The position numbers and the translations under genes were made by a program. A stretch of DNA of 64,000 bases from Enterobacter ludwigii. Its GTDB lineage: Bacteria > Pseudomonadota > Gammaproteobacteria > Enterobacterales > Enterobacteriaceae. The stretch covers positions 186,001 to 250,000 of the forward strand of contig CEFQ01000005.1 in the NCBI GenBank assembly GCA_900068845.1, read 5' to 3'. Below are positions 1-64,000 of this stretch, piece by piece (position 1 is the stretch's first letter; the number at the start of each line of letters is the position of its first letter). The notes beneath the pieces were generated by a model. It was not told where the DNA came from and made no database searches. It worked only from the letters and a program-made list of their open reading frames with translations.

Positions 1-423
1 TGCGCCTGCCTCTTCTTTCGAGCCATATTGCTGCATTATTGAGGCGTACAAGCCGCCATTGGTCATATCCATCGCCGCCACTAAAGCCAATGTGGAGAGT
101 CCGGCAAACATGCCCACCTCTACACCGTTTTCCGGCATCACACGTGAAGCAATTGCTGCGACAACCCATGCCACCGCAATTTTGGTGAGCACCAGCGTGC
201 CCGACTTACGCAGCACCGTACCCGTGGCGCTGAGCTTGATGGATGCGCCCATGCAGAAGAACCATACTGCCAGAATCGGAACGGTACCGGTCATTAAGCC
301 GTTGGTGAAAGAGCCGAAGTATTTACCTGCGCCTGGAAAAAATGTATGGCACAGCGCGCCCAAAAACAGCGGAATGAGCATCATGCCGCCAGGAATCTTA
401 TCGATTGCACGTTTGATATGCAT
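1..423 (-). CDS. kdgT: 2-keto-3-deoxygluconate permease KdgT, partial
   Basis: Only the first 141 codons are visible; the gene runs off the left edge. The protein begins [20 protein letters not shown] and continues with alternating hydrophobic segments, as in the KdgT family of inner-membrane proton symporters that import 2-keto-3-deoxygluconate, a pectin/hexuronate breakdown product. The ATG follows an AAGGTGA ribosome binding site at a spacing of 6. A KdgR-like palindrome lies about 110 bp upstream, which fits family knowledge that kdgT belongs to the KdgR regulon. Identification rests on N-terminal similarity; the C-terminal part cannot be judged. Confidence 0.9.
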
Positions 424-534
424 AATTGTGTCACCTTAACTGAGCCAGAGGGAGGTGCTGTTATGATTTGCCGGATGGCATGGCGAGCAAGATAACGATT
501 GGTGACGGGGAAAAAAGTGATCGCAAATCCATTT

Positions 535-551
535 ATGAAACGCTGTTTTAT
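535..551 (-). promoter_or_regulatory. candidate KdgR operator upstream of kdgT
   Basis: ATGAAAC-GCT-GTTTTAT is an interrupted palindrome with 7-bp arms and one mismatch. It matches the KdgR pattern GAAA-N6-TTTCA except at one base. It sits about 110 bp upstream of the kdgT start, where a repressor of hexuronate uptake would be expected. Binding itself is inferred. Confidence 0.55.
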
Positions 552-621
552 TTTTATTGATAAATCATTTTGCATTTATGATGGGCATCGCCATACCAGA
601 CGATAAGAACTAAATAAAGAA

Positions 622-639
622 AGGCGCCCACAGGCGCCT
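622..639 (-). terminator. intrinsic terminator after araD
   Basis: On the minus strand AGGCGCC and GGCGCCT form a 7-bp GC-rich stem with a 4-nt loop, followed by TTCTTTATTT. It lies just beyond the araD stop codon. Confidence 0.75.
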
Positions 640-655
640 GAGTGTCCACTGTCGA

Positions 656-1354
656 TCAGTTCTGTCCATACCACGCATTTTTACCGTGTTTACGCAGGTA
701 GTGCAGATCAAGTAGCGTTTGCGAAATCGGCGGTATCTCTGTACGCAGCTGTTCAGTATGCAGCGCCATGTAGGCCACCTCTTCTAAGACCACCGCACTG
801 TGTACTGCAGCATGCGCATCTTTGCCCCAGGCAAAGGGACCGTGCGAATTGACCAGCGCGGCGGGAATGGCGGTTGGTTCAATACCTTGCTGTGCAAAGG
901 TCTCGATAATCACCTGTCCGGTGTTCCACTCATATTCCTGTTCAATCTCTTCACGCTTCATCTGACGTGTGCAAGGGATGGTGCCGTAAAAATCATCGGC
1001 GTGGGTGGTTCCAAGCGCGATGATTTCGCGTCCGGCCTGTGCCCAAATGGTAGCGTGACGCGAGTGTGTATGCACGATGCCGCCGATCTCGGGCCAGGCG
1101 AGATAGAGCGCACGATGCGTCGCTGTATCTGAAGACGGACGCATTTTACCTTCAACAACATTCCCGCTTGCGAGGTCAACGACGACCATGTCGTCGCGCT
1201 GCATCTGTTCGTATTTTACGCCGGACGGTTTGATCACCAATAAGCCGCGCTCGCGGTCCACTGCGCTGACATTGCCCCATGTAAAGGTGACCAGGTTATA
1301 GCGAGGTAAATCGAGGTTGGCTTCCAGCACCTGCTGTTTTAACGCTTCCAGCAT
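656..1354 (-). CDS. araD: L-ribulose-5-phosphate 4-epimerase
   Basis: A 232-aa class II aldolase-fold epimerase that interconverts L-ribulose 5-phosphate and D-xylulose 5-phosphate in the cytoplasm. The zinc-binding [12 protein letters not shown] segment near residue 95, the SHGPFAWG motif near residue 170 and the C-terminal KHYLRKHG-like tail match AraD. It is closer to AraD than to its paralogs UlaF and SgbE as I remember them. The open frame extends 45 codons further upstream, but the ATG at 1354 follows AGGAGAG and gives the usual family length. No araA, araB or araC is nearby, so it is an orphan epimerase gene; it may serve another pentose route. Confidence 0.87.
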
Positions 1355-1542
1355 GTTTTCTCTCCTGCAATCTGTGATAGCTAAATTGTGCGGAGCAGGC
1401 AGAAAAAACGTTATGGAAGGAATGGCTGTAAAAGCGGCGGAAAGTGGCTGAGGCTGTAAAAGTGTGGGGCAGGATTCGTCCGAATACATGTCAAAACGTG
1501 AATTAAAAGGTCCGTTTTAAAATGACGAGTGAGGCGTAACAT

Positions 1543-1549
1543 CTATACT
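1543..1549 (+). promoter_or_regulatory. candidate sigma-S type -10 element of osmB
   Basis: CTATACT lies 40 bp upstream of the osmB ATG and matches the extended -10 preferred by RpoS polymerase. OsmB is known in E. coli as an osmotic and stationary-phase gene. No strong -35 hexamer is seen at 17 bp, which is usual for such promoters. Confidence 0.5.
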
Positions 1550-1588
1550 TATGGTGTTACCACGCTGTTAACATTCAAGGAGAAGTTA

Positions 1589-1807
1589 ATGACTACAACA
1601 ATGAAGCGCCTTACTGCTGCCATATTGGCAACAACATTAGTTGTCGCTCTGAGCGGCTGCTCAAATTGGTCAAAACGCGACCGAAATACCGCAATTGGTG
1701 CGGGTGCCGGTGCCATTGGTGGTTCAGTGCTGACCAACGGTAGTGGACTCGGAACTGTAGGCGGTGCCGCTGTCGGCGGCATCATCGGCCATCAGATTAG
1801 CAAATAA
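1589..1807 (+). CDS. osmB: osmotically inducible lipoprotein OsmB
   Basis: A 72-aa lipoprotein. A signal peptide ends in the lipobox LSGC with the lipidated Cys at residue 24. The mature part carries SNWSKRDRNTAIGAGAGA followed by a glycine-zipper-like region ending GGIIGHQISK, the OsmB signature. The frame is open further upstream, but this ATG follows AAGGAGAAG and gives the family length of 72. Likely anchored in the outer membrane; its biochemical role is not established. A sigma-S type -10 lies upstream, and it converges on yciH across a shared terminator. Confidence 0.93.
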   Translation: MTTTMKRLTAAILATTLVVALSGCSNWSKRDRNTAIGAGAGAIGGSVLTNGSGLGTVGGAAVGGIIGHQISK

Positions 1808-1846
1808 ATTATAATTATCAGGCTACGCAGCGCATCTACTTAATAA

Positions 1847-1869
1847 CGGGCCACTTATAAAGTGGCCCG
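1847..1869. terminator. bidirectional terminator between osmB and yciH
   Basis: CGGGCCACT and AGTGGCCCG form a perfect 9-bp stem around a 5-nt loop, between two convergent genes. T-rich flanks are weak on both sides. Confidence 0.65.
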
Positions 1870-1876
1870 AACTTAT

Positions 1877-2200
1877 TCAACCACCAGCCAGTTTGACTTT
1901 CATACCTTTGGCTTCCAGCAATGTTTTTATCACATCGCGTTTATCGCCCTGAATCTCAATCACACCATCTTTGACTGCCCCACCGCAACCACACTTTTTC
2001 TTCAGTTCGGCCGCCAGTTTTTCGAGCGCGCTATCATCCAGATCGATACCCGTTACCAGACACACGCCCTTCCCTTTGCGTCCGCTGGTTTGGCGCTGAA
2101 TACGCACAATACCATCGCCTTTTGGTCGCGGCGCTTTCTCTTCTTCATGCGTAATTCGACCCGTATCGGTCGAATACACCAGACGATTGTCCTGAGCCAT
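1877..2200 (-). CDS. yciH: SUI1/eIF1-family protein YciH
   Basis: A 107-aa protein of the SUI1 (eIF1-like) family. The N-terminus [16 protein letters not shown] and the core CGCGGAVKDGVIEIQGDKRD are typical of bacterial YciH. The family is thought to influence start-site selection or stress-time translation; its precise role in bacteria is uncertain. Its ATG overlaps the pyrF stop codon by one base (TAATG), so translation is probably coupled to pyrF. Confidence 0.93.
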   Translation of the reverse strand: MAQDNRLVYSTDTGRITHEEEKAPRPKGDGIVRIQRQTSGRKGKGVCLVTGIDLDDSALEKLAAELKKKCGCGGAVKDGVIEIQGDKRDVIKTLLEAKGMKVKLAGG

Positions 2201-2907
2201 TACGCCTCCTGTAAACTGTGCAGGATGAGCTGCAATGTTGCTGCCGGGTCAGTGGATTGGGTGATCGGACGCCCGATAACCATAAAATCCACGCCAGCGA
2301 GTTTTGCCTGCTGCGGCGTCATAATACGTCGCTGATCGCCAGCGTCGCTGCCAGCCGGGCGAATACCGGGGGTAACCAGCGCGAAATCCTGACCCATTAC
2401 CTGCTTGAAGTGCGCGGCTTCCTGCGCTGAGCAAACTACGCCGTCCAGACCGCAATCGCGGGTTAAACGCGCCAGACGCTCAGCCTGCTGAGCCGGAGAT
2501 AAGGTAATACCTAAACCTTTAAGATCGTCTTCATCCATGCTGGTCAACACGGTGACGGCAATTAGCAGGGGCGCATCATCACCAAACGGCAACAGCGCTT
2601 CACGTGCTGCGTTCATCATGCGCGCACCGCCGCTCGCGTGTACGTTGACCATCCATACGCCAAGATCTGCTGCTGCTGCTACCGCATGTGCGGTGGTGTT
2701 CGGAATATCATGAAATTTGAGATCGAGGAACACGTCGAAACCGCGTTCCTGAATCGTTTTCACCACCGACGGGCCAAACAACGTGAACATCTCTTTGCCC
2801 ACTTTCAGGCGACACTGGCTCGGGTCGATGCGATCTACAAATTGCAGTGCGCTGTTGAGATCATGATAGTCGAGTGCCACCAGAATAGGTGAAGTGGTTA
2901 CAGGCAT
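2200..2907 (-). CDS. pyrF: orotidine 5'-phosphate decarboxylase
   Basis: A 235-aa enzyme that converts OMP to UMP, the last step of de novo pyrimidine synthesis. The active-site motif [10 protein letters not shown] (catalytic Asp-Lys-Asp) is at about residues 62-71, and the phosphate-binding VTPGIRP is present towards the C-terminus. The length matches the family. It starts a short unit with yciH and has its own sigma-70-like promoter directly upstream, so it need not depend on lapAB transcription. Confidence 0.96.
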
Positions 2908-2958
2908 AACGTTTCCTCAGTGACAGGCACCCGCGGGCGCGATGGACAAACGGCAAGC

Positions 2959-2987
2959 ATTCTACCTGCGCAGGCCGGTGCCGACAA
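2959..2987 (-). promoter_or_regulatory. candidate sigma-70 promoter of pyrF-yciH
   Basis: On the minus strand TTGTCG and TAGAAT are separated by exactly 17 bp, with the -10 about 50 bp upstream of the pyrF ATG. The hexamers match consensus at 4 of 6 and 5 of 6 positions. Confidence 0.55.
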
Positions 2988-3095
2988 TCACGCTGCCGCC
3001 ATTACTTGCCTGTCTGACGGCCAACTGCACATTGCTGAGGCGGCTTTTGTTTTTAAGCATATAAGTATGTTGTAACTAATTAGGGGTGAGACGAC

Positions 3096-3121
3096 AAAAA
3101 AATACGGCCATTATTGGCCGT
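3096..3121 (-). terminator. intrinsic terminator of lapAB
   Basis: On the minus strand ACGGCCA-ATAA-TGGCCGT is followed by ATTTTTTT. The stem begins inside the last codons of lapB and the loop covers its stop codon, so termination and the gene end overlap. Confidence 0.85.
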
Positions 3122-4280
3122 CGAGTCCACGGATAGGTTTAACCGATGACCAGGCGCGACAAGATGGGCAATGCCAATAGAGTGCATGTGCTGTGAAGCC
3201 GCATTTCTGGCAACGATAACGCGGCTTAGTGCGGATCTGCTCGCCAACCATGTCGCGCAGGACCATCAGGCTCTCTTTCGCCCGTCCATCTTCAGCTTCA
3301 TGTAAGTGGAAATCCATCAAACGATGGAACACGCGCATGGTCGGGTGACGTTGAAGCTGACGATTGATATACAGTTGTGCCGCTTCCGGGCCCTGCTGCT
3401 GCTCAAGAATATCAGAGAGATAAAGCTCAGCTGCAGCGCCGGTGTTCTCATCGACACAGCGTTGTAAAAATTGTGCCCAGTTTTCAGGCTGGTTCAGGCG
3501 CTGATAGCAGGTTTCCAGCATCGGCAAGGTTTCGCTCACCAGCTCTTTGTCCTGCTCAAGTACGCGCTGCAGTCGGCTAGCGGCTTTGCCGTACTCGCCC
3601 TGCTCCATTAATATCCGGCCCATCATGATTGAAACGCGTGCGCTCTGATGGTCCGCAGACTCGCCCTTCTTCAACAAGCTCATCCCACGATCGAGGTCGT
3701 CACTGCTTAACGCCTGCAACGCCAGTTCACAGTAGAAATGGGCAATTTCGCCTTTTTGCTTGTCTTTGCCGAGCTTAACCAGCTTTTCCGCCACTTCGAT
3801 GGCTTTTTGCCAGTCGCTGGTTGCCTGATGAATCAACAATAACTGCTGTAAAGCGCCGATGCGGAAATCGGTCTCGTCCACCAATTGCCCAAACATATCT
3901 TCGGCTCGGTCGTACAGTCCCGCCGCCATGTAATCACGGCCGAGTTGTTGGATCGCCAGTAAGCGCTGTTCATAACTGAGCGAGGCACTTTCCATCAGGG
4001 ATTGGTGAATACGAATGGCGCGGTCAACTTCACCGCGCGAACGAAACAGGTTACCCAGCGTGAGATGCGCCTCGACGGTACCGCTGTCCTCTTTCAACAT
4101 ATCAAGAAAGAGGTCAACCGCTTTGTCCTGTTGATTGGACAGCAGGAAATTCACCCCGGTCACATAATCACGCGACAGGCGATTGGCTTCCTGTTGCTTA
4201 TCCTGATGCGCGCTGCGACGGCCCATATACCAGCCATACGCCGCAGCAACAGGAAGAAGCAGAAACAGCAATTCAAGCAT
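3111..4280 (-). CDS. lapB: lipopolysaccharide assembly protein B (LapB/YciM)
   Basis: A 389-aa inner-membrane protein. An N-terminal membrane anchor (MLELLFLLLPVAAAYGWY) is followed by a long series of TPR-like helices and a C-terminal rubredoxin-type metal site, CQKCGF about residue 357 and CPSC about residue 371. In E. coli it works with FtsH and YejM/LapC to control LpxC turnover and so LPS synthesis. It follows lapA by 6 bp in a two-gene operon, matching E. coli in order and length. Confidence 0.96.
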   Translation of the reverse strand: MLELLFLLLPVAAAYGWYMGRRSAHQDKQQEANRLSRDYVTGVNFLLSNQQDKAVDLFLDMLKEDSGTVEAHLTLGNLFRSRGEVDRAIRIHQSLMESASLSYEQRLLAIQQLGRDYMAAGLYDRAEDMFGQLVDETDFRIGALQQLLLIHQATSDWQKAIEVAEKLVKLGKDKQKGEIAHFYCELALQALSSDDLDRGMSLLKKGESADHQSARVSIMMGRILMEQGEYGKAASRLQRVLEQDKELVSETLPMLETCYQRLNQPENWAQFLQRCVDENTGAAAELYLSDILEQQQGPEAAQLYINRQLQRHPTMRVFHRLMDFHLHEAEDGRAKESLMVLRDMVGEQIRTKPRYRCQKCGFTAHALYWHCPSCRAWSSVKPIRGLDGQ

Positions 4281-4286
4281 CGAAAA

Positions 4287-4592
4287 TTAATCCCGACGAC
4301 TGGCAGTTGGTGATGTGGTCACGGCGTTAGATTGTTCATTCTGAGCCTGCATACGTTTGAGTTTGCGCTGCGCGTTGGCAAGAGAAACACGTAAGCGCAA
4401 CCAGAACAGACCGCAAATCGCCCATCCCAGCAGGAATCCAGCGCCAAACAGACTGGCGAGCAATGTAGAAATGCGGAATTCGCCCTGCGCTAGCAGATAG
4501 TTAAAGGTGATGATTTGATCGTTATGCGCTCCAAGCGTGACGGAGATGATGAAAATGACCAATACCACGAGAAAAATGAGCAAATATTTCAC
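4287..4592 (-). CDS. lapA: lipopolysaccharide assembly protein A (LapA/YciS)
   Basis: A 101-aa inner-membrane protein with two transmembrane helices (about residues 3-20 and 44-66) and a basic, coiled-coil-prone tail (RVSLANAQRKLKRM). It starts with GTG, chosen because AGGA lies 7 nt upstream and because MKYLLIFLVVL matches the E. coli N-terminus; the open frame continues a further 35 codons. It partners LapB in LPS assembly control. The 128-bp upstream gap holds a candidate heat-shock promoter. Confidence 0.93.
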   Translation of the reverse strand: MKYLLIFLVVLVIFIISVTLGAHNDQIITFNYLLAQGEFRISTLLASLFGAGFLLGWAICGLFWLRLRVSLANAQRKLKRMQAQNEQSNAVTTSPTASRRD

Positions 4593-4699
4593 AATGCGTC
4601 CTGTCGAGAGGTTATCCAATAGAAGTATGCCAAAAAACCGCCGTCGATGCTGCTTATCCCCACATCTGTTAACGCTTTTTTCTGCAAGCACAATCAATC

Positions 4700-4727
4700 A
4701 TATGGGGACGAACAGTGTAATTACAAT
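4700..4727 (-). promoter_or_regulatory. candidate sigma-32 heat-shock promoter of lapAB
   Basis: On the minus strand ATTGTAA, a 14-bp spacer and CCCATAT resemble the sigma-32 pattern CTTGAAA-N11-16-CCCATNT. It overlaps the pgpB stop codon and points to lapA. LapAB are described as heat-shock proteins in E. coli; use of this promoter is inferred. Confidence 0.4.
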
Positions 4728-5485
4728 CCATCATCACGTTGGGCGATTTCACGATGTTCTTCCGGTGGGATAGTTAGCGGGCCGCAGAAACGCTGGGCCA
4801 ATAACGTGGCAATGGTTACTAACAACCAGGAAATCAGTGTTGCCATCACTAAATCGCGCGGCCAGTGCATACCTAATACTAAACGGCTGCCCATTACCGC
4901 GGTCGCCCAAACGAACAATACCGCGACCGTGGCAAAGTGGCGGCGCGGCCATAATAAACCGATCGCTAAAAGTGCCCAACTGGCGGCAAACATGGTGTGC
5001 CCGGAAGGAAACGCATAGCCGGTTTCAAATGCCCAATGATGCTTTAGCCATTGCGGCAACTGTGTATCGTTGGCCAGCAAAGTTGAAACCATTTCCCCGC
5101 GCTGTTGGCGATGAAGCTGATAAAACGCATCACCGTTAATACCGTGGCTTTTTTCCAGCCAGATAACATACGGGCGCGGTTCCTGCACCTGCTCTTTAAT
5201 TGAGGATTTGGTGTACTGACCGGCAAGAATCGCCCCGTTCATAATGATGATGAGCAGAATCGCGGGTTTAAGGCGAAAGCGTAAACACCACAGCACCCAA
5301 GCGCTCAGGATGATACTGGTAAGAATGCCCCATGGATTGGTGACAGTTTCCGTCATCCAGAACAGCGCTCGCAGAAGATGGCCACTTTCCTCGGGTTGCC
5401 ATTGCCAGCCCGATATCCAAACGCCTAACGGCATCAGCAACAATAAAAACGCCCCGAGGGTGGTGCGCTGAATGATTTTTAACAT
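4721..5485 (-). CDS. pgpB: phosphatidylglycerophosphatase B
   Basis: A 254-aa polytopic inner-membrane PAP2-family phosphatase. It removes phosphate from phosphatidylglycerol phosphate and also from undecaprenyl pyrophosphate and related lipids. All three PAP2 motifs are visible: KEQVQEPRP (about 96-104), PSGHT (about 160-164) and SRLVLGMHWPRD (about 199-210), giving the catalytic His pair. The length equals the E. coli protein. It is divergent from ribA. Confidence 0.95.
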   Translation of the reverse strand: MLKIIQRTTLGAFLLLLMPLGVWISGWQWQPEESGHLLRALFWMTETVTNPWGILTSIILSAWVLWCLRFRLKPAILLIIIMNGAILAGQYTKSSIKEQVQEPRPYVIWLEKSHGINGDAFYQLHRQQRGEMVSTLLANDTQLPQWLKHHWAFETGYAFPSGHTMFAASWALLAIGLLWPRRHFATVAVLFVWATAVMGSRLVLGMHWPRDLVMATLISWLLVTIATLLAQRFCGPLTIPPEEHREIAQRDDGL

Positions 5486-5714
5486 TCGCTTCCTTTTAGA
5501 TCCGCATAAACGCGTGCGTCATGCATAACTTTAGCTGAAAAAAGAATAACATACCTATTGCGGCTTGGATAATTGTGCTTTATCACTACAATCACTCTGA
5601 CCGATTAACGGCAGCAGTTCTGGTTGTGGCACAATAGCGTAAGTTTCATCGGGCCACTTGGGCCCGTGCGTTATCATGATGATAGCGCATCCTCTGAAGG
5701 TTCTGGAGAGTCAC

Positions 5715-6308
5715 ATGCAGCTTAAACGGGTAGCAGAAGCCAAACTGCCCACGCCATGGGGAGATTTCCTGATGGTTGGTTTTGAAGAACTGGCAACCGG
5801 CCACGACCATGTCGCGCTGGTTTTTGGTGATATTAGCGATCACAATCCGGTGCTGGCGCGCGTCCATTCTGAGTGCCTGACTGGCGATGCCCTGTTCAGC
5901 TTGCGCTGCGACTGCGGTTTTCAGCTCGAAGCCGCGTTAACGGCGATTGCTGAAGAAGGTCGTGGCATCCTGATGTATCACCGTCAGGAAGGACGTAATA
6001 TCGGTTTGCTGAATAAAATTCGTGCTTACGCTTTGCAGGATAAAGGCTACGACACCGTCGAAGCCAACCACCAGCTTGGTTTCGCCGCTGATGAGCGTGA
6101 TTTCACGCTGTGTGCAGATATGTTCAAACTGTTGGGCGTCAATGAAGTGCGCTTGCTGACGAACAATCCGCGCAAAGTTGAGATTCTGACCGAGGCCGGT
6201 ATCAATATCGTTGAACGCGTGCCATTGGTTGTCGGGCGCAACCCGAAAAATGCGCATTATCTCGATACTAAAGCCGCAAAAATGGGTCACCTGCTGCCGA
6301 AGTCTTAA
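5715..6308 (+). CDS. ribA: GTP cyclohydrolase II
   Basis: A 197-aa cytoplasmic zinc enzyme that opens the imidazole ring of GTP in the first committed step of riboflavin synthesis. Zinc ligands C54, C65 and C67 are present in [18 protein letters not shown], and [10 protein letters not shown] forms part of the GTP site. An upstream in-frame ATG exists at 5658, but this ATG follows CTGGAGAG and gives the standard length. Monocistronic, ending at a terminator shared with acnA. Confidence 0.97.
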
Positions 6309-6330
6309 ACAGTTTCAAAAGCCAATAAAA

Positions 6331-6352
6331 AAAGCCGGGACATCCCGGCTTT
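6331..6352. terminator. bidirectional terminator between ribA and acnA
   Basis: AAAGCCGGGA and TCCCGGCTTT form a 10-bp stem. It is followed by TTATTTTTTA for ribA and, on the other strand, by TTTTTATTGG for acnA. Confidence 0.85.
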
Positions 6353-6357
6353 ATTTT

Positions 6358-9039
6358 TTAATTCAGCATATTGCGTATAACATAATGCAGTATGCCGTCG
6401 TTCTGGTAATAGGTCAGTTCATTACCGGTATCAATGCGGCAGCGCGTTTCAAGCGTCTCTTTACTGCCATCCGCGCGCGTCAGCGTCACGGTTACCGTAC
6501 CACCTGGCTTAAGCTGTGATAGGTTCGCCACATCGATGAACTCTTCACCCGTCAATTGCAGCGTTTTCCGCGTTACGCCGGCCGGAAACTCGAGCGGCAG
6601 AATCCCCATTCCAATCAGGTTAGAGCGGTGAATACGCTCGAAGGATTCGGAAATAACCACACGTACACCTTGTAAGCGCGGCCCTTTCGCTGCCCAGTCA
6701 CGACTGGAGCCGGAACCGTACTCTTTACCAGCAATAACCGCTAACGGCACGCCTTCTTGCTGGTATTTCATCGCGGCATCGTAAATAGCCAACTGTTCGT
6801 TGCTGGGGAAGTGTTTGGTATAACCGCCCTCCACTCCCGGCACCATTTCATTGCGGATACGAATATTGGCGAAGGTACCGCGCATCATTACTTCGTGGTT
6901 ACCACGACGAGACCCGTAGGAGTTGAAATCGGTGCGCTCGACGCCGTGGGTGAGCAAATAGCGACCGGCCGGACTTTCCGCCTTGATGCTCCCTGCAGGC
7001 GAAATATGGTCGGTGGTTACAGAGTCGCCCAGCATTGCCAGAATGCGCGCGCCTTTAATATCCTGCACCGGCTTTGGCGTTTTCTCCATATCGTCAAAGA
7101 ACGGCGATAGGCGAATGTAGGTGGAATCGCCATCCCAATCATAAGTAGGCGCTTCGCTGACTTTGATTTGCTGCCACTCCGGGGTGCCGTCAAACACCTC
7201 AGCATACTCTTTGTGGAACATATCGCTGGTCACTTTCTGCACCGCTTCCGCAATCTCCTCCGGCGATGGCCAGATATCCTTGAGGAAAACATCATTGCCC
7301 TGACGATCTTGTCCGATCGGTTCAGAGTGCAGATTGATCTTCATGTTGCCCGCTAAAGCATAAGCCACCACCAGCGGCGGCGAAGCCAGCCAGTTGGTTT
7401 TAATCAGCGGATGAATACGGCCTTCAAAATTACGGTTACCAGAGAGCACCGCGGCAACCGTGAGATCACCCTCTTTAATCGCGCTTTCAATGGCATCAGG
7501 TAATGGACCCGAATTACCGATACAAGTGGTGCAACCGTAACCGACCAGATTAAAACCCAACTCATCCAGGTAAGGGGTTAGTTGCGCTACCGCCAGATAA
7601 TCAGAAACAACTTTCGATCCCGGCGCGAGCGAAGCCTTGACCCAGGGTTTGCGCATCAGACCGCGCTCAACCGCATTCTTTGCCAGCAAACCGGCCGCCA
7701 TCAGTACGCTAGGGTTTGATGTGTTGGTACAGGAGGTAATCGCCGAGATCACTACTGCCCCGTCGTCAAGCTGATAACTGTCACCGGTTTCGCTGTCGCG
7801 ATAGCTGACAGTTTTATGCGGTTTTTGCGCCTGATTAACTTCCAGTTCGTTGCTTGCGTCGAAGGCAGTGGGAACATCGCCAAGCGATACTCGATCCTGA
7901 GGACGTTTTGGACCGGCGAGACTCGATTCAACTTCACCCATATCCAGTGCTAAGGAGCTGGTGAACACCGGCTCATCGCCTGCGTTTCGCCACATGCCTT
8001 GTTCTTTGGCATAGGCTTCAACCAGTTCAACTTGATCAGCGTCGCGGCCGGTGAGTGTCATGTAGCTCAGCGTGACTTCATCAATAGGGAAGAAACCGCA
8101 GGTCGCGCCATATTCTGGAGCCATATTAGCGATGGTCGCGCGATCGGCAAGCGGCAAATCAGCCAAGCCATCACCGTAAAACTCAACGAATTTACCCACC
8201 ACGCCATGTTGACGTAGCATTTGCGTGACGGTTAGCACCAAATCAGTTGCAGTAATGCCAGCGCGCAATTTACCCGTGAGTTTAAAACCGACCACGTCTG
8301 GTATCAGCATAGACACCGGTTGGCCAAGCATCGCCGCTTCAGCCTCAATTCCGCCAACACCCCACCCTAATACGCCAAGCGCATTGATCATTGTGGTATG
8401 CGAATCGGTGCCGACTAACGTATCCGGATAAGCGACCTCTTTGCCATCTTGCGTTTCATGCCAGACAGATTTCCCCAGATATTCCAGATTGACCTGATGA
8501 CAAATGCCCGTGCCAGGTGGGACCACACGGAAGCGGTTAAACGCCTTTTGTCCCCAGCGCAGAAAAACGTAACGTTCATGGTTACGTTCCATTTCTAAGC
8601 GCACATTTTCGTCAAAAGCCTGGTTATCGCCGAAATGATCCACGGTAACGGAATGGTCAATAACCAGGTCAACCGGCGAAAGGGGATTAACTTTAGCGAC
8701 GTTGCCACCGAGGCGTTTTACTGCTTCGCGCATGGCCGCTAAATCCACCACCGCCGGCACGCCGGTAAAATCTTGCATTAATACACGCGCCGGACGATAG
8801 GCAATCTCACGATCGGCGTGAGCATCTTTTTGCCAGGCGACCAACGCCTCAATATCTTCAAGCGTGACAGAATCACCATCCTGCCAGCGCAATAAGTTTT
8901 CAAGCAGGACTTTCATAGACTTGGGCAAGCGATCAATATTGCCCAATTGCTGGGCTGCTTTAGGCAGGCTGTAGTAGTGATATTTTTTTGCCCGAACATC
9001 CAGCGTGTCCTGACTCTGCTCGCGTAACGTTAACGACAT
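6358..9039 (-). CDS. acnA: aconitate hydratase A
   Basis: An 893-aa iron-sulphur enzyme of the TCA cycle that isomerises citrate and isocitrate through cis-aconitate. The cluster cysteines are in SCTNTSNP and in [12 protein letters not shown] near the middle of the protein, and the swivelling C-terminal domain carries [13 protein letters not shown]. The length agrees with the stress-type AcnA rather than AcnB. GGAGG lies 6 nt before the ATG. AcnA in E. coli is induced in stationary phase and by oxidative stress; I did not recognise the operator sites here. Confidence 0.97.
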
Positions 9040-9160
9040 AGCGCCTCCATGTAAGTGGATCTCTTTTAAACCTCAGTGACTGCAAGGTTTAACTTAAAGA
9101 TAGACTACATTAGCGTTAACGTTTTGATAACAACACGAATAGACACATTAAAATACAATG

Positions 9161-9190
9161 AAAAATGCCCCAACATTTGTCAGGGCATTT
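9161..9190 (-). terminator. terminator after ymiC, upstream of acnA
   Basis: On the minus strand AAATGCCC, a 12-nt loop and GGGCATTT are followed by TT, making a run of five T. It separates ymiC from acnA, implying acnA has its own promoter in the 120 bp that follow. Confidence 0.65.
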
Positions 9191-9218
9191 AAAGAATTCG
9201 ATTTAATTTGCGTTAAGG

Positions 9219-9308
9219 CTAAATCATCGCCCAAAAGGCGGCAGCCCAAAACGCTAGCGAGAAGGTATATACGCTAAACCAGGATAACGTTGTTATATTG
9301 ATGTTCAT
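9219..9308 (-). CDS. ymiC: YmiC-like small membrane protein, 29 aa
   Basis: A 29-codon ORF with a strong GGGAGGGAG ribosome binding site 5 nt before the ATG. The peptide begins MNINITTLSWFSVYTFSLAF and ends in a Trp-rich stretch WAAAFWAMI, so it is one short membrane helix. Both position (between yciX and acnA) and the W-FS-Y-FSLAFWA pattern resemble E. coli YmiC, a small protein of unknown function. Too short for standard gene calling. Confidence 0.72.
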   Translation of the reverse strand: MNINITTLSWFSVYTFSLAFWAAAFWAMI

Positions 9309-9481
9309 AATTCACTCCCTCCCGGATTCCGGGCAAAAAAAGACCACCGTCTTCAGCGCTGTACTGATGACACCGTTTTTTTAATGCTGAGTGTTAAAGG
9401 ACGGGCTTTTAACTTGCCCACCGGATAATCCGGCAAAAAGAGGGACTAAATGTCTAAATATGGAACAGAACGCATGCTGCG

Positions 9482-9661
9482 TTATTTCGACTTCATATCC
9501 ATGAAGGATTCTATAAAATTACGCTGGTTTTCACTGAGTTCCCACGAAGTAGGAATCGTAACTTGCGGTTCAGTGGAAACCACATCTTTCACTTTGCACG
9601 CAGGCGTTTGCGGCTGACGCGCAGATACCGGATGTTTACGACTGAGTGTATTTGCCCACAT
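9482..9661 (-). CDS. yciX: YciX-like small protein, 59 aa
   Basis: A 59-aa soluble-looking protein starting MWANTLSRKHPVSARQPQ with a hydrophilic C-terminus (SENQRNFIESFMDMKSK). Its ATG begins 3 nt after the ymiA stop, so the two are probably co-translated. I assign it by position in the cysB-ymiA-yciX-acnA order rather than by recalled sequence; the function is unknown. Confidence 0.6.
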   Translation of the reverse strand: MWANTLSRKHPVSARQPQTPACKVKDVVSTEPQVTIPTSWELSENQRNFIESFMDMKSK

Positions 9662-9664
9662 GGT

Positions 9665-9823
9665 TTAACCCCACATACGCCAAATCATTAACGCCACCAC
9701 TACCCAGAACAGTGCTGAAGCAGCGAAGACAGTCATCCAAGCTTTGCGACGGGTGTTGCCAGTGCGCTCAACTTTGGTGCTTTTAGTCCGGAAGCCCGGC
9801 TGTACAGTTATTCTCGTATTCAT
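9665..9823 (-). CDS. ymiA: YmiA-family small membrane protein, 52 aa
   Basis: A 52-aa protein with a basic N-terminal half (KSTKVERTGNTRRKAW) and one C-terminal transmembrane helix, SALFWVVVALMIWRMWG. The helix is nearly the same as in E. coli YmiA, which also sits just after cysB. The ribosome binding site is weak (GAGAG about 17 nt upstream). Function unknown; it starts the ymiA-yciX pair and possibly continues to ymiC. Confidence 0.85.
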   Translation of the reverse strand: MNTRITVQPGFRTKSTKVERTGNTRRKAWMTVFAASALFWVVVALMIWRMWG

Positions 9824-10316
9824 AGTTTTTGATAATCACTCTCAATAAAACGATTGATGACAACGATTAAGATTTAGGACGAATCCTAAACTTGTTAAGA
9901 CCGAAAATCCAGTTATTTTTATTGAGCACAACGATTAACGCTATTTATCAAAACGTAAAAAATTGATGAGATAAATTTAATTGCCATGATAACTATTAAT
10001 TAAATAGTTACATTGTAAATTTGGGTTAATCACAAATTAGATCCATTCTAAATTTGAGTTTAATTTAGTAACCCAGTCAAAAAGCCCTTCTCCATCAACT
10101 CTTAACAAGAGTATGGGAATATTCCTGGCGGGCTGCAAAGTAGCATCGTAAAAAATGTGTACTGATTCGCATTTAATAAATAACAATGAAAAAACATGTG
10201 ACCCATGTTTCATTTACATAAAAATAATGATTTTTTTTGATGTACTCGTGGCGCTAAGCGCTAAGGGATTCCGAAGGTGCCCACTGGACACCTTGGTAAA
10301 AGAATGAGTTAGGAAT
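9824..10316. other. AT-rich intergenic region between cysB and ymiA
   Basis: 493 bp without a credible ORF. It should hold the ymiA promoter. Visible structure: AAGGTG and CACCTT arms around a 9-nt loop at 10276-10296, not followed by a T-run on the cysB side, and a GGCGCTAAGCGCTAAG near-repeat at about 10250-10265. No RNA gene was recognised. Confidence 0.5.
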
Positions 10317-11408
<1,092 letters not shown>

Positions 11409-11454
11409 TCAGTTAAAGGAAGAATGTAGAACGATTAGCTATAAGGATAAGAGA

Positions 11455-11476
11455 AAGGCCAGCAGACGCTGGCCTT
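11455..11476 (-). terminator. terminator of topA
   Basis: On the minus strand AAGGCCAGC-GTCT-GCTGGCCTT, a perfect 9-bp stem, is followed by TCTCTTATCC. It lies just beyond the topA stop codon. Confidence 0.75.
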
Positions 11477-11484
11477 AAGAGGAA

Positions 11485-14082
11485 TTACTTTTTCGCTTCC
11501 TGCCATTTGCCATCAATATAGAACATTGACCAGCCGGTGGCTTTGCCATCTTTTTCCGATGAAACATACTGCTGTTTCGTTTTACGACTGAAACGCACCA
11601 TCGTTTTATTGCCTTCCGGATCGGTGGCTGGCGCTTCTGACAGATACTTCAGCTTTTCTGGCAGACGATCGGCAAAGCGTTTCAGCTCCTCCACCAGCGG
11701 CGCGCGGGTTTCACGCGATTTCGGGAAGGTATTAGCGGCAAGGAACACGCCCGCTGCGCCATCACGCAACACAAAGTAAGCGTCCGATTTTTCGCACTCC
11801 AGTTCTGGCAGCGGCACCGGATCTTCTTTTGGTGGCGCGACGTCACCATTACGCAGAATCTTGCGGGTGTTTTTGCATTCGTCGTTGGTACAAGCCATGT
11901 ACTTACCGAAACGGCCCATTTTAAGGTGCATTTCAGAACCGCATTTCTCGCACTCAACAATCGGACCATCATAGCCCTTGATACGGAATTCGCCCTGCTC
12001 GATCTCGTAGCCATCACACTCTGGATTATTACCGCAGACGTGCAGCTTACGCTGATTATCGATGAGATAGCTATCCATCGCGGTACCACACTTCTGGCAA
12101 CGGCGACGGGCGCGCAACGCGTTGGTTTCGGCATCATCGCCCTCCAGCACGTTAAGCACTTCATTTTCCGGGATCAGATTGATGGTTTGCTTGCAGCGTT
12201 CTTTTGGCGGCAAGGCATAACCCGAACAACCCAGGAACACACCGGTGCTGGCTGTACGAATGCCCATTGGACGGCTGCAAGTCGGGCAATCAATCGATGT
12301 CAACACCATCTGGTTCGGCTGCATGCCGCCCTCTTCCGGATCTTTTTCAGCGTGATCTAACTGCTGGCTAAAGTCGCTGAAGAAGGAATCGAGCACCGCT
12401 TTCCATTCGGCTTCATTATTAGCCACCTGATCGAGGCTGTTTTCCATGCGCGCGGTGAAGTCATAATTCATCAGTTCGCGGAAATTAGACTCAAGACGAT
12501 CGGTAACAATTTCACCCATTTTTTCAGCGTAGAAACGGCGGTTCTCTACACGCACATAACCACGGTCCTGAATAGTTGAGATGATCGAGGCATAGGTTGA
12601 TGGACGACCAATACCGCGTTTTTCCAGCTCGCGTACCAGCGAAGCTTCACTGAAGCGCGCCGGCGGTTTGGTGAAGTGCTGGCTTGGCATCAGTTCTTTA
12701 AGATCCAGCGTGTCGCCTACATCAACCGGCGGCAGCGTTAGATCTTCATCATTTTTACGCAGCGCAGGCATCACGCGCGTCCAGCCATCAAAACGCAGCG
12801 TGCGGCCTTTGGCTTTCAATTTGAACTCAGCCGCGCCCACGGTCAGTGTAGTGGAGTCATACTGGGCCGGTACCATTTGGCAGGCAACGAATTGGCGCCA
12901 AATTAGCTGATAGAGTTTCTGCGCGTCGGCTTCCATATCTTTCAGCTGCTCTGCCACGATATTCACATCTGAAGGACGAATGGCTTCATGCGCTTCTTGT
13001 GAATTCTCTTTGCTTGCATAGGTATTGGGCGCATCTGGCAGATATTTCTTACCGAAGCTGCTTTCAACATAGTCACGCGCCATCGCCACTGCATCCTGGC
13101 TCAGGTTGGTGGAGTCGGTACGCATATAGGTGATGTGACCGGCTTCATACAAGCGCTGCGCCATCATCATGGTCTTCTTAACGCCGAAGCCAAGACGCGT
13201 GCTTGCGGCCTGTTGCAACGTTGAAGTAATAAAAGGTGCAGAAGGCTTGCTGCTGGTCGGCTTGTCTTCACGATCCAACACTTCATAACGCGCTTTCTGC
13301 AAAATAGCGACCGCCGCGTGAGTTTGCTCACGATTAACCGGGCGGAACGCTTTGTCATTCTGATGTGTGACCTGCATGGCCAGATCGGCGCCTTTCGGCG
13401 TGGCGAAATCAGCATCGATTTCCCAGTACTCTTCTGGCACGAAGGCTTTGATTTCGTGCTCGCGCTCAACCACCAGACGCACAGCAACAGACTGAACGCG
13501 ACCGGCTGACAAGCCACGGGCAATTTTCTTCCACAGCAGCGGCGAAACCATATAACCCACCACGCGATCCATAAAGCGGCGCGCTTGCTGGGCATTAACA
13601 CGTTCAATATTGAGCTCGCCCGGCTTATCAAACGCCTGACGAATCGCATTCTTGGTGATTTCGTTAAACACCACGCGGCTAAAGCGTTTATCGTCCCCAC
13701 CGATCACTTCCCGCAGGTGCCAGGCAATGGCTTCCCCTTCGCGGTCAAGGTCGGTTGCGAGATAGATGTGGTCAGCGTCAGCTGCCAGATTTTTCAACTC
13801 AGCGACAACTTTTTCTTTGCCCGGCAGAATTTGATAATCCGCTTCCCAACCATGCCAGGGATCGACCCCCATGCGATTGACTAAAGCGGCTTTCTCATCT
13901 TTCTTAACCTTTTTTCCAGGCTTCGCTTTTTCCCCGTCGGCACTTTTACGGGCAGTTGAACCACTGGTCGGCAAATCACGGATATGACCGACGCTGGATT
14001 TCACCACGTAGTCATTACCGAGGTATTTATTGATTGTTTTGGCCTTTGCCGGGGACTCAACGATTACGAGTGATTTACCCAT
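11485..14082 (-). CDS. topA: DNA topoisomerase I
   Basis: An 865-aa type IA topoisomerase that relaxes negative supercoils. The N-terminal Toprim domain ([12 protein letters not shown], and [11 protein letters not shown] with acidic metal ligands) is followed by the active-site Tyr319 in ITYMRTDS, then three four-cysteine zinc modules (CPTC...C, CQKCG...C, CEKCG...C) and a basic tail, as in E. coli TopA. The start [15 protein letters not shown] is conserved. It follows yciN divergently across a 345-bp promoter region. Confidence 0.98.
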
Positions 14083-14427
14083 ATGTACCTTTACCTAAAT
14101 GAAACGTCCTGATAAACGGGAGAGAATTGGAGGTCCCAAAACCCAATGGGTTCAATATTGCTGCCACAATTTCGCATTACAAGGCAGCTGGGATAATCTC
14201 AGGTCAGATTGCGTCGACTTCTGCAACTTTATGATTAAGAGCGAGTTTTCCATCTGACAGAACCACACATCCGGGTGCGATCTCCCTGAAAGCTGAATCG
14301 CCCACACTCTACCTGATAAAATCCGTTACGCAACTTAATTAGCATTCTGCCTAATTTTGCGCCATTTTTCTGACGCAACGCTGATTTGCTGAACGCGACG
14401 ACTCGCAAGTAATATAGAAGGAGAAAA
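14083..14427. other. topA/yciN divergent promoter region
   Basis: About 345 bp with no credible gene. It must carry the topA promoters (several in E. coli, including heat-shock types) and the yciN promoter. No operator motif was recognised with confidence. Confidence 0.5.
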
Positions 14428-14451
14428 ATGGCTGTCAAAAAAGAGGTGTAA
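14428..14451 (+). CDS. possible 7-codon leader ORF coupled to yciN
   Basis: ATG GCT GTC AAA AAA GAG GTG TAA encodes MAVKKEV. It has a better ribosome binding site (AAGGAG, 4-5 nt spacing) than yciN itself, and its stop is one base from the yciN ATG. The yciN ribosome binding site GAGGTG is inside it. Coupling is inferred; it may simply be chance. Confidence 0.35.
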   Translation: MAVKKEV

Positions 14452-14452
14452 A

Positions 14453-14701
14453 ATGTCAGGGTCAACGGAATCTATTTCACGCCAGATGTTACTGGAAATA
14501 GCCAATCAGATAATCACGCAGCACGACAATTATTTTGTTGGATTAGAAGCAGACGATGTGATTCAGCAAGGCGACGTATTGGTATTTCGCGGTCCCTATT
14601 TTCTCGATTCTGAAGGCTTGCCTACCGCCAAAACCACTACGGTGTTTAACGTGTTTAAACACCTCGCGGTCGAGCTCTCCTCTCAATATCATCTGGCATA
14701 A
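14453..14701 (+). CDS. yciN: YciN, DUF2498 protein
   Basis: An 82-aa small soluble protein. LLEIANQIITQHDNYFVGLEA and YFLDSEGLPTAKTTTVFNVF match the DUF2498 family typified by E. coli YciN, which also lies next to topA. The function is unknown. Translation starts one nucleotide after a seven-codon ORF. Confidence 0.93.
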   Translation: MSGSTESISRQMLLEIANQIITQHDNYFVGLEADDVIQQGDVLVFRGPYFLDSEGLPTAKTTTVFNVFKHLAVELSSQYHLA

Positions 14702-14705
14702 AAAA

Positions 14706-14725
14706 AGCCCGGCAATTGCCGGGCT
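14706..14725 (-). terminator. terminator of sohB
   Basis: AGCCCGGC-AATT-GCCGGGCT, 8-bp stem, followed on the minus strand by TTTTTT. It may also slow yciN transcripts, but that side lacks a T-run. Confidence 0.85.
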
Positions 14726-14728
14726 CAC

Positions 14729-15775
14729 TTACAGCAGCGGCTTCTCACCGCGCTGCCATATTTTCAGAATCAATCGCTCAGCCGCCAGGCTCGCGCTGCT
14801 GGTAAAGCGGTCCATCATTTTCCGCTTCCGCGCGAAATGCACGCCCAGCACGGTAAAGCGTTCCATATTACTGATAATCAACGCGTCGCTAGTGCCAATT
14901 TCATCGACCAGGCCTAAATCCAGCGCCTGACGTCCATACCAATGCTCGCCGGTTGCCACTTTGTTGAGATCGAGCGACGGACGCATCTGCTGCACAAAAT
15001 CCTTGAACAGCTGATGCGTTTCATTAAGATCTTCCTGGAATTTTTCACGCCCTTCTTCGGTGTTTTCACCAAACAGCGTCAACGTACGCTTATATTGACC
15101 GGCGGTATGCAGCTCGACATCAATATTGTTACGTTTTAACAGGCGATTGAAGTTTGGAATCTGCGCGACCACGCCGATCGATCCAATGATAGAAAACGGA
15201 GCGGCCACAATACGATCCGCTACGCAAGCCATCATGTAACCGCCGCTGGCGGCGACTTTATCCACCACGGCAGTCAGTTGTAGGCCCGCATCGCGTAAGC
15301 GTTGCAGTTGCGAAGCCGCCAAGCCGTAACCATGCACCACGCCGCCGGGACTTTCCAGACGTAACAGCACTTCGTCACCGGGCGCGGCAACCGCCAGCAC
15401 GGCGGAGATCTCTTCACGCAACGAGGCAACTTCACTCGCGTCCATGCTACCTTTGAACTCCAGCACATAGAGTGTTGGTTTAGGTGTTTCGCTCACGCCA
15501 GCTTTGGCGTTGCGTTTCTCGGTTTTAGCCTTTTGTTTCTCTTCTTTCTTCTGCTGCTTAAGCCATACTTTCTGCGCCTGCGGTTTCATTTTGGCGAGCT
15601 GTAACTCTTCTTTCATCTCACGATAATCATCATCAAGATGGGTCAAACGCAGCTGCCCGCTGCTGTGACGTTTACGCAGCGCGGCATTAAGCACAATCAG
15701 AACAATAGCTGCGATCGCCACCACTATGGTGACAGCCTTAGCCAGAAATAATCCGTAACTGGAGAAAAAATCCAT
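14729..15775 (-). CDS. sohB: inner-membrane S49 peptidase SohB
   Basis: A 348-aa signal-peptide-peptidase-like serine protease. There is one N-terminal membrane helix (about 10-32), a Lys/Glu-rich linker (about 68-92), then the S49 domain with nucleophile Ser177 in KVAASGGYMMAC and the catalytic Lys229 in AGQYKR. The length equals E. coli SohB. A second S49 enzyme, SppA, is encoded at the right end of the window. Confidence 0.95.
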   Translation of the reverse strand: MDFFSSYGLFLAKAVTIVVAIAAIVLIVLNAALRKRHSSGQLRLTHLDDDYREMKEELQLAKMKPQAQKVWLKQQKKEEKQKAKTEKRNAKAGVSETPKPTLYVLEFKGSMDASEVASLREEISAVLAVAAPGDEVLLRLESPGGVVHGYGLAASQLQRLRDAGLQLTAVVDKVAASGGYMMACVADRIVAAPFSIIGSIGVVAQIPNFNRLLKRNNIDVELHTAGQYKRTLTLFGENTEEGREKFQEDLNETHQLFKDFVQQMRPSLDLNKVATGEHWYGRQALDLGLVDEIGTSDALIISNMERFTVLGVHFARKRKMMDRFTSSASLAAERLILKIWQRGEKPLL

Positions 15776-15948
15776 TCTGCCGCCTTATTAAACAGTAAAT
15801 TACAACAAGTTTGAGTTTACCCGCTTTGCGCGCTGTCGTCGCCTGAAATGCCCGCTGGCGGCACAGAATGCGAGGCAGAGTGATTGCACCGGGCGGCAAA
15901 TTAAGGCATAAAGCCAAAAACCTTCTGACCCAACCAAAGGACATCGCT

Positions 15949-16713
15949 GTGCATTATCAACCGAAAAGCGATCTACTGGAAAATCGCATTATCCTCGTCA
16001 CTGGCGCTTCCGACGGCATTGGCCGTGAAGCGGCGCTGACCTATGCGCGCTATGGTGCGCGCGTCATCCTGTTGGGACGCAATGCCGAGACGCTGCGCAA
16101 CACTGAGCAAGCCATCAGCCAGTTAAACCAACAGCCAGCAACTTCTTTATTACTGGATTTGGCTGAAGCTACACCAGAAAGTTGCCAGCAGTTGGCCGAA
16201 CAGGTCGCTGCGCTGGTGCCGCGTCTGGATGGTGTGCTGCATAATGCCGGCATTTTGGGGGAGATCGTGCCGTTAGAAGAACTCGATCCTCAAATCTGGC
16301 GTGATGTGATGCAGATTAACCTTGATGCCACCTTCTATTTAACGCAGGCACTGCTTCCGTTGCTGCTGAAATCGGACGCCGGATCGCTGGTGTTTACCAC
16401 CTCCAGTGTCGGCCGTACCGGGCGTGCAGGTTGGGGTGCGTATGCGGTCTCAAAGTTTGCCACTGAAGGCATGATGCAGGTGCTGGCCGATGAATATAAA
16501 AACGGCCATTTACGGGTTAACTGCATTAATCCCGGCGGCACACGCACCAAAATGCGTGCCAGTGCGTTCCCGGAAGAGGATGCTAATTTGCTCAAAACAC
16601 CCGCTGATTTGATGCCGCTCTACCTTTACTTAATGGGCGATGACAGCCGACGTAAAACCGGCACCAGCTTTGATGCGCAGCCCGGACGCAAAGCGGGGCC
16701 CGCAAGCGCATGA
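15949..16713 (+). CDS. yciK: short-chain oxidoreductase YciK
   Basis: A 254-aa Rossmann-fold SDR protein. TGASDGIG (18-25), NAG (99-101) and the catalytic Y165-x3-K169 are present. The substrate is unknown. The start is GTG with AAGGA 7 nt upstream, giving MHYQPKSDLL as in E. coli; the frame extends 27 codons further upstream without support. Its stop overlaps the btuR start (ATGA), so the two form a coupled pair. Confidence 0.94.
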   Translation: MHYQPKSDLLENRIILVTGASDGIGREAALTYARYGARVILLGRNAETLRNTEQAISQLNQQPATSLLLDLAEATPESCQQLAEQVAALVPRLDGVLHNAGILGEIVPLEELDPQIWRDVMQINLDATFYLTQALLPLLLKSDAGSLVFTTSSVGRTGRAGWGAYAVSKFATEGMMQVLADEYKNGHLRVNCINPGGTRTKMRASAFPEEDANLLKTPADLMPLYLYLMGDDSRRKTGTSFDAQPGRKAGPASA

Positions 16714-17297
16714 GCGATCGCCATCAGCAACGCCAGCAACGATTGAAAGAACAGGTTGATGCCCGTATCGCCGCTGCAACTGAGACGCGCGGCATTTTGA
16801 TGGTGTTCACCGGCAACGGCAAAGGTAAAACCACCGCCGCTTTCGGTACCGCGTTGCGCGCCTGCGGTCATGGTAAAAAAGTGGCGGCGGTACAATTCAT
16901 TAAAGGCGAATGGCCGAATGGTGAACGCAATCTACTGGAACAGCACGGTGTCGAATTCCAGGTGATGTCCACCGGTTTTACCTGGGATACGCAAAACCGC
17001 GAAACGGATACCATCGCGTGTCAGTTGGTGTGGCAGCAGGCACGTCGCATGCTGGCGGATGACAGCGTCGATCTGCTGATCCTCGATGAAATCACCTACA
17101 TGGTGAGCATGGATTATCTGGATTTAGATGAGCTGACCGAGGCGCTGAAACGACGTCCATTACAGCAAACCGTGATCATTACCGGTCGCGGCTGTCATCG
17201 TACCTTACTGGACTTAGCGGATACTGTGACGGAAATGCGTCCGGTGAAACATGCGTTCGATGCGGGCATTCAGGCACAACAAGGAATAGATTGGTAA
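16710..17297 (+). CDS. btuR: corrinoid adenosyltransferase
   Basis: A 195-aa ATP:cob(I)alamin adenosyltransferase of the CobA/BtuR type, producing adenosylcobalamin. The P-loop GNGKGKTT is at 35-42, and LLILDEITYM supplies the acidic Walker B-like segment. It overlaps yciK by 4 bp. No cobalamin riboswitch is seen upstream, so control is probably through the yciK promoter. Confidence 0.95.
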   Translation: MSDRHQQRQQRLKEQVDARIAAATETRGILMVFTGNGKGKTTAAFGTALRACGHGKKVAAVQFIKGEWPNGERNLLEQHGVEFQVMSTGFTWDTQNRETDTIACQLVWQQARRMLADDSVDLLILDEITYMVSMDYLDLDELTEALKRRPLQQTVIITGRGCHRTLLDLADTVTEMRPVKHAFDAGIQAQQGIDW

Positions 17298-17300
17298 AAC

Positions 17301-17325
17301 CTGACGCCGCAGAACGCGGCGTCAG
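17301..17325 (-). terminator. terminator hairpin between btuR and rluB
   Basis: CTGACGCCGC and GCGGCGTCAG form a 10-bp stem with a 5-nt loop. On the minus strand it is followed by GTTTTACC, so it best suits rluB, but it lies between both gene ends. Confidence 0.7.
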
Positions 17326-17333
17326 CATTCGCA

Positions 17334-18209
17334 TCAGGAACCGCGTTTCGTGTTGTTACGACGGGAATTGTTGCTCACCACACCGTGACGTTTTACCGCA
17401 CGACGGATTTGGTTAGCTTTGGTGCGACGACGATCTTTTTCTACTGCGACTTTGGTTACTGTCTCTTCGGGCATACTGACTAAAGTGCGCAGATAGTTCA
17501 CTGCGGGTAATTCCATCTCGATCCAACCGCCGCGTGGCAGACCTTTCGGCAGCTGAATATCACCGTAGCGGACACGCATCAGACGACTTACCTGCACGCC
17601 CACCGCTTCCCACAGACGACGCACTTCGCGGTTACGTCCTTCGGTCAGCGTCACGTTGTACCACTGGTTGATCCCTTCGCCACCCGCAAACTTAATGGTT
17701 TTGAACGAAGCCGGACCATCTTCCAGTTGCACGCCTTTGCTCAGTTGACGAATCTTATCGTCATCCACTTCGCCAAACACGCGAACCGCGTATTCACGCT
17801 CAACTTCACGGCTTGGGTGCATCAAACGGTTAGCCAGTTCACCATCGGTGGTGAACAGCATCAGCCCGCACGTATTCACATCCAGACGACCGACGGCAAT
17901 CCAACGTGAACCCCGCAGACGCGGCAGACGATCAAACACGGTTGGGCGTCCTTCCGGATCGTTACGGGTACAGAGTTCACCCTCTGGTTTGTAATACGCC
18001 AGTACGCGACACACTTCGGTCGCCGACTCAGCGATGGACACCAGATGGCCATCAATACGGATTTTCAAAGATTTATCACTTTCGACGCGATCGCCAAGCG
18101 TCGCCAGTTTGCCGTCAACGCTGACACGTCCGGCAGAAATCATGGTTTCGATTTCGCGACGCGAACCGTGACCGGCACGCGCTAATACTTTCTGTAATTT
18201 TTCGCTCAT
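17334..18209 (-). CDS. rluB: 23S rRNA pseudouridine(2605) synthase RluB
   Basis: A 291-aa RsuA-family pseudouridine synthase. An S4 RNA-binding domain (about 1-60) precedes the catalytic domain with Asp110 in [11 protein letters not shown], and the C-terminal tail is very basic ([16 protein letters not shown]...), as expected for RluB. The frame is open 21 codons upstream; [19 protein letters not shown] with GAGG upstream is the family start. Confidence 0.95.
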
Positions 18210-19011
18210 GGAGCCTCGTTGTCGCCTTCCCAGGCGTCGTGGTAAGAAGAGGTACGATACAGGGATTACCAATTCCTATATCAGAATCTGTTACCGCTGC
18301 GCATCGCTTGTGCAATCTCAGGCGGCCCGCGATTTTACACTAACGCAAGTTTTGTTAACACCTTTTCCTTTGCTGCCGATAATAGATGGTCCGGCAAAGA
18401 GCGTCCGCTCGACCGTTCAGTATTAATCATTCGCCTAATTGATAGATCTTCTTCGTAAAGCGTACGTTCGACATTGCCAAGTCACTGAATTATTACCATT
18501 TGCCGCTAAGCTTTTTAGCATGAGCATTTTGCCAACTTTAGCCCCCTGATACATTAGCACCTTTCACGACTGTCTTAGCAGCAGAGCTTGCCAGGCTTAT
18601 GATCATTCACGAACGCAATAACTGCGTTAAAAGCAAAAAACAGCATATAAAACTATTTAACTGACTTAAATAAGGCTCACTTTAGTGATAAATCTAAATT
18701 GACAGTTAATTGGCACTACAGGTTGGATTAAGTCTGTATTTTTGTATTTTTTGATTAATATTAAATTTGATGAATTGTTCTTAAGAAAAAACCGTGTAAA
18801 ATTTAAGCCTGAAATCCAGTGTGTCGTCATAATAATTTAGCTTCAATTTACTATTTATATTCGTTCAAATAACAAAGCATTAACGAACACTGTGTAATTT
18901 TACTGATAATATAAACCGGCGCGCGCGGGATCTGACGCGTTTATTCATTCACGGAATGAATTTAATTCGCATGTCGAAAGTCTTCACCAGGGATTTTACG
19001 GACATGCATTA
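18210..19011. other. 802-bp AT-rich region without genes
   Basis: A long stretch with clearly higher A+T than its neighbours and no ORF that looks coding on either strand. In E. coli the large membrane protein gene yciQ sits between rluB and yciO; no trace of its sequence is recognisable. The left part should hold the rluB promoter and the right part that of the lipoprotein gene (AT-rich GATAATATAAA at about 18905). The rest is unexplained. Confidence 0.5.
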
Positions 19012-19683
19012 ATGAAGATCACAGCCATGAAAACCTCTCTGCTTTGGCCTGCGCTTGCTGCGCTGGCACTGAGCGGTTGTTCCGTGGGCCACACTGAGTA
19101 CAGTCGTACTGCGATGCAACACGTCGATATGAGCGTGACAGGCATTCCGACTGTGCTGGGTATGGGCATCCTCGGCACAACCATTCCTCTGACACCAGAA
19201 TACAGCCTCACGGCTGCACACGTGGCGAAAACCGCCGTGCAACGCGTTAAGGCTTATCATCCTTATTGCGACGTCGCGATTATTTACCATAAAAACAGTC
19301 CGGAAACGCTGGCTAAATTCCGCAGCGGCGCCATCGGGGAACCGATTAAAATGTACGGTTACAGCTTTATTTCCGCTATGCCGGTGGAATCAAGTGGCGT
19401 TAATTTAGCGCGTACCGCTATCACCAATAAATGGAATAAAAAACCTTGTATGGCCATGGCATCTAATGCTGGCGTCGTCCAGGGGATGTCAGGTGGTGCG
19501 GTATATAATGCTGACCAAACTATTGGTGGTGTCATCGTGGGTTACAGTCATGAAATATCCAACGTGCGCAGTAAGAAAGTCATCTTAAAAGATGTCTCTC
19601 TGTATATTCCGTACGGGGATTTTAAAAAATGGCTGGAATCAAATCTTGGTCAGACGCAGAACGCAACGCCTGACCATGCATAA
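19012..19683 (+). CDS. predicted lipoprotein with trypsin-like triad
   Basis: A 223-aa protein with a signal peptide ending in the lipobox LSGC (Cys23). The mature part has the order expected of a chymotrypsin-fold protease: His70 in SLTAAHVAK, Asp87 in YCDVAIIYH, and Ser160 in VQGMSGGAVYN, the GxSGG nucleophile motif. No PDZ domain follows. An alternative ATG at 19027 would drop five residues; the ribosome binding site is poor for both. It replaces yciQ between rluB and yciO. Its stop codon abuts that of convergent yciO with no spacer. I do not recognise a named family; the protease function is inferred. Confidence 0.8.
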   Translation: MKITAMKTSLLWPALAALALSGCSVGHTEYSRTAMQHVDMSVTGIPTVLGMGILGTTIPLTPEYSLTAAHVAKTAVQRVKAYHPYCDVAIIYHKNSPETLAKFRSGAIGEPIKMYGYSFISAMPVESSGVNLARTAITNKWNKKPCMAMASNAGVVQGMSGGAVYNADQTIGGVIVGYSHEISNVRSKKVILKDVSLYIPYGDFKKWLESNLGQTQNATPDHA

Positions 19684-20304
19684 TTACTGGAATGGGCGCG
19701 TGTCACCGACGCCTTCGCGCACCACCACCGGCGCATCGCTGGTGAGATCGATCACCGTGGTCGGCTGCTGACCCAGCGTGCCGCCATCGATGATCAGATC
19801 CACCAGCTTGCCAATACTGTATTGAATCTCTTCAGGATCCGATTCCGTAAAATCGTTGCCGGGCAACATCAGCGATGTCGACATCATCGGCTCGTTGAGG
19901 CGTTCCAGCAGCGCCAGCGCCACCGGATTGGACGGTACGCGCAGCCCAATGGTTTTACGTTTGTCATTCATCAAACGACGCGGTACTTCCTTGGTCGCCT
20001 TCAAAATGAAGGTGTAATTGCCCGGCGTGTTATTTTTCAGGATGCGAAACGCGGAGTTATCCACCTGCGCATAGGTCGACAGCTCCGACAAATCGCGGCA
20101 CATCAACGTGAAGTTGTGATTGCCATCCAATTGGCGAATGCGACAAATGCGCTCCATGGCATTTTTCTCTTCCAGGCGACAACCCAGCGCGTAGCCAGAA
20201 TCGGTTGGATAAACAATCACGCTGCCTTTGTTGAGATAATCGACGGCCTGGTTCACCAGGCGCGGCTGCGGATTGTCGGGATGAATGTGAAAATATTGAC
20301 TCAT
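19684..20304 (-). CDS. yciO: YrdC/Sua5-family protein YciO
   Basis: A 206-aa protein of the threonylcarbamoyl-AMP synthase fold. The Sua5-type KNAMERICRIRQ and SLMLPGNDFTES segments and the C-terminal VVREGVGDTRPF match YciO closely. YciO is a paralog of TsaC with RNA-binding features; its own role is not settled. It is 12 bp downstream of rnm, so the two are probably co-transcribed. Confidence 0.94.
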   Translation of the reverse strand: MSQYFHIHPDNPQPRLVNQAVDYLNKGSVIVYPTDSGYALGCRLEEKNAMERICRIRQLDGNHNFTLMCRDLSELSTYAQVDNSAFRILKNNTPGNYTFILKATKEVPRRLMNDKRKTIGLRVPSNPVALALLERLNEPMMSTSLMLPGNDFTESDPEEIQYSIGKLVDLIIDGGTLGQQPTTVIDLTSDAPVVVREGVGDTRPFQ

Positions 20305-20316
20305 AAAAACCTCATA

Positions 20317-21201
20317 TCACCTGTCTGCAACAGCAACGCTGGGCGCCAACTCAGGAAAGCGTTCCCAAACGGGCTCCACGCCTCCTGGTAGCCATAACTT
20401 GCGTCCCAGTTCTATCCACGGACAAGGTTGGTGGAAATCTGAACCCTGCGACCCTGCTAACTGATTGTCACGCGCATAGGTTGCCAGCTGCGTGCGCTCG
20501 TTTGGGGCTTGCTGGCACTGCGCAACTTCCATCGCATCGCCGCCCACGTCGGCAAAATGCGCAATCAGCCGCTTTAACCATTTAGCGGACAAACCGTAAC
20601 GACCCGGATGCGCCAAAACGGCATAGCCGCCAGAATGATGAATAGCATCAATGGCTTGTTTAATTGTACACCATTGCGGAGGCACGTAGCCTGTTTTCCC
20701 ACGCGCCAGATAATTCTTGAACACCTGCGCCATATTGTCGGCTTTGCCAATCTCGACCAGATAACGCGCAAAATGTCCACGGGTGATCAATCCGCCTTGC
20801 GCCAGACGCTGAGCGCCAGCTAGAGCATCTGGGATACGCGCACGTTCAAGGCGCTCGGCAATCTGCTGTGCCCGATCCTGACGCGTTTGATGTTGGTGGT
20901 GGAGGAATTCGATCAGCGCAGGATGCTGGCAATCAACTTTCAGCCCCACAATGTGGATCTCATGATTTTCCCATAACGTCGACGCTTCTAAACCGGCCAG
21001 CACGCGGATCGGCAGATCGTATTCATCCACTGCCGCCTGCGCCTCCGCCACGCCCGCCACCGTGTCGTGATCGGTAATAGCCAGCACACCGACTTTCATT
21101 TCAACGGCACGCTGCACCAGCGCAGTGGGCGTCAATAAGCCGTCTGAAGCCAGCGTATGGCTGTGTAAATCGTAAAGGGGAAAACGAGCGATGTCTGACA
21201 A
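20317..21201 (-). CDS. rnm: PHP-domain 5'-3' exoribonuclease Rnm (YciV)
   Basis: A 294-aa PHP-family phosphoesterase (RNase AM) that matures 5' ends of rRNAs in E. coli. Metal-binding motifs are LHSHTLASDG (N-terminus), ITDHDT, VLAHPGRY and the C-terminal SDFHQP. The start is TTG at 21201 with GGAG 5 nt upstream; it gives MSDIARFPLYDLHSHT and nearly the E. coli length. An in-frame upstream start is possible but has no support. Divergent from the trp operon. Confidence 0.92.
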   Translation of the reverse strand: MSDIARFPLYDLHSHTLASDGLLTPTALVQRAVEMKVGVLAITDHDTVAGVAEAQAAVDEYDLPIRVLAGLEASTLWENHEIHIVGLKVDCQHPALIEFLHHQHQTRQDRAQQIAERLERARIPDALAGAQRLAQGGLITRGHFARYLVEIGKADNMAQVFKNYLARGKTGYVPPQWCTIKQAIDAIHHSGGYAVLAHPGRYGLSAKWLKRLIAHFADVGGDAMEVAQCQQAPNERTQLATYARDNQLAGSQGSDFHQPCPWIELGRKLWLPGGVEPVWERFPELAPSVAVADR

Positions 21202-21268
21202 GATAACTCCAGCAACTGCATAAACCGGCAAGCATAATAACGATTTTGCCCCTGGCTGAAAAAGGGTA

Positions 21269-21302
21269 TTGACATTTTTCGCCCGAACCAGTTAACTAGT
21301 AC
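21269..21302 (+). promoter_or_regulatory. trp promoter and TrpR operator
   Basis: The -35 TTGACA (21269-21274) and -10 TTAACT (21292-21297) are 17 bp apart. The -10 is embedded in GAACCAGTTAACTAGTAC (21285-21302), which differs from the E. coli trp operator by one base. TrpR with tryptophan should therefore block RNA polymerase here. Confidence 0.93.
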
Positions 21303-21331
21303 ACAAGTTCACACGTAACGGGTATTTAATC

Positions 21332-21415
21332 ATGGCTATTTTGGGTACGCATTTAAATGGTTGGTGGCGCGATGATCCCTTTATCGGGCGACGTCGTCGT
21401 GCACAACTTGCGTAA
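21332..21415 (+). CDS. trpL: trp operon leader peptide TrpL
   Basis: A 27-codon leader peptide with tandem Trp codons (21362-21367) inside NGWWRDD. Stalling at these codons when tryptophanyl-tRNA is scarce should favour the antiterminator. E. coli TrpL has 14 residues; here 13 extra codons follow WWR and end RRRRAQLA, so the stop codon lies further into the attenuator region. Confidence 0.9.
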   Translation: MAILGTHLNGWWRDDPFIGRRRRAQLA

Positions 21416-21436
21416 CCGCAGTGCAGATTGATACCT

Positions 21437-21464
21437 AAGCCCGCCACCGAGCGGGCTTTTTTTT
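21437..21464 (+). terminator. trp attenuator (3:4 terminator)
   Basis: AAGCCCGC-CACCGA-GCGGGCTT is followed by a run of eight T. It starts 22 bp after the trpL stop and 50 bp before trpE. The stem is almost the same as the E. coli attenuator. Confidence 0.92.
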
Positions 21465-21487
21465 GAGCGAAATTCAGAGAATCCATT

Positions 21488-23050
21488 ATGGCTATTGCGA
21501 AACCTACATTGAAGTTGATAACCGGTACCGCGCCTTACCGCGAAGATCCGGCCGCAGTGTTTCATCAATTATGCGGCGCACGTCCAGCAACTTTGCTGCT
21601 TGAATCCGCGGATATCGACAGCAAACAGAACCTGAAAAGCCTGCTTATCGTTGATAGCGCACTGCGTATCAGTGCGCTGGGCAACATCGTCACTGTCAAA
21701 GCGCTGTCGGAAAATGGTCGCGCCATCTTGCCACTGATGGACGAGGCGCTGCCATCAGAAGTGCGCATCGACGTGCGCCCCGACGGCCGCGAATTGCATT
21801 TCACCCAGCCGCAAGGTATGCAGGATGAAGATTCCCGTCTGAAAGCCCTTTCCGTGTTCGATGCGCTGCGCCTGATTCCGCAACTGGTTAACAGCCCAGA
21901 AGAAGAGCGTGAAGCGATGCTGCTCGGTGGATTGTTCGCTTATGATTTAGTCGCCGGTTTTGAAGATCTGCCTGAACTGCGTAATGAACAACGTTGCCCG
22001 GATTACTGCTTCTATCTGGCCGAAACCTTACTGGTGATCGACCATCAACAGCGTAGCGCACGCCTGCAGGCGAGTTTGTTCAGCCCATCTACCAGCGAGT
22101 TCCAGCGTCTGCAAAGCCGCATTGAACAACTGCGCGGCCAGATGACGCAAGCTGCGCCCGCGTTGCCAGTACAGCGCGTGGAGCAAATGACGCTCAGCAC
22201 CAGTCAGAGTGACGAAGAGTATTGCAGCGTAGTGCGCGAAATGCAGGAAGCGATTCGCATCGGCGAAATCTTCCAGGTGGTGCCTTCACGTCGCTTCTCG
22301 CTGCCATGCCCTTCTCCACTGGCCGCCTACGACACACTGAAAAACAGCAATCCAAGTCCTTACATGTTCTTTATGCAGGACCAGGATTTCGCCCTGTTTG
22401 GTGCCTCGCCAGAAAGCTCACTGAAATATGACGCCACTTCGCGCCAGATTGAGATTTACCCGATTGCCGGGACGCGTCCACGCGGACGTCATGCCGACGG
22501 CTCGCTGGATCGCGATCTCGATAGCCGCATCGAACTGGAAATGCGTACCGACCATAAAGAGATGGCCGAGCACCTGATGCTGGTGGATTTAGCGCGTAAC
22601 GATTTGGCACGTATCTGCGTGCCGGGCAGCCGCTACGTTGCCGATCTCACCAAAGTTGACCGCTACTCGTTCGTGATGCATCTGGTGTCACGCGTGGTGG
22701 GCACGCTGCGCGCAGACCTCGACGTGCTGCACGCGTACCGCGCCTGCATGAACATGGGTACGCTGAGCGGCGCGCCAAAAGTGCGTGCGATGCAACTGAT
22801 TGCCGGGAAAGAAGGCACACGTCGTGGCAGCTACGGCGGCGCAGTCGGCTATTTCACCGCTAACGGCGACCTTGATACCTGCATCGTTATCCGGTCTGCG
22901 TGGGTTGAAGACGGCGTGGCCACCGTGCAAGCCGGGGCCGGTGTGGTGCTGGATTCTCAGCCTCAGGCAGAAGCGGACGAGAGCCGTAACAAAGCGCGTG
23001 CGGTATTACGTGCCATCGCAACAGCCCATCACTGCAAGGAGATTTTCTGA
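21488..23050 (+). CDS. trpE: anthranilate synthase component I
   Basis: A 520-aa chorismate-utilising enzyme that makes anthranilate with ammonia supplied by TrpG. The catalytic C-terminal half shows [50 protein letters not shown] and [12 protein letters not shown]. The N-terminal [11 protein letters not shown] region corresponds to the tryptophan feedback site. The length equals the E. coli protein. It overlaps trpG by one base (TGATG), which supports equal production of the two subunits. Confidence 0.97.
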
Positions 23051-23631
23051 TGGCCGATATCCTGCTGCTCGATAACATTGACTCCTTTACTTACAACCTC
23101 GTTGACCAGCTGCGTACCTTTGGCCACAACGTGGTGATTTACCGTAACAATGTTCCCGCAGACGTACTGATTGATCGCCTGCAGCAGATGGAAAATCCGA
23201 TTCTGATGCTGTCGCCGGGTCCGGGTGCGCCGAAAGATGCCGGTTGCATGCCGGATCTGCTACAAGCGCTGCGCGGCCGTCTGCCGATTATCGGTATCTG
23301 TCTCGGTCATCAGGCGATTGTTGAAGCGTACGGCGGGCATGTTGGCCAGGCCGGCGAGATCCTGCACGGTAAAGCCTCTTCGATCACCCATGATGGCGAG
23401 GGCATGTTTGCAGGCCTGAGTAATCCGCTGCCGGTGGCGCGCTATCACTCGCTGGTTGGCAGCAATACGCCAGCCGAATTGACCGTTAATGCCAGCTACA
23501 ACGGCATGGTGATGGCCGTGCGCCACGATGCCGACCGGGTGTGTGGCTTCCAGTTCCACCCCGAATCCATTCTCACCACCCAGGGCGCGCGCTTGTTAGA
23601 ACAGACGTTGGCCTGGGCGCTGGCGAAATAA
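23050..23631 (+). CDS. trpG: anthranilate synthase glutamine amidotransferase
   Basis: A 193-aa class I glutamine amidotransferase. The nucleophile Cys is in GICLGHQAI (about residue 84), and the His-Glu pair is in FQFHPESIL. Here TrpG is a free-standing protein; in E. coli it is fused to the N-terminus of TrpD. It is translationally coupled to trpE. Confidence 0.96.
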
Positions 23632-23644
23632 TAGGGAGATTACG

Positions 23645-24643
23645 ATGCAAACTATTCTGGAAAAACTTTATCAGTCTGAAACGCTGAGCCAGGCCGAAAG
23701 CCACCAGCTATTTAGCGCCATTATTACGGGTCAACTGGAGCCGACGCAGTTAGCCGCTGCGCTCATCGCCATGAAAGTTCGTGGTGAACGTCCTGAAGAG
23801 ATTGCTGGCGCTGCTTCCGCACTGCTGGCTGATGCTAAACCCTTCCCGCGTCCGGATTACACCTTTGCCGATATCGTTGGTACCGGCGGTGACGGTAGCA
23901 ACAGCATTAACATCTCTACCGCCAGCGCCTTTGTCGCAGCAACCTGCGGCTTGAAAGTGGCGAAGCACGGTAACCGCAGCGTCTCCAGCAAATCCGGTTC
24001 TTCCGATTTGCTGGCGGCTTTTGGCATCAATCTGGATATGCCTGCCGAACAAGCACGCAAGGCGCTGGACGATCTTAACGTCTGCTTCCTGTTTGCCCCG
24101 CAGTATCACAGCGGTTTTCGTCACGCGATGCCGGTGCGTCAGCAGTTAAAAACGCGCACTCTCTTTAACGTGCTGGGCCCGCTGATTAACCCAGCGCGAC
24201 CACCTTTGGCGGTGATTGGTGTGTACAGCCCGGAACTGGTCCTGCCGATTGCCCAAACGCTGAAAGTGCTCGGTTATCAACGTGCTGCCGTCGTACACGG
24301 CGGCGGAATGGATGAAGTGGCCCTGCACAGCCCGACCCAGGTCGCTGAGCTGCGCGATGGGGAAATCACCGGCTATCAGCTGACGCCAGAAGACTTCGGT
24401 TTCGGCTTCCATGACAAAGAAGCCTTGGCAGGCGGCACGCCGGAAGAAAACCGTGACATTCTTACCCGTTTACTCCAGGGTAAAGGCCAGCCCGCCCATG
24501 AGCAGGCGGTTGCGGTGAACGTCGCAATGTTACTGAAAGTGTTCGGAAATGAAGATTTGCGCGACAACGCACAGCGCGCCATCGCTGCCATTCGCAGCGG
24601 GCAAGCCTACGAGCGTGTTGTCGCTCTGGCAGCGAGAGGATGA
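23645..24643 (+). CDS. trpD: anthranilate phosphoribosyltransferase
   Basis: A 332-aa enzyme that joins anthranilate to PRPP. The PRPP-binding [14 protein letters not shown] (about 79-92) and the [17 protein letters not shown] segment are conserved. It begins at its own ATG after AGGGAG, 13 bp beyond the trpG stop, with no fused amidotransferase. Confidence 0.96.
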
Positions 24644-24644
24644 G

Positions 24645-26012
24645 ATGAGTATTAAGGGCACTGTTTTAGAGAAAATCGTACAAGATAAAGCCGTCTGGGT
24701 TGAGGCGCGCAAAGCACAGCAGCCGCTGGCCACTTTCCAAAACGATTTGCAGCCTGCGGCACGTCACTTTTATGATGCGCTGCGTGGTTCACGTACCGTA
24801 TTCATCCTGGAATGCAAAAAAGCATCGCCCTCCAAAGGGCTGATTCGTGAAGATTTTGATCCCGCGAGCATCGCGGGCGTTTATCGTCATCACGCTTCTG
24901 CGGTTTCGGTATTGACCGATGAAAAATACTTCCAGGGCGATTTTGATTTTCTGCCGATTGTTAGCGCCGCCATTACTCAACCGGTGTTGTGCAAAGACTT
25001 CATCATCGATCCTTACCAGATCTATCTGGCACGCCATTATCAAGCCGATGCCATCCTGTTGATGTTGTCGGTGCTGGATGATGATCAATATCGCCAGCTC
25101 GCCGCGGTGGCGCACAGCCTGAAAATGGGTGTGCTGACTGAAGTGAGTAATGAAGATGAGCTGGAACGTGCAATTGCGCTGGAGGCCAAAGTCGTCGGCA
25201 TCAATAACCGCGACCTGCGCGACTTGTCCATCGACCTGAACCGCACGCGCCAGTTAGCACCGCGACTCGGACATGGCGTGACCGTTATTAGCGAATCAGG
25301 CATCCATAGCTATGCGCAAGTGCGTGAATTGAGCCACTTTGCTAACGGTTTCCTGATTGGCTCTGCGCTGATGGAAGAAGCCGACCTGACTGCTGGCGTG
25401 CGTCGCGTATTGCTCGGTGATAACAAAGTGTGCGGCTTGACTCGCGCCGAAGATGCGCTTGCCGCGCATGAGGCCGGAGCCATTTACGGTGGATTGATCT
25501 TCGCCGAAGGCTCACCACGCAAAATCAGTCGCGAGCAGGCGCAAGTGGTACAGGCAGCCGCCCCACTGAAGTATGTTGGCGTGTTCCGCAACAACAGCGC
25601 AAGTGACATTGTCACTCAAGCCACGACATTGAATCTGGCAGCGGTTCAGCTGCACGGTGATGAAGATCAAGCGTTCGTCGCGGAACTGCGTCAGGCGCTG
25701 CCGGCAGAAATAAAAATCTGGAAAGCGCTCAGCATCAAAGAGAACTTACCTGCACGCGACTGGCCGCATATTGATCGCTACGTGTTTGATAACGGCCAGG
25801 GCGGTACTGGCCAGCGTTTCGATTGGTCCTTGCTGCAAGGCCAGGATTTGAGCAACGTGCTGCTAGCCGGTGGCCTGAGCGCAGATAACTGCGTTGAAGC
25901 CGCGCAGCAAGGCTGTGCCGGCCTCGATTTCAATTCCGGCGTAGAATCTGCGCCCGGCATCAAAGATGCCAGCAAAGTCGCAGCGGTATTCCGCACGCTG
26001 CGCGCCTATTAA
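24645..26012 (+). CDS. trpC: bifunctional IGP synthase / PRA isomerase TrpC(F)
   Basis: A 455-aa fusion of two TIM barrels. The N-terminal indole-3-glycerol phosphate synthase has [12 protein letters not shown] and [12 protein letters not shown]; the C-terminal phosphoribosylanthranilate isomerase has [11 protein letters not shown] and VQLHGDEDQ. It carries out two consecutive steps. The ATG is one base after the trpD stop (TGAGATG); the longer open frame upstream overlaps trpD and is not used. Confidence 0.96.
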
Positions 26013-26020
26013 TTTCGCTT

Positions 26021-26038
26021 GCCCGCCACCCCGCGGGC
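26021..26038 (+). other. hairpin between trpC and trpB
   Basis: GCCCGC and GCGGGC form a 6-bp stem with a 6-nt loop in the 46-bp trpC-trpB gap, with no T-run afterwards. It could stabilise or process the mRNA; a terminator is unlikely. Confidence 0.4.
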
Positions 26039-26058
26039 CGAATAAGGAAGATGAAAAA

Positions 26059-27252
26059 ATGACCACGCTATTGAATCCCTATTTTGGCGAGTTTGGCGGC
26101 CAATATGTCCCGCAAATCTTGATGCCCGCGTTGCGCCAGCTGGAAAATGCTTTTGTTGAGGCCCAGCGCGATCCGGAGTTTCAGGCCGAGTTTACTGACC
26201 TGCTGAAAAACTATGCTGGACGCCCAACCGCTTTGACGCTGTGCAGCAACCTGACGAAAGGCACCAAAACCCGCCTGTATCTGAAGCGTGAAGACCTGCT
26301 GCACGGCGGCGCGCACAAAACTAACCAGGTGCTCGGTCAGGCGCTGTTGGCCAAGCGTATGGGCAAAAACGAGATCATTGCTGAAACTGGCGCCGGTCAG
26401 CACGGTGTGGCGTCAGCGTTAGCCTGTGCCTTGCTCGGCATGAAGTGCCGCATCTATATGGGTGCCAAAGATGTTGAACGTCAGTCGCCAAACGTGTTCC
26501 GTATGCGTTTGATGGGCGCGGAAGTGATTCCAGTGCATAGCGGATCCGCAACGCTGAAAGATGCCTGTAACGAGGCACTGCGCGACTGGTCTGGAAGCTA
26601 TGAAACCGCGCACTACATGCTCGGCACCGCTGCAGGCCCGCACCCGTTCCCGACCATTGTACGTGAATTCCAGCGCATGATTGGCGAAGAGACCAAAGCG
26701 CAGATTCTTGAGCGTGAAGGTCGCTTGCCGGATGCCGTGTTAGCCTGCGTGGGCGGTGGTTCGAACGCTATCGGCATGTTCGCTGACTTTATCGAAGAAG
26801 AAAGTGTGGGCCTCATCGGCGTTGAGCCCGCTGGTCACGGTATTGAAACCGGTGAACACGGTGCGCCGCTCAAGCACGGTCGCGTGGGGATCTACTTCGG
26901 GATGAAAGCCCCGATGATGCAAACCGAAGAGGGCCAGATTGAAGAATCCTACTCGATTTCTGCGGGTCTGGACTTCCCGTCCGTGGGGCCTCAGCATGCG
27001 CATCTCAACAGTATCGGCCGCGCTGAATATGTTTCGATCACCGATGATGAAGCCCTCAGCGCCTTCAAAGAGCTGTGCCGTGCTGAAGGTATTATTCCGG
27101 CACTCGAGTCTTCACATGCGCTGGCACATGCGTTGAAAATGATCCGCGAAAATCCAGAAAAAGAGCAGCTGCTGGTGGTTAACCTCTCTGGCCGCGGCGA
27201 TAAAGACATCTTCACCGTTCACGATATTTTGAAAGCCAAGGGAGAGATTTGA
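26059..27252 (+). CDS. trpB: tryptophan synthase beta chain
   Basis: A 397-aa PLP enzyme that condenses indole and serine. The PLP lysine is Lys87 in HGGAHKTNQ; the phosphate loop [10 protein letters not shown] and EAGAGQHG-like [11 protein letters not shown] are present. The ATG at 26059 follows AAGGAAG; upstream in-frame codons overlap trpC. The stop overlaps the trpA start by one base. Confidence 0.97.
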
Positions 27253-28055
27253 TGGAACGTTACAATCAGCTGTTTCAACGTCTATCGGCGCAGAAAGAAG
27301 GCGCATTTGTCCCCTTCGTTACCCTCGGCGATCCTTCTCCTGAACTGTCGCTGAAAATCATCGATACCCTGGTGGAAGGCGGCGCAGATGCACTCGAACT
27401 TGGCATCCCGTTTTCGGATCCGCTAGCCGATGGCCCAACCATTCAGGGTGCGACGCTGCGTGCCTTTGCTTCTGGCACTACCGTGGCGCAGTGTTTTGAA
27501 ATGCTGGCCACCATACGCCAGAAATACCCTGACCTGCCGATTGGCTTGCTGATGTACGCCAATCTGGTGTTCAGCAAAGGTATCGACAACTTTTATGCCC
27601 AGTGCGAGGCGGTCGGTGTGGATTCGGTGCTGGTTGCGGATGTGCCGCTGGAAGAGTCTGCGCCATTCCGTCAGGCTGCGATGCGCCACAATGTGGCACC
27701 GATCTTTATCTGTCCGCCAAATGCCGACGATGCGCTGCTGCGTGAAATTGCCGCACATGGCCGCGGTTATACCTATCTGCTGTCTCGTGCGGGTGTAACC
27801 GGGTCGGAAAATCGTGCCAGCCTACCGCTGCATCACCTGATCGAAAAACTGCGTGAGTTTAACGCAGCCCCACCGCTGCAGGGCTTTGGGATTTCTGAAC
27901 CCGGCCAGGTGAAAGAAGCGATCGCTGCGGGCGCGGCTGGCGCGATTTCCGGTTCGGCGATTGTGAAAATCATCGAGCGTAATCAGAACGATCCGACAAC
28001 GCTGCTGAGCGAACTGAAAGCCTTTGTTAGCGACCTGAAAGCGGCCACCCACTAA
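27252..28055 (+). CDS. trpA: tryptophan synthase alpha chain
   Basis: A 267-aa TIM-barrel lyase that splits indole-3-glycerol phosphate and channels indole to TrpB. The catalytic Glu49 ([16 protein letters not shown]) and Asp60 are in place. The start is the ATG in TGATG that overlaps the trpB stop; an in-frame TTG one codon earlier is unlikely. Last gene of the operon. Confidence 0.97.
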
Positions 28056-28065
28056 AATCATTTAG

Positions 28066-28100
28066 GGCCTTATTCGTCGACGTGGATAAGGCCTTATTCC
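28066..28100 (+). terminator. trp operon terminator
   Basis: GGCCTTAT (28066-28073) pairs with ATAAGGCC (28086-28093) around a 12-nt loop, followed by TTATTCC. It begins 10 bp after the trpA stop codon. Confidence 0.7.
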
Positions 28101-28303
28101 CCTCACAACCATCCCTCTGCCCATTTCCCCCTTACTCTTCGCTTTTTCGGCCAGCTAAAACCGCAATGAGATCAATAAATGGCATAAATCAGCTAATTTC
28201 ATCTTTTTTGCACGCGGCGATTTGCCGATTTCGCAACGCCAGACCACAATTAACTGCGCCGCCCCGTTGCGGCGAAACATCATCTAAGACAGGGAGATAA
28301 ACA

Positions 28304-28618
28304 ATGAAATTTTTTAAAGTCGTTGCAGGATTTATGATGGCTGCGGTAATGGCGCTGGCTCTTAGCGCATGTGCACCAACAGCAACTAAAGAAGGCACTG
28401 GCGGTTACATCGACGATACGGTAGTCACTACCAAAGTGAAGGCTCAGCTGCTTAATGACGAAGCGCTGAAATCCACGGAAATCAACGTGGAAACCTTTAA
28501 GGGCAAAGTTCAGCTGAGCGGTTTTGTTAGCTCACCGCAGATGGCAAATCGCGCGGTTTCTGTCACGCGTAGTGTAGCGGGCGTGAAATCTGTGGTTAAC
28601 AATATGCAGATCAAATAA
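28304..28618 (+). CDS. BON-domain lipoprotein
   Basis: A 104-aa protein with a lipoprotein signal ending LALSAC (Cys23) and one BON domain: DDTVVTTKVKAQLLND, STEINVETFKGKVQLSGFV and VAGVKSVVNNMQIK. It resembles a single OsmY repeat and probably sits in the periplasm attached to a membrane. A good AGGGAG site precedes the ATG. In E. coli this gap holds yciEFG instead. Function unknown, perhaps envelope stress. Confidence 0.88.
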   Translation: MKFFKVVAGFMMAAVMALALSACAPTATKEGTGGYIDDTVVTTKVKAQLLNDEALKSTEINVETFKGKVQLSGFVSSPQMANRAVSVTRSVAGVKSVVNNMQIK

Positions 28619-28623
28619 CACAT

Positions 28624-28645
28624 CGGGCGACCTTCTGGTCGCCCG
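28624..28645 (+). terminator. terminator after the BON lipoprotein gene
   Basis: CGGGCGACC-TTCT-GGTCGCCCG, a 9-bp stem with a 4-nt loop, followed by CTTCATTTCT. It lies between two convergent genes. Confidence 0.75.
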
Positions 28646-28664
28646 CTTCATTTCTGGTTGCCGA

Positions 28665-29297
28665 TCAGAATCGATATCCCGCACCAAAGAAGAACACCCA
28701 CGGATCAATACGCGTGTTGATGTTCTGCTGCTCACCGCCAGCTTTGAATTTCACTTCGGTATCAATGTCCATGTACCACAGCGATGCGTTCAGCATCCAG
28801 TCGCGGTTGATTTGATAATCCAGACCCACCTGGCCCGCCATGCCCCAGGAATCTTTAACGCTCAGGTCGCTTAAACCGGCATCCTCACCCGTTTGATTGA
28901 ATTTGGCATCGTAGAAAGTGGTGTAGTTGATACCGACGCCAACGTACGGGCGGACTTTGCTTTTGCTATCAAAGAAATAGTACTGCGCCATTAAAGTTGG
29001 CGGCAGCTGGCGCACGGTGGCCAGATTTCCGGTGGCGCCGAGGCCAACCTTATGACGGAACGGGGTTGCAGCCAGCAGCTCAACGCCGATGTTATCCGTT
29101 GCCATATAGGTAAAGGTCAAACCCAACTGCGTATCGTTACTTACGTTAAAGCCGCCCATACCCAGCACATTGTCAGAACCTTCGGTCGGACGGACGGTGG
29201 CGCTCCCTGCGCGCATAAAGAAATCACCGGCTTCATGAGCCAGAGCCAGTTGCGGAATTGCCAGCGCCATCAGCAGTGCGCATTTTGCCAGTTTCAT
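28665..29297 (-). CDS. ompW: outer membrane protein OmpW
   Basis: A 210-aa eight-stranded beta-barrel porin of the OmpW family. A Sec signal peptide (MKLAKCALLMALAIPQLALA) is followed by HEAGDFFMRAGSATVRP, and the C-terminus DPWVFFFGAGYRF ends in the aromatic residue needed for barrel assembly. The ATG at 29297 follows AAGGAG. It probably forms a channel for small hydrophobic molecules. A perfect FNR-type site upstream suggests oxygen-dependent control, as known for E. coli ompW. Confidence 0.95.
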   Translation of the reverse strand: MKLAKCALLMALAIPQLALAHEAGDFFMRAGSATVRPTEGSDNVLGMGGFNVSNDTQLGLTFTYMATDNIGVELLAATPFRHKVGLGATGNLATVRQLPPTLMAQYYFFDSKSKVRPYVGVGINYTTFYDAKFNQTGEDAGLSDLSVKDSWGMAGQVGLDYQINRDWMLNASLWYMDIDTEVKFKAGGEQQNINTRIDPWVFFFGAGYRF

Positions 29298-29415
29298 AAT
29301 CACTCCTTTGCCAAATAAAGATGGGTCTCAATGTTGAATGCGGCACAACATTTACCCCTTTTTTGGTAAAAGATCATCTGCATCAATATAAATTAATCAC
29401 TTAAAAAACAATGAA

Positions 29416-29429
29416 TTGATTCAGATCAA
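29416..29429 (-). promoter_or_regulatory. FNR box upstream of ompW
   Basis: TTGAT-TCAG-ATCAA is a perfect match to the FNR consensus, centred 125 bp upstream of the ompW ATG. A TATAAA/TATATT-like -10 on the minus strand at 29385-29392 would place it at about -42, the class II activating position. A second, weaker site (ATCAT-CTGC-ATCAA, 29373-29386) lies downstream. Confidence 0.7.
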
Positions 29430-29543
29430 TTTTGGCTTTACAGCGTGTAATAAAAGTCCCCTTGCGAAAATTTTTCGCCGTGATTATTTTACCTTTTCCC
29501 TGTGTGATTTTGGTTCGATGCCTTAGAGGTGGCGGGCGATCAG

Positions 29544-29960
29544 ATGAGCGATTCACTAAATCCTTGCGTGACCTGTGGCGCATGCTGCGCGCACTTCCGT
29601 GTCTCTTTTTACTGGGCCGAAGCCGATGATGGCGCCGGTGCCGTTCCGGTTGAATTAACCGAACCGTTAACCCCGTTTATGCGCAATATGCGCGGCACCA
29701 ACCAACGCCAGCCGCGCTGTGTTGCGCTGCAGGGCGAGGTCGGCGGCTGCGTCTCCTGCAGCATTTATCAGCAGCGTCCTTCGCCCTGTCGGGAGTTTTC
29801 GATGTCCGGCGAGAACGGTGAACTGAACGAAGCCTGCGATCGCGCCCGTGCTCGCTACGGTCTTCCTGCGCTTTTTAACCCTTCTTTACCTGAGATGACA
29901 GAAAGTTATCGCAATGCGGGTGCCAGCACGCCAATAGAACATGTACAATCGCCGGGTTAA
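29544..29960 (+). CDS. YkgJ-family cysteine-cluster protein
   Basis: A 138-aa protein with the N-terminal CVTCGACC motif of the YkgJ/UPF0153 family (CxxCxxCC), plus [14 protein letters not shown] and CREF further on, so eight or more conserved cysteines that probably bind zinc or an iron-sulphur cluster. The function is unknown. An in-frame GTG at 29529 is possible; the ATG is chosen because MSDSLNPC is family-like. It is 27 bp upstream of yciC and may share its transcript. Confidence 0.8.
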
Positions 29961-29987
29961 TTAATCCGGTTCTTTCAAGGAGTTTAC

Positions 29988-30722
29988 ATGTCTATCACGG
30001 CAAGCTCGTTATACCGTGACACAGGAAATTTTTTGCGCCATCAGCTGGTTACTATTTTACTGCTGGCGCTGCTGACCTCGTTCATTACTGTGATCGTCGG
30101 CCACGCGTTAACGCCAGGTGAAGACCAGCTCTCGTTGTTGAGCCAGTCAGATGACAGCGCATCGTCGCTGTTTGAGCTGGTACAAAATATGTCGCCGGAT
30201 CAGCAGCGTATTTTGTTGCGTGCCTCCGCTGCTGGCACCTTTGCAGCGTTGGTAGGCAACACGCTGCTGCTGGGCGGCATGCTGCTCCTGATCCCGATGG
30301 TATCGGGCGGACAACGTGTCAGCGCGCTGCGCGCTATTGGTGCTTCTGCGCCAATCCTGCCTAAACTGCTGCTGCAAACCTTCCTGATCACCCTGCTGGT
30401 GCAACTGGGCTTTATGGTGCTGATGGTGCCCGGTGTGATTCTGGCCATCCTGTTTTCGCTGGCGCCGGTGATTCTTGCCAATGAAAAGCTTGGCGTGATT
30501 GGCGCCATGCGCGCCAGCATGCGTCTCGCCTGGAAGAATATTAAGGTTATCGCACCCGCCATAGTGCTGTGGCTACTGGCCAAAATCGTGCTGATGTTCT
30601 TCTTTTCATCACTGACCGTACTGCCAGCGAATATCGCCTCCGTGGTGTTGAACGCGCTGGGTAATATGGTCTCCGCTGTGCTGATTATCTATCTGTACCG
30701 GCTGTATATGCTGTTACGTTAA
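29988..30722 (+). CDS. yciC: UPF0259 inner-membrane protein YciC
   Basis: A 244-aa polytopic membrane protein with about six hydrophobic segments. [19 protein letters not shown] and [22 protein letters not shown]-like [20 protein letters not shown] match E. coli YciC. AAGGAG precedes the ATG. The function is unknown; its order before yciB and yciA is conserved. Confidence 0.93.
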
Positions 30723-30724
30723 TC

Positions 30725-30752
30725 GTTATGGCGCTCACCCGAGCGCCATAAC
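30725..30752 (+). other. strong hairpin between yciC and yciB
   Basis: GTTATGGCGCTC and GAGCGCCATAAC form a perfect 12-bp stem with a 4-nt loop immediately after the yciC stop. No T-run follows, so it looks like an mRNA-end stabiliser or processing signal rather than a full terminator. Confidence 0.6.
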
Positions 30753-30781
30753 TGAATGCTCCTGCCCTAATTGGAAACGCT

Positions 30782-31321
30782 ATGAAGCAGTTACTCGATT
30801 TTCTTCCCCTGGTGGTTTTCTTCATCTTTTACAAGCTCTACGACATCTTTGTCGCCTCTGGCGCATTGATCGTTGCCACCGGTCTGGCGCTGGTCGTTAG
30901 CTGGGTGCTTTACCGCAAGCTGGAAAAAATGACCATTTTCACCTTTGTGCTGGTTGCGGTATTTGGCACCCTGACGCTGGTGTTCCATAACGATGAATTC
31001 ATCAAATGGAAAGTCACGGTTATCTATTCTCTGTTTGCCGTCGCGCTACTCTATAGTCAGTGGTTCATGAAGCAACCGCTTATCCAAACCATGTTGGGTA
31101 AAGAGTTGCAACTGCCATCAGGCGTTTGGCGCAACCTCAACATCGCCTGGGCAATCTTCTTCCTTGCCTGTGGCTTAGCGAATATTTATGTTGCGTTTTG
31201 GTTATCGCAGGAATTTTGGGTTAACTTTAAAGTGTTCGGTCTGACCGGCCTGACCCTGCTCTTTACCCTGTTAAGCGGTGTGTATATCTGGCGACAGATG
31301 CCGCAACAAGAACAAAAATAA
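30782..31321 (+). CDS. yciB: septation protein A / inner-membrane protein YciB
   Basis: A 179-aa protein with about five transmembrane helices. [22 protein letters not shown] and [25 protein letters not shown]-type segments are characteristic of YciB/IspZ. It contributes to cell-envelope synthesis and septation and interacts with elongasome and divisome proteins in E. coli. A terminator-like hairpin separates it from yciA. Confidence 0.94.
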
Positions 31322-31330
31322 TGCCACTCC

Positions 31331-31350
31331 GCCCGACAGCGTCGGGCTTC
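31331..31350 (+). terminator. terminator-like hairpin after yciB
   Basis: GCCCGAC-AGC-GTCGGGC, a 7-bp GC-rich stem, followed by TTCTCTTC. The imperfect T tract suggests partial termination before yciA. Confidence 0.6.
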
Positions 31351-31375
31351 TCTTCACCTGCAGAAGAACTGAGCA

Positions 31376-31795
31376 ATGGACGAAAAACATAAGTCGCCGC
31401 AAGGCGAGATGGTATTGCGTACTCTGGCCATGCCAGCGGATACCAATGCCAACGGTGATATTTTTGGTGGCTGGTTGATGTCGCAGATGGATATGGGCGG
31501 CGCAATCAAGGCCAAAGAGATTGCCGAAGGGCGCGTCGTCACCGTGCGCGTGGACGGAATGACGTTCTTAAAACCGGTGGCGGTTGGTGATGTGGTGAGC
31601 TGTTACGCGCGCTGCATCCGCACCGGCAACAGTTCTATGACCATCAATGTTGAAGTGTGGATTAAAAAAGTATCGTCCGAGCCTATCGGACAGACCTACT
31701 GCGCAACCGAAGCGGTATTTGTCTACGTCGCCGTTGACAACACCGGGCAATCTCGCCCACTGCCGCCCGGCAGAAGCAATTTAAGCGATCTGTAA
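31376..31795 (+). CDS. yciA: acyl-CoA thioesterase YciA
   Basis: A 139-aa hotdog-fold thioesterase that hydrolyses a broad range of acyl-CoAs. LAMPADTNANGDIFGGWLMSQM-type residues with the catalytic Asp, and RVDGMTFLKPVAVGDVV, are conserved. The ribosome binding site is weak. A few extra residues at the C-terminus (GRSNLSDL) compared with E. coli. Confidence 0.95.
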   Translation: MDEKHKSPQGEMVLRTLAMPADTNANGDIFGGWLMSQMDMGGAIKAKEIAEGRVVTVRVDGMTFLKPVAVGDVVSCYARCIRTGNSSMTINVEVWIKKVSSEPIGQTYCATEAVFVYVAVDNTGQSRPLPPGRSNLSDL

Positions 31796-31803
31796 CGCAA
31801 AAA

Positions 31804-31828
31804 AGCGGTCAACTGACCGCTTTTTTTC
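31804..31828. terminator. bidirectional terminator between yciA and tonB
   Basis: AGCGGTC-AACT-GACCGCT with A-run before and TTTTTTT after, giving a good terminator on both strands for the convergent genes. Confidence 0.9.
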
Positions 31829-31845
31829 CTCTCAACCAACAGTGC

Positions 31846-32574
31846 TTACTCAATATTGGCGCCGCCATTGATGCGGAACACAATATTCATAGTCAGGTTC
31901 TTGCCTGGACGACCCGGTTGATAGCGCCATTTCTTCATCGCCTGCTTAACCTCACGTTCGAACATATTGCGTGGTTCAGCCGACAAGATTTCAACGTTAT
32001 CCACACGACCTTCGCTATCAACATCAAACTGCACGCGCACACGTCCCTCAACGCGCAATGCAAACGCTCGCGCCGGATAAGCAGGCTTACTGACGTTCAT
32101 CGCCTTCGGGCCATCAGAGATGCTCGGTGTTGCGGTCGGATTCGCCTTTGGTGCTGTCGTTGGGCGCGTCTGCGTGGTCGGCGCTTCCTGTTTAAACGGA
32201 TTTTCCTGCGGCTTCACTTCCTGACGCGGTTTCGGTTCAACTTTCTTCTCAACCTTTGGCTTTGGTTTCGGTTTTGGCTTCGGCTTCGGTTCTGGCTTAG
32301 GAATCGGCACGGGCTCAACCTTGGGCGGCTCTGGTGCCACTTCTGGCTCTGGCTCAGGTTCTGGCGGCGGCGGTGTAACCTCAGCCGGTGCGGGTTCCGG
32401 TTGCACCTCCGGCGCGACCATCGTCACGCTAATGGGCTGAGACGCTTTTGGAACTTCAATGACCTGATGAAACGATGCATAAAGAATGCCAGCGATCAAC
32501 GAACCGTGAAGTACCACGGATAAAATTACAGCAATAGGGGTACGTGTAGGCAAAGGCATAGTCAACGTGGTCAT
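31846..32574 (-). CDS. tonB: energy-transducing protein TonB
   Basis: A 242-aa protein coupling the ExbBD proton-motive complex to outer-membrane siderophore and vitamin B12 receptors. One N-terminal membrane anchor with the conserved SxxxH pattern (SVVLHGSLIAGILYASF), a periplasm-spanning Pro-rich part with EPEPEPE and KPKPKPKPKP repeats, and a C-terminal domain (AYPARAFALRVEGRVRVQFDV, MKKWRYQPGRPG). Start uncertain: in-frame ATGs at 32589 and 32583 are also possible; 32574 gives a length near that of E. coli. A possible Fur-like site lies upstream. Confidence 0.94.
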   Translation of the reverse strand: MTTLTMPLPTRTPIAVILSVVLHGSLIAGILYASFHQVIEVPKASQPISVTMVAPEVQPEPAPAEVTPPPPEPEPEPEVAPEPPKVEPVPIPKPEPKPKPKPKPKPKVEKKVEPKPRQEVKPQENPFKQEAPTTQTRPTTAPKANPTATPSISDGPKAMNVSKPAYPARAFALRVEGRVRVQFDVDSEGRVDNVEILSAEPRNMFEREVKQAMKKWRYQPGRPGKNLTMNIVFRINGGANIE

Positions 32575-32617
32575 ATCATTCATATTCATTGAGTGAAGGG
32601 GAGATTTTAAATGCAAA

Positions 32618-32632
32618 TAGCAATCAGTTTCA
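32618..32632 (-). promoter_or_regulatory. possible Fur-like site upstream of tonB
   Basis: On the minus strand TGAAACTGATTGCTA matches the 7-1-7 Fur core at roughly 10 of 14 positions and lies between TTTACA and a weak -10. TonB is Fur-regulated in E. coli, but this match is weak. Confidence 0.3.
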
Positions 32633-32778
32633 ATAAGGGATGTAAAAGCGCCTGTAGAAAGGCCTTTTTTAACCCTGATTGCGCTGAATGACTGCGTATT
32701 TATCTTTCGTTTGCACTCTGATTAACGATCACTTAACGTGTCACGCAATTTCGGCAAGTCTAACGGGAGTATCCCATC

Positions 32779-33075
32779 GTGCTTTACGTCATTTATGCGG
32801 AAGATACCGCTGATTCATTGGAAAAACGCAATTCGGTACGTCCCGCGCATCTTGCTCGTTTGAAGCTGTTGCAGGATGAAGGTCGACTGATTGCTGCGGG
32901 TCCGCTGCCAGCGGTGGACAGTAACGATCCAGGCCCGGCTGGTTTCACCGGTTCCGTGATTATCGCCGAATTCTCTTCACTGGAAGTCGCTGAATCATGG
33001 GCCAAGGATGATCCCTATATCGCTGCGGGCGTTTATGAAAAAGTCGCGGTTAAGCCATTCAAACGCGTCTTCTAA
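32779..33075 (+). CDS. yciI: YciI-family protein
   Basis: A 98-aa dimeric alpha-beta barrel protein. [28 protein letters not shown] and [19 protein letters not shown] match E. coli YciI, including the conserved His-Asp pair thought to form an active site. The function is unknown. The start codon is GTG with GGGAG 9 nt upstream. A small ORF follows after 3 bp. Confidence 0.94.
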
Positions 33076-33078
33076 TTT

Positions 33079-33249
33079 ATGTGGCAGTCAGTTTTACTGC
33101 TGGTGATGGCATTAACCCTCATCGGCAGAGCACTTTGGGTATGGCGTCGGCAAGGCTGGCGCCACGCTCGGCAGCACATCGTGATGATGATTGTGCTGGC
33201 CGCAGCAGTGCAAATGGTCAATATAATGCTGGTGTTGCGCGGTGCATAA
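33079..33249 (+). CDS. small two-helix membrane protein, unknown
   Basis: A 56-codon ORF starting 3 nt after the yciI stop. It has two hydrophobic segments (about 4-16, and 35-53 with IVMMIVLAAAVQMVNIMLVL) separated by a basic loop, RRQGWRHARQH, which fits a small inner-membrane hairpin protein. There is no ribosome binding site of its own, so translation would depend on coupling to yciI. I do not recognise the family. Confidence 0.55.
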   Translation: MWQSVLLLVMALTLIGRALWVWRRQGWRHARQHIVMMIVLAAAVQMVNIMLVLRGA

Positions 33250-33264
33250 TGACCACGTAAGCCG

Positions 33265-33438
33265 TTAAATCATTTGCGAGATAAACAGGATGGAGCGTCG
33301 ATGCTGCTGCGCCACCTGATGACGAATAGTGTGAATGCGTTTATAGCGACGCGACTGCCCTTCCAGCCAACGAGAACGACGACGGTGTACCTGACGTAAC
33401 ATTCTCCAGCGTGCCACTTCATTTTTACTGCGTCTCAT
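33265..33438 (-). CDS. yciY: YciY, small basic protein
   Basis: A 57-aa, strongly basic protein; RSRWLEGQSRR and the MRRSKNEVARWRMLRQ start match E. coli YciY, which has the same length and lies at the same place next to clsA. GAGAGGA lies 5 nt before the ATG. The function is unknown. Confidence 0.88.
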   Translation of the reverse strand: MRRSKNEVARWRMLRQVHRRRSRWLEGQSRRYKRIHTIRHQVAQQHRRSILFISQMI

Positions 33439-33600
33439 CACATCCTCTCAGACAGGCTAAACTCGGCAGGGATTATAAAGATCTGTTGGGAAATACCAAA
33501 TCGAAAGCTTCATCGAAACATCATTCAGGATTAAAGGTTTCACTACCTGTGATCAGCACGTAAACTTTGCACAACAAAGCGCGAACAGGACGTCCACTTA

Positions 33601-35061
33601 ATGACCACATTTTATACCCTAATCAGTTGGTTGCTGCTGTTTGGTTATTGGCTGCTGATTGCGGGTGTCACGCTACGTATTCTGATGAAACGTCGCGCAG
33701 TCACCTCGGCAATGGCCTGGCTGCTGATCATCTACATTCTGCCGCTGGTGGGTATAATCGCCTATCTCTCCTTTGGTGAACTGCATTTAGGTAAACGGCG
33801 TGCCGAGCGCGCGCGCACCATGTGGCCGTCCACTGCCAAATGGCTCAACGATCTCAAGCAGTGCCGGCATATCTTCGCCACTGAACACAGCGACGTGGCG
33901 CGTTCCTTATTTGATTTGTGCCGCCATCGTCAGGGCATTGCGGGCGTAAAAGGGAATCAGCTGCAGTTGCTGACCAACTCCGACGATGTGATGCACGCGC
34001 TGATACGCGATATCCAACTGGCGCGTCACAACATCGAGATGGTGTTCTATATCTGGCATCCTGGCGGGCTAGCCGACGAAGTGGCGGAATCGTTGATGGC
34101 TGCATCGCGTCGCGGCGTGCATTGCCGTTTGATGCTGGACTCGGCAGGTAGCGTCACCTTCTTTCGCAGTCCGTGGGTCAATATGATGCGCAATGCTGGC
34201 ATCGATGTGGTTGAAGCGTTACAGGTAAGCCTGCTGCGCGTGTTCCTGCGACGTATGGATTTACGCCAGCATCGCAAAGTGGTGCTGATTGATAATTACA
34301 TCGCTTACACCGGCAGCATGAACCTGGTTGATCCGCGCTTCTTTAAACAGGAAGCGGGCGTTGGTCAGTGGATTGATTTGATGGCACGTATGGAAGGTCC
34401 TGTGGCGACGACAATGGGCATTGTCTATGCCTGCGACTGGGAGATAGAAACCGGGAAGCGCATTCTGCCGCCCGCGCCGGATGGCAACGTCATGCCCTTC
34501 GAACAAGAGAGCGGTCATACCATTCAGGTCATCGCCTCCGGCCCGGGTTTCCCTGAGGATATGATCCACCAGGCGTTGCTCACCGCGGTTTACTCCGCGC
34601 GCGAGCAACTGATTATGACAACACCCTACTTTGTGCCGAGTGATGACCTGCTGCACGCCATTTGTACCGCGGCGTTACGCGGTGTAGAAGTCAGCATTAT
34701 TGTGCCGCGCCACAATGATTCGCTGTTGGTAGGCTGGGCAAGTCGCGCCTTCTTTACCGAACTGCTGGAAGCCGGCGTGAAGATTTATCAGTTTGAAGAT
34801 GGCTTACTGCATACCAAAAGTGTGCTGGTGGATGGGCAACTGAGTTTGGTCGGCACGGTTAATCTGGATATGCGCAGCTTGTGGCTTAACTTTGAGATCA
34901 CTTTAGTCGTTGATGATGACGGCTTTGGCAGCGATCTCGCCACTGTGCAGGATGATTACATCGCCCGCTCACGCTTACTGGATGGCGCTCGCTGGGCGAA
35001 ACGTGCCTGGTGGCAACGCATCGTTGAACGACTGTTTTACTTCTTTAGTCCTTTACTGTAA
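33601..35061 (+). CDS. clsA: cardiolipin synthase A
   Basis: A 486-aa inner-membrane phospholipase-D-family enzyme that condenses two phosphatidylglycerols to cardiolipin and glycerol. Two N-terminal membrane helices (about 5-24 and 38-58) precede two HKD motifs: HRKVVLIDN (about 224) and HTKSVLVDG (about 404). The length equals E. coli ClsA. It precedes yciU by 37 bp. Confidence 0.97.
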
Positions 35062-35098
35062 AACGAGCGAAAATATTACCGCCTTAGGGCAAGCAAGA

Positions 35099-35428
35099 AT
35101 GACCATGGATTTAAATAATCGCCTTACTGAAGATGAAACGCTGGAGCAGGCTTACGATATTTTTCTTGAGCTGGCTGGCGACAATCTCGATCCCGCTGAC
35201 ATTATTCTGTTCAATCTGCAGTTTGAAGAGCGCGGTGGCGCAGAACTGTTTGATCCTGCAGAAGACTGGCAGGAACACGTTGATTTCGATCTCAACCCAG
35301 ACTTCTTCGCTGAAGTGGTAATTGGATTAGGTGAAGCGGACGGCGAGCCGATTACTGATGTGTTCGCACGCGTCCTGCTTTGCCGCGAAAAGGATCATAA
35401 GCTCTGCCATATCCTGTGGCGCGAGTAA
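35099..35428 (+). CDS. yciU: acidic DUF440 protein YciU
   Basis: A 109-aa, very acidic protein of the HI1450/DUF440 family, proposed to mimic double-stranded [23 protein letters not shown] and [13 protein letters not shown] are almost unchanged from E. coli. The ATG at 35099 gives the E. coli length; an ATG two codons later is also in frame. Confidence 0.94.
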
Positions 35429-35440
35429 GCGACAGACAGC

Positions 35441-35468
35441 AAAACGCCGGGCAATCGCCCGGCGTTTT
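35441..35468. terminator. bidirectional terminator between yciU and oppF
   Basis: AAAACGCCGGGC-AATC-GCCCGGCGTTTT, a 12-bp stem ending in T and A runs on either side. Confidence 0.92.
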
Positions 35469-35471
35469 CTT

Positions 35472-36476
35472 TTACAGCGGATCGACTTTTAGGCAGGAAA
35501 CCGCATGACGGAAGCTGCCTTCCAATAGCGGCCGCGTTTTCGCGCACTCCGGTCCGGCAATCGGGCAACGCGTGCGGAACACGCAACCCGATGGCGGATT
35601 GATGGGTGATGGCAGCTCCCCTTCAAGCAGCTGGATTTGTTTGTTCCTCTCCAGATCCGGATCGGGAATGGGTACCGCTGACATCAGCGCACGGGTGTAC
35701 GGATGCTGCGGATTGTTATACACCGCATCGTAAGTGCCCAGCTCAACTGCATGCCCGAGATACATTACCAGCACGCGATCGGAGATGTGTTTTACCACCG
35801 CTAAATCGTGGGCGATAAAGATCAATGACAACCCCATTTCACGCTGTAACTTCTGCAGCAGGTTGACGACCTGCGCCTGAATCGACACGTCTAGCGCCGA
35901 TACCGGCTCATCGCAGATGATCAGTTTCGGCTCCAGAATCAGCGCGCGTGCGATACCAATACGCTGACACTGACCGCCCGAAAATTCGTGTGGATAACGG
36001 TTGATGAGGTTAGGTAATAAACCTACCTTCATCATCATGCTTTTCACCTTATCCTTCACTTCCTGGCGCGGCATTTTTGGGTAATAGGTGCGCAGCGGTT
36101 CAGCAATGATATCGCCAATAGTCATACGTGGATTGAGCGATGCCAGCGGATCCTGAAAGATCATCTGAATGTCGCTGCGCGCCTGTCGCCACTGTTCCTG
36201 GCTTTGCCCTAGCAGATCGCGCCCTAACCAGGCGACGCGTCCTTCCGTGGCTTTCACCAGGCCAATGATGGCGCGGGCCAGCGTCGATTTACCACAACCC
36301 GATTCACCCACTACACCCAGCGTTTCACCTTCATACAGTCGCAGACTGACGCCGTCGACCGCTTTCAAGGTGTGCGGTGGCTGCCAGAACCACTGTTTGC
36401 CATCCTTAATCTCGAAATGCACCTTCAGGTCGGCGATCTCCAGCAGGACTTTTTTCTCTTCGACTACGGTGCTCAT
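35472..36476 (-). CDS. oppF: oligopeptide ABC transporter ATPase OppF
   Basis: A 334-aa ABC ATPase. Walker [13 protein letters not shown], signature [13 protein letters not shown], Walker [13 protein letters not shown] and the C-terminal oligopeptide-transporter domain with [14 protein letters not shown] are present. It pairs with OppD to power peptide import. The ATG overlaps the oppD stop (ATGA) and follows GGAGG; the longer frame lies inside oppD. Confidence 0.96.
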
Positions 36477-37492
36477 ACTAACTCCTCCACCGGCTTGAAG
36501 CAGGCACGCAAGCGACCTTCCGCGAAAGGCTCCAGCGGCGGTGCCTTGGCGCAAATGTCCATGGCGTAGGCGCAGCGAGGCTGGAACGGACAGCCTTGCG
36601 GCAGGCGCAGCAGGTTTGGCGGGTTGCCTGGAATGGTGGTCAGCGACTCGCCCTCTTCGGCATCCAAACGTGGTACTGCACTCAGCAGACCAATCGAATA
36701 CGGATGTGCAGGATGATAAAATACATCGCGTGCACGCCCATATTCCATGGTCCGACCGGCGTACATCACCAGCACTTTGTCACAGATACCCGCTACGACG
36801 CCGAGGTCGTGGGTAATCATCACAATCGCAGTATTGAATTCGCGCTTAAGCTCATTCAGTAAGGTCATGATCTGCGCCTGCACGGTGACGTCGAGCGCCG
36901 TGGTCGGCTCATCGGCAATCAGCAGCTTCGGGCGACACAACAGCGCCATCGCAATCATCACACGCTGGCGCATACCGCCGGAGAACTCATGCGGGAACAT
37001 CTTCATGCGCTTACGCGCTTCCGGCATTTTCACGGCGTCTAGCATCCGCACCGACTCTTCAAAAGCCTGGGCGCTGTTCATGCCTTTGTGCAGCTTCAGC
37101 ACTTCCATTAACTGCTCGCCAACGCGCATGTAAGGATTGAGCGACGTCATCGGGTCCTGGAAGATCATCGCTATCTGTTCAGCACGCAGTTTGTTCAGCT
37201 TGTTTTCCGGCAGATTGAGGATCTCTTCGCCGTTGAATTTTGCTGAACCGCCAATGCGCCCATTTTTTGCCAGTAGCCCCATCAAGGCAAATGCGGTTTG
37301 CGATTTACCTGAGCCGGATTCGCCAACAATGCCCAGCGTTTCACCTGCATGCAGTGAAAAGTTGAGGTCGTTCACAGCAGTGACATCGCCATCGTGGGTG
37401 CTGAAGGTAACGCGTAAATCTTTTACATCAAGCAGCAGGTTACTGTTTCCCGCACGCGCAGCCATTGCTGGCTGAAATTCATGAATGGTCAT
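36473..37492 (-). CDS. oppD: oligopeptide ABC transporter ATPase OppD
   Basis: A 339-aa ABC ATPase. Walker [13 protein letters not shown], signature [12 protein letters not shown], Walker [13 protein letters not shown] and the C-terminal [14 protein letters not shown] cysteines, which in this subfamily bind an iron-sulphur cluster. Second ATPase of the Opp importer; 11 bp after oppC. Confidence 0.96.
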
Positions 37493-37503
37493 CGGGAAAC
37501 TCC

Positions 37504-38412
37504 TTAACGATCTTTCGGGTCGAGGGCATCACGCAAGCCATCGCCGATAAAGTTAAAACAGAACAGCGTGACCACGAGGAAACCTGCCGGGAACATCAGC
37601 AACCACGGCGACACTTCCATTGAGTTGGCGCCATCGCTCAACAAGGCACCCCAACTGCTCAAGGGTTCCTGCGTACCAAGGCCGAGGAAGCTGAGGAATG
37701 ATTCAAAAAGAATCATGCTTGGTACCAGCAGCGAGGCATACACCACCACCACGCCCAGCACGTTTGGCACAATATGACGCAGCACGATTTTAAAGGTACT
37801 CACACCGCCGACCTGCGCCGCTTCGATGAACTCTTTGCGCTTCAGACTCAACGTTTGGCCGCGCACAATACGCGCCATATCCAGCCACGACACCATGCCG
37901 ATCGCCACAAAGATCAGCAGAATGTTACGACCAAAAAAGGTCACCAGCAGAATAACGAAGAACATGAACGGGAAGGAGTTGAGGATCTCCAAAATACGCA
38001 TCATCACCGAGTCGATTTTACCGCCCAGATAACCCGCCAGTGAGCCATACAGCGTGCCCACCAGCACCGCGATCAGGGCAGAAGCGATCCCCACCATCAA
38101 TGAGATGCGGCCACCAATAGCAACGCGTACCAGCAGATCGCGTCCCGAGGAATCGGTACCAAACCAGTGACCGGAAACGGTATCCGGCGCGGCAGACATC
38201 ATCCCCCAATCCGTGTCGTCATATTTGAACTGCGACAACATCGGTGCGAACACGACGAACAGCGTGATCACCAGAAGCACCAGCAAACTAATGAAGGCGG
38301 CTCGGTTATGAATGAAGCGGCGACGCGCATCCTGCCATAGGCTGCGCCCTTCGACTTCCAGTTTTTCACTGAAGGCATCCAGAGCTTCGCTGTTTTTCTT
38401 ACTTAACATCAT
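37504..38412 (-). CDS. oppC: oligopeptide permease OppC
   Basis: A 302-aa inner-membrane permease with about six helices and the ABC-coupling EAA loop [21 protein letters not shown]. The start [22 protein letters not shown] matches E. coli and follows GGAG 7 nt upstream; an upstream in-frame start (38427) is not needed. Forms the channel with OppB. Confidence 0.95.
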
Positions 38413-38427
38413 GGGCGAGCTCCACAA

Positions 38428-39348
38428 TCAGTAACGGATTTTCGGATCGATCACGGCGTACAGCACATCAACGATCGCGTTAAACAGAATGGTCAGCACG
38501 CCAACCAGAATGGTCAGACTCATTACCAGCGAGTAGTCACGGTTTAAAGCCCCGTTAACGAACAGCTGGCCGATGCCCGGCAAACCATAGATGGACTCAA
38601 TCACCATTGAACCGGTGATGATGCCGACAAACGCCGGTCCCATATAGGAAAGTACCGGTAGCATGGCGGGCTTCAGTGCGTGACGCAGCACGATACGGCG
38701 CAGTGGCAGGCCTTTCGCGCGTGCGGTACGGATGAAGTTTGAGTGCATCACTTCAATCATCGAACCGCGCGTAATACGCGCGATGCTGGCGATGTAGGCC
38801 AGCGAGAGCGCGACCATCGGCAGCAACATGTAATTCCATTGGCCGCCGTTCCAGCCACCGCCTGGCAGCCAGCGCAAGGTAATCGCAAACACCAGCACCA
38901 GTAACGGCGCCACGACAAAGCTGGGGATCACCACGCCGGTCATCGCGACCCCCATCACGGCATAATCCCACAGGGTGTTTTGCTTCAGGGCGGCGATCAC
39001 GCCAGCCGTCACGCCCAGCACCACGGCGAGGAAGAATGCGGCCAGACCGAGTTTGGCTGACACTGGGAAGGCATGGCCGACCAGATAATTGACCGAGTAA
39101 TCTTTGTATTTAAACGAGGGGCCAAAATCGCCATGCGCCAACTGCACCAGATAGCTCAGGTACTGTTTGCCAATTGGATCGTTGAGATGGTACTTCGCTT
39201 CGATATTCGCCATCACTTCCGGTGAAAGAACACGCTCGCCGGTAAATGGACTGCCGGGTGCCAGTCGCATCATAAAGAAAGAGATGGTAATGAGGATAAA
39301 GAGCGTCGGGAGGGCTTCGAGGAGCCGACGCAGGATGAATTTTAACAT
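38428..39348 (-). CDS. oppB: oligopeptide permease OppB
   Basis: A 306-aa inner-membrane permease with about six helices. MLKFILRRLLEALPTLFILI and the coupling loop RTARAKGLPLRRIVLRHALKP are typical of OppB. It is separated from oppA by a hairpin that would make OppA more abundant than the membrane subunits. Confidence 0.96.
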   Translation of the reverse strand: MLKFILRRLLEALPTLFILITISFFMMRLAPGSPFTGERVLSPEVMANIEAKYHLNDPIGKQYLSYLVQLAHGDFGPSFKYKDYSVNYLVGHAFPVSAKLGLAAFFLAVVLGVTAGVIAALKQNTLWDYAVMGVAMTGVVIPSFVVAPLLVLVFAITLRWLPGGGWNGGQWNYMLLPMVALSLAYIASIARITRGSMIEVMHSNFIRTARAKGLPLRRIVLRHALKPAMLPVLSYMGPAFVGIITGSMVIESIYGLPGIGQLFVNGALNRDYSLVMSLTILVGVLTILFNAIVDVLYAVIDPKIRY

Positions 39349-39386
39349 TGCCGTACCTACCAGGCTGTTGCTTCACAAAGTAAAAA

Positions 39387-39406
39387 GGCGGTGCCGCAGC
39401 ACCGCC
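39387..39406 (-). terminator. partial terminator between oppA and oppB
   Basis: On the minus strand GGCGGTGC-TGCG-GCACCGCC is followed by TTTTTAC. As in E. coli, such a hairpin would let only part of the transcripts reach oppBCDF. Confidence 0.8.
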
Positions 39407-39428
39407 ACTATCGATAGCCTGAGTGCTA

Positions 39429-41069
39429 TTAATGTTTAATGATATACAGATTTTTATCGACGGTTTTATCCAGCGGATCGTTGCCGGTGTAACCGCCCAC
39501 GTAAGGTTTCACTAAACGCGCATTGACGTAGTAGTAAACCGGCACGATGGTGCTGTCTTTATCCAGAATCTGCTCAGCTTTCTGATAATCCGCTACGCGC
39601 GCTTTATCGTCTGTGGCCTTGACCGCATCGTGGATAACTTTATCGAAGTCAGCACTCTTGTAGTGCGAGGTGTTACTGCTGCTGTCAGACAGCATGATGT
39701 TCAGGAATGAGGTAGGTTCATTGTAATCCGCACACCATGCAGCACGAGAAACATCAAAGTTGCCCTGATGACGGGTATCCAGGAAGGTTTTCCACTCCTG
39801 GTTTTCCAGCTTGATGTTTACGCCGATGTTTTTCTTCCAGATTGAAGAGGCCGCGATCGCCAGTTTCTTGTGTAGGTCAGAAGTGTTATACAGCAGGTTG
39901 AAAGTCAGCGGTTTATCAGCGGTATAACCCGCTTCCGCCAGCAGTTTTTTCGCTTCTTCGTTACGCTTGTTCTGATCCCATTTGAACCAATCCGGCGGCA
40001 GCAGTTCCATGCCATCGGTGGCTGGCGGGGTGAAGCTATAAGCCGGTTGCTGACCTTGCGCCAGAACCTTATTCACCATGATGTCGCGATCCAGACCAAG
40101 TTTCAGCGCGGTACGCACGCGTGGATCGGTAAACGGTGCTTTCTGGTTGTTGATTTCGTAGTAATAGGTGCACAGATACGGCTTCACCATCAACTCTTTA
40201 CCGTTATCACGCTGCAGTTTTTTGAACAGCTCGATTGGCATGTTGTTATAGGTGATATCACTGCCGTTCTCCGAGAAGTAACGGTTTACGTCGCTGACCT
40301 CAGAGTTGATTGGCAGGAAAGTCACTTTATTCAGAACTGTGTGCTCGTTATCCCAATACTGCGGGTTACGCACCAGCGTCACGCGTTCGTTGATCACGTG
40401 TGATTCAAGTTTGAATGCACCGTTACCGACCCAATTTTGCGGTTGAGTCCACTGATCGCCAAACTTCTCGATAGCAGGCTTATACACCGGGGACATAACG
40501 GAGTTGATCAGTAGCTTGTAAAAATAAGGTACTGGCTCGCTCAGCGTGACTTCCAACGTGTGATCATCGATTGCTTTCACACCCAGATCGGTAGTGGGTT
40601 TTTTACCGGCGATGATGTCGTCAACATTGACGATGTGACCATATTGCGGATAGCTGGCGTATGGCGATGCGGTTTTCGGATCCACCAGACGTTGCCAGCT
40701 ATACACGAAATCTTGTGCGGTGACCGGTTCACCGTTGGACCATTTGGCGTTCTTACGCAGGTGGAAAGTCCAGACTTTGAAATCTTTGTTTTCCCAGCTT
40801 TCCGCCACGCCCGGCACCGGTTTGCCATCGCTGTCACTGGTGATTAGACCTTCATACAGGTCACGCGCGATGTTGTCTTCGGGTACACCTTCAATTTTGT
40901 GGGGATCCAACGACTGTACTTCATCGCCATTACCGCGAACCAGTTCCTGTTTTGCTGCCAATTCAACGCCTGCTGGTACTGTTGCTGCCAGCGCGGCATT
41001 CCCTGCCAGCGCGCCGATTGCGGCGAATACGCCCGCAGCAATCAGGCTTTTTTTCGTGATGTTGTTCAT
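39429..41069 (-). CDS. oppA: periplasmic oligopeptide-binding protein OppA
   Basis: A 546-aa SBP5-family protein. A Sec signal peptide ends near NAALA-ATVPAG; the mature protein has LDPHKIEGVPEDNIARDLYEG, WSNGEPVTAQDFVYSWQRL and CADYNEPTSFLN. It captures short peptides for OppBCDF. It is the copy directly ahead of oppBCDF and is closest to E. coli OppA. A related gene lies immediately upstream. Confidence 0.96.
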   Translation of the reverse strand: MNNITKKSLIAAGVFAAIGALAGNAALAATVPAGVELAAKQELVRGNGDEVQSLDPHKIEGVPEDNIARDLYEGLITSDSDGKPVPGVAESWENKDFKVWTFHLRKNAKWSNGEPVTAQDFVYSWQRLVDPKTASPYASYPQYGHIVNVDDIIAGKKPTTDLGVKAIDDHTLEVTLSEPVPYFYKLLINSVMSPVYKPAIEKFGDQWTQPQNWVGNGAFKLESHVINERVTLVRNPQYWDNEHTVLNKVTFLPINSEVSDVNRYFSENGSDITYNNMPIELFKKLQRDNGKELMVKPYLCTYYYEINNQKAPFTDPRVRTALKLGLDRDIMVNKVLAQGQQPAYSFTPPATDGMELLPPDWFKWDQNKRNEEAKKLLAEAGYTADKPLTFNLLYNTSDLHKKLAIAASSIWKKNIGVNIKLENQEWKTFLDTRHQGNFDVSRAAWCADYNEPTSFLNIMLSDSSSNTSHYKSADFDKVIHDAVKATDDKARVADYQKAEQILDKDSTIVPVYYYVNARLVKPYVGGYTGNDPLDKTVDKNLYIIKH

Positions 41070-41228
41070 TATTACGCTCCAGTTTTATTATCTTTACCGG
41101 GTCGACTTATCGCCCGGCGTACCCCGTTTCCAGGTGATCTCCGCGTGTCTGAACGAAGACCCTAATCACCCTTCAGGGTTTACCACGGTAAAGTGCCGCC
41201 CGACTGTAGCGCCGGATCGGCTCATTAC

Positions 41229-42863
41229 TCAATGTTTCTTTATGTAATAGTATTTCAACGCCAGCATGTCCTGCGGATCCTTACCGGTAAACCCTCCCAC
41301 CCAAGGCTTAACCAACCGCACGCTAACCCGATAGTAGACGGGCACAATCGGTGAGTCTTTATCGAGTTGCGCCTCAGCCTGCTGATAAAGAGCGGCGCGC
41401 TTTGCTTCATCTGCGCTGGTCAATGTTTGCTTCATTAACTGGTCAAACGCCGAACTTTGGTAAAACGCAGTATTAATTGATGAGCCGCTTAACAGCATAT
41501 TCAGGAACGTAGACGGTTCGTTGTAATCCGCGCACCAGGTGGCGCGTACCACGTCGTACTGTGCCTGATGACGTGTTTCCAGCAGCGTTTTCCACTCCTG
41601 ATTCTGTAATGTCACCACCGCGCCGAGGTTTTTTTGCCACATGGAGGCGGCAGCAATCGCTTGTCGCTTGTTTTGCTCAGAGGTGTTGTAAAGCAGCGTG
41701 AAACGCAGCGGGTTTTGTTGATTAAAGCCGGCATCCGCTAATAACTGTTTGGCACTGGCATTGCGCTCTGACTGGGTTTGTTGTGCCCAGGCCGGTGGAG
41801 AAAGCGTGATTCCGTGGGTAAACGGCGGCGTTAAACCATAGGCAGGAATCTGGCCCTGGCCCATGATCTTTTGCGCAATGATGTCGCGATCTAAGGTTAA
41901 CTTCAGCGCGCTACGGACACGTGCGTCATTGAACGGTGCTTTTTGGTTATTAATCTCGTAATAGAAGGTGCACAACAGCGGACTGACTTTCACCTCATCA
42001 CCGAGATCCTGCTGTAACTTTTTAAACAACTCCGGCGGCACCGCACTGTTAGTCATATCGATACCGCCGCTACGATAGCGATTGATATCGCTGTTTTCTG
42101 AGGAGAGAGGTAAAAACACGCCCTCATCAATCAACGTATGCGCATTATCCCAATAGTTCGGATTGCGTTTAACAACGATTTTTTCGTTAACGACCCATTC
42201 GGACAGCGTAAAAGCACCATTGCCAACATAGTGTTGCGGCTGCGTCCACTGCTCGCCCCATTGTTCTATCGCCGGACGATAGACCGGTTTCATCGCGCTG
42301 TAGGCCAGCATGTCAACAAAATAGGGAACGGGTTCGGAAAGGGTGACTTGTAAATGATGATCGTCTAGAGCTTTAACACCGAGTTCAGCGGGCGAGGCTT
42401 TGCCCGACAAAATGGCATCAATGTTCTCTAAATGAGCCGCCTGCAAATAGCTGGCGTAAGGTGATCCGGTTTTAGGGTCAGCAAGACGTTGCCAACTGTA
42501 GACGAAATCCTGTGCGGTAACTGGCTTGCCGTTACTCCAGCGCGCATCGTCACGTAGCGTAAACGTCCAGATGCGCCCTTCTTCACTTTGCCACTGTTTG
42601 GCAACGCCGGGTACCAGTTGACCGTTATTATCGGTTTCAACCAATCCTTCCAGCAGATTACGCATGACATTTGATTCAGGCACGCCTTCTGCTTTCTGCG
42701 GGTCCAGCGTCGCCACTTCGCTACCGTTATTAATGACAATACGCTGAGAATCGGATAATTGCGTTCCGGCAGGCACTTGTGCTGCCTGACTTTGAGAAAT
42801 AATTGCCATCAAGCATAAGGCAAGCACTGAGCGCGTGAACGTTTTTGCTACCATGCATTTCAT
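41229..42863 (-). CDS. second OppA-like peptide-binding protein
   Basis: A 544-aa paralog of the adjacent OppA along its entire length: the same WSNGKPVTAQDFVYSWQRL and CADYNEPSTFLN blocks, and a signal peptide ending SQA-AQVPAG. The binding pocket residues appear to differ in places, so it may prefer other peptides; it could also be an MppA-like protein. Start uncertain (ATG 42863 or 42854). It has its own promoter about 200 bp upstream and sits head-to-tail with oppA, suggesting an ancient tandem duplication. Confidence 0.9.
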   Translation of the reverse strand: MKCMVAKTFTRSVLALCLMAIISQSQAAQVPAGTQLSDSQRIVINNGSEVATLDPQKAEGVPESNVMRNLLEGLVETDNNGQLVPGVAKQWQSEEGRIWTFTLRDDARWSNGKPVTAQDFVYSWQRLADPKTGSPYASYLQAAHLENIDAILSGKASPAELGVKALDDHHLQVTLSEPVPYFVDMLAYSAMKPVYRPAIEQWGEQWTQPQHYVGNGAFTLSEWVVNEKIVVKRNPNYWDNAHTLIDEGVFLPLSSENSDINRYRSGGIDMTNSAVPPELFKKLQQDLGDEVKVSPLLCTFYYEINNQKAPFNDARVRSALKLTLDRDIIAQKIMGQGQIPAYGLTPPFTHGITLSPPAWAQQTQSERNASAKQLLADAGFNQQNPLRFTLLYNTSEQNKRQAIAAASMWQKNLGAVVTLQNQEWKTLLETRHQAQYDVVRATWCADYNEPSTFLNMLLSGSSINTAFYQSSAFDQLMKQTLTSADEAKRAALYQQAEAQLDKDSPIVPVYYRVSVRLVKPWVGGFTGKDPQDMLALKYYYIKKH

Positions 42864-43065
42864 CAACAAATATCAACCTTAATCATAAGCCTGATAGCCT
42901 GTAAGCAAGAAGCGTACACATTTGTCGCTATCAGATAAAAAATTTGTGATGTGCCGAAAATTATCAGAACCGATGCCCGCACGCCAAAGCTAAACACCAA
43001 AAATGTTAGCAGATTCTCTTTTATCACGTTCGGTCGGGTAGGAAAAGTGTTAATTATTTAACTGA

Positions 43066-43095
43066 ATTATCGCATAAACCAATGATTAACATCAA
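43066..43095 (-). promoter_or_regulatory. candidate promoter of oppA2
   Basis: On the minus strand TTGATG and GATAAT are 18 bp apart, giving a leader of about 195 nt before oppA2. The -35 also overlaps TTGAT-GTTA-ATCAT, one mismatch from an FNR site. Confidence 0.5.
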
Positions 43096-43255
43096 TTTTC
43101 CGCGATAATTGCCTATGTTTTATTCGTTATTGTTCTGTAGATATAATATTTACGAATTCGACCATGAAAATAAGCATTTGCCACAGAATTAATTATCAAT
43201 CAAGTGACAAACTTTTCGCTAATGCTAGTTCAATGGCCATCGACAGAGTTATTAT

Positions 43256-43273
43256 CTGTGATAATTATCACAG
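43256..43273. promoter_or_regulatory. perfect CRP-type palindrome
   Basis: CTGTGATAATTATCACAG is an 18-bp perfect palindrome containing TGTGA-N6-TCACA, the CRP consensus. A rightward promoter candidate (TTGAGC, extended TGATATAGG -10 at 43321-43328) would place it at about -70, a class I position. Confidence 0.65.
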
Positions 43274-43347
43274 TTTGATGTGAGACCTGGCGGGATTAAG
43301 CTTGAGCCAGTAGTAAAAGTGATATAGGACGTGTGGAGTTAAGGCGC

Positions 43348-43422
43348 ATGAATAAACTAACCAAAATGGTGCAATTAAACGGATTAATGCACCATTTTGG
43401 ATCGAAAATTTATCTCGGATAA
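43348..43422 (+). CDS. possible 24-codon ORF downstream of the CRP site
   Basis: ATG at 43348 is preceded by GGAG at a spacing of 9. It encodes a hydrophilic peptide starting MNKLTKMVQLNGL. A large inverted repeat lies inside it and it runs towards the ychE 3' end. It may be coding, part of a small RNA, or chance. Confidence 0.25.
   Translation: MNKLTKMVQLNGLMHHFGSKIYLG
43361..43400 (-). terminator. 13-bp perfect inverted repeat after ychE
   Basis: CCAAAATGGTGCA and TGCACCATTTTGG are perfect inverted arms around 14 nt; inner TTAA repeats can extend the stem. On the minus strand it is followed by TTAGTTTATTC, so it may terminate ychE. On the plus strand no T-run follows. Confidence 0.55.
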
Positions 43423-43436
43423 AAAATAACTCTCTT

Positions 43437-44084
43437 TTAATTCAGTAAGCCTGGGAAAATAGATTTCATGCCGGTGACAATAAATTCAATTCCCAATGCC
43501 ATCAGTAATAAGCCCATGATACGGGTAATGACGTTAATCCCGGTTTGGCCAAGCACCCGCACCATTAAAGGTGCAGCACGAAACAGCAGCCAACAACAAA
43601 AGGCAAAAATGGCAATCGCGAGACTAAAACCAATCAGATTCTGCCAACTGTGGTAACGCGTGCTCCAGACAATGGTCGAACTGATTGCGCCCGGACCGGC
43701 CATCAACGGCAAGGCTAATGGCACTACGCCGATGCTTTCACGAATCGCGCTCTCCGACTTCTCCTGCTTATTCTGCTTATCTTCACCGAGTTTTCCGCTG
43801 ATCATCGACATCGCAATAGTGACCACCAGAATGCCACCGGCAATACGGAACGAATCAATTGAGATGCCAAACAGATGCAGGATGCCATCACCAAGGAACA
43901 ATGAGGTCCATAGGATAATGGCAACGGCCAGGTTTGCGGTGAGATTGGTTTTATTGCGCTCCACCACCGCCTGATAACTGGTCATGCTGATAAAGACCGG
44001 GATGATGCCTACCGGATTCACCAGGGCAAACAAACCGACAAAAAACTTAATGTAGCCGGAAAGATCGAGTAGCACGGGGTTCAA
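43437..44084 (-). CDS. ychE: MarC-family inner-membrane protein YchE
   Basis: A 215-aa polytopic protein with six predicted helices. VNPVGIIPVFISMTSYQ, ISGKLGEDKQNKQEKSES and PLALPLMAGPGAISST match E. coli YchE (UPF0056/MarC). The start is TTG at 44084, supported by GGAG 7 nt upstream and by alignment of MNPVLLDLSGYIKFF with the E. coli N-terminus. The function is not established. Confidence 0.93.
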   Translation of the reverse strand: MNPVLLDLSGYIKFFVGLFALVNPVGIIPVFISMTSYQAVVERNKTNLTANLAVAIILWTSLFLGDGILHLFGISIDSFRIAGGILVVTIAMSMISGKLGEDKQNKQEKSESAIRESIGVVPLALPLMAGPGAISSTIVWSTRYHSWQNLIGFSLAIAIFAFCCWLLFRAAPLMVRVLGQTGINVITRIMGLLLMALGIEFIVTGMKSIFPGLLN

Positions 44085-44170
44085 AGTGGGCTCCGGTAAG
44101 GTCTGAGTAAAAAGCGCGCCTAATGTAGTTCATATGACGGGCGAAAAACCAGAGGCATAGGGAGAAATTT

Positions 44171-44215
44171 ATGCTAGTTGTTTGGCTTCAAGTCAGTACA
44201 TTCGGCTGCTGTTAA
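44171..44215 (+). CDS. possible 14-codon ORF upstream of adhE
   Basis: ATG at 44171 has AGGGAG with a spacing of 6, better than many real genes here. The peptide MLVVWLQVSTFGCC is hydrophobic. It lies upstream of the proposed adhE start site, so it would need its own transcript. Weak evidence. Confidence 0.25.
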   Translation: MLVVWLQVSTFGCC

Positions 44216-44318
44216 TCTTTGGTTATTACGATGCAGCCATTGAGATCAGAATATGTGGCACATTCCGCTAACTTTACTTGCAAAAGTTAGTGCTGAAAGG
44301 TGTCAGCTTAGTCATGAT

Positions 44319-44332
44319 TTGATCTACATCAA
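44319..44332 (+). promoter_or_regulatory. FNR box upstream of adhE
   Basis: TTGAT-CTAC-ATCAA is a perfect FNR consensus. A TAATCT -10 at 44355-44360 would put the start near 44367 and the FNR centre at exactly -41.5, the class II activating position. Confidence 0.7.
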
Positions 44333-44340
44333 AATTCACC

Positions 44341-44356
44341 TACCCCATCAGGGGTA
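44341..44356 (+). promoter_or_regulatory. NarL/NarP-type 7-2-7 site in the adhE promoter
   Basis: TACCCCA-TC-AGGGGTA matches the 7-2-7 NarL/NarP inverted heptamer consensus at 13 of 14 informative positions. It overlaps the proposed -10, so binding under nitrate should repress adhE, as known for NarL in E. coli. Confidence 0.6.
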
Positions 44357-44528
44357 ATCTTACCGCATCGAAAACACTTCCTGACATTTAAGCATCTTCA
44401 CCAGGAAACCCTTTTAGTAAGCAAAGGCAAATCAGTTGCCAACCTGACCAATATATAAGCATACGTGACTATACTTCTGGACTCAGGCTTGTTTACTAAA
44501 AGAGTTTAACTTCCTTCAGGAGAGCACT

Positions 44529-47204
44529 ATGGCCGTTACTAATGTTGCCGAACTTAATGCACTGGTTGAGCGTGTAAAAAAGGCACAGCGTGAGTACGCT
44601 AATTTTAGTCAGGAACAAGTTGATGCCATCTTCCGCGCTGCCGCCCTCGCCGCTGCAGATGCACGAATCCCTCTGGCCAAATTGGCCGTTGCCGAATCAG
44701 GTATGGGTATTGTTGAAGATAAAGTGATCAAGAATCACTTTGCCTCTGAATATATCTACAACGCTTACAAAGATGAGAAAACCTGCGGTATTCTCGCCAC
44801 TGACGATACCTTCGGCACCATTACCATTGCTGAACCGATTGGCTTGATCTGCGGTATCGTACCCACAACAAACCCAACCTCAACGGCTATTTTCAAGGCG
44901 CTGATTAGCCTGAAAACTCGCAATGGCATCATCTTCTCTCCGCATCCTCGTGCAAAAGATGCGACTAACAAAGCTGCGGACATTGTGCTGCAGGCAGCCA
45001 TTGCGGCAGGTGCACCAAAAGATATCATCGGCTGGATCGACACCCCATCAGTCGAGCTATCTAATCAGTTAATGCATCACCCTGATATCAACCTGATCCT
45101 TGCAACCGGCGGTCCGGGCATGGTGAAAGCCGCTTACAGTTCTGGTAAACCAGCGATTGGCGTGGGTGCGGGCAATACACCTGTCGTCATCGATGAAACA
45201 GCGGATATCAAGCGTGCCGTAGCCTCGATCCTGATGTCGAAAACCTTCGATAACGGTGTGATTTGTGCTTCTGAGCAATCGGTGATTGTGGTTGATTCTG
45301 CTTATGACGCAGTCCGTGAACGTTTCGCCAGCCATGGCGGCTACATGCTGCAAGGCGATGAGCTGAAAGCCATTCAGAATATCATCCTGAAAAATGGTGC
45401 TTTGAATGCGGCGATTGTTGGCCAACCCGCGACAAAAATTGCGGAATTAGCCGGAATTAGCGTGCCAGCAAATACCAAGATACTCATTGGCGAAGTGAAA
45501 TTGGTTGATGAATCTGAGCCGTTTGCGCATGAAAAATTGTCACCAACCTTAGCAATGTATCGCGCTAAGGATTATCACGACGCGGTTGATAAAGCAGAGA
45601 AACTGGTGACCATGGGCGGTATCGGTCACACCTCGTGTCTCTATACCGATCAAGATAATCAGATAGAGCGTGTGCACTATTTCGGCGACAAAATGAAGAC
45701 CGCGCGTATTCTGATTAATACACCGGCTTCACAAGGCGGCATCGGTGACCTGTACAACTTCAAGCTGGCTCCGTCACTGACGCTGGGCTGTGGTTCATGG
45801 GGCGGTAACTCCATTTCTGAAAACGTGGGACCTAAACATCTCATCAACAAGAAAACCGTGGCCAAGCGAGCTGAGAATATGTTGTGGCATAAACTTCCCA
45901 AGTCTATTTACTTCCGTCGCGGCTCACTGCCAATTGCCCTGGAAGAAGTAGCAACTGACGGTGCAAAACGCGCCTTTATCGTTACTGACCGCTTCCTGTT
46001 CAACAACGGTTATGCCGATCAGGTTACCCGCGTACTGAAATCACACGGTATCGAAACTGAAGTGTTCTTTGAAGTCGAAGCTGACCCAACGCTAAGCATC
46101 GTACGTAAAGGTGCAGAGCAGATGAACAGCTTTAAACCTGATGTGATTATTGCACTCGGCGGTGGTTCACCGATGGATGCAGCAAAAATCATGTGGGTGA
46201 TGTACGAACACCCAGAAACCCATTTTGAAGAGCTGGCACTGCGCTTTATGGACATCCGTAAACGCATCTATAAATTCCCGAAAATGGGCGTCAAGGCACG
46301 TATGATTGCCATCACCACCACTTCCGGTACCGGTTCTGAAGTCACACCGTTTGCCGTGGTGACTGACGATGCCACCGGCCAGAAATACCCATTAGCGGAT
46401 TATGCATTGACTCCAGACATGGCAATTGTTGACGCCAATCTGGTGATGGATATGCCACGTTCACTTTGTGCCTTCGGCGGTCTGGATGCGGTTACACACT
46501 CACTTGAAGCTTATGTTTCAGTATTAGCGAATGAGTATTCTGACGGTCAAGCGCTGCAAGCTCTCAAACTGCTGAAAGAAAATCTGCCAGCCAGCTACCG
46601 CGATGGAGCAAAAAATCCGGTGGCGCGTGAGCGTGTTCACAATGCAGCGACTATCGCGGGTATTGCGTTCGCTAACGCCTTCCTGGGTGTCTGTCACTCA
46701 ATGGCGCATAAACTGGGTTCGGAGTTCCACATTCCACATGGTTTGGCAAACGCCCTGCTGATTTCGAACGTGATTCGTTATAACGCGAATGACAATCCGA
46801 CCAAGCAAACGGCTTTCAGCCAATACGATCGCCCACAAGCGCGCCGTCGTTATGCTGAGATTGCAGACCATTTAGGACTGTCCGCCGCTGGCGACCGTAC
46901 CGCGCAGAAAATTGAAAAACTGCTGGCGTGGCTTGAAGAGATGAAAACACAGTTGGGTATCCCAACCTCCATTCGCGAAGCGGGTGTGCAAGAGGCGGAC
47001 TTCCTGGCAAAAGTGGACAAATTAGCTGAGGATGCATTTGATGACCAATGTACTGGTGCAAACCCACGCTATCCGCTGATTGCTGAGCTTAAACAAATCA
47101 TGTTGGATACCTTCTACGGTCGTGAATTCTCAGAGTCATTCAACGAGAAAGCTGAAGTGCCTAAAGTAGAAGTGAAAATCGAGAAGAAAACTAAAAAAGC
47201 CTAA
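44529..47204 (+). CDS. adhE: bifunctional acetaldehyde/alcohol dehydrogenase AdhE
   Basis: An 891-aa fermentative enzyme reducing acetyl-CoA to acetaldehyde and then ethanol with NADH. The N-terminal aldehyde dehydrogenase carries the catalytic Cys in DNGVICASEQSV (about 246); the C-terminal iron-dependent alcohol dehydrogenase has GGGSPMDAAK and the metal His residues in HSLEAY, FLGVCHSMAHKLGSEFHIPHG-like segments. The protein forms spirosomes. CAGGAGAG precedes the ATG. The upstream FNR and NarL-type sites fit an anaerobic, nitrate-repressed gene. Confidence 0.98.
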   Translation: MAVTNVAELNALVERVKKAQREYANFSQEQVDAIFRAAALAAADARIPLAKLAVAESGMGIVEDKVIKNHFASEYIYNAYKDEKTCGILATDDTFGTITIAEPIGLICGIVPTTNPTSTAIFKALISLKTRNGIIFSPHPRAKDATNKAADIVLQAAIAAGAPKDIIGWIDTPSVELSNQLMHHPDINLILATGGPGMVKAAYSSGKPAIGVGAGNTPVVIDETADIKRAVASILMSKTFDNGVICASEQSVIVVDSAYDAVRERFASHGGYMLQGDELKAIQNIILKNGALNAAIVGQPATKIAELAGISVPANTKILIGEVKLVDESEPFAHEKLSPTLAMYRAKDYHDAVDKAEKLVTMGGIGHTSCLYTDQDNQIERVHYFGDKMKTARILINTPASQGGIGDLYNFKLAPSLTLGCGSWGGNSISENVGPKHLINKKTVAKRAENMLWHKLPKSIYFRRGSLPIALEEVATDGAKRAFIVTDRFLFNNGYADQVTRVLKSHGIETEVFFEVEADPTLSIVRKGAEQMNSFKPDVIIALGGGSPMDAAKIMWVMYEHPETHFEELALRFMDIRKRIYKFPKMGVKARMIAITTTSGTGSEVTPFAVVTDDATGQKYPLADYALTPDMAIVDANLVMDMPRSLCAFGGLDAVTHSLEAYVSVLANEYSDGQALQALKLLKENLPASYRDGAKNPVARERVHNAATIAGIAFANAFLGVCHSMAHKLGSEFHIPHGLANALLISNVIRYNANDNPTKQTAFSQYDRPQARRRYAEIADHLGLSAAGDRTAQKIEKLLAWLEEMKTQLGIPTSIREAGVQEADFLAKVDKLAEDAFDDQCTGANPRYPLIAELKQIMLDTFYGREFSESFNEKAEVPKVEVKIEKKTKKA

Positions 47205-47220
47205 AGCGCTTTAACTAAAA

Positions 47221-47243
47221 AAACCCGCTTCGGCGGGTTTTTT
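47221..47243. terminator. bidirectional terminator between adhE and tdk
   Basis: AAACCCGC-TTCG-GCGGGTTT followed by TTT, with an A-run on the other side. The UUCG tetraloop makes it especially stable. Confidence 0.93.
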
Positions 47244-47260
47244 AATGGGGGAATTGCTCG

Positions 47261-47881
47261 TTAAGCTGGTGCCGAATGCGACCCATAAATGGCTTTCAGC
47301 GAACCTTCATTAATCGCTTGTTTATAGTGTTTCCGACATACCGAAATATAGCGTTCGTTACCGCCAATCACCACCTGCTCCCCCTCACTGAAAGGCTTAC
47401 CGTTTGCATCCAGACGTAAAACCATGCTGGCTTTACGGCCACAATGGCAGATGGTTTTAAGTTCAACCAATTTATCGGCCCATGCGAGTAGATATTGGCT
47501 GCCTACAAACAATTCACCGCGGAAATCAGTGCGTAAACCGTAACACAACACGGGAATATCCAGGTTGTCGACGACATCAGATAATGCTTTAACCTGCTCG
47601 CGCGTCAGAAACTGGCTCTCATCAACCAATACACAATGCACCGGTTTCTTCGCGTGCTCGTCTGCTATTTCCTGATCGAGTTTAGTCTCAGCGTTATACA
47701 AAAATGCAGGAGACGAAAGGCCGATACGAGAGCTGACTTTGCCCGCACCGAAGCGGTTGTCGATTTCAGCGGTATAAACCAGAGAACGCATGCCGCGCTC
47801 ATGATAATTATAAGATGATTGTAGCAAAGCCGTTGATTTACCCGCATTCATCGCAGAGTAATAAAAATAGAGTTGAGCCAT
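47261..47881 (-). CDS. tdk: thymidine kinase
   Basis: A 206-aa type II thymidine kinase of the pyrimidine salvage pathway. P-loop AMNAGKST (about 9-16), [10 protein letters not shown] for the Mg-binding Asp, and zinc cysteines in CHCG and VCRKHY. The length equals the E. coli protein. Divergent from hns. Confidence 0.97.
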
Positions 47882-48296
47882 TAGGAAATCTCATCGCGCC
47901 TGTATCTGATGGGTCGCAGTCTATCATAAACCTGAATAACAGTAGCGATGCATTATTTTTATCACTTGCTCAAATTAACAACACTCGTAAAAAGGATATT
48001 TTTTCATCATTTGAGAGTTGAGCACGTTTTGTCAAAATAGCACTTAAGTTGATATTTATTCATCACTATTACTGACAGAGCGTCAGAGTCAGCATTGGCT
48101 AAACTAACTCATGAGTAAACTCAGTTAGAAAAGATCCCCAAATGAGTAAATATATTCTGTAGCTAGCTCTCTCAATTAGTGTATTTTTTTAAATTTTACG
48201 TTTTGCTTTTAAATCTGGCTATTGCAGTTATTTTTTTGCACCTCTATTATGAGACGGCAGAACAACTCCCATTTATTATATTTTGAGATTAGGACA
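47882..48296. other. tdk/hns divergent promoter region
   Basis: 415 bp, AT-rich, without a credible gene. It holds an inverted repeat, CTAACT-cat-GAGT-aa-ACTC-AGTTAG (48104-48128), and CTGAC-agagc-GTCAG (48073-48087). The hns promoter and leader should lie in the right half. Confidence 0.5.
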
Positions 48297-48704
48297 ATGA
48301 GCGAAGCACTTAAAATTCTTAATAATATCCGTACATTGCGCGCGCAAGCTCGGGAATGCTCTCTGGAAACATTGGAAGAGATGCTGGAAAAACTCGAAGT
48401 TGTGGTCAATGAGCGTCGCGAAGAAGATACGCATGCTCAAGCGGAAAACGCAGAACGCACACGCAAACTTGAACAATATCGTGAAATGCTGATTGCTGAT
48501 GGCATTGATCCAAATGATCTTTTACAGGCATTATCTGAAACAAAAGTTCCGGGTAAAACCAAGCGTGCAGCACGTCCAGCCAAATATTCTTATGTCGATG
48601 AAAACGGTGAAAACCGTACCTGGACAGGCCAGGGCCGCACACCTGCAGTGATTAAAAAAGCAATTGAAGAACAAGGTAAACAACTGGACGATTTCCTGCT
48701 GTAA
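48297..48704 (+). CDS. hns: nucleoid-structuring protein H-NS
   Basis: A 135-aa global silencer of AT-rich DNA. The N-terminal coiled-coil dimerisation region ([20 protein letters not shown]) is followed by a linker rich in Lys/Arg and the C-terminal DNA-binding domain with the hook [12 protein letters not shown]. The frame extends upstream, but AGGA before this ATG and the family length fix the start. Confidence 0.97.
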
Positions 48705-48765
48705 TCCTTCCAGTGCTTCGAGTTGTGAATAGCACTCGCTAACTCACTTTATACCAGGTAAGAAA

Positions 48766-48791
48766 AAGGAAGCCTTAGGCTTCCTTTTTTT
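48766..48791. terminator. bidirectional terminator after hns
   Basis: AAGGAAGCC-TTA-GGCTTCCTT, 9-bp stem followed by TTTTT; A-rich on the other side, so it also serves the convergent epimerase gene. Confidence 0.92.
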
Positions 48792-48799
48792 ATGCTTGA

Positions 48800-49807
48800 C
48801 TATTGTTGGTAGAAGCGACGATACCATTCAACGAAATGCTTGACGCCCTGCTCTACGCCAGTTTGTGGGCGGAAGTTAATCGCATTGTAAAGGGGTTGCG
48901 TATCAGCACTGGTACCTAATACATCGCCGGGCTGCATTGGCAGCATATTTTTCTTCGCTTCAATACCTAAAGCTTTTTCCAGCGATTCAATGTAATTCAT
49001 TAAACTCGTCGGCTGGCTATTGCCAATATTATAAACGCGGTACGGTGCCGAACTGTTTGCTGCTGAACCCGTTTCAACGGTCCAGTTGTCATCAGCTTGC
49101 GGAATGACATCCTGCAGTCGCACGATGGCTTCGGCAATATCATCAATATAGGTGAAGTCGCGCGTCATTTGTCCGTTGTTATAAACGTCTATTTGCTCAC
49201 CGGCTAGCATCGCGCGTGTGAATTTGAACAGCGCCATATCCGGACGGCCCCAAGGACCATAGACAGTGAAGAAGCGTAAGCCGGTAGTGGGCAATTGATA
49301 AAGATGTGAATAAGTATGCGACATCAATTCGTTGGCTTTTTTAGTAGCCGCATAAAGTGAAACGGGATGGTCAACGGAGTCATCCGTTGAAAAAGGCATT
49401 TTGCGGTTCAGGCCATATACTGAACTGGATGAGGCATAGAGAAGGTGGCCAACTTTATTATGACGGCAGCCTTCAAGAATATTCAGATGACCGATTAAAT
49501 TAGAATCAGCATAAGCGTGTGGGTTTTCAATCGAATAACGTACCCCCGCCTGCGCGCCTAAATGAATGACACGTTCAAATTCATGTTCAGCGAATAAGGA
49601 AGAAATGGCCTGGCGATCCGCCAGGTCCATTTTTACGAAAATAAAATCAGCATGTTGAGTGTTCTGATCTAAACGGGCCTGTTTAAGGCTGACATCATAA
49701 TAGTCATTCAGGTTATCGATACCGACAACCTGGTGACCAGCGGCCAGCAAACGCTGACTGACGTGAAATCCAATAAAACCTGCCGCGCCGGTAACCAGAA
49801 ACTTCAT
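48800..49807 (-). CDS. UDP-glucuronate 4-epimerase
   Basis: A 335-aa extended SDR enzyme. NAD-binding GAAGFIG (7-13) and the catalytic Y152-x3-K156 in LYAATKKANE are present, with the GVRYSIENPHAYADSN and YNNGQMTRDFTYIDD blocks typical of the CapI/Uge group that interconverts UDP-glucuronate and UDP-galacturonate. It follows ugd by 10 bp, so product of one enzyme is substrate of the next. The pair likely supplies sugars for LPS core or exopolysaccharide. Absent from this place in E. coli. Confidence 0.88.
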   Translation of the reverse strand: MKFLVTGAAGFIGFHVSQRLLAAGHQVVGIDNLNDYYDVSLKQARLDQNTQHADFIFVKMDLADRQAISSLFAEHEFERVIHLGAQAGVRYSIENPHAYADSNLIGHLNILEGCRHNKVGHLLYASSSSVYGLNRKMPFSTDDSVDHPVSLYAATKKANELMSHTYSHLYQLPTTGLRFFTVYGPWGRPDMALFKFTRAMLAGEQIDVYNNGQMTRDFTYIDDIAEAIVRLQDVIPQADDNWTVETGSAANSSAPYRVYNIGNSQPTSLMNYIESLEKALGIEAKKNMLPMQPGDVLGTSADTQPLYNAINFRPQTGVEQGVKHFVEWYRRFYQQ

Positions 49808-49817
49808 ACATCCCTCA

Positions 49818-51161
49818 TTATTCTACAGTTTTAATTGACGCTCCGCGGCCGATTGCATAGTACGTGAAACCGCGTTTGCTGATACGCTCTGGATCATACA
49901 GGTTACGCCCATCAAAAATCACGGGTTCTTTCAACGCATTTTTAATGACATCGAAATCTGGCGCACGGAAGTTTTGCCATTCAGTACAGATGACTAAGCC
50001 ATCCGCACCCTGCAGCGCCGCTTCCTTGGTACCCATCAATTTCAGATCATTACGATGACCATAGACGCGTTGCGCTTCGTCCATTGCTTCTGGGTCAAAC
50101 GCCTGCACGGTTGCTCCCGCTTCCCACAGCGTTTCCATCAGCACGCGGCTAGAGGCTTCACGCATATCGTCAGTGTTCGGTTTGAACGCCAGTCCCCACA
50201 GAGCGAAAGTTTTGCCGCGCAGATCGTCGCCAAAATGACGCTTGATAAAGGTCGGAAGCTTATTCTTTTGCGAATCGTTAACGTCTTCTACCGCCTGCAG
50301 CAAACGCGGCGTGTAACCGATTGACTCAGCAGTGCGAATCAGCGCCTGCACGTCTTTCGGGAAACAAGAACCGCCGTAACCGCAGCCTGGATAGATGAAG
50401 TGATAACCAATACGAGAATCTGAACCGATCCCCTGGCGAACTTTCTCAACGTCGGCTCCCAGACGTTCTGCCAGGTTAGAGATCTCGTTCATGAAGCTGA
50501 TTTTGGTTGCCAGCATGCAGTTAGCCGCATATTTAGTCAGCTCTGCACTGCGGATATCCATTAAAATCATACGATCATGATTACGGTTGAACGGCTCATA
50601 AAGCTCGCGTAACAGCTCAACCACTTCATCGTTGTCCGTACCGACAACGATACGCTCAGGACGCATACAGTCGTTAACTGCCGCACCTTCCTTAAGGAAT
50701 TCCGGGTTTGAAACTACGTCAAAGGCGATGTTCACATCGCGCTTTTGCAGCGTTTCAGTCATTACCGCACGAACGCGATCTGCAGTACCTACGGGCACGG
50801 TCGATTTGTCGATAACAACTTTATGATCGTTCATGTGCTGCGCAATCGTACGCGCAACTGCAGTCACATATTTCAGATCGGCAGAACCGTCTTCATCGGG
50901 CGGCGTACCCACAGCGATAAACTGCATCACACCATGATTAACGCCTTCTTCCGCATTCGTGCTGAACTTCAAGCGACCCGACTCATAATTAGACATAACG
51001 AGTGGCGTCAGGCCCGGTTCAAAAATCGGAATGTTGCCTTTCTTTAAGTTCTCGACTTTCTTTTCGTCGACATCAATACAGAGAACGTCATGTCCGACTT
51101 CGGCTAACACCGCAGCCTGAACCAGACCGACATAGCCGATACCAAATACAGTGACTTTCAT
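49818..51161 (-). CDS. ugd: UDP-glucose 6-dehydrogenase
   Basis: A 447-aa enzyme oxidising UDP-glucose to UDP-glucuronate. Rossmann motif GIGYVGL near the N-terminus and the catalytic Cys in [13 protein letters not shown] (about residue 260). At 447 aa it is of the long form, clearly larger than the E. coli Ugd (about 388 aa), suggesting a different origin. It lies between galU, which makes its substrate, and the epimerase that uses its product. Confidence 0.94.
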
Positions 51162-51184
51162 TGAATTATCCTGTGTTTATTGAG

Positions 51185-52093
51185 TTACTTTTTGTTGCCT
51201 ACCGCGCCTTCAAGCCATTGGGTGAAATCTTTACCCAATACTGGATGGCGAACGCCGTATTCAACAAAGGCTTGCATGTAACCCAGTTTGTTGCCGCAGT
51301 CATGGCTTACACCGTTCAGGTGATAAGCTTCAACGGTCTCTTTTTCCATCAGCATTGCAATGGAGTCAGTCAGCTGAACTTCGCCGCCTGCACCTGGAGG
51401 CGTTTTCGCCAGCAGTGGCCAGATTTCAGCAGACAACACGTAACGACCTACGACCGCCAGATTTGATGGGGCTTCAGAAGCTTTAGGCTTCTCAACCACG
51501 CCAACCATTGGTGCGCTCTGACCTGCTGAGAGCTCAGCACCCTGGCAATCCACTACACCGTAGGCGGTGACATCAGCAACGGGTTCAACCATGATCTGGC
51601 TACGACCGCTTTCTTCATAACGAGTCAGCATCTCTGCCAGGTTATCTTTGGTCGGATCAGATTCGTATTCATCGATGATCACATCTGGAAGAATTACGGC
51701 GAATGGCTCATCACCAATCAGCGGGTGCGCACACATCACCGCGTGGCCCAGGCCTTTAGCGATACCCTGGCGAACTTGCATGATGGTAACGTGCGGTGGG
51801 CAGATAGACTGGATTTCGTCCAACAGCTGACGCTTAACGCGTTTTTCCAGCATAGATTCCAATTCAAAACTGGTATCAAAGTGGTTTTCGATAGCGTTTT
51901 TAGAAGAGTGGGTGACCAGCACAATCTCATTAATGCCTGCTGCAATGCACTCATTCACGACATACTGGATCAACGGCTTATCGACCAGCGGTAACATTTC
52001 TTTTGGAATAGCTTTGGTCGCAGGCAGCATACGCGTGCCGAGGCCTGCAACAGGGATTACCGCTTTTTTTACTTTAGTCTTATAGGCAGACAT
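51185..52093 (-). CDS. galU: UTP-glucose-1-phosphate uridylyltransferase
   Basis: A 302-aa nucleotidyltransferase that makes UDP-glucose. The nucleotide-binding [20 protein letters not shown] near the N-terminus and the [21 protein letters not shown] block are typical. It is 23 bp upstream of ugd and may be co-transcribed with it. A TATACT element at 52158-52163 (minus strand) is a candidate -10. Confidence 0.96.
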
Positions 52094-52285
52094 CTAAATA
52101 CCTCTCTTAATAGGCCGTTCAAGTTAATACTTGATATGTCGGTTTAAAAACGAAATGAGTATACCGTTACTATTGAACGGATTTATCCTGGATGGAGCTA
52201 ATCCGCGGAAATTAAGACTATTACCCAAGTGTAAAGCTTGCCCCTGGTCCTGTCTTTATCCCGCGGAAAAATTTAATTCGTCTGA

Positions 52286-53302
52286 TTATTCTTCGGCCGA
52301 TAGCATTAAGCGTAGCCTGCCACCGGCACCCCAAATATGGCATTGCCAGGCGTCGGCGCGTTGACTGATTTGATTGAGATGAGTGCTGCCCATAGTACCA
52401 AGTGGCACACCATTACTGAGTTGAATTTGATGAGTGTTGATATGCAATGTGGCGTTAAGCCCAGCAGAGACCAGAATCAGATTTTTCAACTGGCGATGGT
52501 AGTAACCCACCAGCAGTGGAAACTGACCGCTAAGATTAGCCTGCCGCAACAGCATATTAACCTGACGCAGCAGGCCATTCAGCTCTGGCAATCGCTGCTT
52601 TTGGCCGGAAAGTTGCTCTTGCAACAAACCATTAAACAGTGCGCGCAGTAACAGCGCAGCTAACACGCCATTATCGCCAGCGCGCGTCACATCAAGGCAA
52701 TAGAATGCCAGATCATTCTCAGATAGCGCGGCAATATCCAGCACTAAACCCGGCTGCTCCGCCATGGTGAGCTGACGGTAATTAATACGGCAATTGGCGA
52801 TGGTTTGCTGCACCGGGGGCTGAAGTTGTTTGAGTAATTTTGACGCTGCCAACGGATCGCTAACTAGCGCATCCCAATCCTGAAAGAGTTGTTCGTCCTC
52901 CTCCACCTTGGAGGTAAACATGGAGGGATAGAGGCACTCAAACACGGCTTCGCGGAAACGCTCAAGATTTTTCAACGGTTTTAACAGCACATCCTGAACG
53001 CCCAAACGCAACACATGGGCGATATCCGCCATATTTTGGGTGGCGGATATAATCAGAATGGGCACATTGTTGCCACGTGTGCGAAGTCGCTCGACGAAAG
53101 GAATGCCACCCATACGCGGCATTTCAAGATCGCAAATAACCAGATCGACTGACTGTGCAGACAGTAAAGTCAGGCCATCCAGTCCATCACCGGCTTCCAG
53201 CGTGCTAGCGCCCAGACTGGTGAGTAAATTTTCCATCAATGAACGGAAAACGACCTCATCTTCGACAATGAGTATCTTTTTGCCGATTAGCGGTTTTTCC
53301 AT
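52286..53302 (-). CDS. rssB: response regulator RssB, RpoS adaptor
   Basis: A 338-aa protein with an N-terminal receiver domain (phosphorylatable Asp58 in LVICDLEMPRMGG, Lys in LLKPL) and a degenerate PP2C-like C-terminal domain. It delivers the stress sigma factor RpoS to ClpXP. The linker has an acidic stretch, KVEEDEQLF. It follows rssA by about 100 bp, as in E. coli. Confidence 0.95.
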   Translation of the reverse strand: MEKPLIGKKILIVEDEVVFRSLMENLLTSLGASTLEAGDGLDGLTLLSAQSVDLVICDLEMPRMGGIPFVERLRTRGNNVPILIISATQNMADIAHVLRLGVQDVLLKPLKNLERFREAVFECLYPSMFTSKVEEDEQLFQDWDALVSDPLAASKLLKQLQPPVQQTIANCRINYRQLTMAEQPGLVLDIAALSENDLAFYCLDVTRAGDNGVLAALLLRALFNGLLQEQLSGQKQRLPELNGLLRQVNMLLRQANLSGQFPLLVGYYHRQLKNLILVSAGLNATLHINTHQIQLSNGVPLGTMGSTHLNQISQRADAWQCHIWGAGGRLRLMLSAEE

Positions 53303-53404
53303 TCTCTCCCCCTGCGTACCAGATTATTCAATAGTGGTTCATAAAATGCAGTTGCGCCTTTCAGAATTAACTGAAGTAACAACCCGTGTGAATGAACAAC
53401 CTGA

Positions 53405-54310
53405 CTATCTGCCACGGACCAGCGGTAATAGTTCATCCATTTTTTTCTCAACGGCGGCCTTGCCTGCCGCGATGGCTTCTTCTGCACGGTGGAAGTCCAG
53501 TGTGGAAATTTGCGGACAAAACGGCTGAATCAGCACATCCGGCGGGTCGCCCGCCATGCGGTTACGTTTCAGACGATTTTCCAGAACCTGGATTGATGTA
53601 GACATGATCTCCATCGCACCCGGCGTTTGATTAGCTCGGCGATGCGTCAAACCAAGAATACGTTGGCGCAATTTTTTACCCCAACTCAGCGCTTCAACGG
53701 CCGCCGCTTCTTCACCGCTTTGCGGCGTAACAGATAATAAATCTTGCTGCATCAGATGTGCGTCATGCTGTAAATCAACGGCGATGACAATGTCGGCACC
53801 CAAAGCGCGCGTCAGCGAAATTGGCACGGGATTAACCACTGCACCATCCACTAACCAGTACCCATTGTAAGCGATGGGTGGCAATAAGCCTGGCATACTA
53901 CAGGACGCACGCACAGCTTGATGCAAATCGCCCTCGGTTAACCACACTTCACGCCCGGTACTTAAATTGGTGGCCACGACGCCAAAAGGCTTGTCACACT
54001 GATCGATCAGATCGTTGGGAATAAGCTGCCGAATGTGGCTAAACACCCGATCGCCACGCAATAAACCTCCGCGCTGCCAGGAGAGGTCCATCAGTCGAAT
54101 GACGTCCCAGTAACGAAATGCGCTCACCCATTTTTCCATCACGCCCAGCCGACCATTCACGTAAGCCGAGCCAACTAATGCGCCAACTGAACAACCTGCC
54201 ACCACATCGATCTCTACTCCCGCACGTTCTAGCGCAGTGATAACGCCGATGTGTGACCATCCTTTGGCAGCACCTGAACCTAGTGCCAGCCCAATCCTGA
54301 CTTTTCTCAT
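53405..54310 (-). CDS. rssA: patatin-like phospholipase RssA
   Basis: A 301-aa protein with the patatin oxyanion loop GLALGSGAAKGW (about 7-18), nucleophile Ser41 in AGCSVGAL and the catalytic Asp in WLVDGAVVNP. The physiological substrate is unknown. Transcribed ahead of rssB and divergent from ychJ. Confidence 0.94.
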   Translation of the reverse strand: MRKVRIGLALGSGAAKGWSHIGVITALERAGVEIDVVAGCSVGALVGSAYVNGRLGVMEKWVSAFRYWDVIRLMDLSWQRGGLLRGDRVFSHIRQLIPNDLIDQCDKPFGVVATNLSTGREVWLTEGDLHQAVRASCSMPGLLPPIAYNGYWLVDGAVVNPVPISLTRALGADIVIAVDLQHDAHLMQQDLLSVTPQSGEEAAAVEALSWGKKLRQRILGLTHRRANQTPGAMEIMSTSIQVLENRLKRNRMAGDPPDVLIQPFCPQISTLDFHRAEEAIAAGKAAVEKKMDELLPLVRGR

Positions 54311-54406
54311 CTCACCTCGTGATTGGCTTGTTACGTAGCATCACGCTTGACAGTCGGCTACCATAGCGCACGCTTTAATTTACTTTAATCACTTCCAGGA
54401 GATGAC

Positions 54407-54862
54407 GTGTCTGAAAAGTGCCCCTGCTGCAGCGGAAAGGAGTATAGCTTATGTTGCCAACCCTTTCTGAATGGCCAAGCGAACCCGTCCAGCGCGGAAC
54501 AATTAATGCGTTCACGCTATACCGCCTATGTTGTTAACGATGCCGCGTGGTTGGCGGCAACCTGGCACCCCAGTAAACGCGCGGGCGACCTTGAGACGTT
54601 ATTATCTGAAAGTTTTTCCGGTACTGAATGGCTGGGCTTGAATGTAACTCGTTGTAATCATGGAAGCCATGAGAATGAAGCCTTCGTGACGTTTTTTGCG
54701 CGTTACCTCGAAAAAGGTCGGACTTCAGCCATCTACGAATGTTCGCGCTTTCTTCGCGAGGATCAACGCTGGTACTATGTTGACGGAACAACGCCTGAGT
54801 TGGGACGTAACGATCGCTGTCCTTGTGGCGCCGATAAAAAATACAAAAAATGTTGTGGTTAA
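54407..54862 (+). CDS. ychJ: SEC-C motif protein YchJ
   Basis: A 151-aa UPF0225 protein with cysteine-rich zinc-binding SEC-C motifs at both ends: CPCCSGKEYSLCC (about 5-17) and DRCPCGADKKYKKCC (about 136-150). An NTF2-like middle domain. The start is GTG with AGGAG 6 nt upstream. Function unknown. Followed by purU, as in E. coli. Confidence 0.93.
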   Translation: MSEKCPCCSGKEYSLCCQPFLNGQANPSSAEQLMRSRYTAYVVNDAAWLAATWHPSKRAGDLETLLSESFSGTEWLGLNVTRCNHGSHENEAFVTFFARYLEKGRTSAIYECSRFLREDQRWYYVDGTTPELGRNDRCPCGADKKYKKCCG

Positions 54863-54919
54863 TCTGGACAGATACACAACGGCTTTACCATTCATCGCTT
54901 TGACAGGACTCTGATCGAG

Positions 54920-55768
54920 ATGCAAGCGCACACCATCCAACGAAAAGTTTTACGCACCATTTGCCCTGATGCGAAAGGTTTGATCGCCAAGATCACCAAC
55001 ATTTGCTACAAGCACGAACTCAACATTGTGCAGAACAATGAGTTTGTCGATCACCGTACCGGGCGCTTTTTCATGCGCACAGAGCTGGAAGGCATTTTCA
55101 ACGACAATACGCTATTGGCCGATCTCGATAGCGCGCTGCCAACGGGATCGGTGCGTGAACTGCAAAGTGCGGGCCGTCGCCGTGTCGTCATTCTGGTGAC
55201 CAAAGAGGCGCATTGCCTTGGCGATCTGTTGATGAAAAGTGCGTTTGGCGGTCTCGATATGGAGATTGCTGCAGTCATCGGTAATCATGAAACGCTGCGC
55301 TCATTGGTTGAACGTTTCGATATTCCGTTTGTAATGGTGAGCCACGAAGGCCATACGCGTGAAGAGCATGACAACCGCATGGCGGATGAAATTGACCGCT
55401 ATCAGCCGGATTACGTCGTGCTGGCTAAATACATGCGCGTGTTAACGCCTGCTTTTGTGCAACGCTATCCAAACCAGATCATTAATATCCATCACTCCTT
55501 CTTGCCGGCCTTTATCGGCGCGCGTCCGTATCACCAGGCGTATGAGCGCGGTGTGAAAATCATCGGCGCCACCGCACACTATGTGAACGATAACCTTGAT
55601 GAAGGCCCAATCATCATGCAGGACGTGATCAACGTCGATCACAGCTACACCGCAGAAGAGATGATGCGTGCTGGACGTGACGTTGAGAAGAATGTGTTGA
55701 GCCGTGCACTGTATAAAGTGTTAGGCCAACGCGTGTTTGTATATGGCAACCGGACGATCATTCTTTAA
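54920..55768 (+). CDS. purU: formyltetrahydrofolate deformylase
   Basis: A 282-aa enzyme that releases formate from 10-formyl-THF, feeding PurT and balancing one-carbon units. An N-terminal ACT domain (about 9-85, CPDAKGLIAKITNICYKHELNI) and a C-terminal formyltransferase fold with HHSFLPAFIGARPYHQAY and the catalytic Asp region ending DEGPIIMQDV. Length is near E. coli PurU. Confidence 0.96.
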   Translation: MQAHTIQRKVLRTICPDAKGLIAKITNICYKHELNIVQNNEFVDHRTGRFFMRTELEGIFNDNTLLADLDSALPTGSVRELQSAGRRRVVILVTKEAHCLGDLLMKSAFGGLDMEIAAVIGNHETLRSLVERFDIPFVMVSHEGHTREEHDNRMADEIDRYQPDYVVLAKYMRVLTPAFVQRYPNQIINIHHSFLPAFIGARPYHQAYERGVKIIGATAHYVNDNLDEGPIIMQDVINVDHSYTAEEMMRAGRDVEKNVLSRALYKVLGQRVFVYGNRTIIL

Positions 55769-55849
55769 CCAGTTCAGCGCTGAACTGCACAACTCTTCAG
55801 CGCTGCGCATAAAAAGTGGGCAAACAGTTTGTATTATCAGTGACGGCGC

Positions 55850-55877
55850 TTTACAGGCTGAGCGCATTTGTTATGAT
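55850..55877 (+). promoter_or_regulatory. tRNA-Tyr operon promoter
   Basis: TTTACA and TATGAT are separated by 16 bp and followed by the GC-rich discriminator GCGCCCCGC, a hallmark of stringently controlled stable-RNA promoters. It closely resembles the E. coli tyrT promoter. The AT-rich sequence just upstream could bind Fis. Confidence 0.85.
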
Positions 55878-55912
55878 GCGCCCCGCTTTAAGACGCAATG
55901 ATTCAGGCCAGT

Positions 55913-55997
<85 letters not shown>

Positions 55998-56039
55998 TCT
56001 GAATCGTCTCTGCTTGAAGCCACAATATGTCATATCCCC

Positions 56040-56110
<71 letters not shown>

Positions 56111-56124
<14 letters not shown>

Positions 56125-57146
56125 TCACATGCTCTCCCTCTCTTATTTAAATCCCTTAAACTTATATTCATCACTTAGAGAAGGATGAGAAGCTTCGACT
56201 GAAGGTTCGAGTCGAATGAAGTGAGACAACGCGCTTTAGCGCGGCCCGAAGGGTGAGACGCAACGCGTCGAATCATCCTTCTCCCACCACCATCACATGC
56301 TCTCCTTCTCTTGTTTGAATCCCCTGAACTTATATTCATCACTTAGAGAAGGATGAGAAGCTTCGACGAAGGTTCGAGTCGAACGACGTGAGACAACGCG
56401 CTTTAGCGCGGCCCGAAGGGTGAGACGCAACGCGTCGAATCATCCTTCTCCCACCACCATCACATGCTCTCCTACACTTGTTTGAATCCCCTGAACTTAT
56501 ATTCATCACTTAGAGAAGGATGAGAAGCTTCGACGAAGGTTCGAGTCGAACGACGTGAGACAACGCGCTTTAGCGCGGCCCGAAGGGTGAGACGCAACGC
56601 GTCGAATCATCCTTCTCCCACCACCATCACATGCTCTCCTACACTTGTTTGAATCCCCTGAACTTATATTCATCACTTAGAGAAGGATGAGAAGCTTCGA
56701 CGAAGGTTCGAGTCGAACGACGTGAGACAACGCGCTTTAGCGCGGCCCGAAGGGTGAGACGCAACGCGTCGAATCATCCTTCTCCCACCACCATCACATG
56801 CTCTCCTACACTTGTTTGAATCCCCTGAACTTATATTCATCACTTAGAGAAGGATGAGAAGCTTCGACGAAGGTTCGAGTCGAACGACGTGAGACAACGC
56901 GCTTTAGCGCGGCCCGAAGGGTGAGACGCAACGCGTCGAATCATCCTTCTCCCACCACCATCACATGCTCTCCTACACTTGTTTGAATCCCCTGAACTTA
57001 TATTCATCACTTAGAGAAGGATGAGAAGCTTCGACGAAGGTTCGAGTCGAACGACGTGAGACAACGCGCTTTAGCGCGGCCCGAAGGGTGAGACGCAACG
57101 CGTCGAATCATCCTTCTCCCACCACCATCACATGCTCTCCTACACT
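56111..57146 (+). repeat. six tandem 167/168-bp rtT-like repeats
   Basis: Units start at 56111, 56279, 56446, 56613, 56780 and 56947, with a 33-bp partial seventh at 57114. The first is 168 bp and somewhat diverged, the second has a few changes, and the next four are nearly identical at 167 bp. Each begins with the tRNA-Tyr 3' end (TTCTCCCACCACCA) and contains GAGAAGGATGA, which is perfectly complementary to TCATCCTTCTC at its end, plus smaller hairpins CGCGC-TTTA-GCGCG and GACGC-AAC-GCGTC. E. coli tyrT is followed by 3.14 repeats of 178 bp that yield rtT RNA; this looks like an expanded relative. A unit length not divisible by 3 argues against a repeat-spanning protein. Confidence 0.9.
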
Positions 57147-57252
57147 CTCCCCTTTTGCTTTAATCGCTGTTTTCTCCCGCTTCACACCATGACTTTTCCC
57201 AAAAAACTCGTTACCATCGCGCCATACTTTTGCGGATAGAAATGGCAGCGAA

Positions 57253-58059
57253 ATGAAATTTGTCTCTTTCAACATCAACGGCTTGCGTGCACGTCCTCAT
57301 CAATTAGCCGCGCTGGTTGAACAGCATCAACCCGATGTCATCGGCTTGCAGGAAACCAAAGTGCATGACGATATGTTCCCGCTCGAAGATGTCAGCAAAC
57401 TGGGTTATCACGTGTTTTACCACGGACAGAAAGGCCACTATGGCGTCGCACTGCTGACCAAAGCTGAGCCGATCAACGTCAGTCGCGGTTTCCCTGGCGA
57501 TGATGAAGATGCACAGCGTCGTTTGATCATGGCGGAAATCCCGAGTCCGATTGGCGATATCACCGTGATTAACGGTTATTTCCCACAGGGTGAAAGTCGC
57601 GACCATCCCACTAAGTTCCCGGCGAAAGAGAAGTTTTATCGTGACCTGCAAAGCTATCTTGAGCAGCAGTTAGCCGTTGATAAGCCGGTGTTGATCATGG
57701 GGGATATGAACATCAGCAGCACTGATTTCGACATCGGCATTGGTGAAGACAATCGCAAGCGCTGGCTGCGCACGGGGAAATGTTCGTTCCTGCCTGAAGA
57801 GCGTGAATGGATGGATCGCTTACTGCAGTGGGGTTTGGTGGATACCTGGCGAGATAAGTTCCCGGAAACCAACGATCGATTCTCGTGGTTTGATTACCGT
57901 TCGAAAGGCTTTGACGACAATCGTGGTCTGCGTATTGACCTGCTGCTGGCGAGCCAACCGCTCGCCTCGCGGTGTGTTGAAAGCGGCATCGATTACGCTA
58001 TTCGCAGTATGGAAAAACCGTCAGATCACGCACCGGTTTGGTCGACGTTTAAGCTGTGA
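57253..58059 (+). CDS. xthA: exonuclease III
   Basis: A 268-aa AP endonuclease/3'-5' exonuclease for base-excision repair. [28 protein letters not shown] (metal-binding Glu34), [13 protein letters not shown] (catalytic Asp-Asn) and the C-terminal SDHAPVWS are conserved. A CATACTTTTGC element just upstream resembles a sigma-S -10, in line with RpoS control in E. coli. It follows the tRNA repeat array directly. Confidence 0.97.
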
Positions 58060-58097
58060 TGAAGCAGAAGCAGCGTGGCGTTATACGCCACGCGTGT

Positions 58098-58394
58098 TTA
58101 TTTAATAATCTTCCAAATCAGCGGGTTAGTTCCTAACACCTTCTCATCTCGTCCGCACTGTAGCAGCACGCCTTCCGCCTTAACCACCGCGCCTTCGGAA
58201 TAACTCCGGTTCTCATAAGTACAGCACTGCATGCAGTTACTCTGACGATTATTTTGCCCCTGCGTCCACACCTCTGATGGCATATCCACCACCACATCGG
58301 TATTACCCATACGATTATTTTCCGGCTGGCGGTTGGCCAGCGCAGAGGTGCTACATAACAGCAGTCCACTGAGCAACATCATTGCATAACGCAT
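58098..58394 (-). CDS. ynjH: YnjH, DUF1496 periplasmic protein
   Basis: A 98-aa protein with a signal peptide ([20 protein letters not shown]) and a mature part with CMQCCTYENRSYSEGAVVKAEGV-type residues, the DUF1496 signature. The function is unknown. Its ATG shares one base with the topB stop (TGATG) and AAGGAGA lies 8 nt upstream. An in-frame GTG one codon earlier is less likely. Confidence 0.85.
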   Translation of the reverse strand: MRYAMMLLSGLLLCSTSALANRQPENNRMGNTDVVVDMPSEVWTQGQNNRQSNCMQCCTYENRSYSEGAVVKAEGVLLQCGRDEKVLGTNPLIWKIIK

Positions 58395-60316
58395 CACTCT
58401 GTCTCCTTGGTTTTGCGACGAGCCGTTTTAGGTTTGGTTTTCTTTTTTGGTCCAGGCGCAGTTAATCCGCGAAAGGCCTGTAACGACGGTCGCTGGCGCG
58501 CTTCTCCAATCAACCCAATTAAGGTGCTGACCAGCGGCTGCATAAACTCATCATAACGACAGGCCTTCTCACTAATGCGGGTCAGCGTCGATTCCCATTG
58601 CGCCGTCATATCTGGCCGGGCAGCCATTTCTGGCAGCGCATGGATCAACGCCCTGCCCGCATCCGTCGAATGAATATAGCGGCCTTTTTTCACCAGGAAA
58701 GTGCGGCGGAACAACAATTCAATAATGCCCGCACGCGTCGCTTCCGTTCCTAAACCATCGGTTGCACGCAGCACTTTCTTTAATTCTTTATCTTGCACAA
58801 AGCGGGCGATGCCCGTCATCGCAGATAATAAAGTGGCATCGGTGAACGGACGCGGCGGTTGGGTTTGCTTAGCCAGCACTTCGCCGCGTTCACACAGCAG
58901 CTCATCGTCTTTGCTCACGACGGGCAGCGGCGTGCCATCGTTCTCCTCGTCACGCTCTTTACTGCCTAATAGCGCACGCCAGCCAGCTTCGGCCAGAAAA
59001 CGCGCCTTAGCGATAAATTTTCCGCCGCCGATATCGAGATCAATAACGCATTTGCGGAAAACCGCATCCGGACAAAATTGCATCAAATACTGGCGAGCAA
59101 TCAATCCATAGATGTTGGATTCATTCTCCGTCAGACTCACTTTACTGGCACGCGCGGTAGGAATAATAGCGTGGTGTGCATCGACTTTTTTATCATCCCA
59201 GCAGCGGTTTTTCCGATCGGGATTAAAATCTGTTGGCGGTGTCAAATTAGGCTGATGCGCCTGAATGGCGTTTAACACCGCATGGCGGCCGGCAAAGTGC
59301 TCATCGGGCAGATAACGGCTATCGGAACGCGGATAAGTAATCAATTTGTGAGTTTCATACAGGCGTTGACAGCAATCCAGCACGTTCTGCGCGCTGAGGC
59401 CAAAGCGCTTACCGGCCTCAATCTGCAAACCGGAAAGCGAAAATGGCAGCGGCGCGGTATCGGATTCGCGTTTATCGTTATAGCCCGTGACCCGAGCAGG
59501 TTTACCGTTAATACGCTCCAGAACGTGATCCGCCAGCGGACGATGCAGCAAGCGTCCCTCTTCATCCTGCCAGGGCTCACAGGCATCGCTCGGCACCCAG
59601 CTGGCGACAAAGCGTTCCTCTTTCGGCGTAACGATGTGCGCTTTAACTTCGAAATAGTCTTTCGGGATAAAGTTCTCGATCTCTTCGTCGCGACGCACCA
59701 CCAGGCCAAGTACCGGCGTCTGCACACGGCCGACAGACAGCACGCCGTCATAACCGGCGTTACGACCAAGCAACGTCCATGCGCGCGTCATATTGATGCC
59801 GTATAGCCAGTCCGCGCGCGCGCGCGCCAGCGCTGACACACACAGCGGAATGAATTCGCGGTTTTCGCGTAAGCGCCCGACCGCACGTTCAACCGCGGAA
59901 GGATTGAGATCGTTAATCAGGCAGCGTTGTACCGTTTTGCGTTTTTCTGGTGACAGTTGCAGATAATCCAGCACCTCATCTACCAGCAGTTGCCCTTCAC
60001 GATCGGGGTCGCCCGCGTGAACAACGGTGCTGGCTTGCTGCAGCAATCCTTCAATCACTTTTAACTGCTTCGCCACGGATGGACGCGGCTGTAAACGCCA
60101 CTTCTCGGGAATAATCGGCAAATCAGCCAGATTCCAGCGCGCATAGCGGCTATCGTAACTGTCGGGCTGCGCCTGCTCCAGCAGGTGCCCAACACACCAG
60201 GTCACAACCTGGTCATTCCCGCAGGCAATATAGCCGTCGCCGCGTCGATGCGGTTTCGGCAACACGTCGGCAATCGCACGCGCTAAGCTGGGTTTTTCGG
60301 CAATAAACAAACGCAT
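58394..60316 (-). CDS. topB: DNA topoisomerase III
   Basis: A 640-aa type IA topoisomerase that decatenates replication intermediates. Toprim residues ([32 protein letters not shown]), active-site Tyr328 in [13 protein letters not shown], and a basic C-terminal tail ([15 protein letters not shown]). No zinc fingers, unlike TopA. A few residues shorter than E. coli TopB. It follows selD by 21 bp. Confidence 0.96.
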
Positions 60317-60337
60317 GGATGGCGTCGTTCCTTAACG

Positions 60338-61381
60338 TCAGGTAACTACGGTAATCAAAGGATGATCAGATTGGGCAGCAAACAGCTCACCAATCGACGC
60401 GACTTGCACGCCTGTTGCAGCAGCACAGCGCAGGAAGGTTTCGATGGCGCTGGGTTGCACCGCCACCAGTAGCCCACCAGACGTTTGCGGATCGCACAGC
60501 AGCGCACGCGTGGCATCATCAATCGAAGAAACGTGCTTGCCATAGCTGGCGAAGTTGCGGCTGGTCCCACCCGGTACTGCACCGGCAGCAATATAGTCAT
60601 CGACGCCAGCCAGACGGGGGACATGCGCAGCAATCACTTCGGCACGCAGTCCTGAACCGTGGCAGATTTCACTTAAATGACCCAGCAGGCCAAAACCCGT
60701 GACATCAGTCATAGCACTGACGCCTTCGAGTTTGGCGAATTCTGCCCCGGCGGAATTCAATTGGCACATGACATCTGCTGCTAACGACTGGTGTTCAGGT
60801 CGCAGCAGGCCTTTTTTCTCGGCTGTAGTAAGAATGCCAATCCCTAGCGGTTTGGTGAGAAATAGCTGGCAACCAGCCTGCGCCGCGCTGTTCTTTTTTA
60901 CCCGCGCCACATCAACGATACCGGTCACGGCCAGACCGAAGATTGGCTCTGGCGCATCAATAGAATGCCCCCCCGCCAATGCAATTCCCGCCGCCTGACA
61001 AGCCGCACGCCCACCTTCGACGACCTGCTGCGCCACGTCCGGACTCAGTACATTTACTGGCCAGCCTAAAATGGCGATCGCCATGATGGGTTTCCCACCC
61101 ATAGCGTAGATATCGCTGATGGCGTTAGTAGCAGCGATGCGACCAAAGGTAAAAGGATCGTCGACGATTGGCATAAAGAAATCAGTGGTGCTGACAACAG
61201 CGTTACCGTTACCGAGATCGTACACCGCGGCATCGTCACGCGTTTCATTGCCAACCAGCAGTTGCGGATCGTGAAATGGGCTGAGCTCACTCTGAAGAAT
61301 GGTTTCCAAAACTTGCGGCGAAATTTTGCAGCCGCAACCAGCACCGTGGCTGTATTGCGTTAATCGAAGAGGTTCACTCAT
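60338..61381 (-). CDS. selD: selenide, water dikinase (selenophosphate synthase)
   Basis: A 347-aa enzyme that makes selenophosphate from selenide and [14 protein letters not shown] carries Cys16/Cys18 and Lys19 (E. coli Cys17/Lys20 region); the catalytic residue is Cys, not Sec. The start is the ATG at 61381 after AAGGAAG, giving the E. coli length; six upstream codons are in frame. First gene of selD-topB-ynjH. Confidence 0.96.
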
Positions 61382-61534
61382 GGCGACTTCCTTATGCAAT
61401 GAACAGAAGCCGCTATGGTAGCCTGTCTGTCAAGTGGTGGTAAGTGTTGCACGACCTAACCTCGATCTTTCGCACAGGCTCTGTGCAATGTCTGCAACGG
61501 CGCATAACCTGCCGCAAAATTTCGCCGCTGTCTG

Positions 61535-62086
61535 TCAGAAATAACTGACAAACTGCGCGGTGTCCGGCGGCACCACGGTGGTGTTGGCTTTCAACTGGGG
61601 CGTACCAAGATAGAGGAATCCTACGATCGCATCCTGTTCACGGCAGCCAAAGGCTTCGCGCACTGATGGATGATCGGTCCACGGACCGCTACGCCAGATA
61701 CCGTTAAAGCCTTGGGCGACGGCCGCCATCTGCATTGCCATGACGGCACAACTGGCCGATGCCAACTGTTCCCAATGCGGTACTTTGGCATTTTCTTCAC
61801 AATGTGCCACCACAGTGATGATCATGGGTGCGCGAAATGGCGCAGAAGCGGCTTTGTCGATGGCCTTCTGCTCAAGATTGCTGTCGCGTGCGGCTTGTTC
61901 TAACAGTTTTCCAAAGCGCTCGCGTCCTTCATTTTCGACAATAATGAATCGCCATGGCTGCAGCGTGCCGTGATCGGGTGCGCGCAGCGCGGCATGCAGA
62001 ATGTTTTGCAGCGCTTCGCCTGCCGGAGCAGGTTCTGCCAGACGAGACGCCGAGCGGCGGTTAACTAATAAATCCAATGCATCCAT
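61535..62086 (-). CDS. ydjA: nitroreductase-family protein YdjA
   Basis: A 183-aa FMN-dependent oxidoreductase. [16 protein letters not shown] and [21 protein letters not shown] match E. coli YdjA, including the Arg-Arg-Ser FMN site and the C-terminal [11 protein letters not shown]. The natural substrate is unknown. Upstream of selD by about 150 bp and divergent from sppA. Confidence 0.94.
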
Positions 62087-62255
62087 TATTCTTCTCCCAT
62101 GAATAAAAAGCGTGGGCTAATCCTGGCACAGCACGATCTTTTGTAACAGTCTGGCGCGATTTCCTGCTGACTTTTCGCACGCCGCTCTTTAGGATGAACC
62201 CGACATCGGGGTAGACCGCGTGCTGGCTGCCCTGCTACGTGAATATGGAGAGTTT

Positions 62256-64000
62256 ATGCGCACATTGTGGCGAATTATTTCCGGTCTGTTCCGCTGGACC
62301 TGGCGGGTACTGAATTTTATTCGGGAATTTATTCTTAATGTATTTCTTATTGTTTTGATCCTGGCGGGCGTCGGGATTTGGCTGCAAGTGTCCAGTTCCA
62401 ACAGCAGTGAACCCGTACAGCAAGGCGCACTGAAAATCGATCTGAGCGGTATGCTGGTTGATAAACCTTCCGTCAGCAATCGTCTAAGTCGTATCAGTCG
62501 TCAACTGTTAGGCGCGAACAGCGATCGCCTGCAGGAGAACTCCCTGTTCGACGTGGTCGATGCGATTCGCCAGGCCAAAACCGATAAGAACATTATGGGT
62601 ATTGTGCTGGACCTACGAGACTTTGCCGGCGGCGATCAACCTTCGCTGCAATATGTGGGTAAAGCACTGCGCGAATTCCGCGATGCTGGCAAACCCATTT
62701 ATGCCGTCGGCGACAGCTACAGCCAGGCGCAATACTACATTGCCAGCTACGCCAACAAGGTTTACCTGTCACCGCAAGGCACGGTGGATCTGCACGGTTT
62801 CGCCACCAACGGCCTGTATTACAAAACCCTGCTGGAGAAGTTGAAAGTTAACTCACATGTCTTCCGCGTTGGGACTTACAAATCTGCGGTTGAGCCGTTC
62901 CTGCGTGACGATATGTCACCTGAAGCGCGTGACGCTGACGGACGCTGGATTGGCCAGCTGTGGCAGAATTATCTGAACACCGTAGCGGCTAATCGTCAGA
63001 TTACGCCAGAACAACTGTTCCCAGGCGCAGTTGGCATCATTAGCGGTCTGCAGGCTGTTCAGGGCGATACAGCAAAATACGCACTGAACAATAAATTAGT
63101 GGATGTGCTCGATACGCGTGCCGCGGCCGATCAGGAACTGGTTAAAACCTTCGGCTGGGACAAGGCGAATAACGATTACCGTAGCGTCAGTATCTACGAC
63201 TATTACGTTAAACAGCCGCCGCAAAGTCGGGATGGCAATATCGCGGTGATCCTCGCCAGCGGTGCGATTATGGACGGTGAAGAGAGCGCCGGGAACGTCG
63301 GTGGTGATACCACCGCGTCGCAAATTCGCGATGCGCGTCTTGACCCGAAAATCAAAGCCATTGTGTTGCGTGTCAACAGCCCAGGCGGCAGCGTAACCGC
63401 GTCGGAAGCGATTCGTGAAGAGCTAGCGGCAGCGCATGATGCCGGTAAACCGGTGGTGGTATCAATGGGTGGCATGGCCGCTTCGGGCGGTTACTGGATT
63501 TCAACACCTGCCGATTACATCGTGGCCGCACCCAGCACGCTGACCGGTTCCATCGGTATCTTTGGTGTGATTAACACCGTTGAAAACAGTCTGAGTTCAG
63601 TGGGTGTGCATACCGATGGCGTTGCCACATCGCCACTCGCGGATGTGGCAACCACCAAAGCGCTACCGACCGAAGTGCAGCAGTTGATGCAACTGACCAT
63701 CGAGAATGGCTATCGTAACTTTGTCGGTTTGGTGGCGACCTCACGTCACAAAACGCCTGATGAAATTAATGCGATTGCTCAGGGCCACGTTTGGACGGGT
63801 AGCGATGCCAAAGCCAATGGCTTGGTGGATGCGTTGGGTGATTTTGATGACGCCGTAGCGAAAGCTGCTGAACTGGCGAAGGTCGCCAAGCCGGAGTTGA
63901 GCTGGTATCAAGATGATCCGGGCATGATCGATCTGCTGCTAAATCAGCTGAACGCGTCTGCTCAGGCTGTGTTGCCGGCAGCGCTGAAAATCTGGTTGCC
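62256..64000 (+). CDS. sppA: signal peptide peptidase SppA, partial
   Basis: The first 581 residues; the gene continues past the right edge (the E. coli protein has 618). An N-terminal membrane helix (about 26-46) precedes two S49 domains. The catalytic Lys209 ([10 protein letters not shown]) and Ser410 ([10 protein letters not shown]) are both visible, at almost the same positions as in E. coli. It degrades cleaved signal peptides in the inner membrane. GGAGAG lies before the ATG. Confidence 0.95.

Follow-up and report, generated by a model that had tools for sequence, protein, structure and literature searches.

A conserved trypsin-like lipoprotein of Erwiniaceae with a leader hairpin that is a candidate target of the small RNA ArcZ

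The window analysed here, a 64,000 nt stretch of contig CEFQ01000005.1, carries a gene that is best explained as coding for a tethered, trypsin-like lipoprotein, with a 5′ leader hairpin that would place it under the control of ArcZ. We regard this explanation, taken as a whole, as probable. The protein is of a known kind but has an unusual anatomy, while the leader hairpin is previously undescribed and is the most surprising part of the analysis.

The open reading frame at 19012–19683 (plus strand, 223 aa) is a real gene and not a chance occurrence, as 54 relatives with 66–99% identity are found in genome contigs of Pantoea, Erwinia, Winslowiella, Mixta and near relatives. A previous description from the letters alone (hereafter, the sequence-only reading) gave these limits; the frame is present as described but its start is likelier to be the ATG at 19027, because this codon is ATG in 53 of 54 orthologous loci, compared with 7 of 54 at 19012. 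The protein would then probably be 218 aa in length, beginning MKTSLLWPALAALALSGC. In the 218 aa numbering the triad is H65/D82/S155; the numbers used below (H70/D87/S160) count from 19012. The coding sequence and a possible promoter are:

19027–19683, plus strand: coding sequence of the lipoprotein trypsin-like peptidase (frame opens at 19012; ATG at 19027 is the probable, conserved start)
18775–18802, plus strand: possible promoter, TTGTTC-16 nt-TAAAAT, suggested by the upstream alignment and conserved among orthologs

The candidate promoter was missed by a consensus promoter scan, and such scans were uninformative. The neighbouring genes rluB (17334–18272), yciO (19684–20304) and trpH (from 20317) are all on the minus strand, so that the lipoprotein gene is alone on its strand, and the order rluB-gene-yciO-trpH is shared by nearly all of the 54 loci. 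The stop codons of the lipoprotein gene and yciO abut at 19683/19684, and a minus-strand terminator-like stem (19647–19676) within the last codons of the lipoprotein gene is suited to ending yciO transcription. Upstream of trpE, the expected tryptophan operon leader is found at 21356–21464 (Rfam RF00513, 49.8 bits).

The sequence-only reading had the gene standing in place of yciQ, which in E. coli K-12 lies between yciO and rluB and on their strand. The interval is common to both, but replacement is not supported: the lipoprotein gene is on the strand opposite to where yciQ would lie, yciQ is present in only 9 of 198 genomes of the family (and absent from the source genome), and a second copy of the lipoprotein gene, 63% identical, lies elsewhere in the chromosome, in an unrelated setting close to lysA/lysR-like genes on a different contig.

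An AlphaFold2 model computed from 44 sequences (pLDDT 76, pTM 0.74) has the double beta-barrel of chymotrypsin-fold proteases. Foldseek with this model gave E 4.7e-9 to MarP and 790 PDB chains at E ≤ 0.001, and VIA-align gave Z 17.6–19.2 to V8/Spl and HtrA proteases, with the values for V8/Esp at Z 19.0 (rmsd 2.4 Å over 165–167 residues) and for Deg proteases at Z 18–19. HHalign against a DegS/DegQ alignment (Prob 97.6) aligned H70, D87 and S160 with H96, D126 and S201 of DegS; the His-Asp interval is 17 residues here versus 30 in DegS, and the N-terminal barrel appears shortened. Pfam and NCBIfam matches of the single window protein are weak, with Trypsin_2 scoring 16.9 bits (below the cut-off of 27.6), but the same Pfam model matches 10 of 11 diverse family members at E ≤ 0.01 (best E 2e-10). 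A family profile matches Spl (E about 1e-5), Do-like and MarP proteases in the PDB, and HtrA-type proteins in genomes. Taken together, the model and alignments make a trypsin fold with an assembled triad almost certain, which upholds the proposal of a trypsin-like protein.

The protein was also said to be small and without PDZ domains, and this holds: the 218 aa window protein gives only trypsin-type Pfam matches at E ≤ 1, and PDZ-type matches are absent in all 11 family members examined. Membership of the HtrA/Deg family is rejected, since the C-terminal PDZ domain is absent. An anti-phage system was considered and rejected, the PADLOC matches reflecting only a trypsin domain shared with larger proteins.

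The lipobox and, in order, TAAH, CDVA and GMSGGA are present exactly as had been claimed. The main features within the coding sequence are:

19069–19080, plus strand: lipobox LSGC, with Cys23 as the predicted lipidation site and Ser as the +2 residue
19219–19221, plus strand: codon of catalytic His70 (TAAH70), kept in 81/81 homologs, aligned with DegS H96
19267–19269, plus strand: codon of Cys86, kept in 82/82 homologs, probable disulfide with Cys146
19270–19272, plus strand: codon of catalytic Asp87 (CD87VAII), kept in 81/82 homologs, aligned with DegS D126
19447–19449, plus strand: codon of Cys146, an invariant alignment column, probable disulfide partner of Cys86
19489–19491, plus strand: codon of catalytic Ser160 in GMSGG, kept in 81/81 homologs, aligned with DegS S201

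These counts were made over about 80 homologs, distant phage and Vibrio members included, taking those with a letter at the column concerned. None of the close homologs has lost His, Asp or Ser, and the sole exception in the triad is an Asp to Gly change in an Aeromonas phage member. This relative, from phage phiA009 (L078:3893–4495), is annotated as a trypsin-like peptidase. The His-Asp-Ser spacing of 17 and 73 residues may resemble that of the enterovirus 2A proteases. The N-terminus (MKTSLLWPALAALALSGC) is a signal peptide with a lipobox ending in Cys, as in bacterial lipoproteins, and is conserved: Cys23 is kept in 78 of the 79 aligned homologs with a letter at that column, and the +2 residue is Ser in 81 of 88 lipobox-matched homologs and never Asp. 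By the general Lol rule, Ser at +2 predicts sorting to the outer membrane, making it likely that the lipoprotein is located there and faces the periplasm. The only cysteines of the window protein are the lipidated Cys23, Cys86 and Cys146, and since the last two are invariant and the only non-lipidated ones, a Cys86-Cys146 disulfide is likely.

At the DNA level the gene has no match in 5,426 E. coli genomes, in line with the statement that such a protein is not part of the E. coli set. Erwiniaceae loci are plentiful, but the distribution is wider than this: a third group, at about 40%, is found in other Enterobacteriaceae, a further group in Vibrio-like genomes, and relatives at 23–36% are carried by phages of Pantoea, Vibrio and Aeromonas, some of them annotated as protease. 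The window protein also matches PHROG 9683 (E 1.4e-23). In the phylogenetic tree the two paralogs form separate clades (support 99/99 and 96/83), each covering several genera, indicating that the duplication is old. Two tandem copies of the lipoprotein protease lie on a contig filed as viral (L083:5227–6627), which also carries an rpoD-like sigma factor, an Hsp20-like gene, ankyrin-type proteins and secretion-type genes, and looks like a plasmid rather than a virus. Broken or eroded copies of the family occur at four loci (L071, L056, L012 and L020); in Mixta mediterraneensis, for instance, the copy is frameshifted. No literature on this protein in Pantoea was found.

Conservation of the triad in a modelled trypsin fold makes it very likely that the lipoprotein is an active protease. 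If it were instead a catalytically dead or non-proteolytic trypsin fold with a binding or structural role, the short first barrel, the unusually small His-Asp spacing, the Gly in place of Asp87 in the distant phage member and the degraded copies (L020, L012 and L071) would all find a place, but hardly any of the roughly 80 members, whether from Enterobacteriaceae, Vibrio or phages, departs from the triad, GMSGG and the fold core, and we consider this improbable. Nor is it probable that the gene came from a phage or plasmid as an accessory, acting for instance in superinfection exclusion or in blocking entry at the outer membrane, and was later fixed in the chromosomes of Erwiniaceae. Such an origin would account for the relatives at 24–36% in phages of Pantoea, Vibrio and Aeromonas, the PHROG match and the tandem copies on the plasmid-like contig; yet nearly all of the 54 loci are at the same rluB/yciO housekeeping position, the two paralog clades are old, and there are no phage genes beside the lipoprotein gene in the window.

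An alignment of upstream regions revealed a conserved block about 20–60 nt before the start, corresponding to a hairpin that the sequence-only reading had overlooked:

18968–19008, plus strand: conserved 5′ leader hairpin, 41 nt, with an outer stem of 18969–18975 paired with 19001–19007
18985–18993, plus strand: CACCAGGGA in the hairpin loop, an exact 9 nt complement of the ArcZ seed UCCCUGGUG

The outer stem of the hairpin has seven pairs, its inner stem is weak, and its loop, TCACCAGGGA, is invariant in 37 sequences. Six of the seven outer-stem pairs have changed on both sides with pairing kept. Counted by alignment cells, 28 were changed on both sides versus 6.2 expected from shuffles (none of 500 was as high), although many rows are close relatives and the cells are not independent events, so that the six changed pairs are the sturdier measure. 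When the partner was slid by 1–3 columns, pairing dropped from 98% to 26–60%, and these controls gave 0–3 cells. The hairpin in the window folds at −15.3 kcal/mol (z −4.5). A covariance model detected one strong copy in the source genome (E 6.8e-13; next best 0.38) and one copy per genome in 56 of 60 genomes of the same genus, while none was found in 39 genomes sampled from other families, and no Rfam family matches it. The hairpin lies upstream of nearly all Erwiniaceae orthologs, always on the coding strand just before the start. Three orthologs (L070, L072 and L073) are without it, a fourth locus, L058, which is related to the eroded family copies, has an altered loop, and the second paralog and the phage members do not carry it. 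From this pattern of conservation, the hairpin very probably acts as a functional RNA.

The 9 nt complement covers 9 of the 10 invariant loop bases, while the stem drifts. ArcZ itself was found in the source genome (66.1 bits, cut-off 66) and in 10 relatives, and its seed UUUCCCUGGUGUUGGCGCA does not vary among the 11; the predicted leader-ArcZ duplexes range from −19 to −24 kcal/mol. A conserved complement of the seed and a gene for ArcZ thus occur in the same genome. A genome-scale survey of interactions (PMC11331407) found this seed domain in use in 330 of the 335 that involved ArcZ; it also places an upstream ArcZ site of flhDC within a predicted hairpin region, and it describes conservation as less clear for most ArcZ targets other than rpoS. 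In Pantoea ananatis, ArcZ is expressed (PMC6749038) and acts through RpoS (PMC7883899). The main text of a paper on the Erwinia amylovora ArcZ regulon has no mention of a protease or lipoprotein.

Only about 97% of shuffles fall short of the duplex energy that the whole leader reaches with ArcZ. The sequence CACCAGGGA followed by an ATG within about 40 nt occurs 20 times in the source genome, versus once for the reversed pattern, a count that is inflated by the Shine-Dalgarno-like AGGGA. As the match near an ATG is not rare, it is conservation that carries the ArcZ reading, not the match as such; a rough estimate for a 9-base match in a 10-base loop, given about 25 small RNAs, puts chance near 0.002. 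Several of the 20 places have CACCAGGGAAA-CACCATG just before the ATG, and are possible ArcZ targets.

On the complementarity and invariance of the loop, we propose with moderate confidence that the hairpin is read by ArcZ. The main rival is a CsrA (RsmA) site. The CsrA consensus is CARGGAU, and the loop offers CAGGGAU, with an A(N)GGA-like core, inside a hairpin. Invariance, however, spans all of TCACCAGGGA, which is beyond what CsrA needs and leaves the fixed TCACC part unexplained, a second conserved GGA is absent, the structure prediction has some of the GGGA in base pairs, and a change in L007 of the base after GGGA goes toward a longer pairing with ArcZ; CsrA is therefore the less likely reader, though one to be taken seriously. 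A DNA binding site, or a structural element unrelated to RNA regulation, is harder to reconcile with the data. The uninformative promoter scans leave room for it, but compensatory changes in the arms together with a fixed loop are the pattern expected of an RNA and not of an operator, and the copies all share a position on the coding strand shortly before the start, so that this is a distinctly unlikely alternative. If ArcZ is the reader, its effect is somewhat more likely to be repressive than activating, given a prediction that leaves the start region unpaired when ArcZ is absent.

In the explanation we prefer, the protein would be exported by Sec and lipidated at Cys23, and Ser at +2 would then probably direct it to the outer membrane, on the inner face. 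There it would cut periplasmic or envelope proteins by means of one trypsin-like domain, which carries the His-Asp-Ser triad and a single likely disulfide. With no PDZ domain, a tethered single-domain protease is to be expected, and not a DegP-like cage or a DegS-like peptide sensor. Control would be exerted after transcription through the dedicated leader hairpin, with the invariant loop probably pairing with ArcZ, a stationary-phase, oxygen-linked small RNA, as the regulator. As to its substrates, the most economical guess would be that the enzyme takes part in quality control or processing of the envelope, in stationary phase or under oxygen-linked conditions.

Trypsin-type envelope proteases known in enteric bacteria are mainly HtrA proteins with PDZ domains. 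Here, a conserved, PDZ-less and lipid-anchored putative protease is found in most Pantoea species, where two copies are frequent, and is common to their phages. The hairpin is a candidate regulatory RNA with a covarying stem and a fixed loop complementary to one named small RNA and, if this is true, it adds a conserved, lineage-specific ArcZ target. A broader view, which we hold only tentatively, is that an ArcZ-responsive hairpin in Erwiniaceae ties an outer-membrane mini-protease of reduced trypsin type to oxygen and stationary-phase signals, in a family common to phages of the same hosts.

Among known systems, the staphylococcal V8/Esp/Spl proteases also have a single trypsin-like domain and are the closest in size and superposition, but they are secreted, without a lipid anchor, have a longer His-Asp spacing and are only 16–21% identical. 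The HtrA/Deg proteases (DegS, DegQ and DegP) and MarP resemble the lipoprotein in the aligned DegS triad, in superposition (Z 18–19) and in its predicted envelope location; they are transmembrane or soluble, whereas the lipoprotein has a lipid anchor, a shorter first barrel and no PDZ domain. Gene 25 of Pantoea phage Kyle, annotated 'protease', and PHROG 9683 belong to the same family, with the lipobox, triad and GMSGG at 36% identity, but are phage-borne, between structural genes, and have no leader hairpin. The 5′ leaders of the ArcZ targets rpoS and flhD likewise contain a sequence exactly complementary to the ArcZ seed, whereas the putative site described here lies in the loop of a covarying, gene-specific hairpin.
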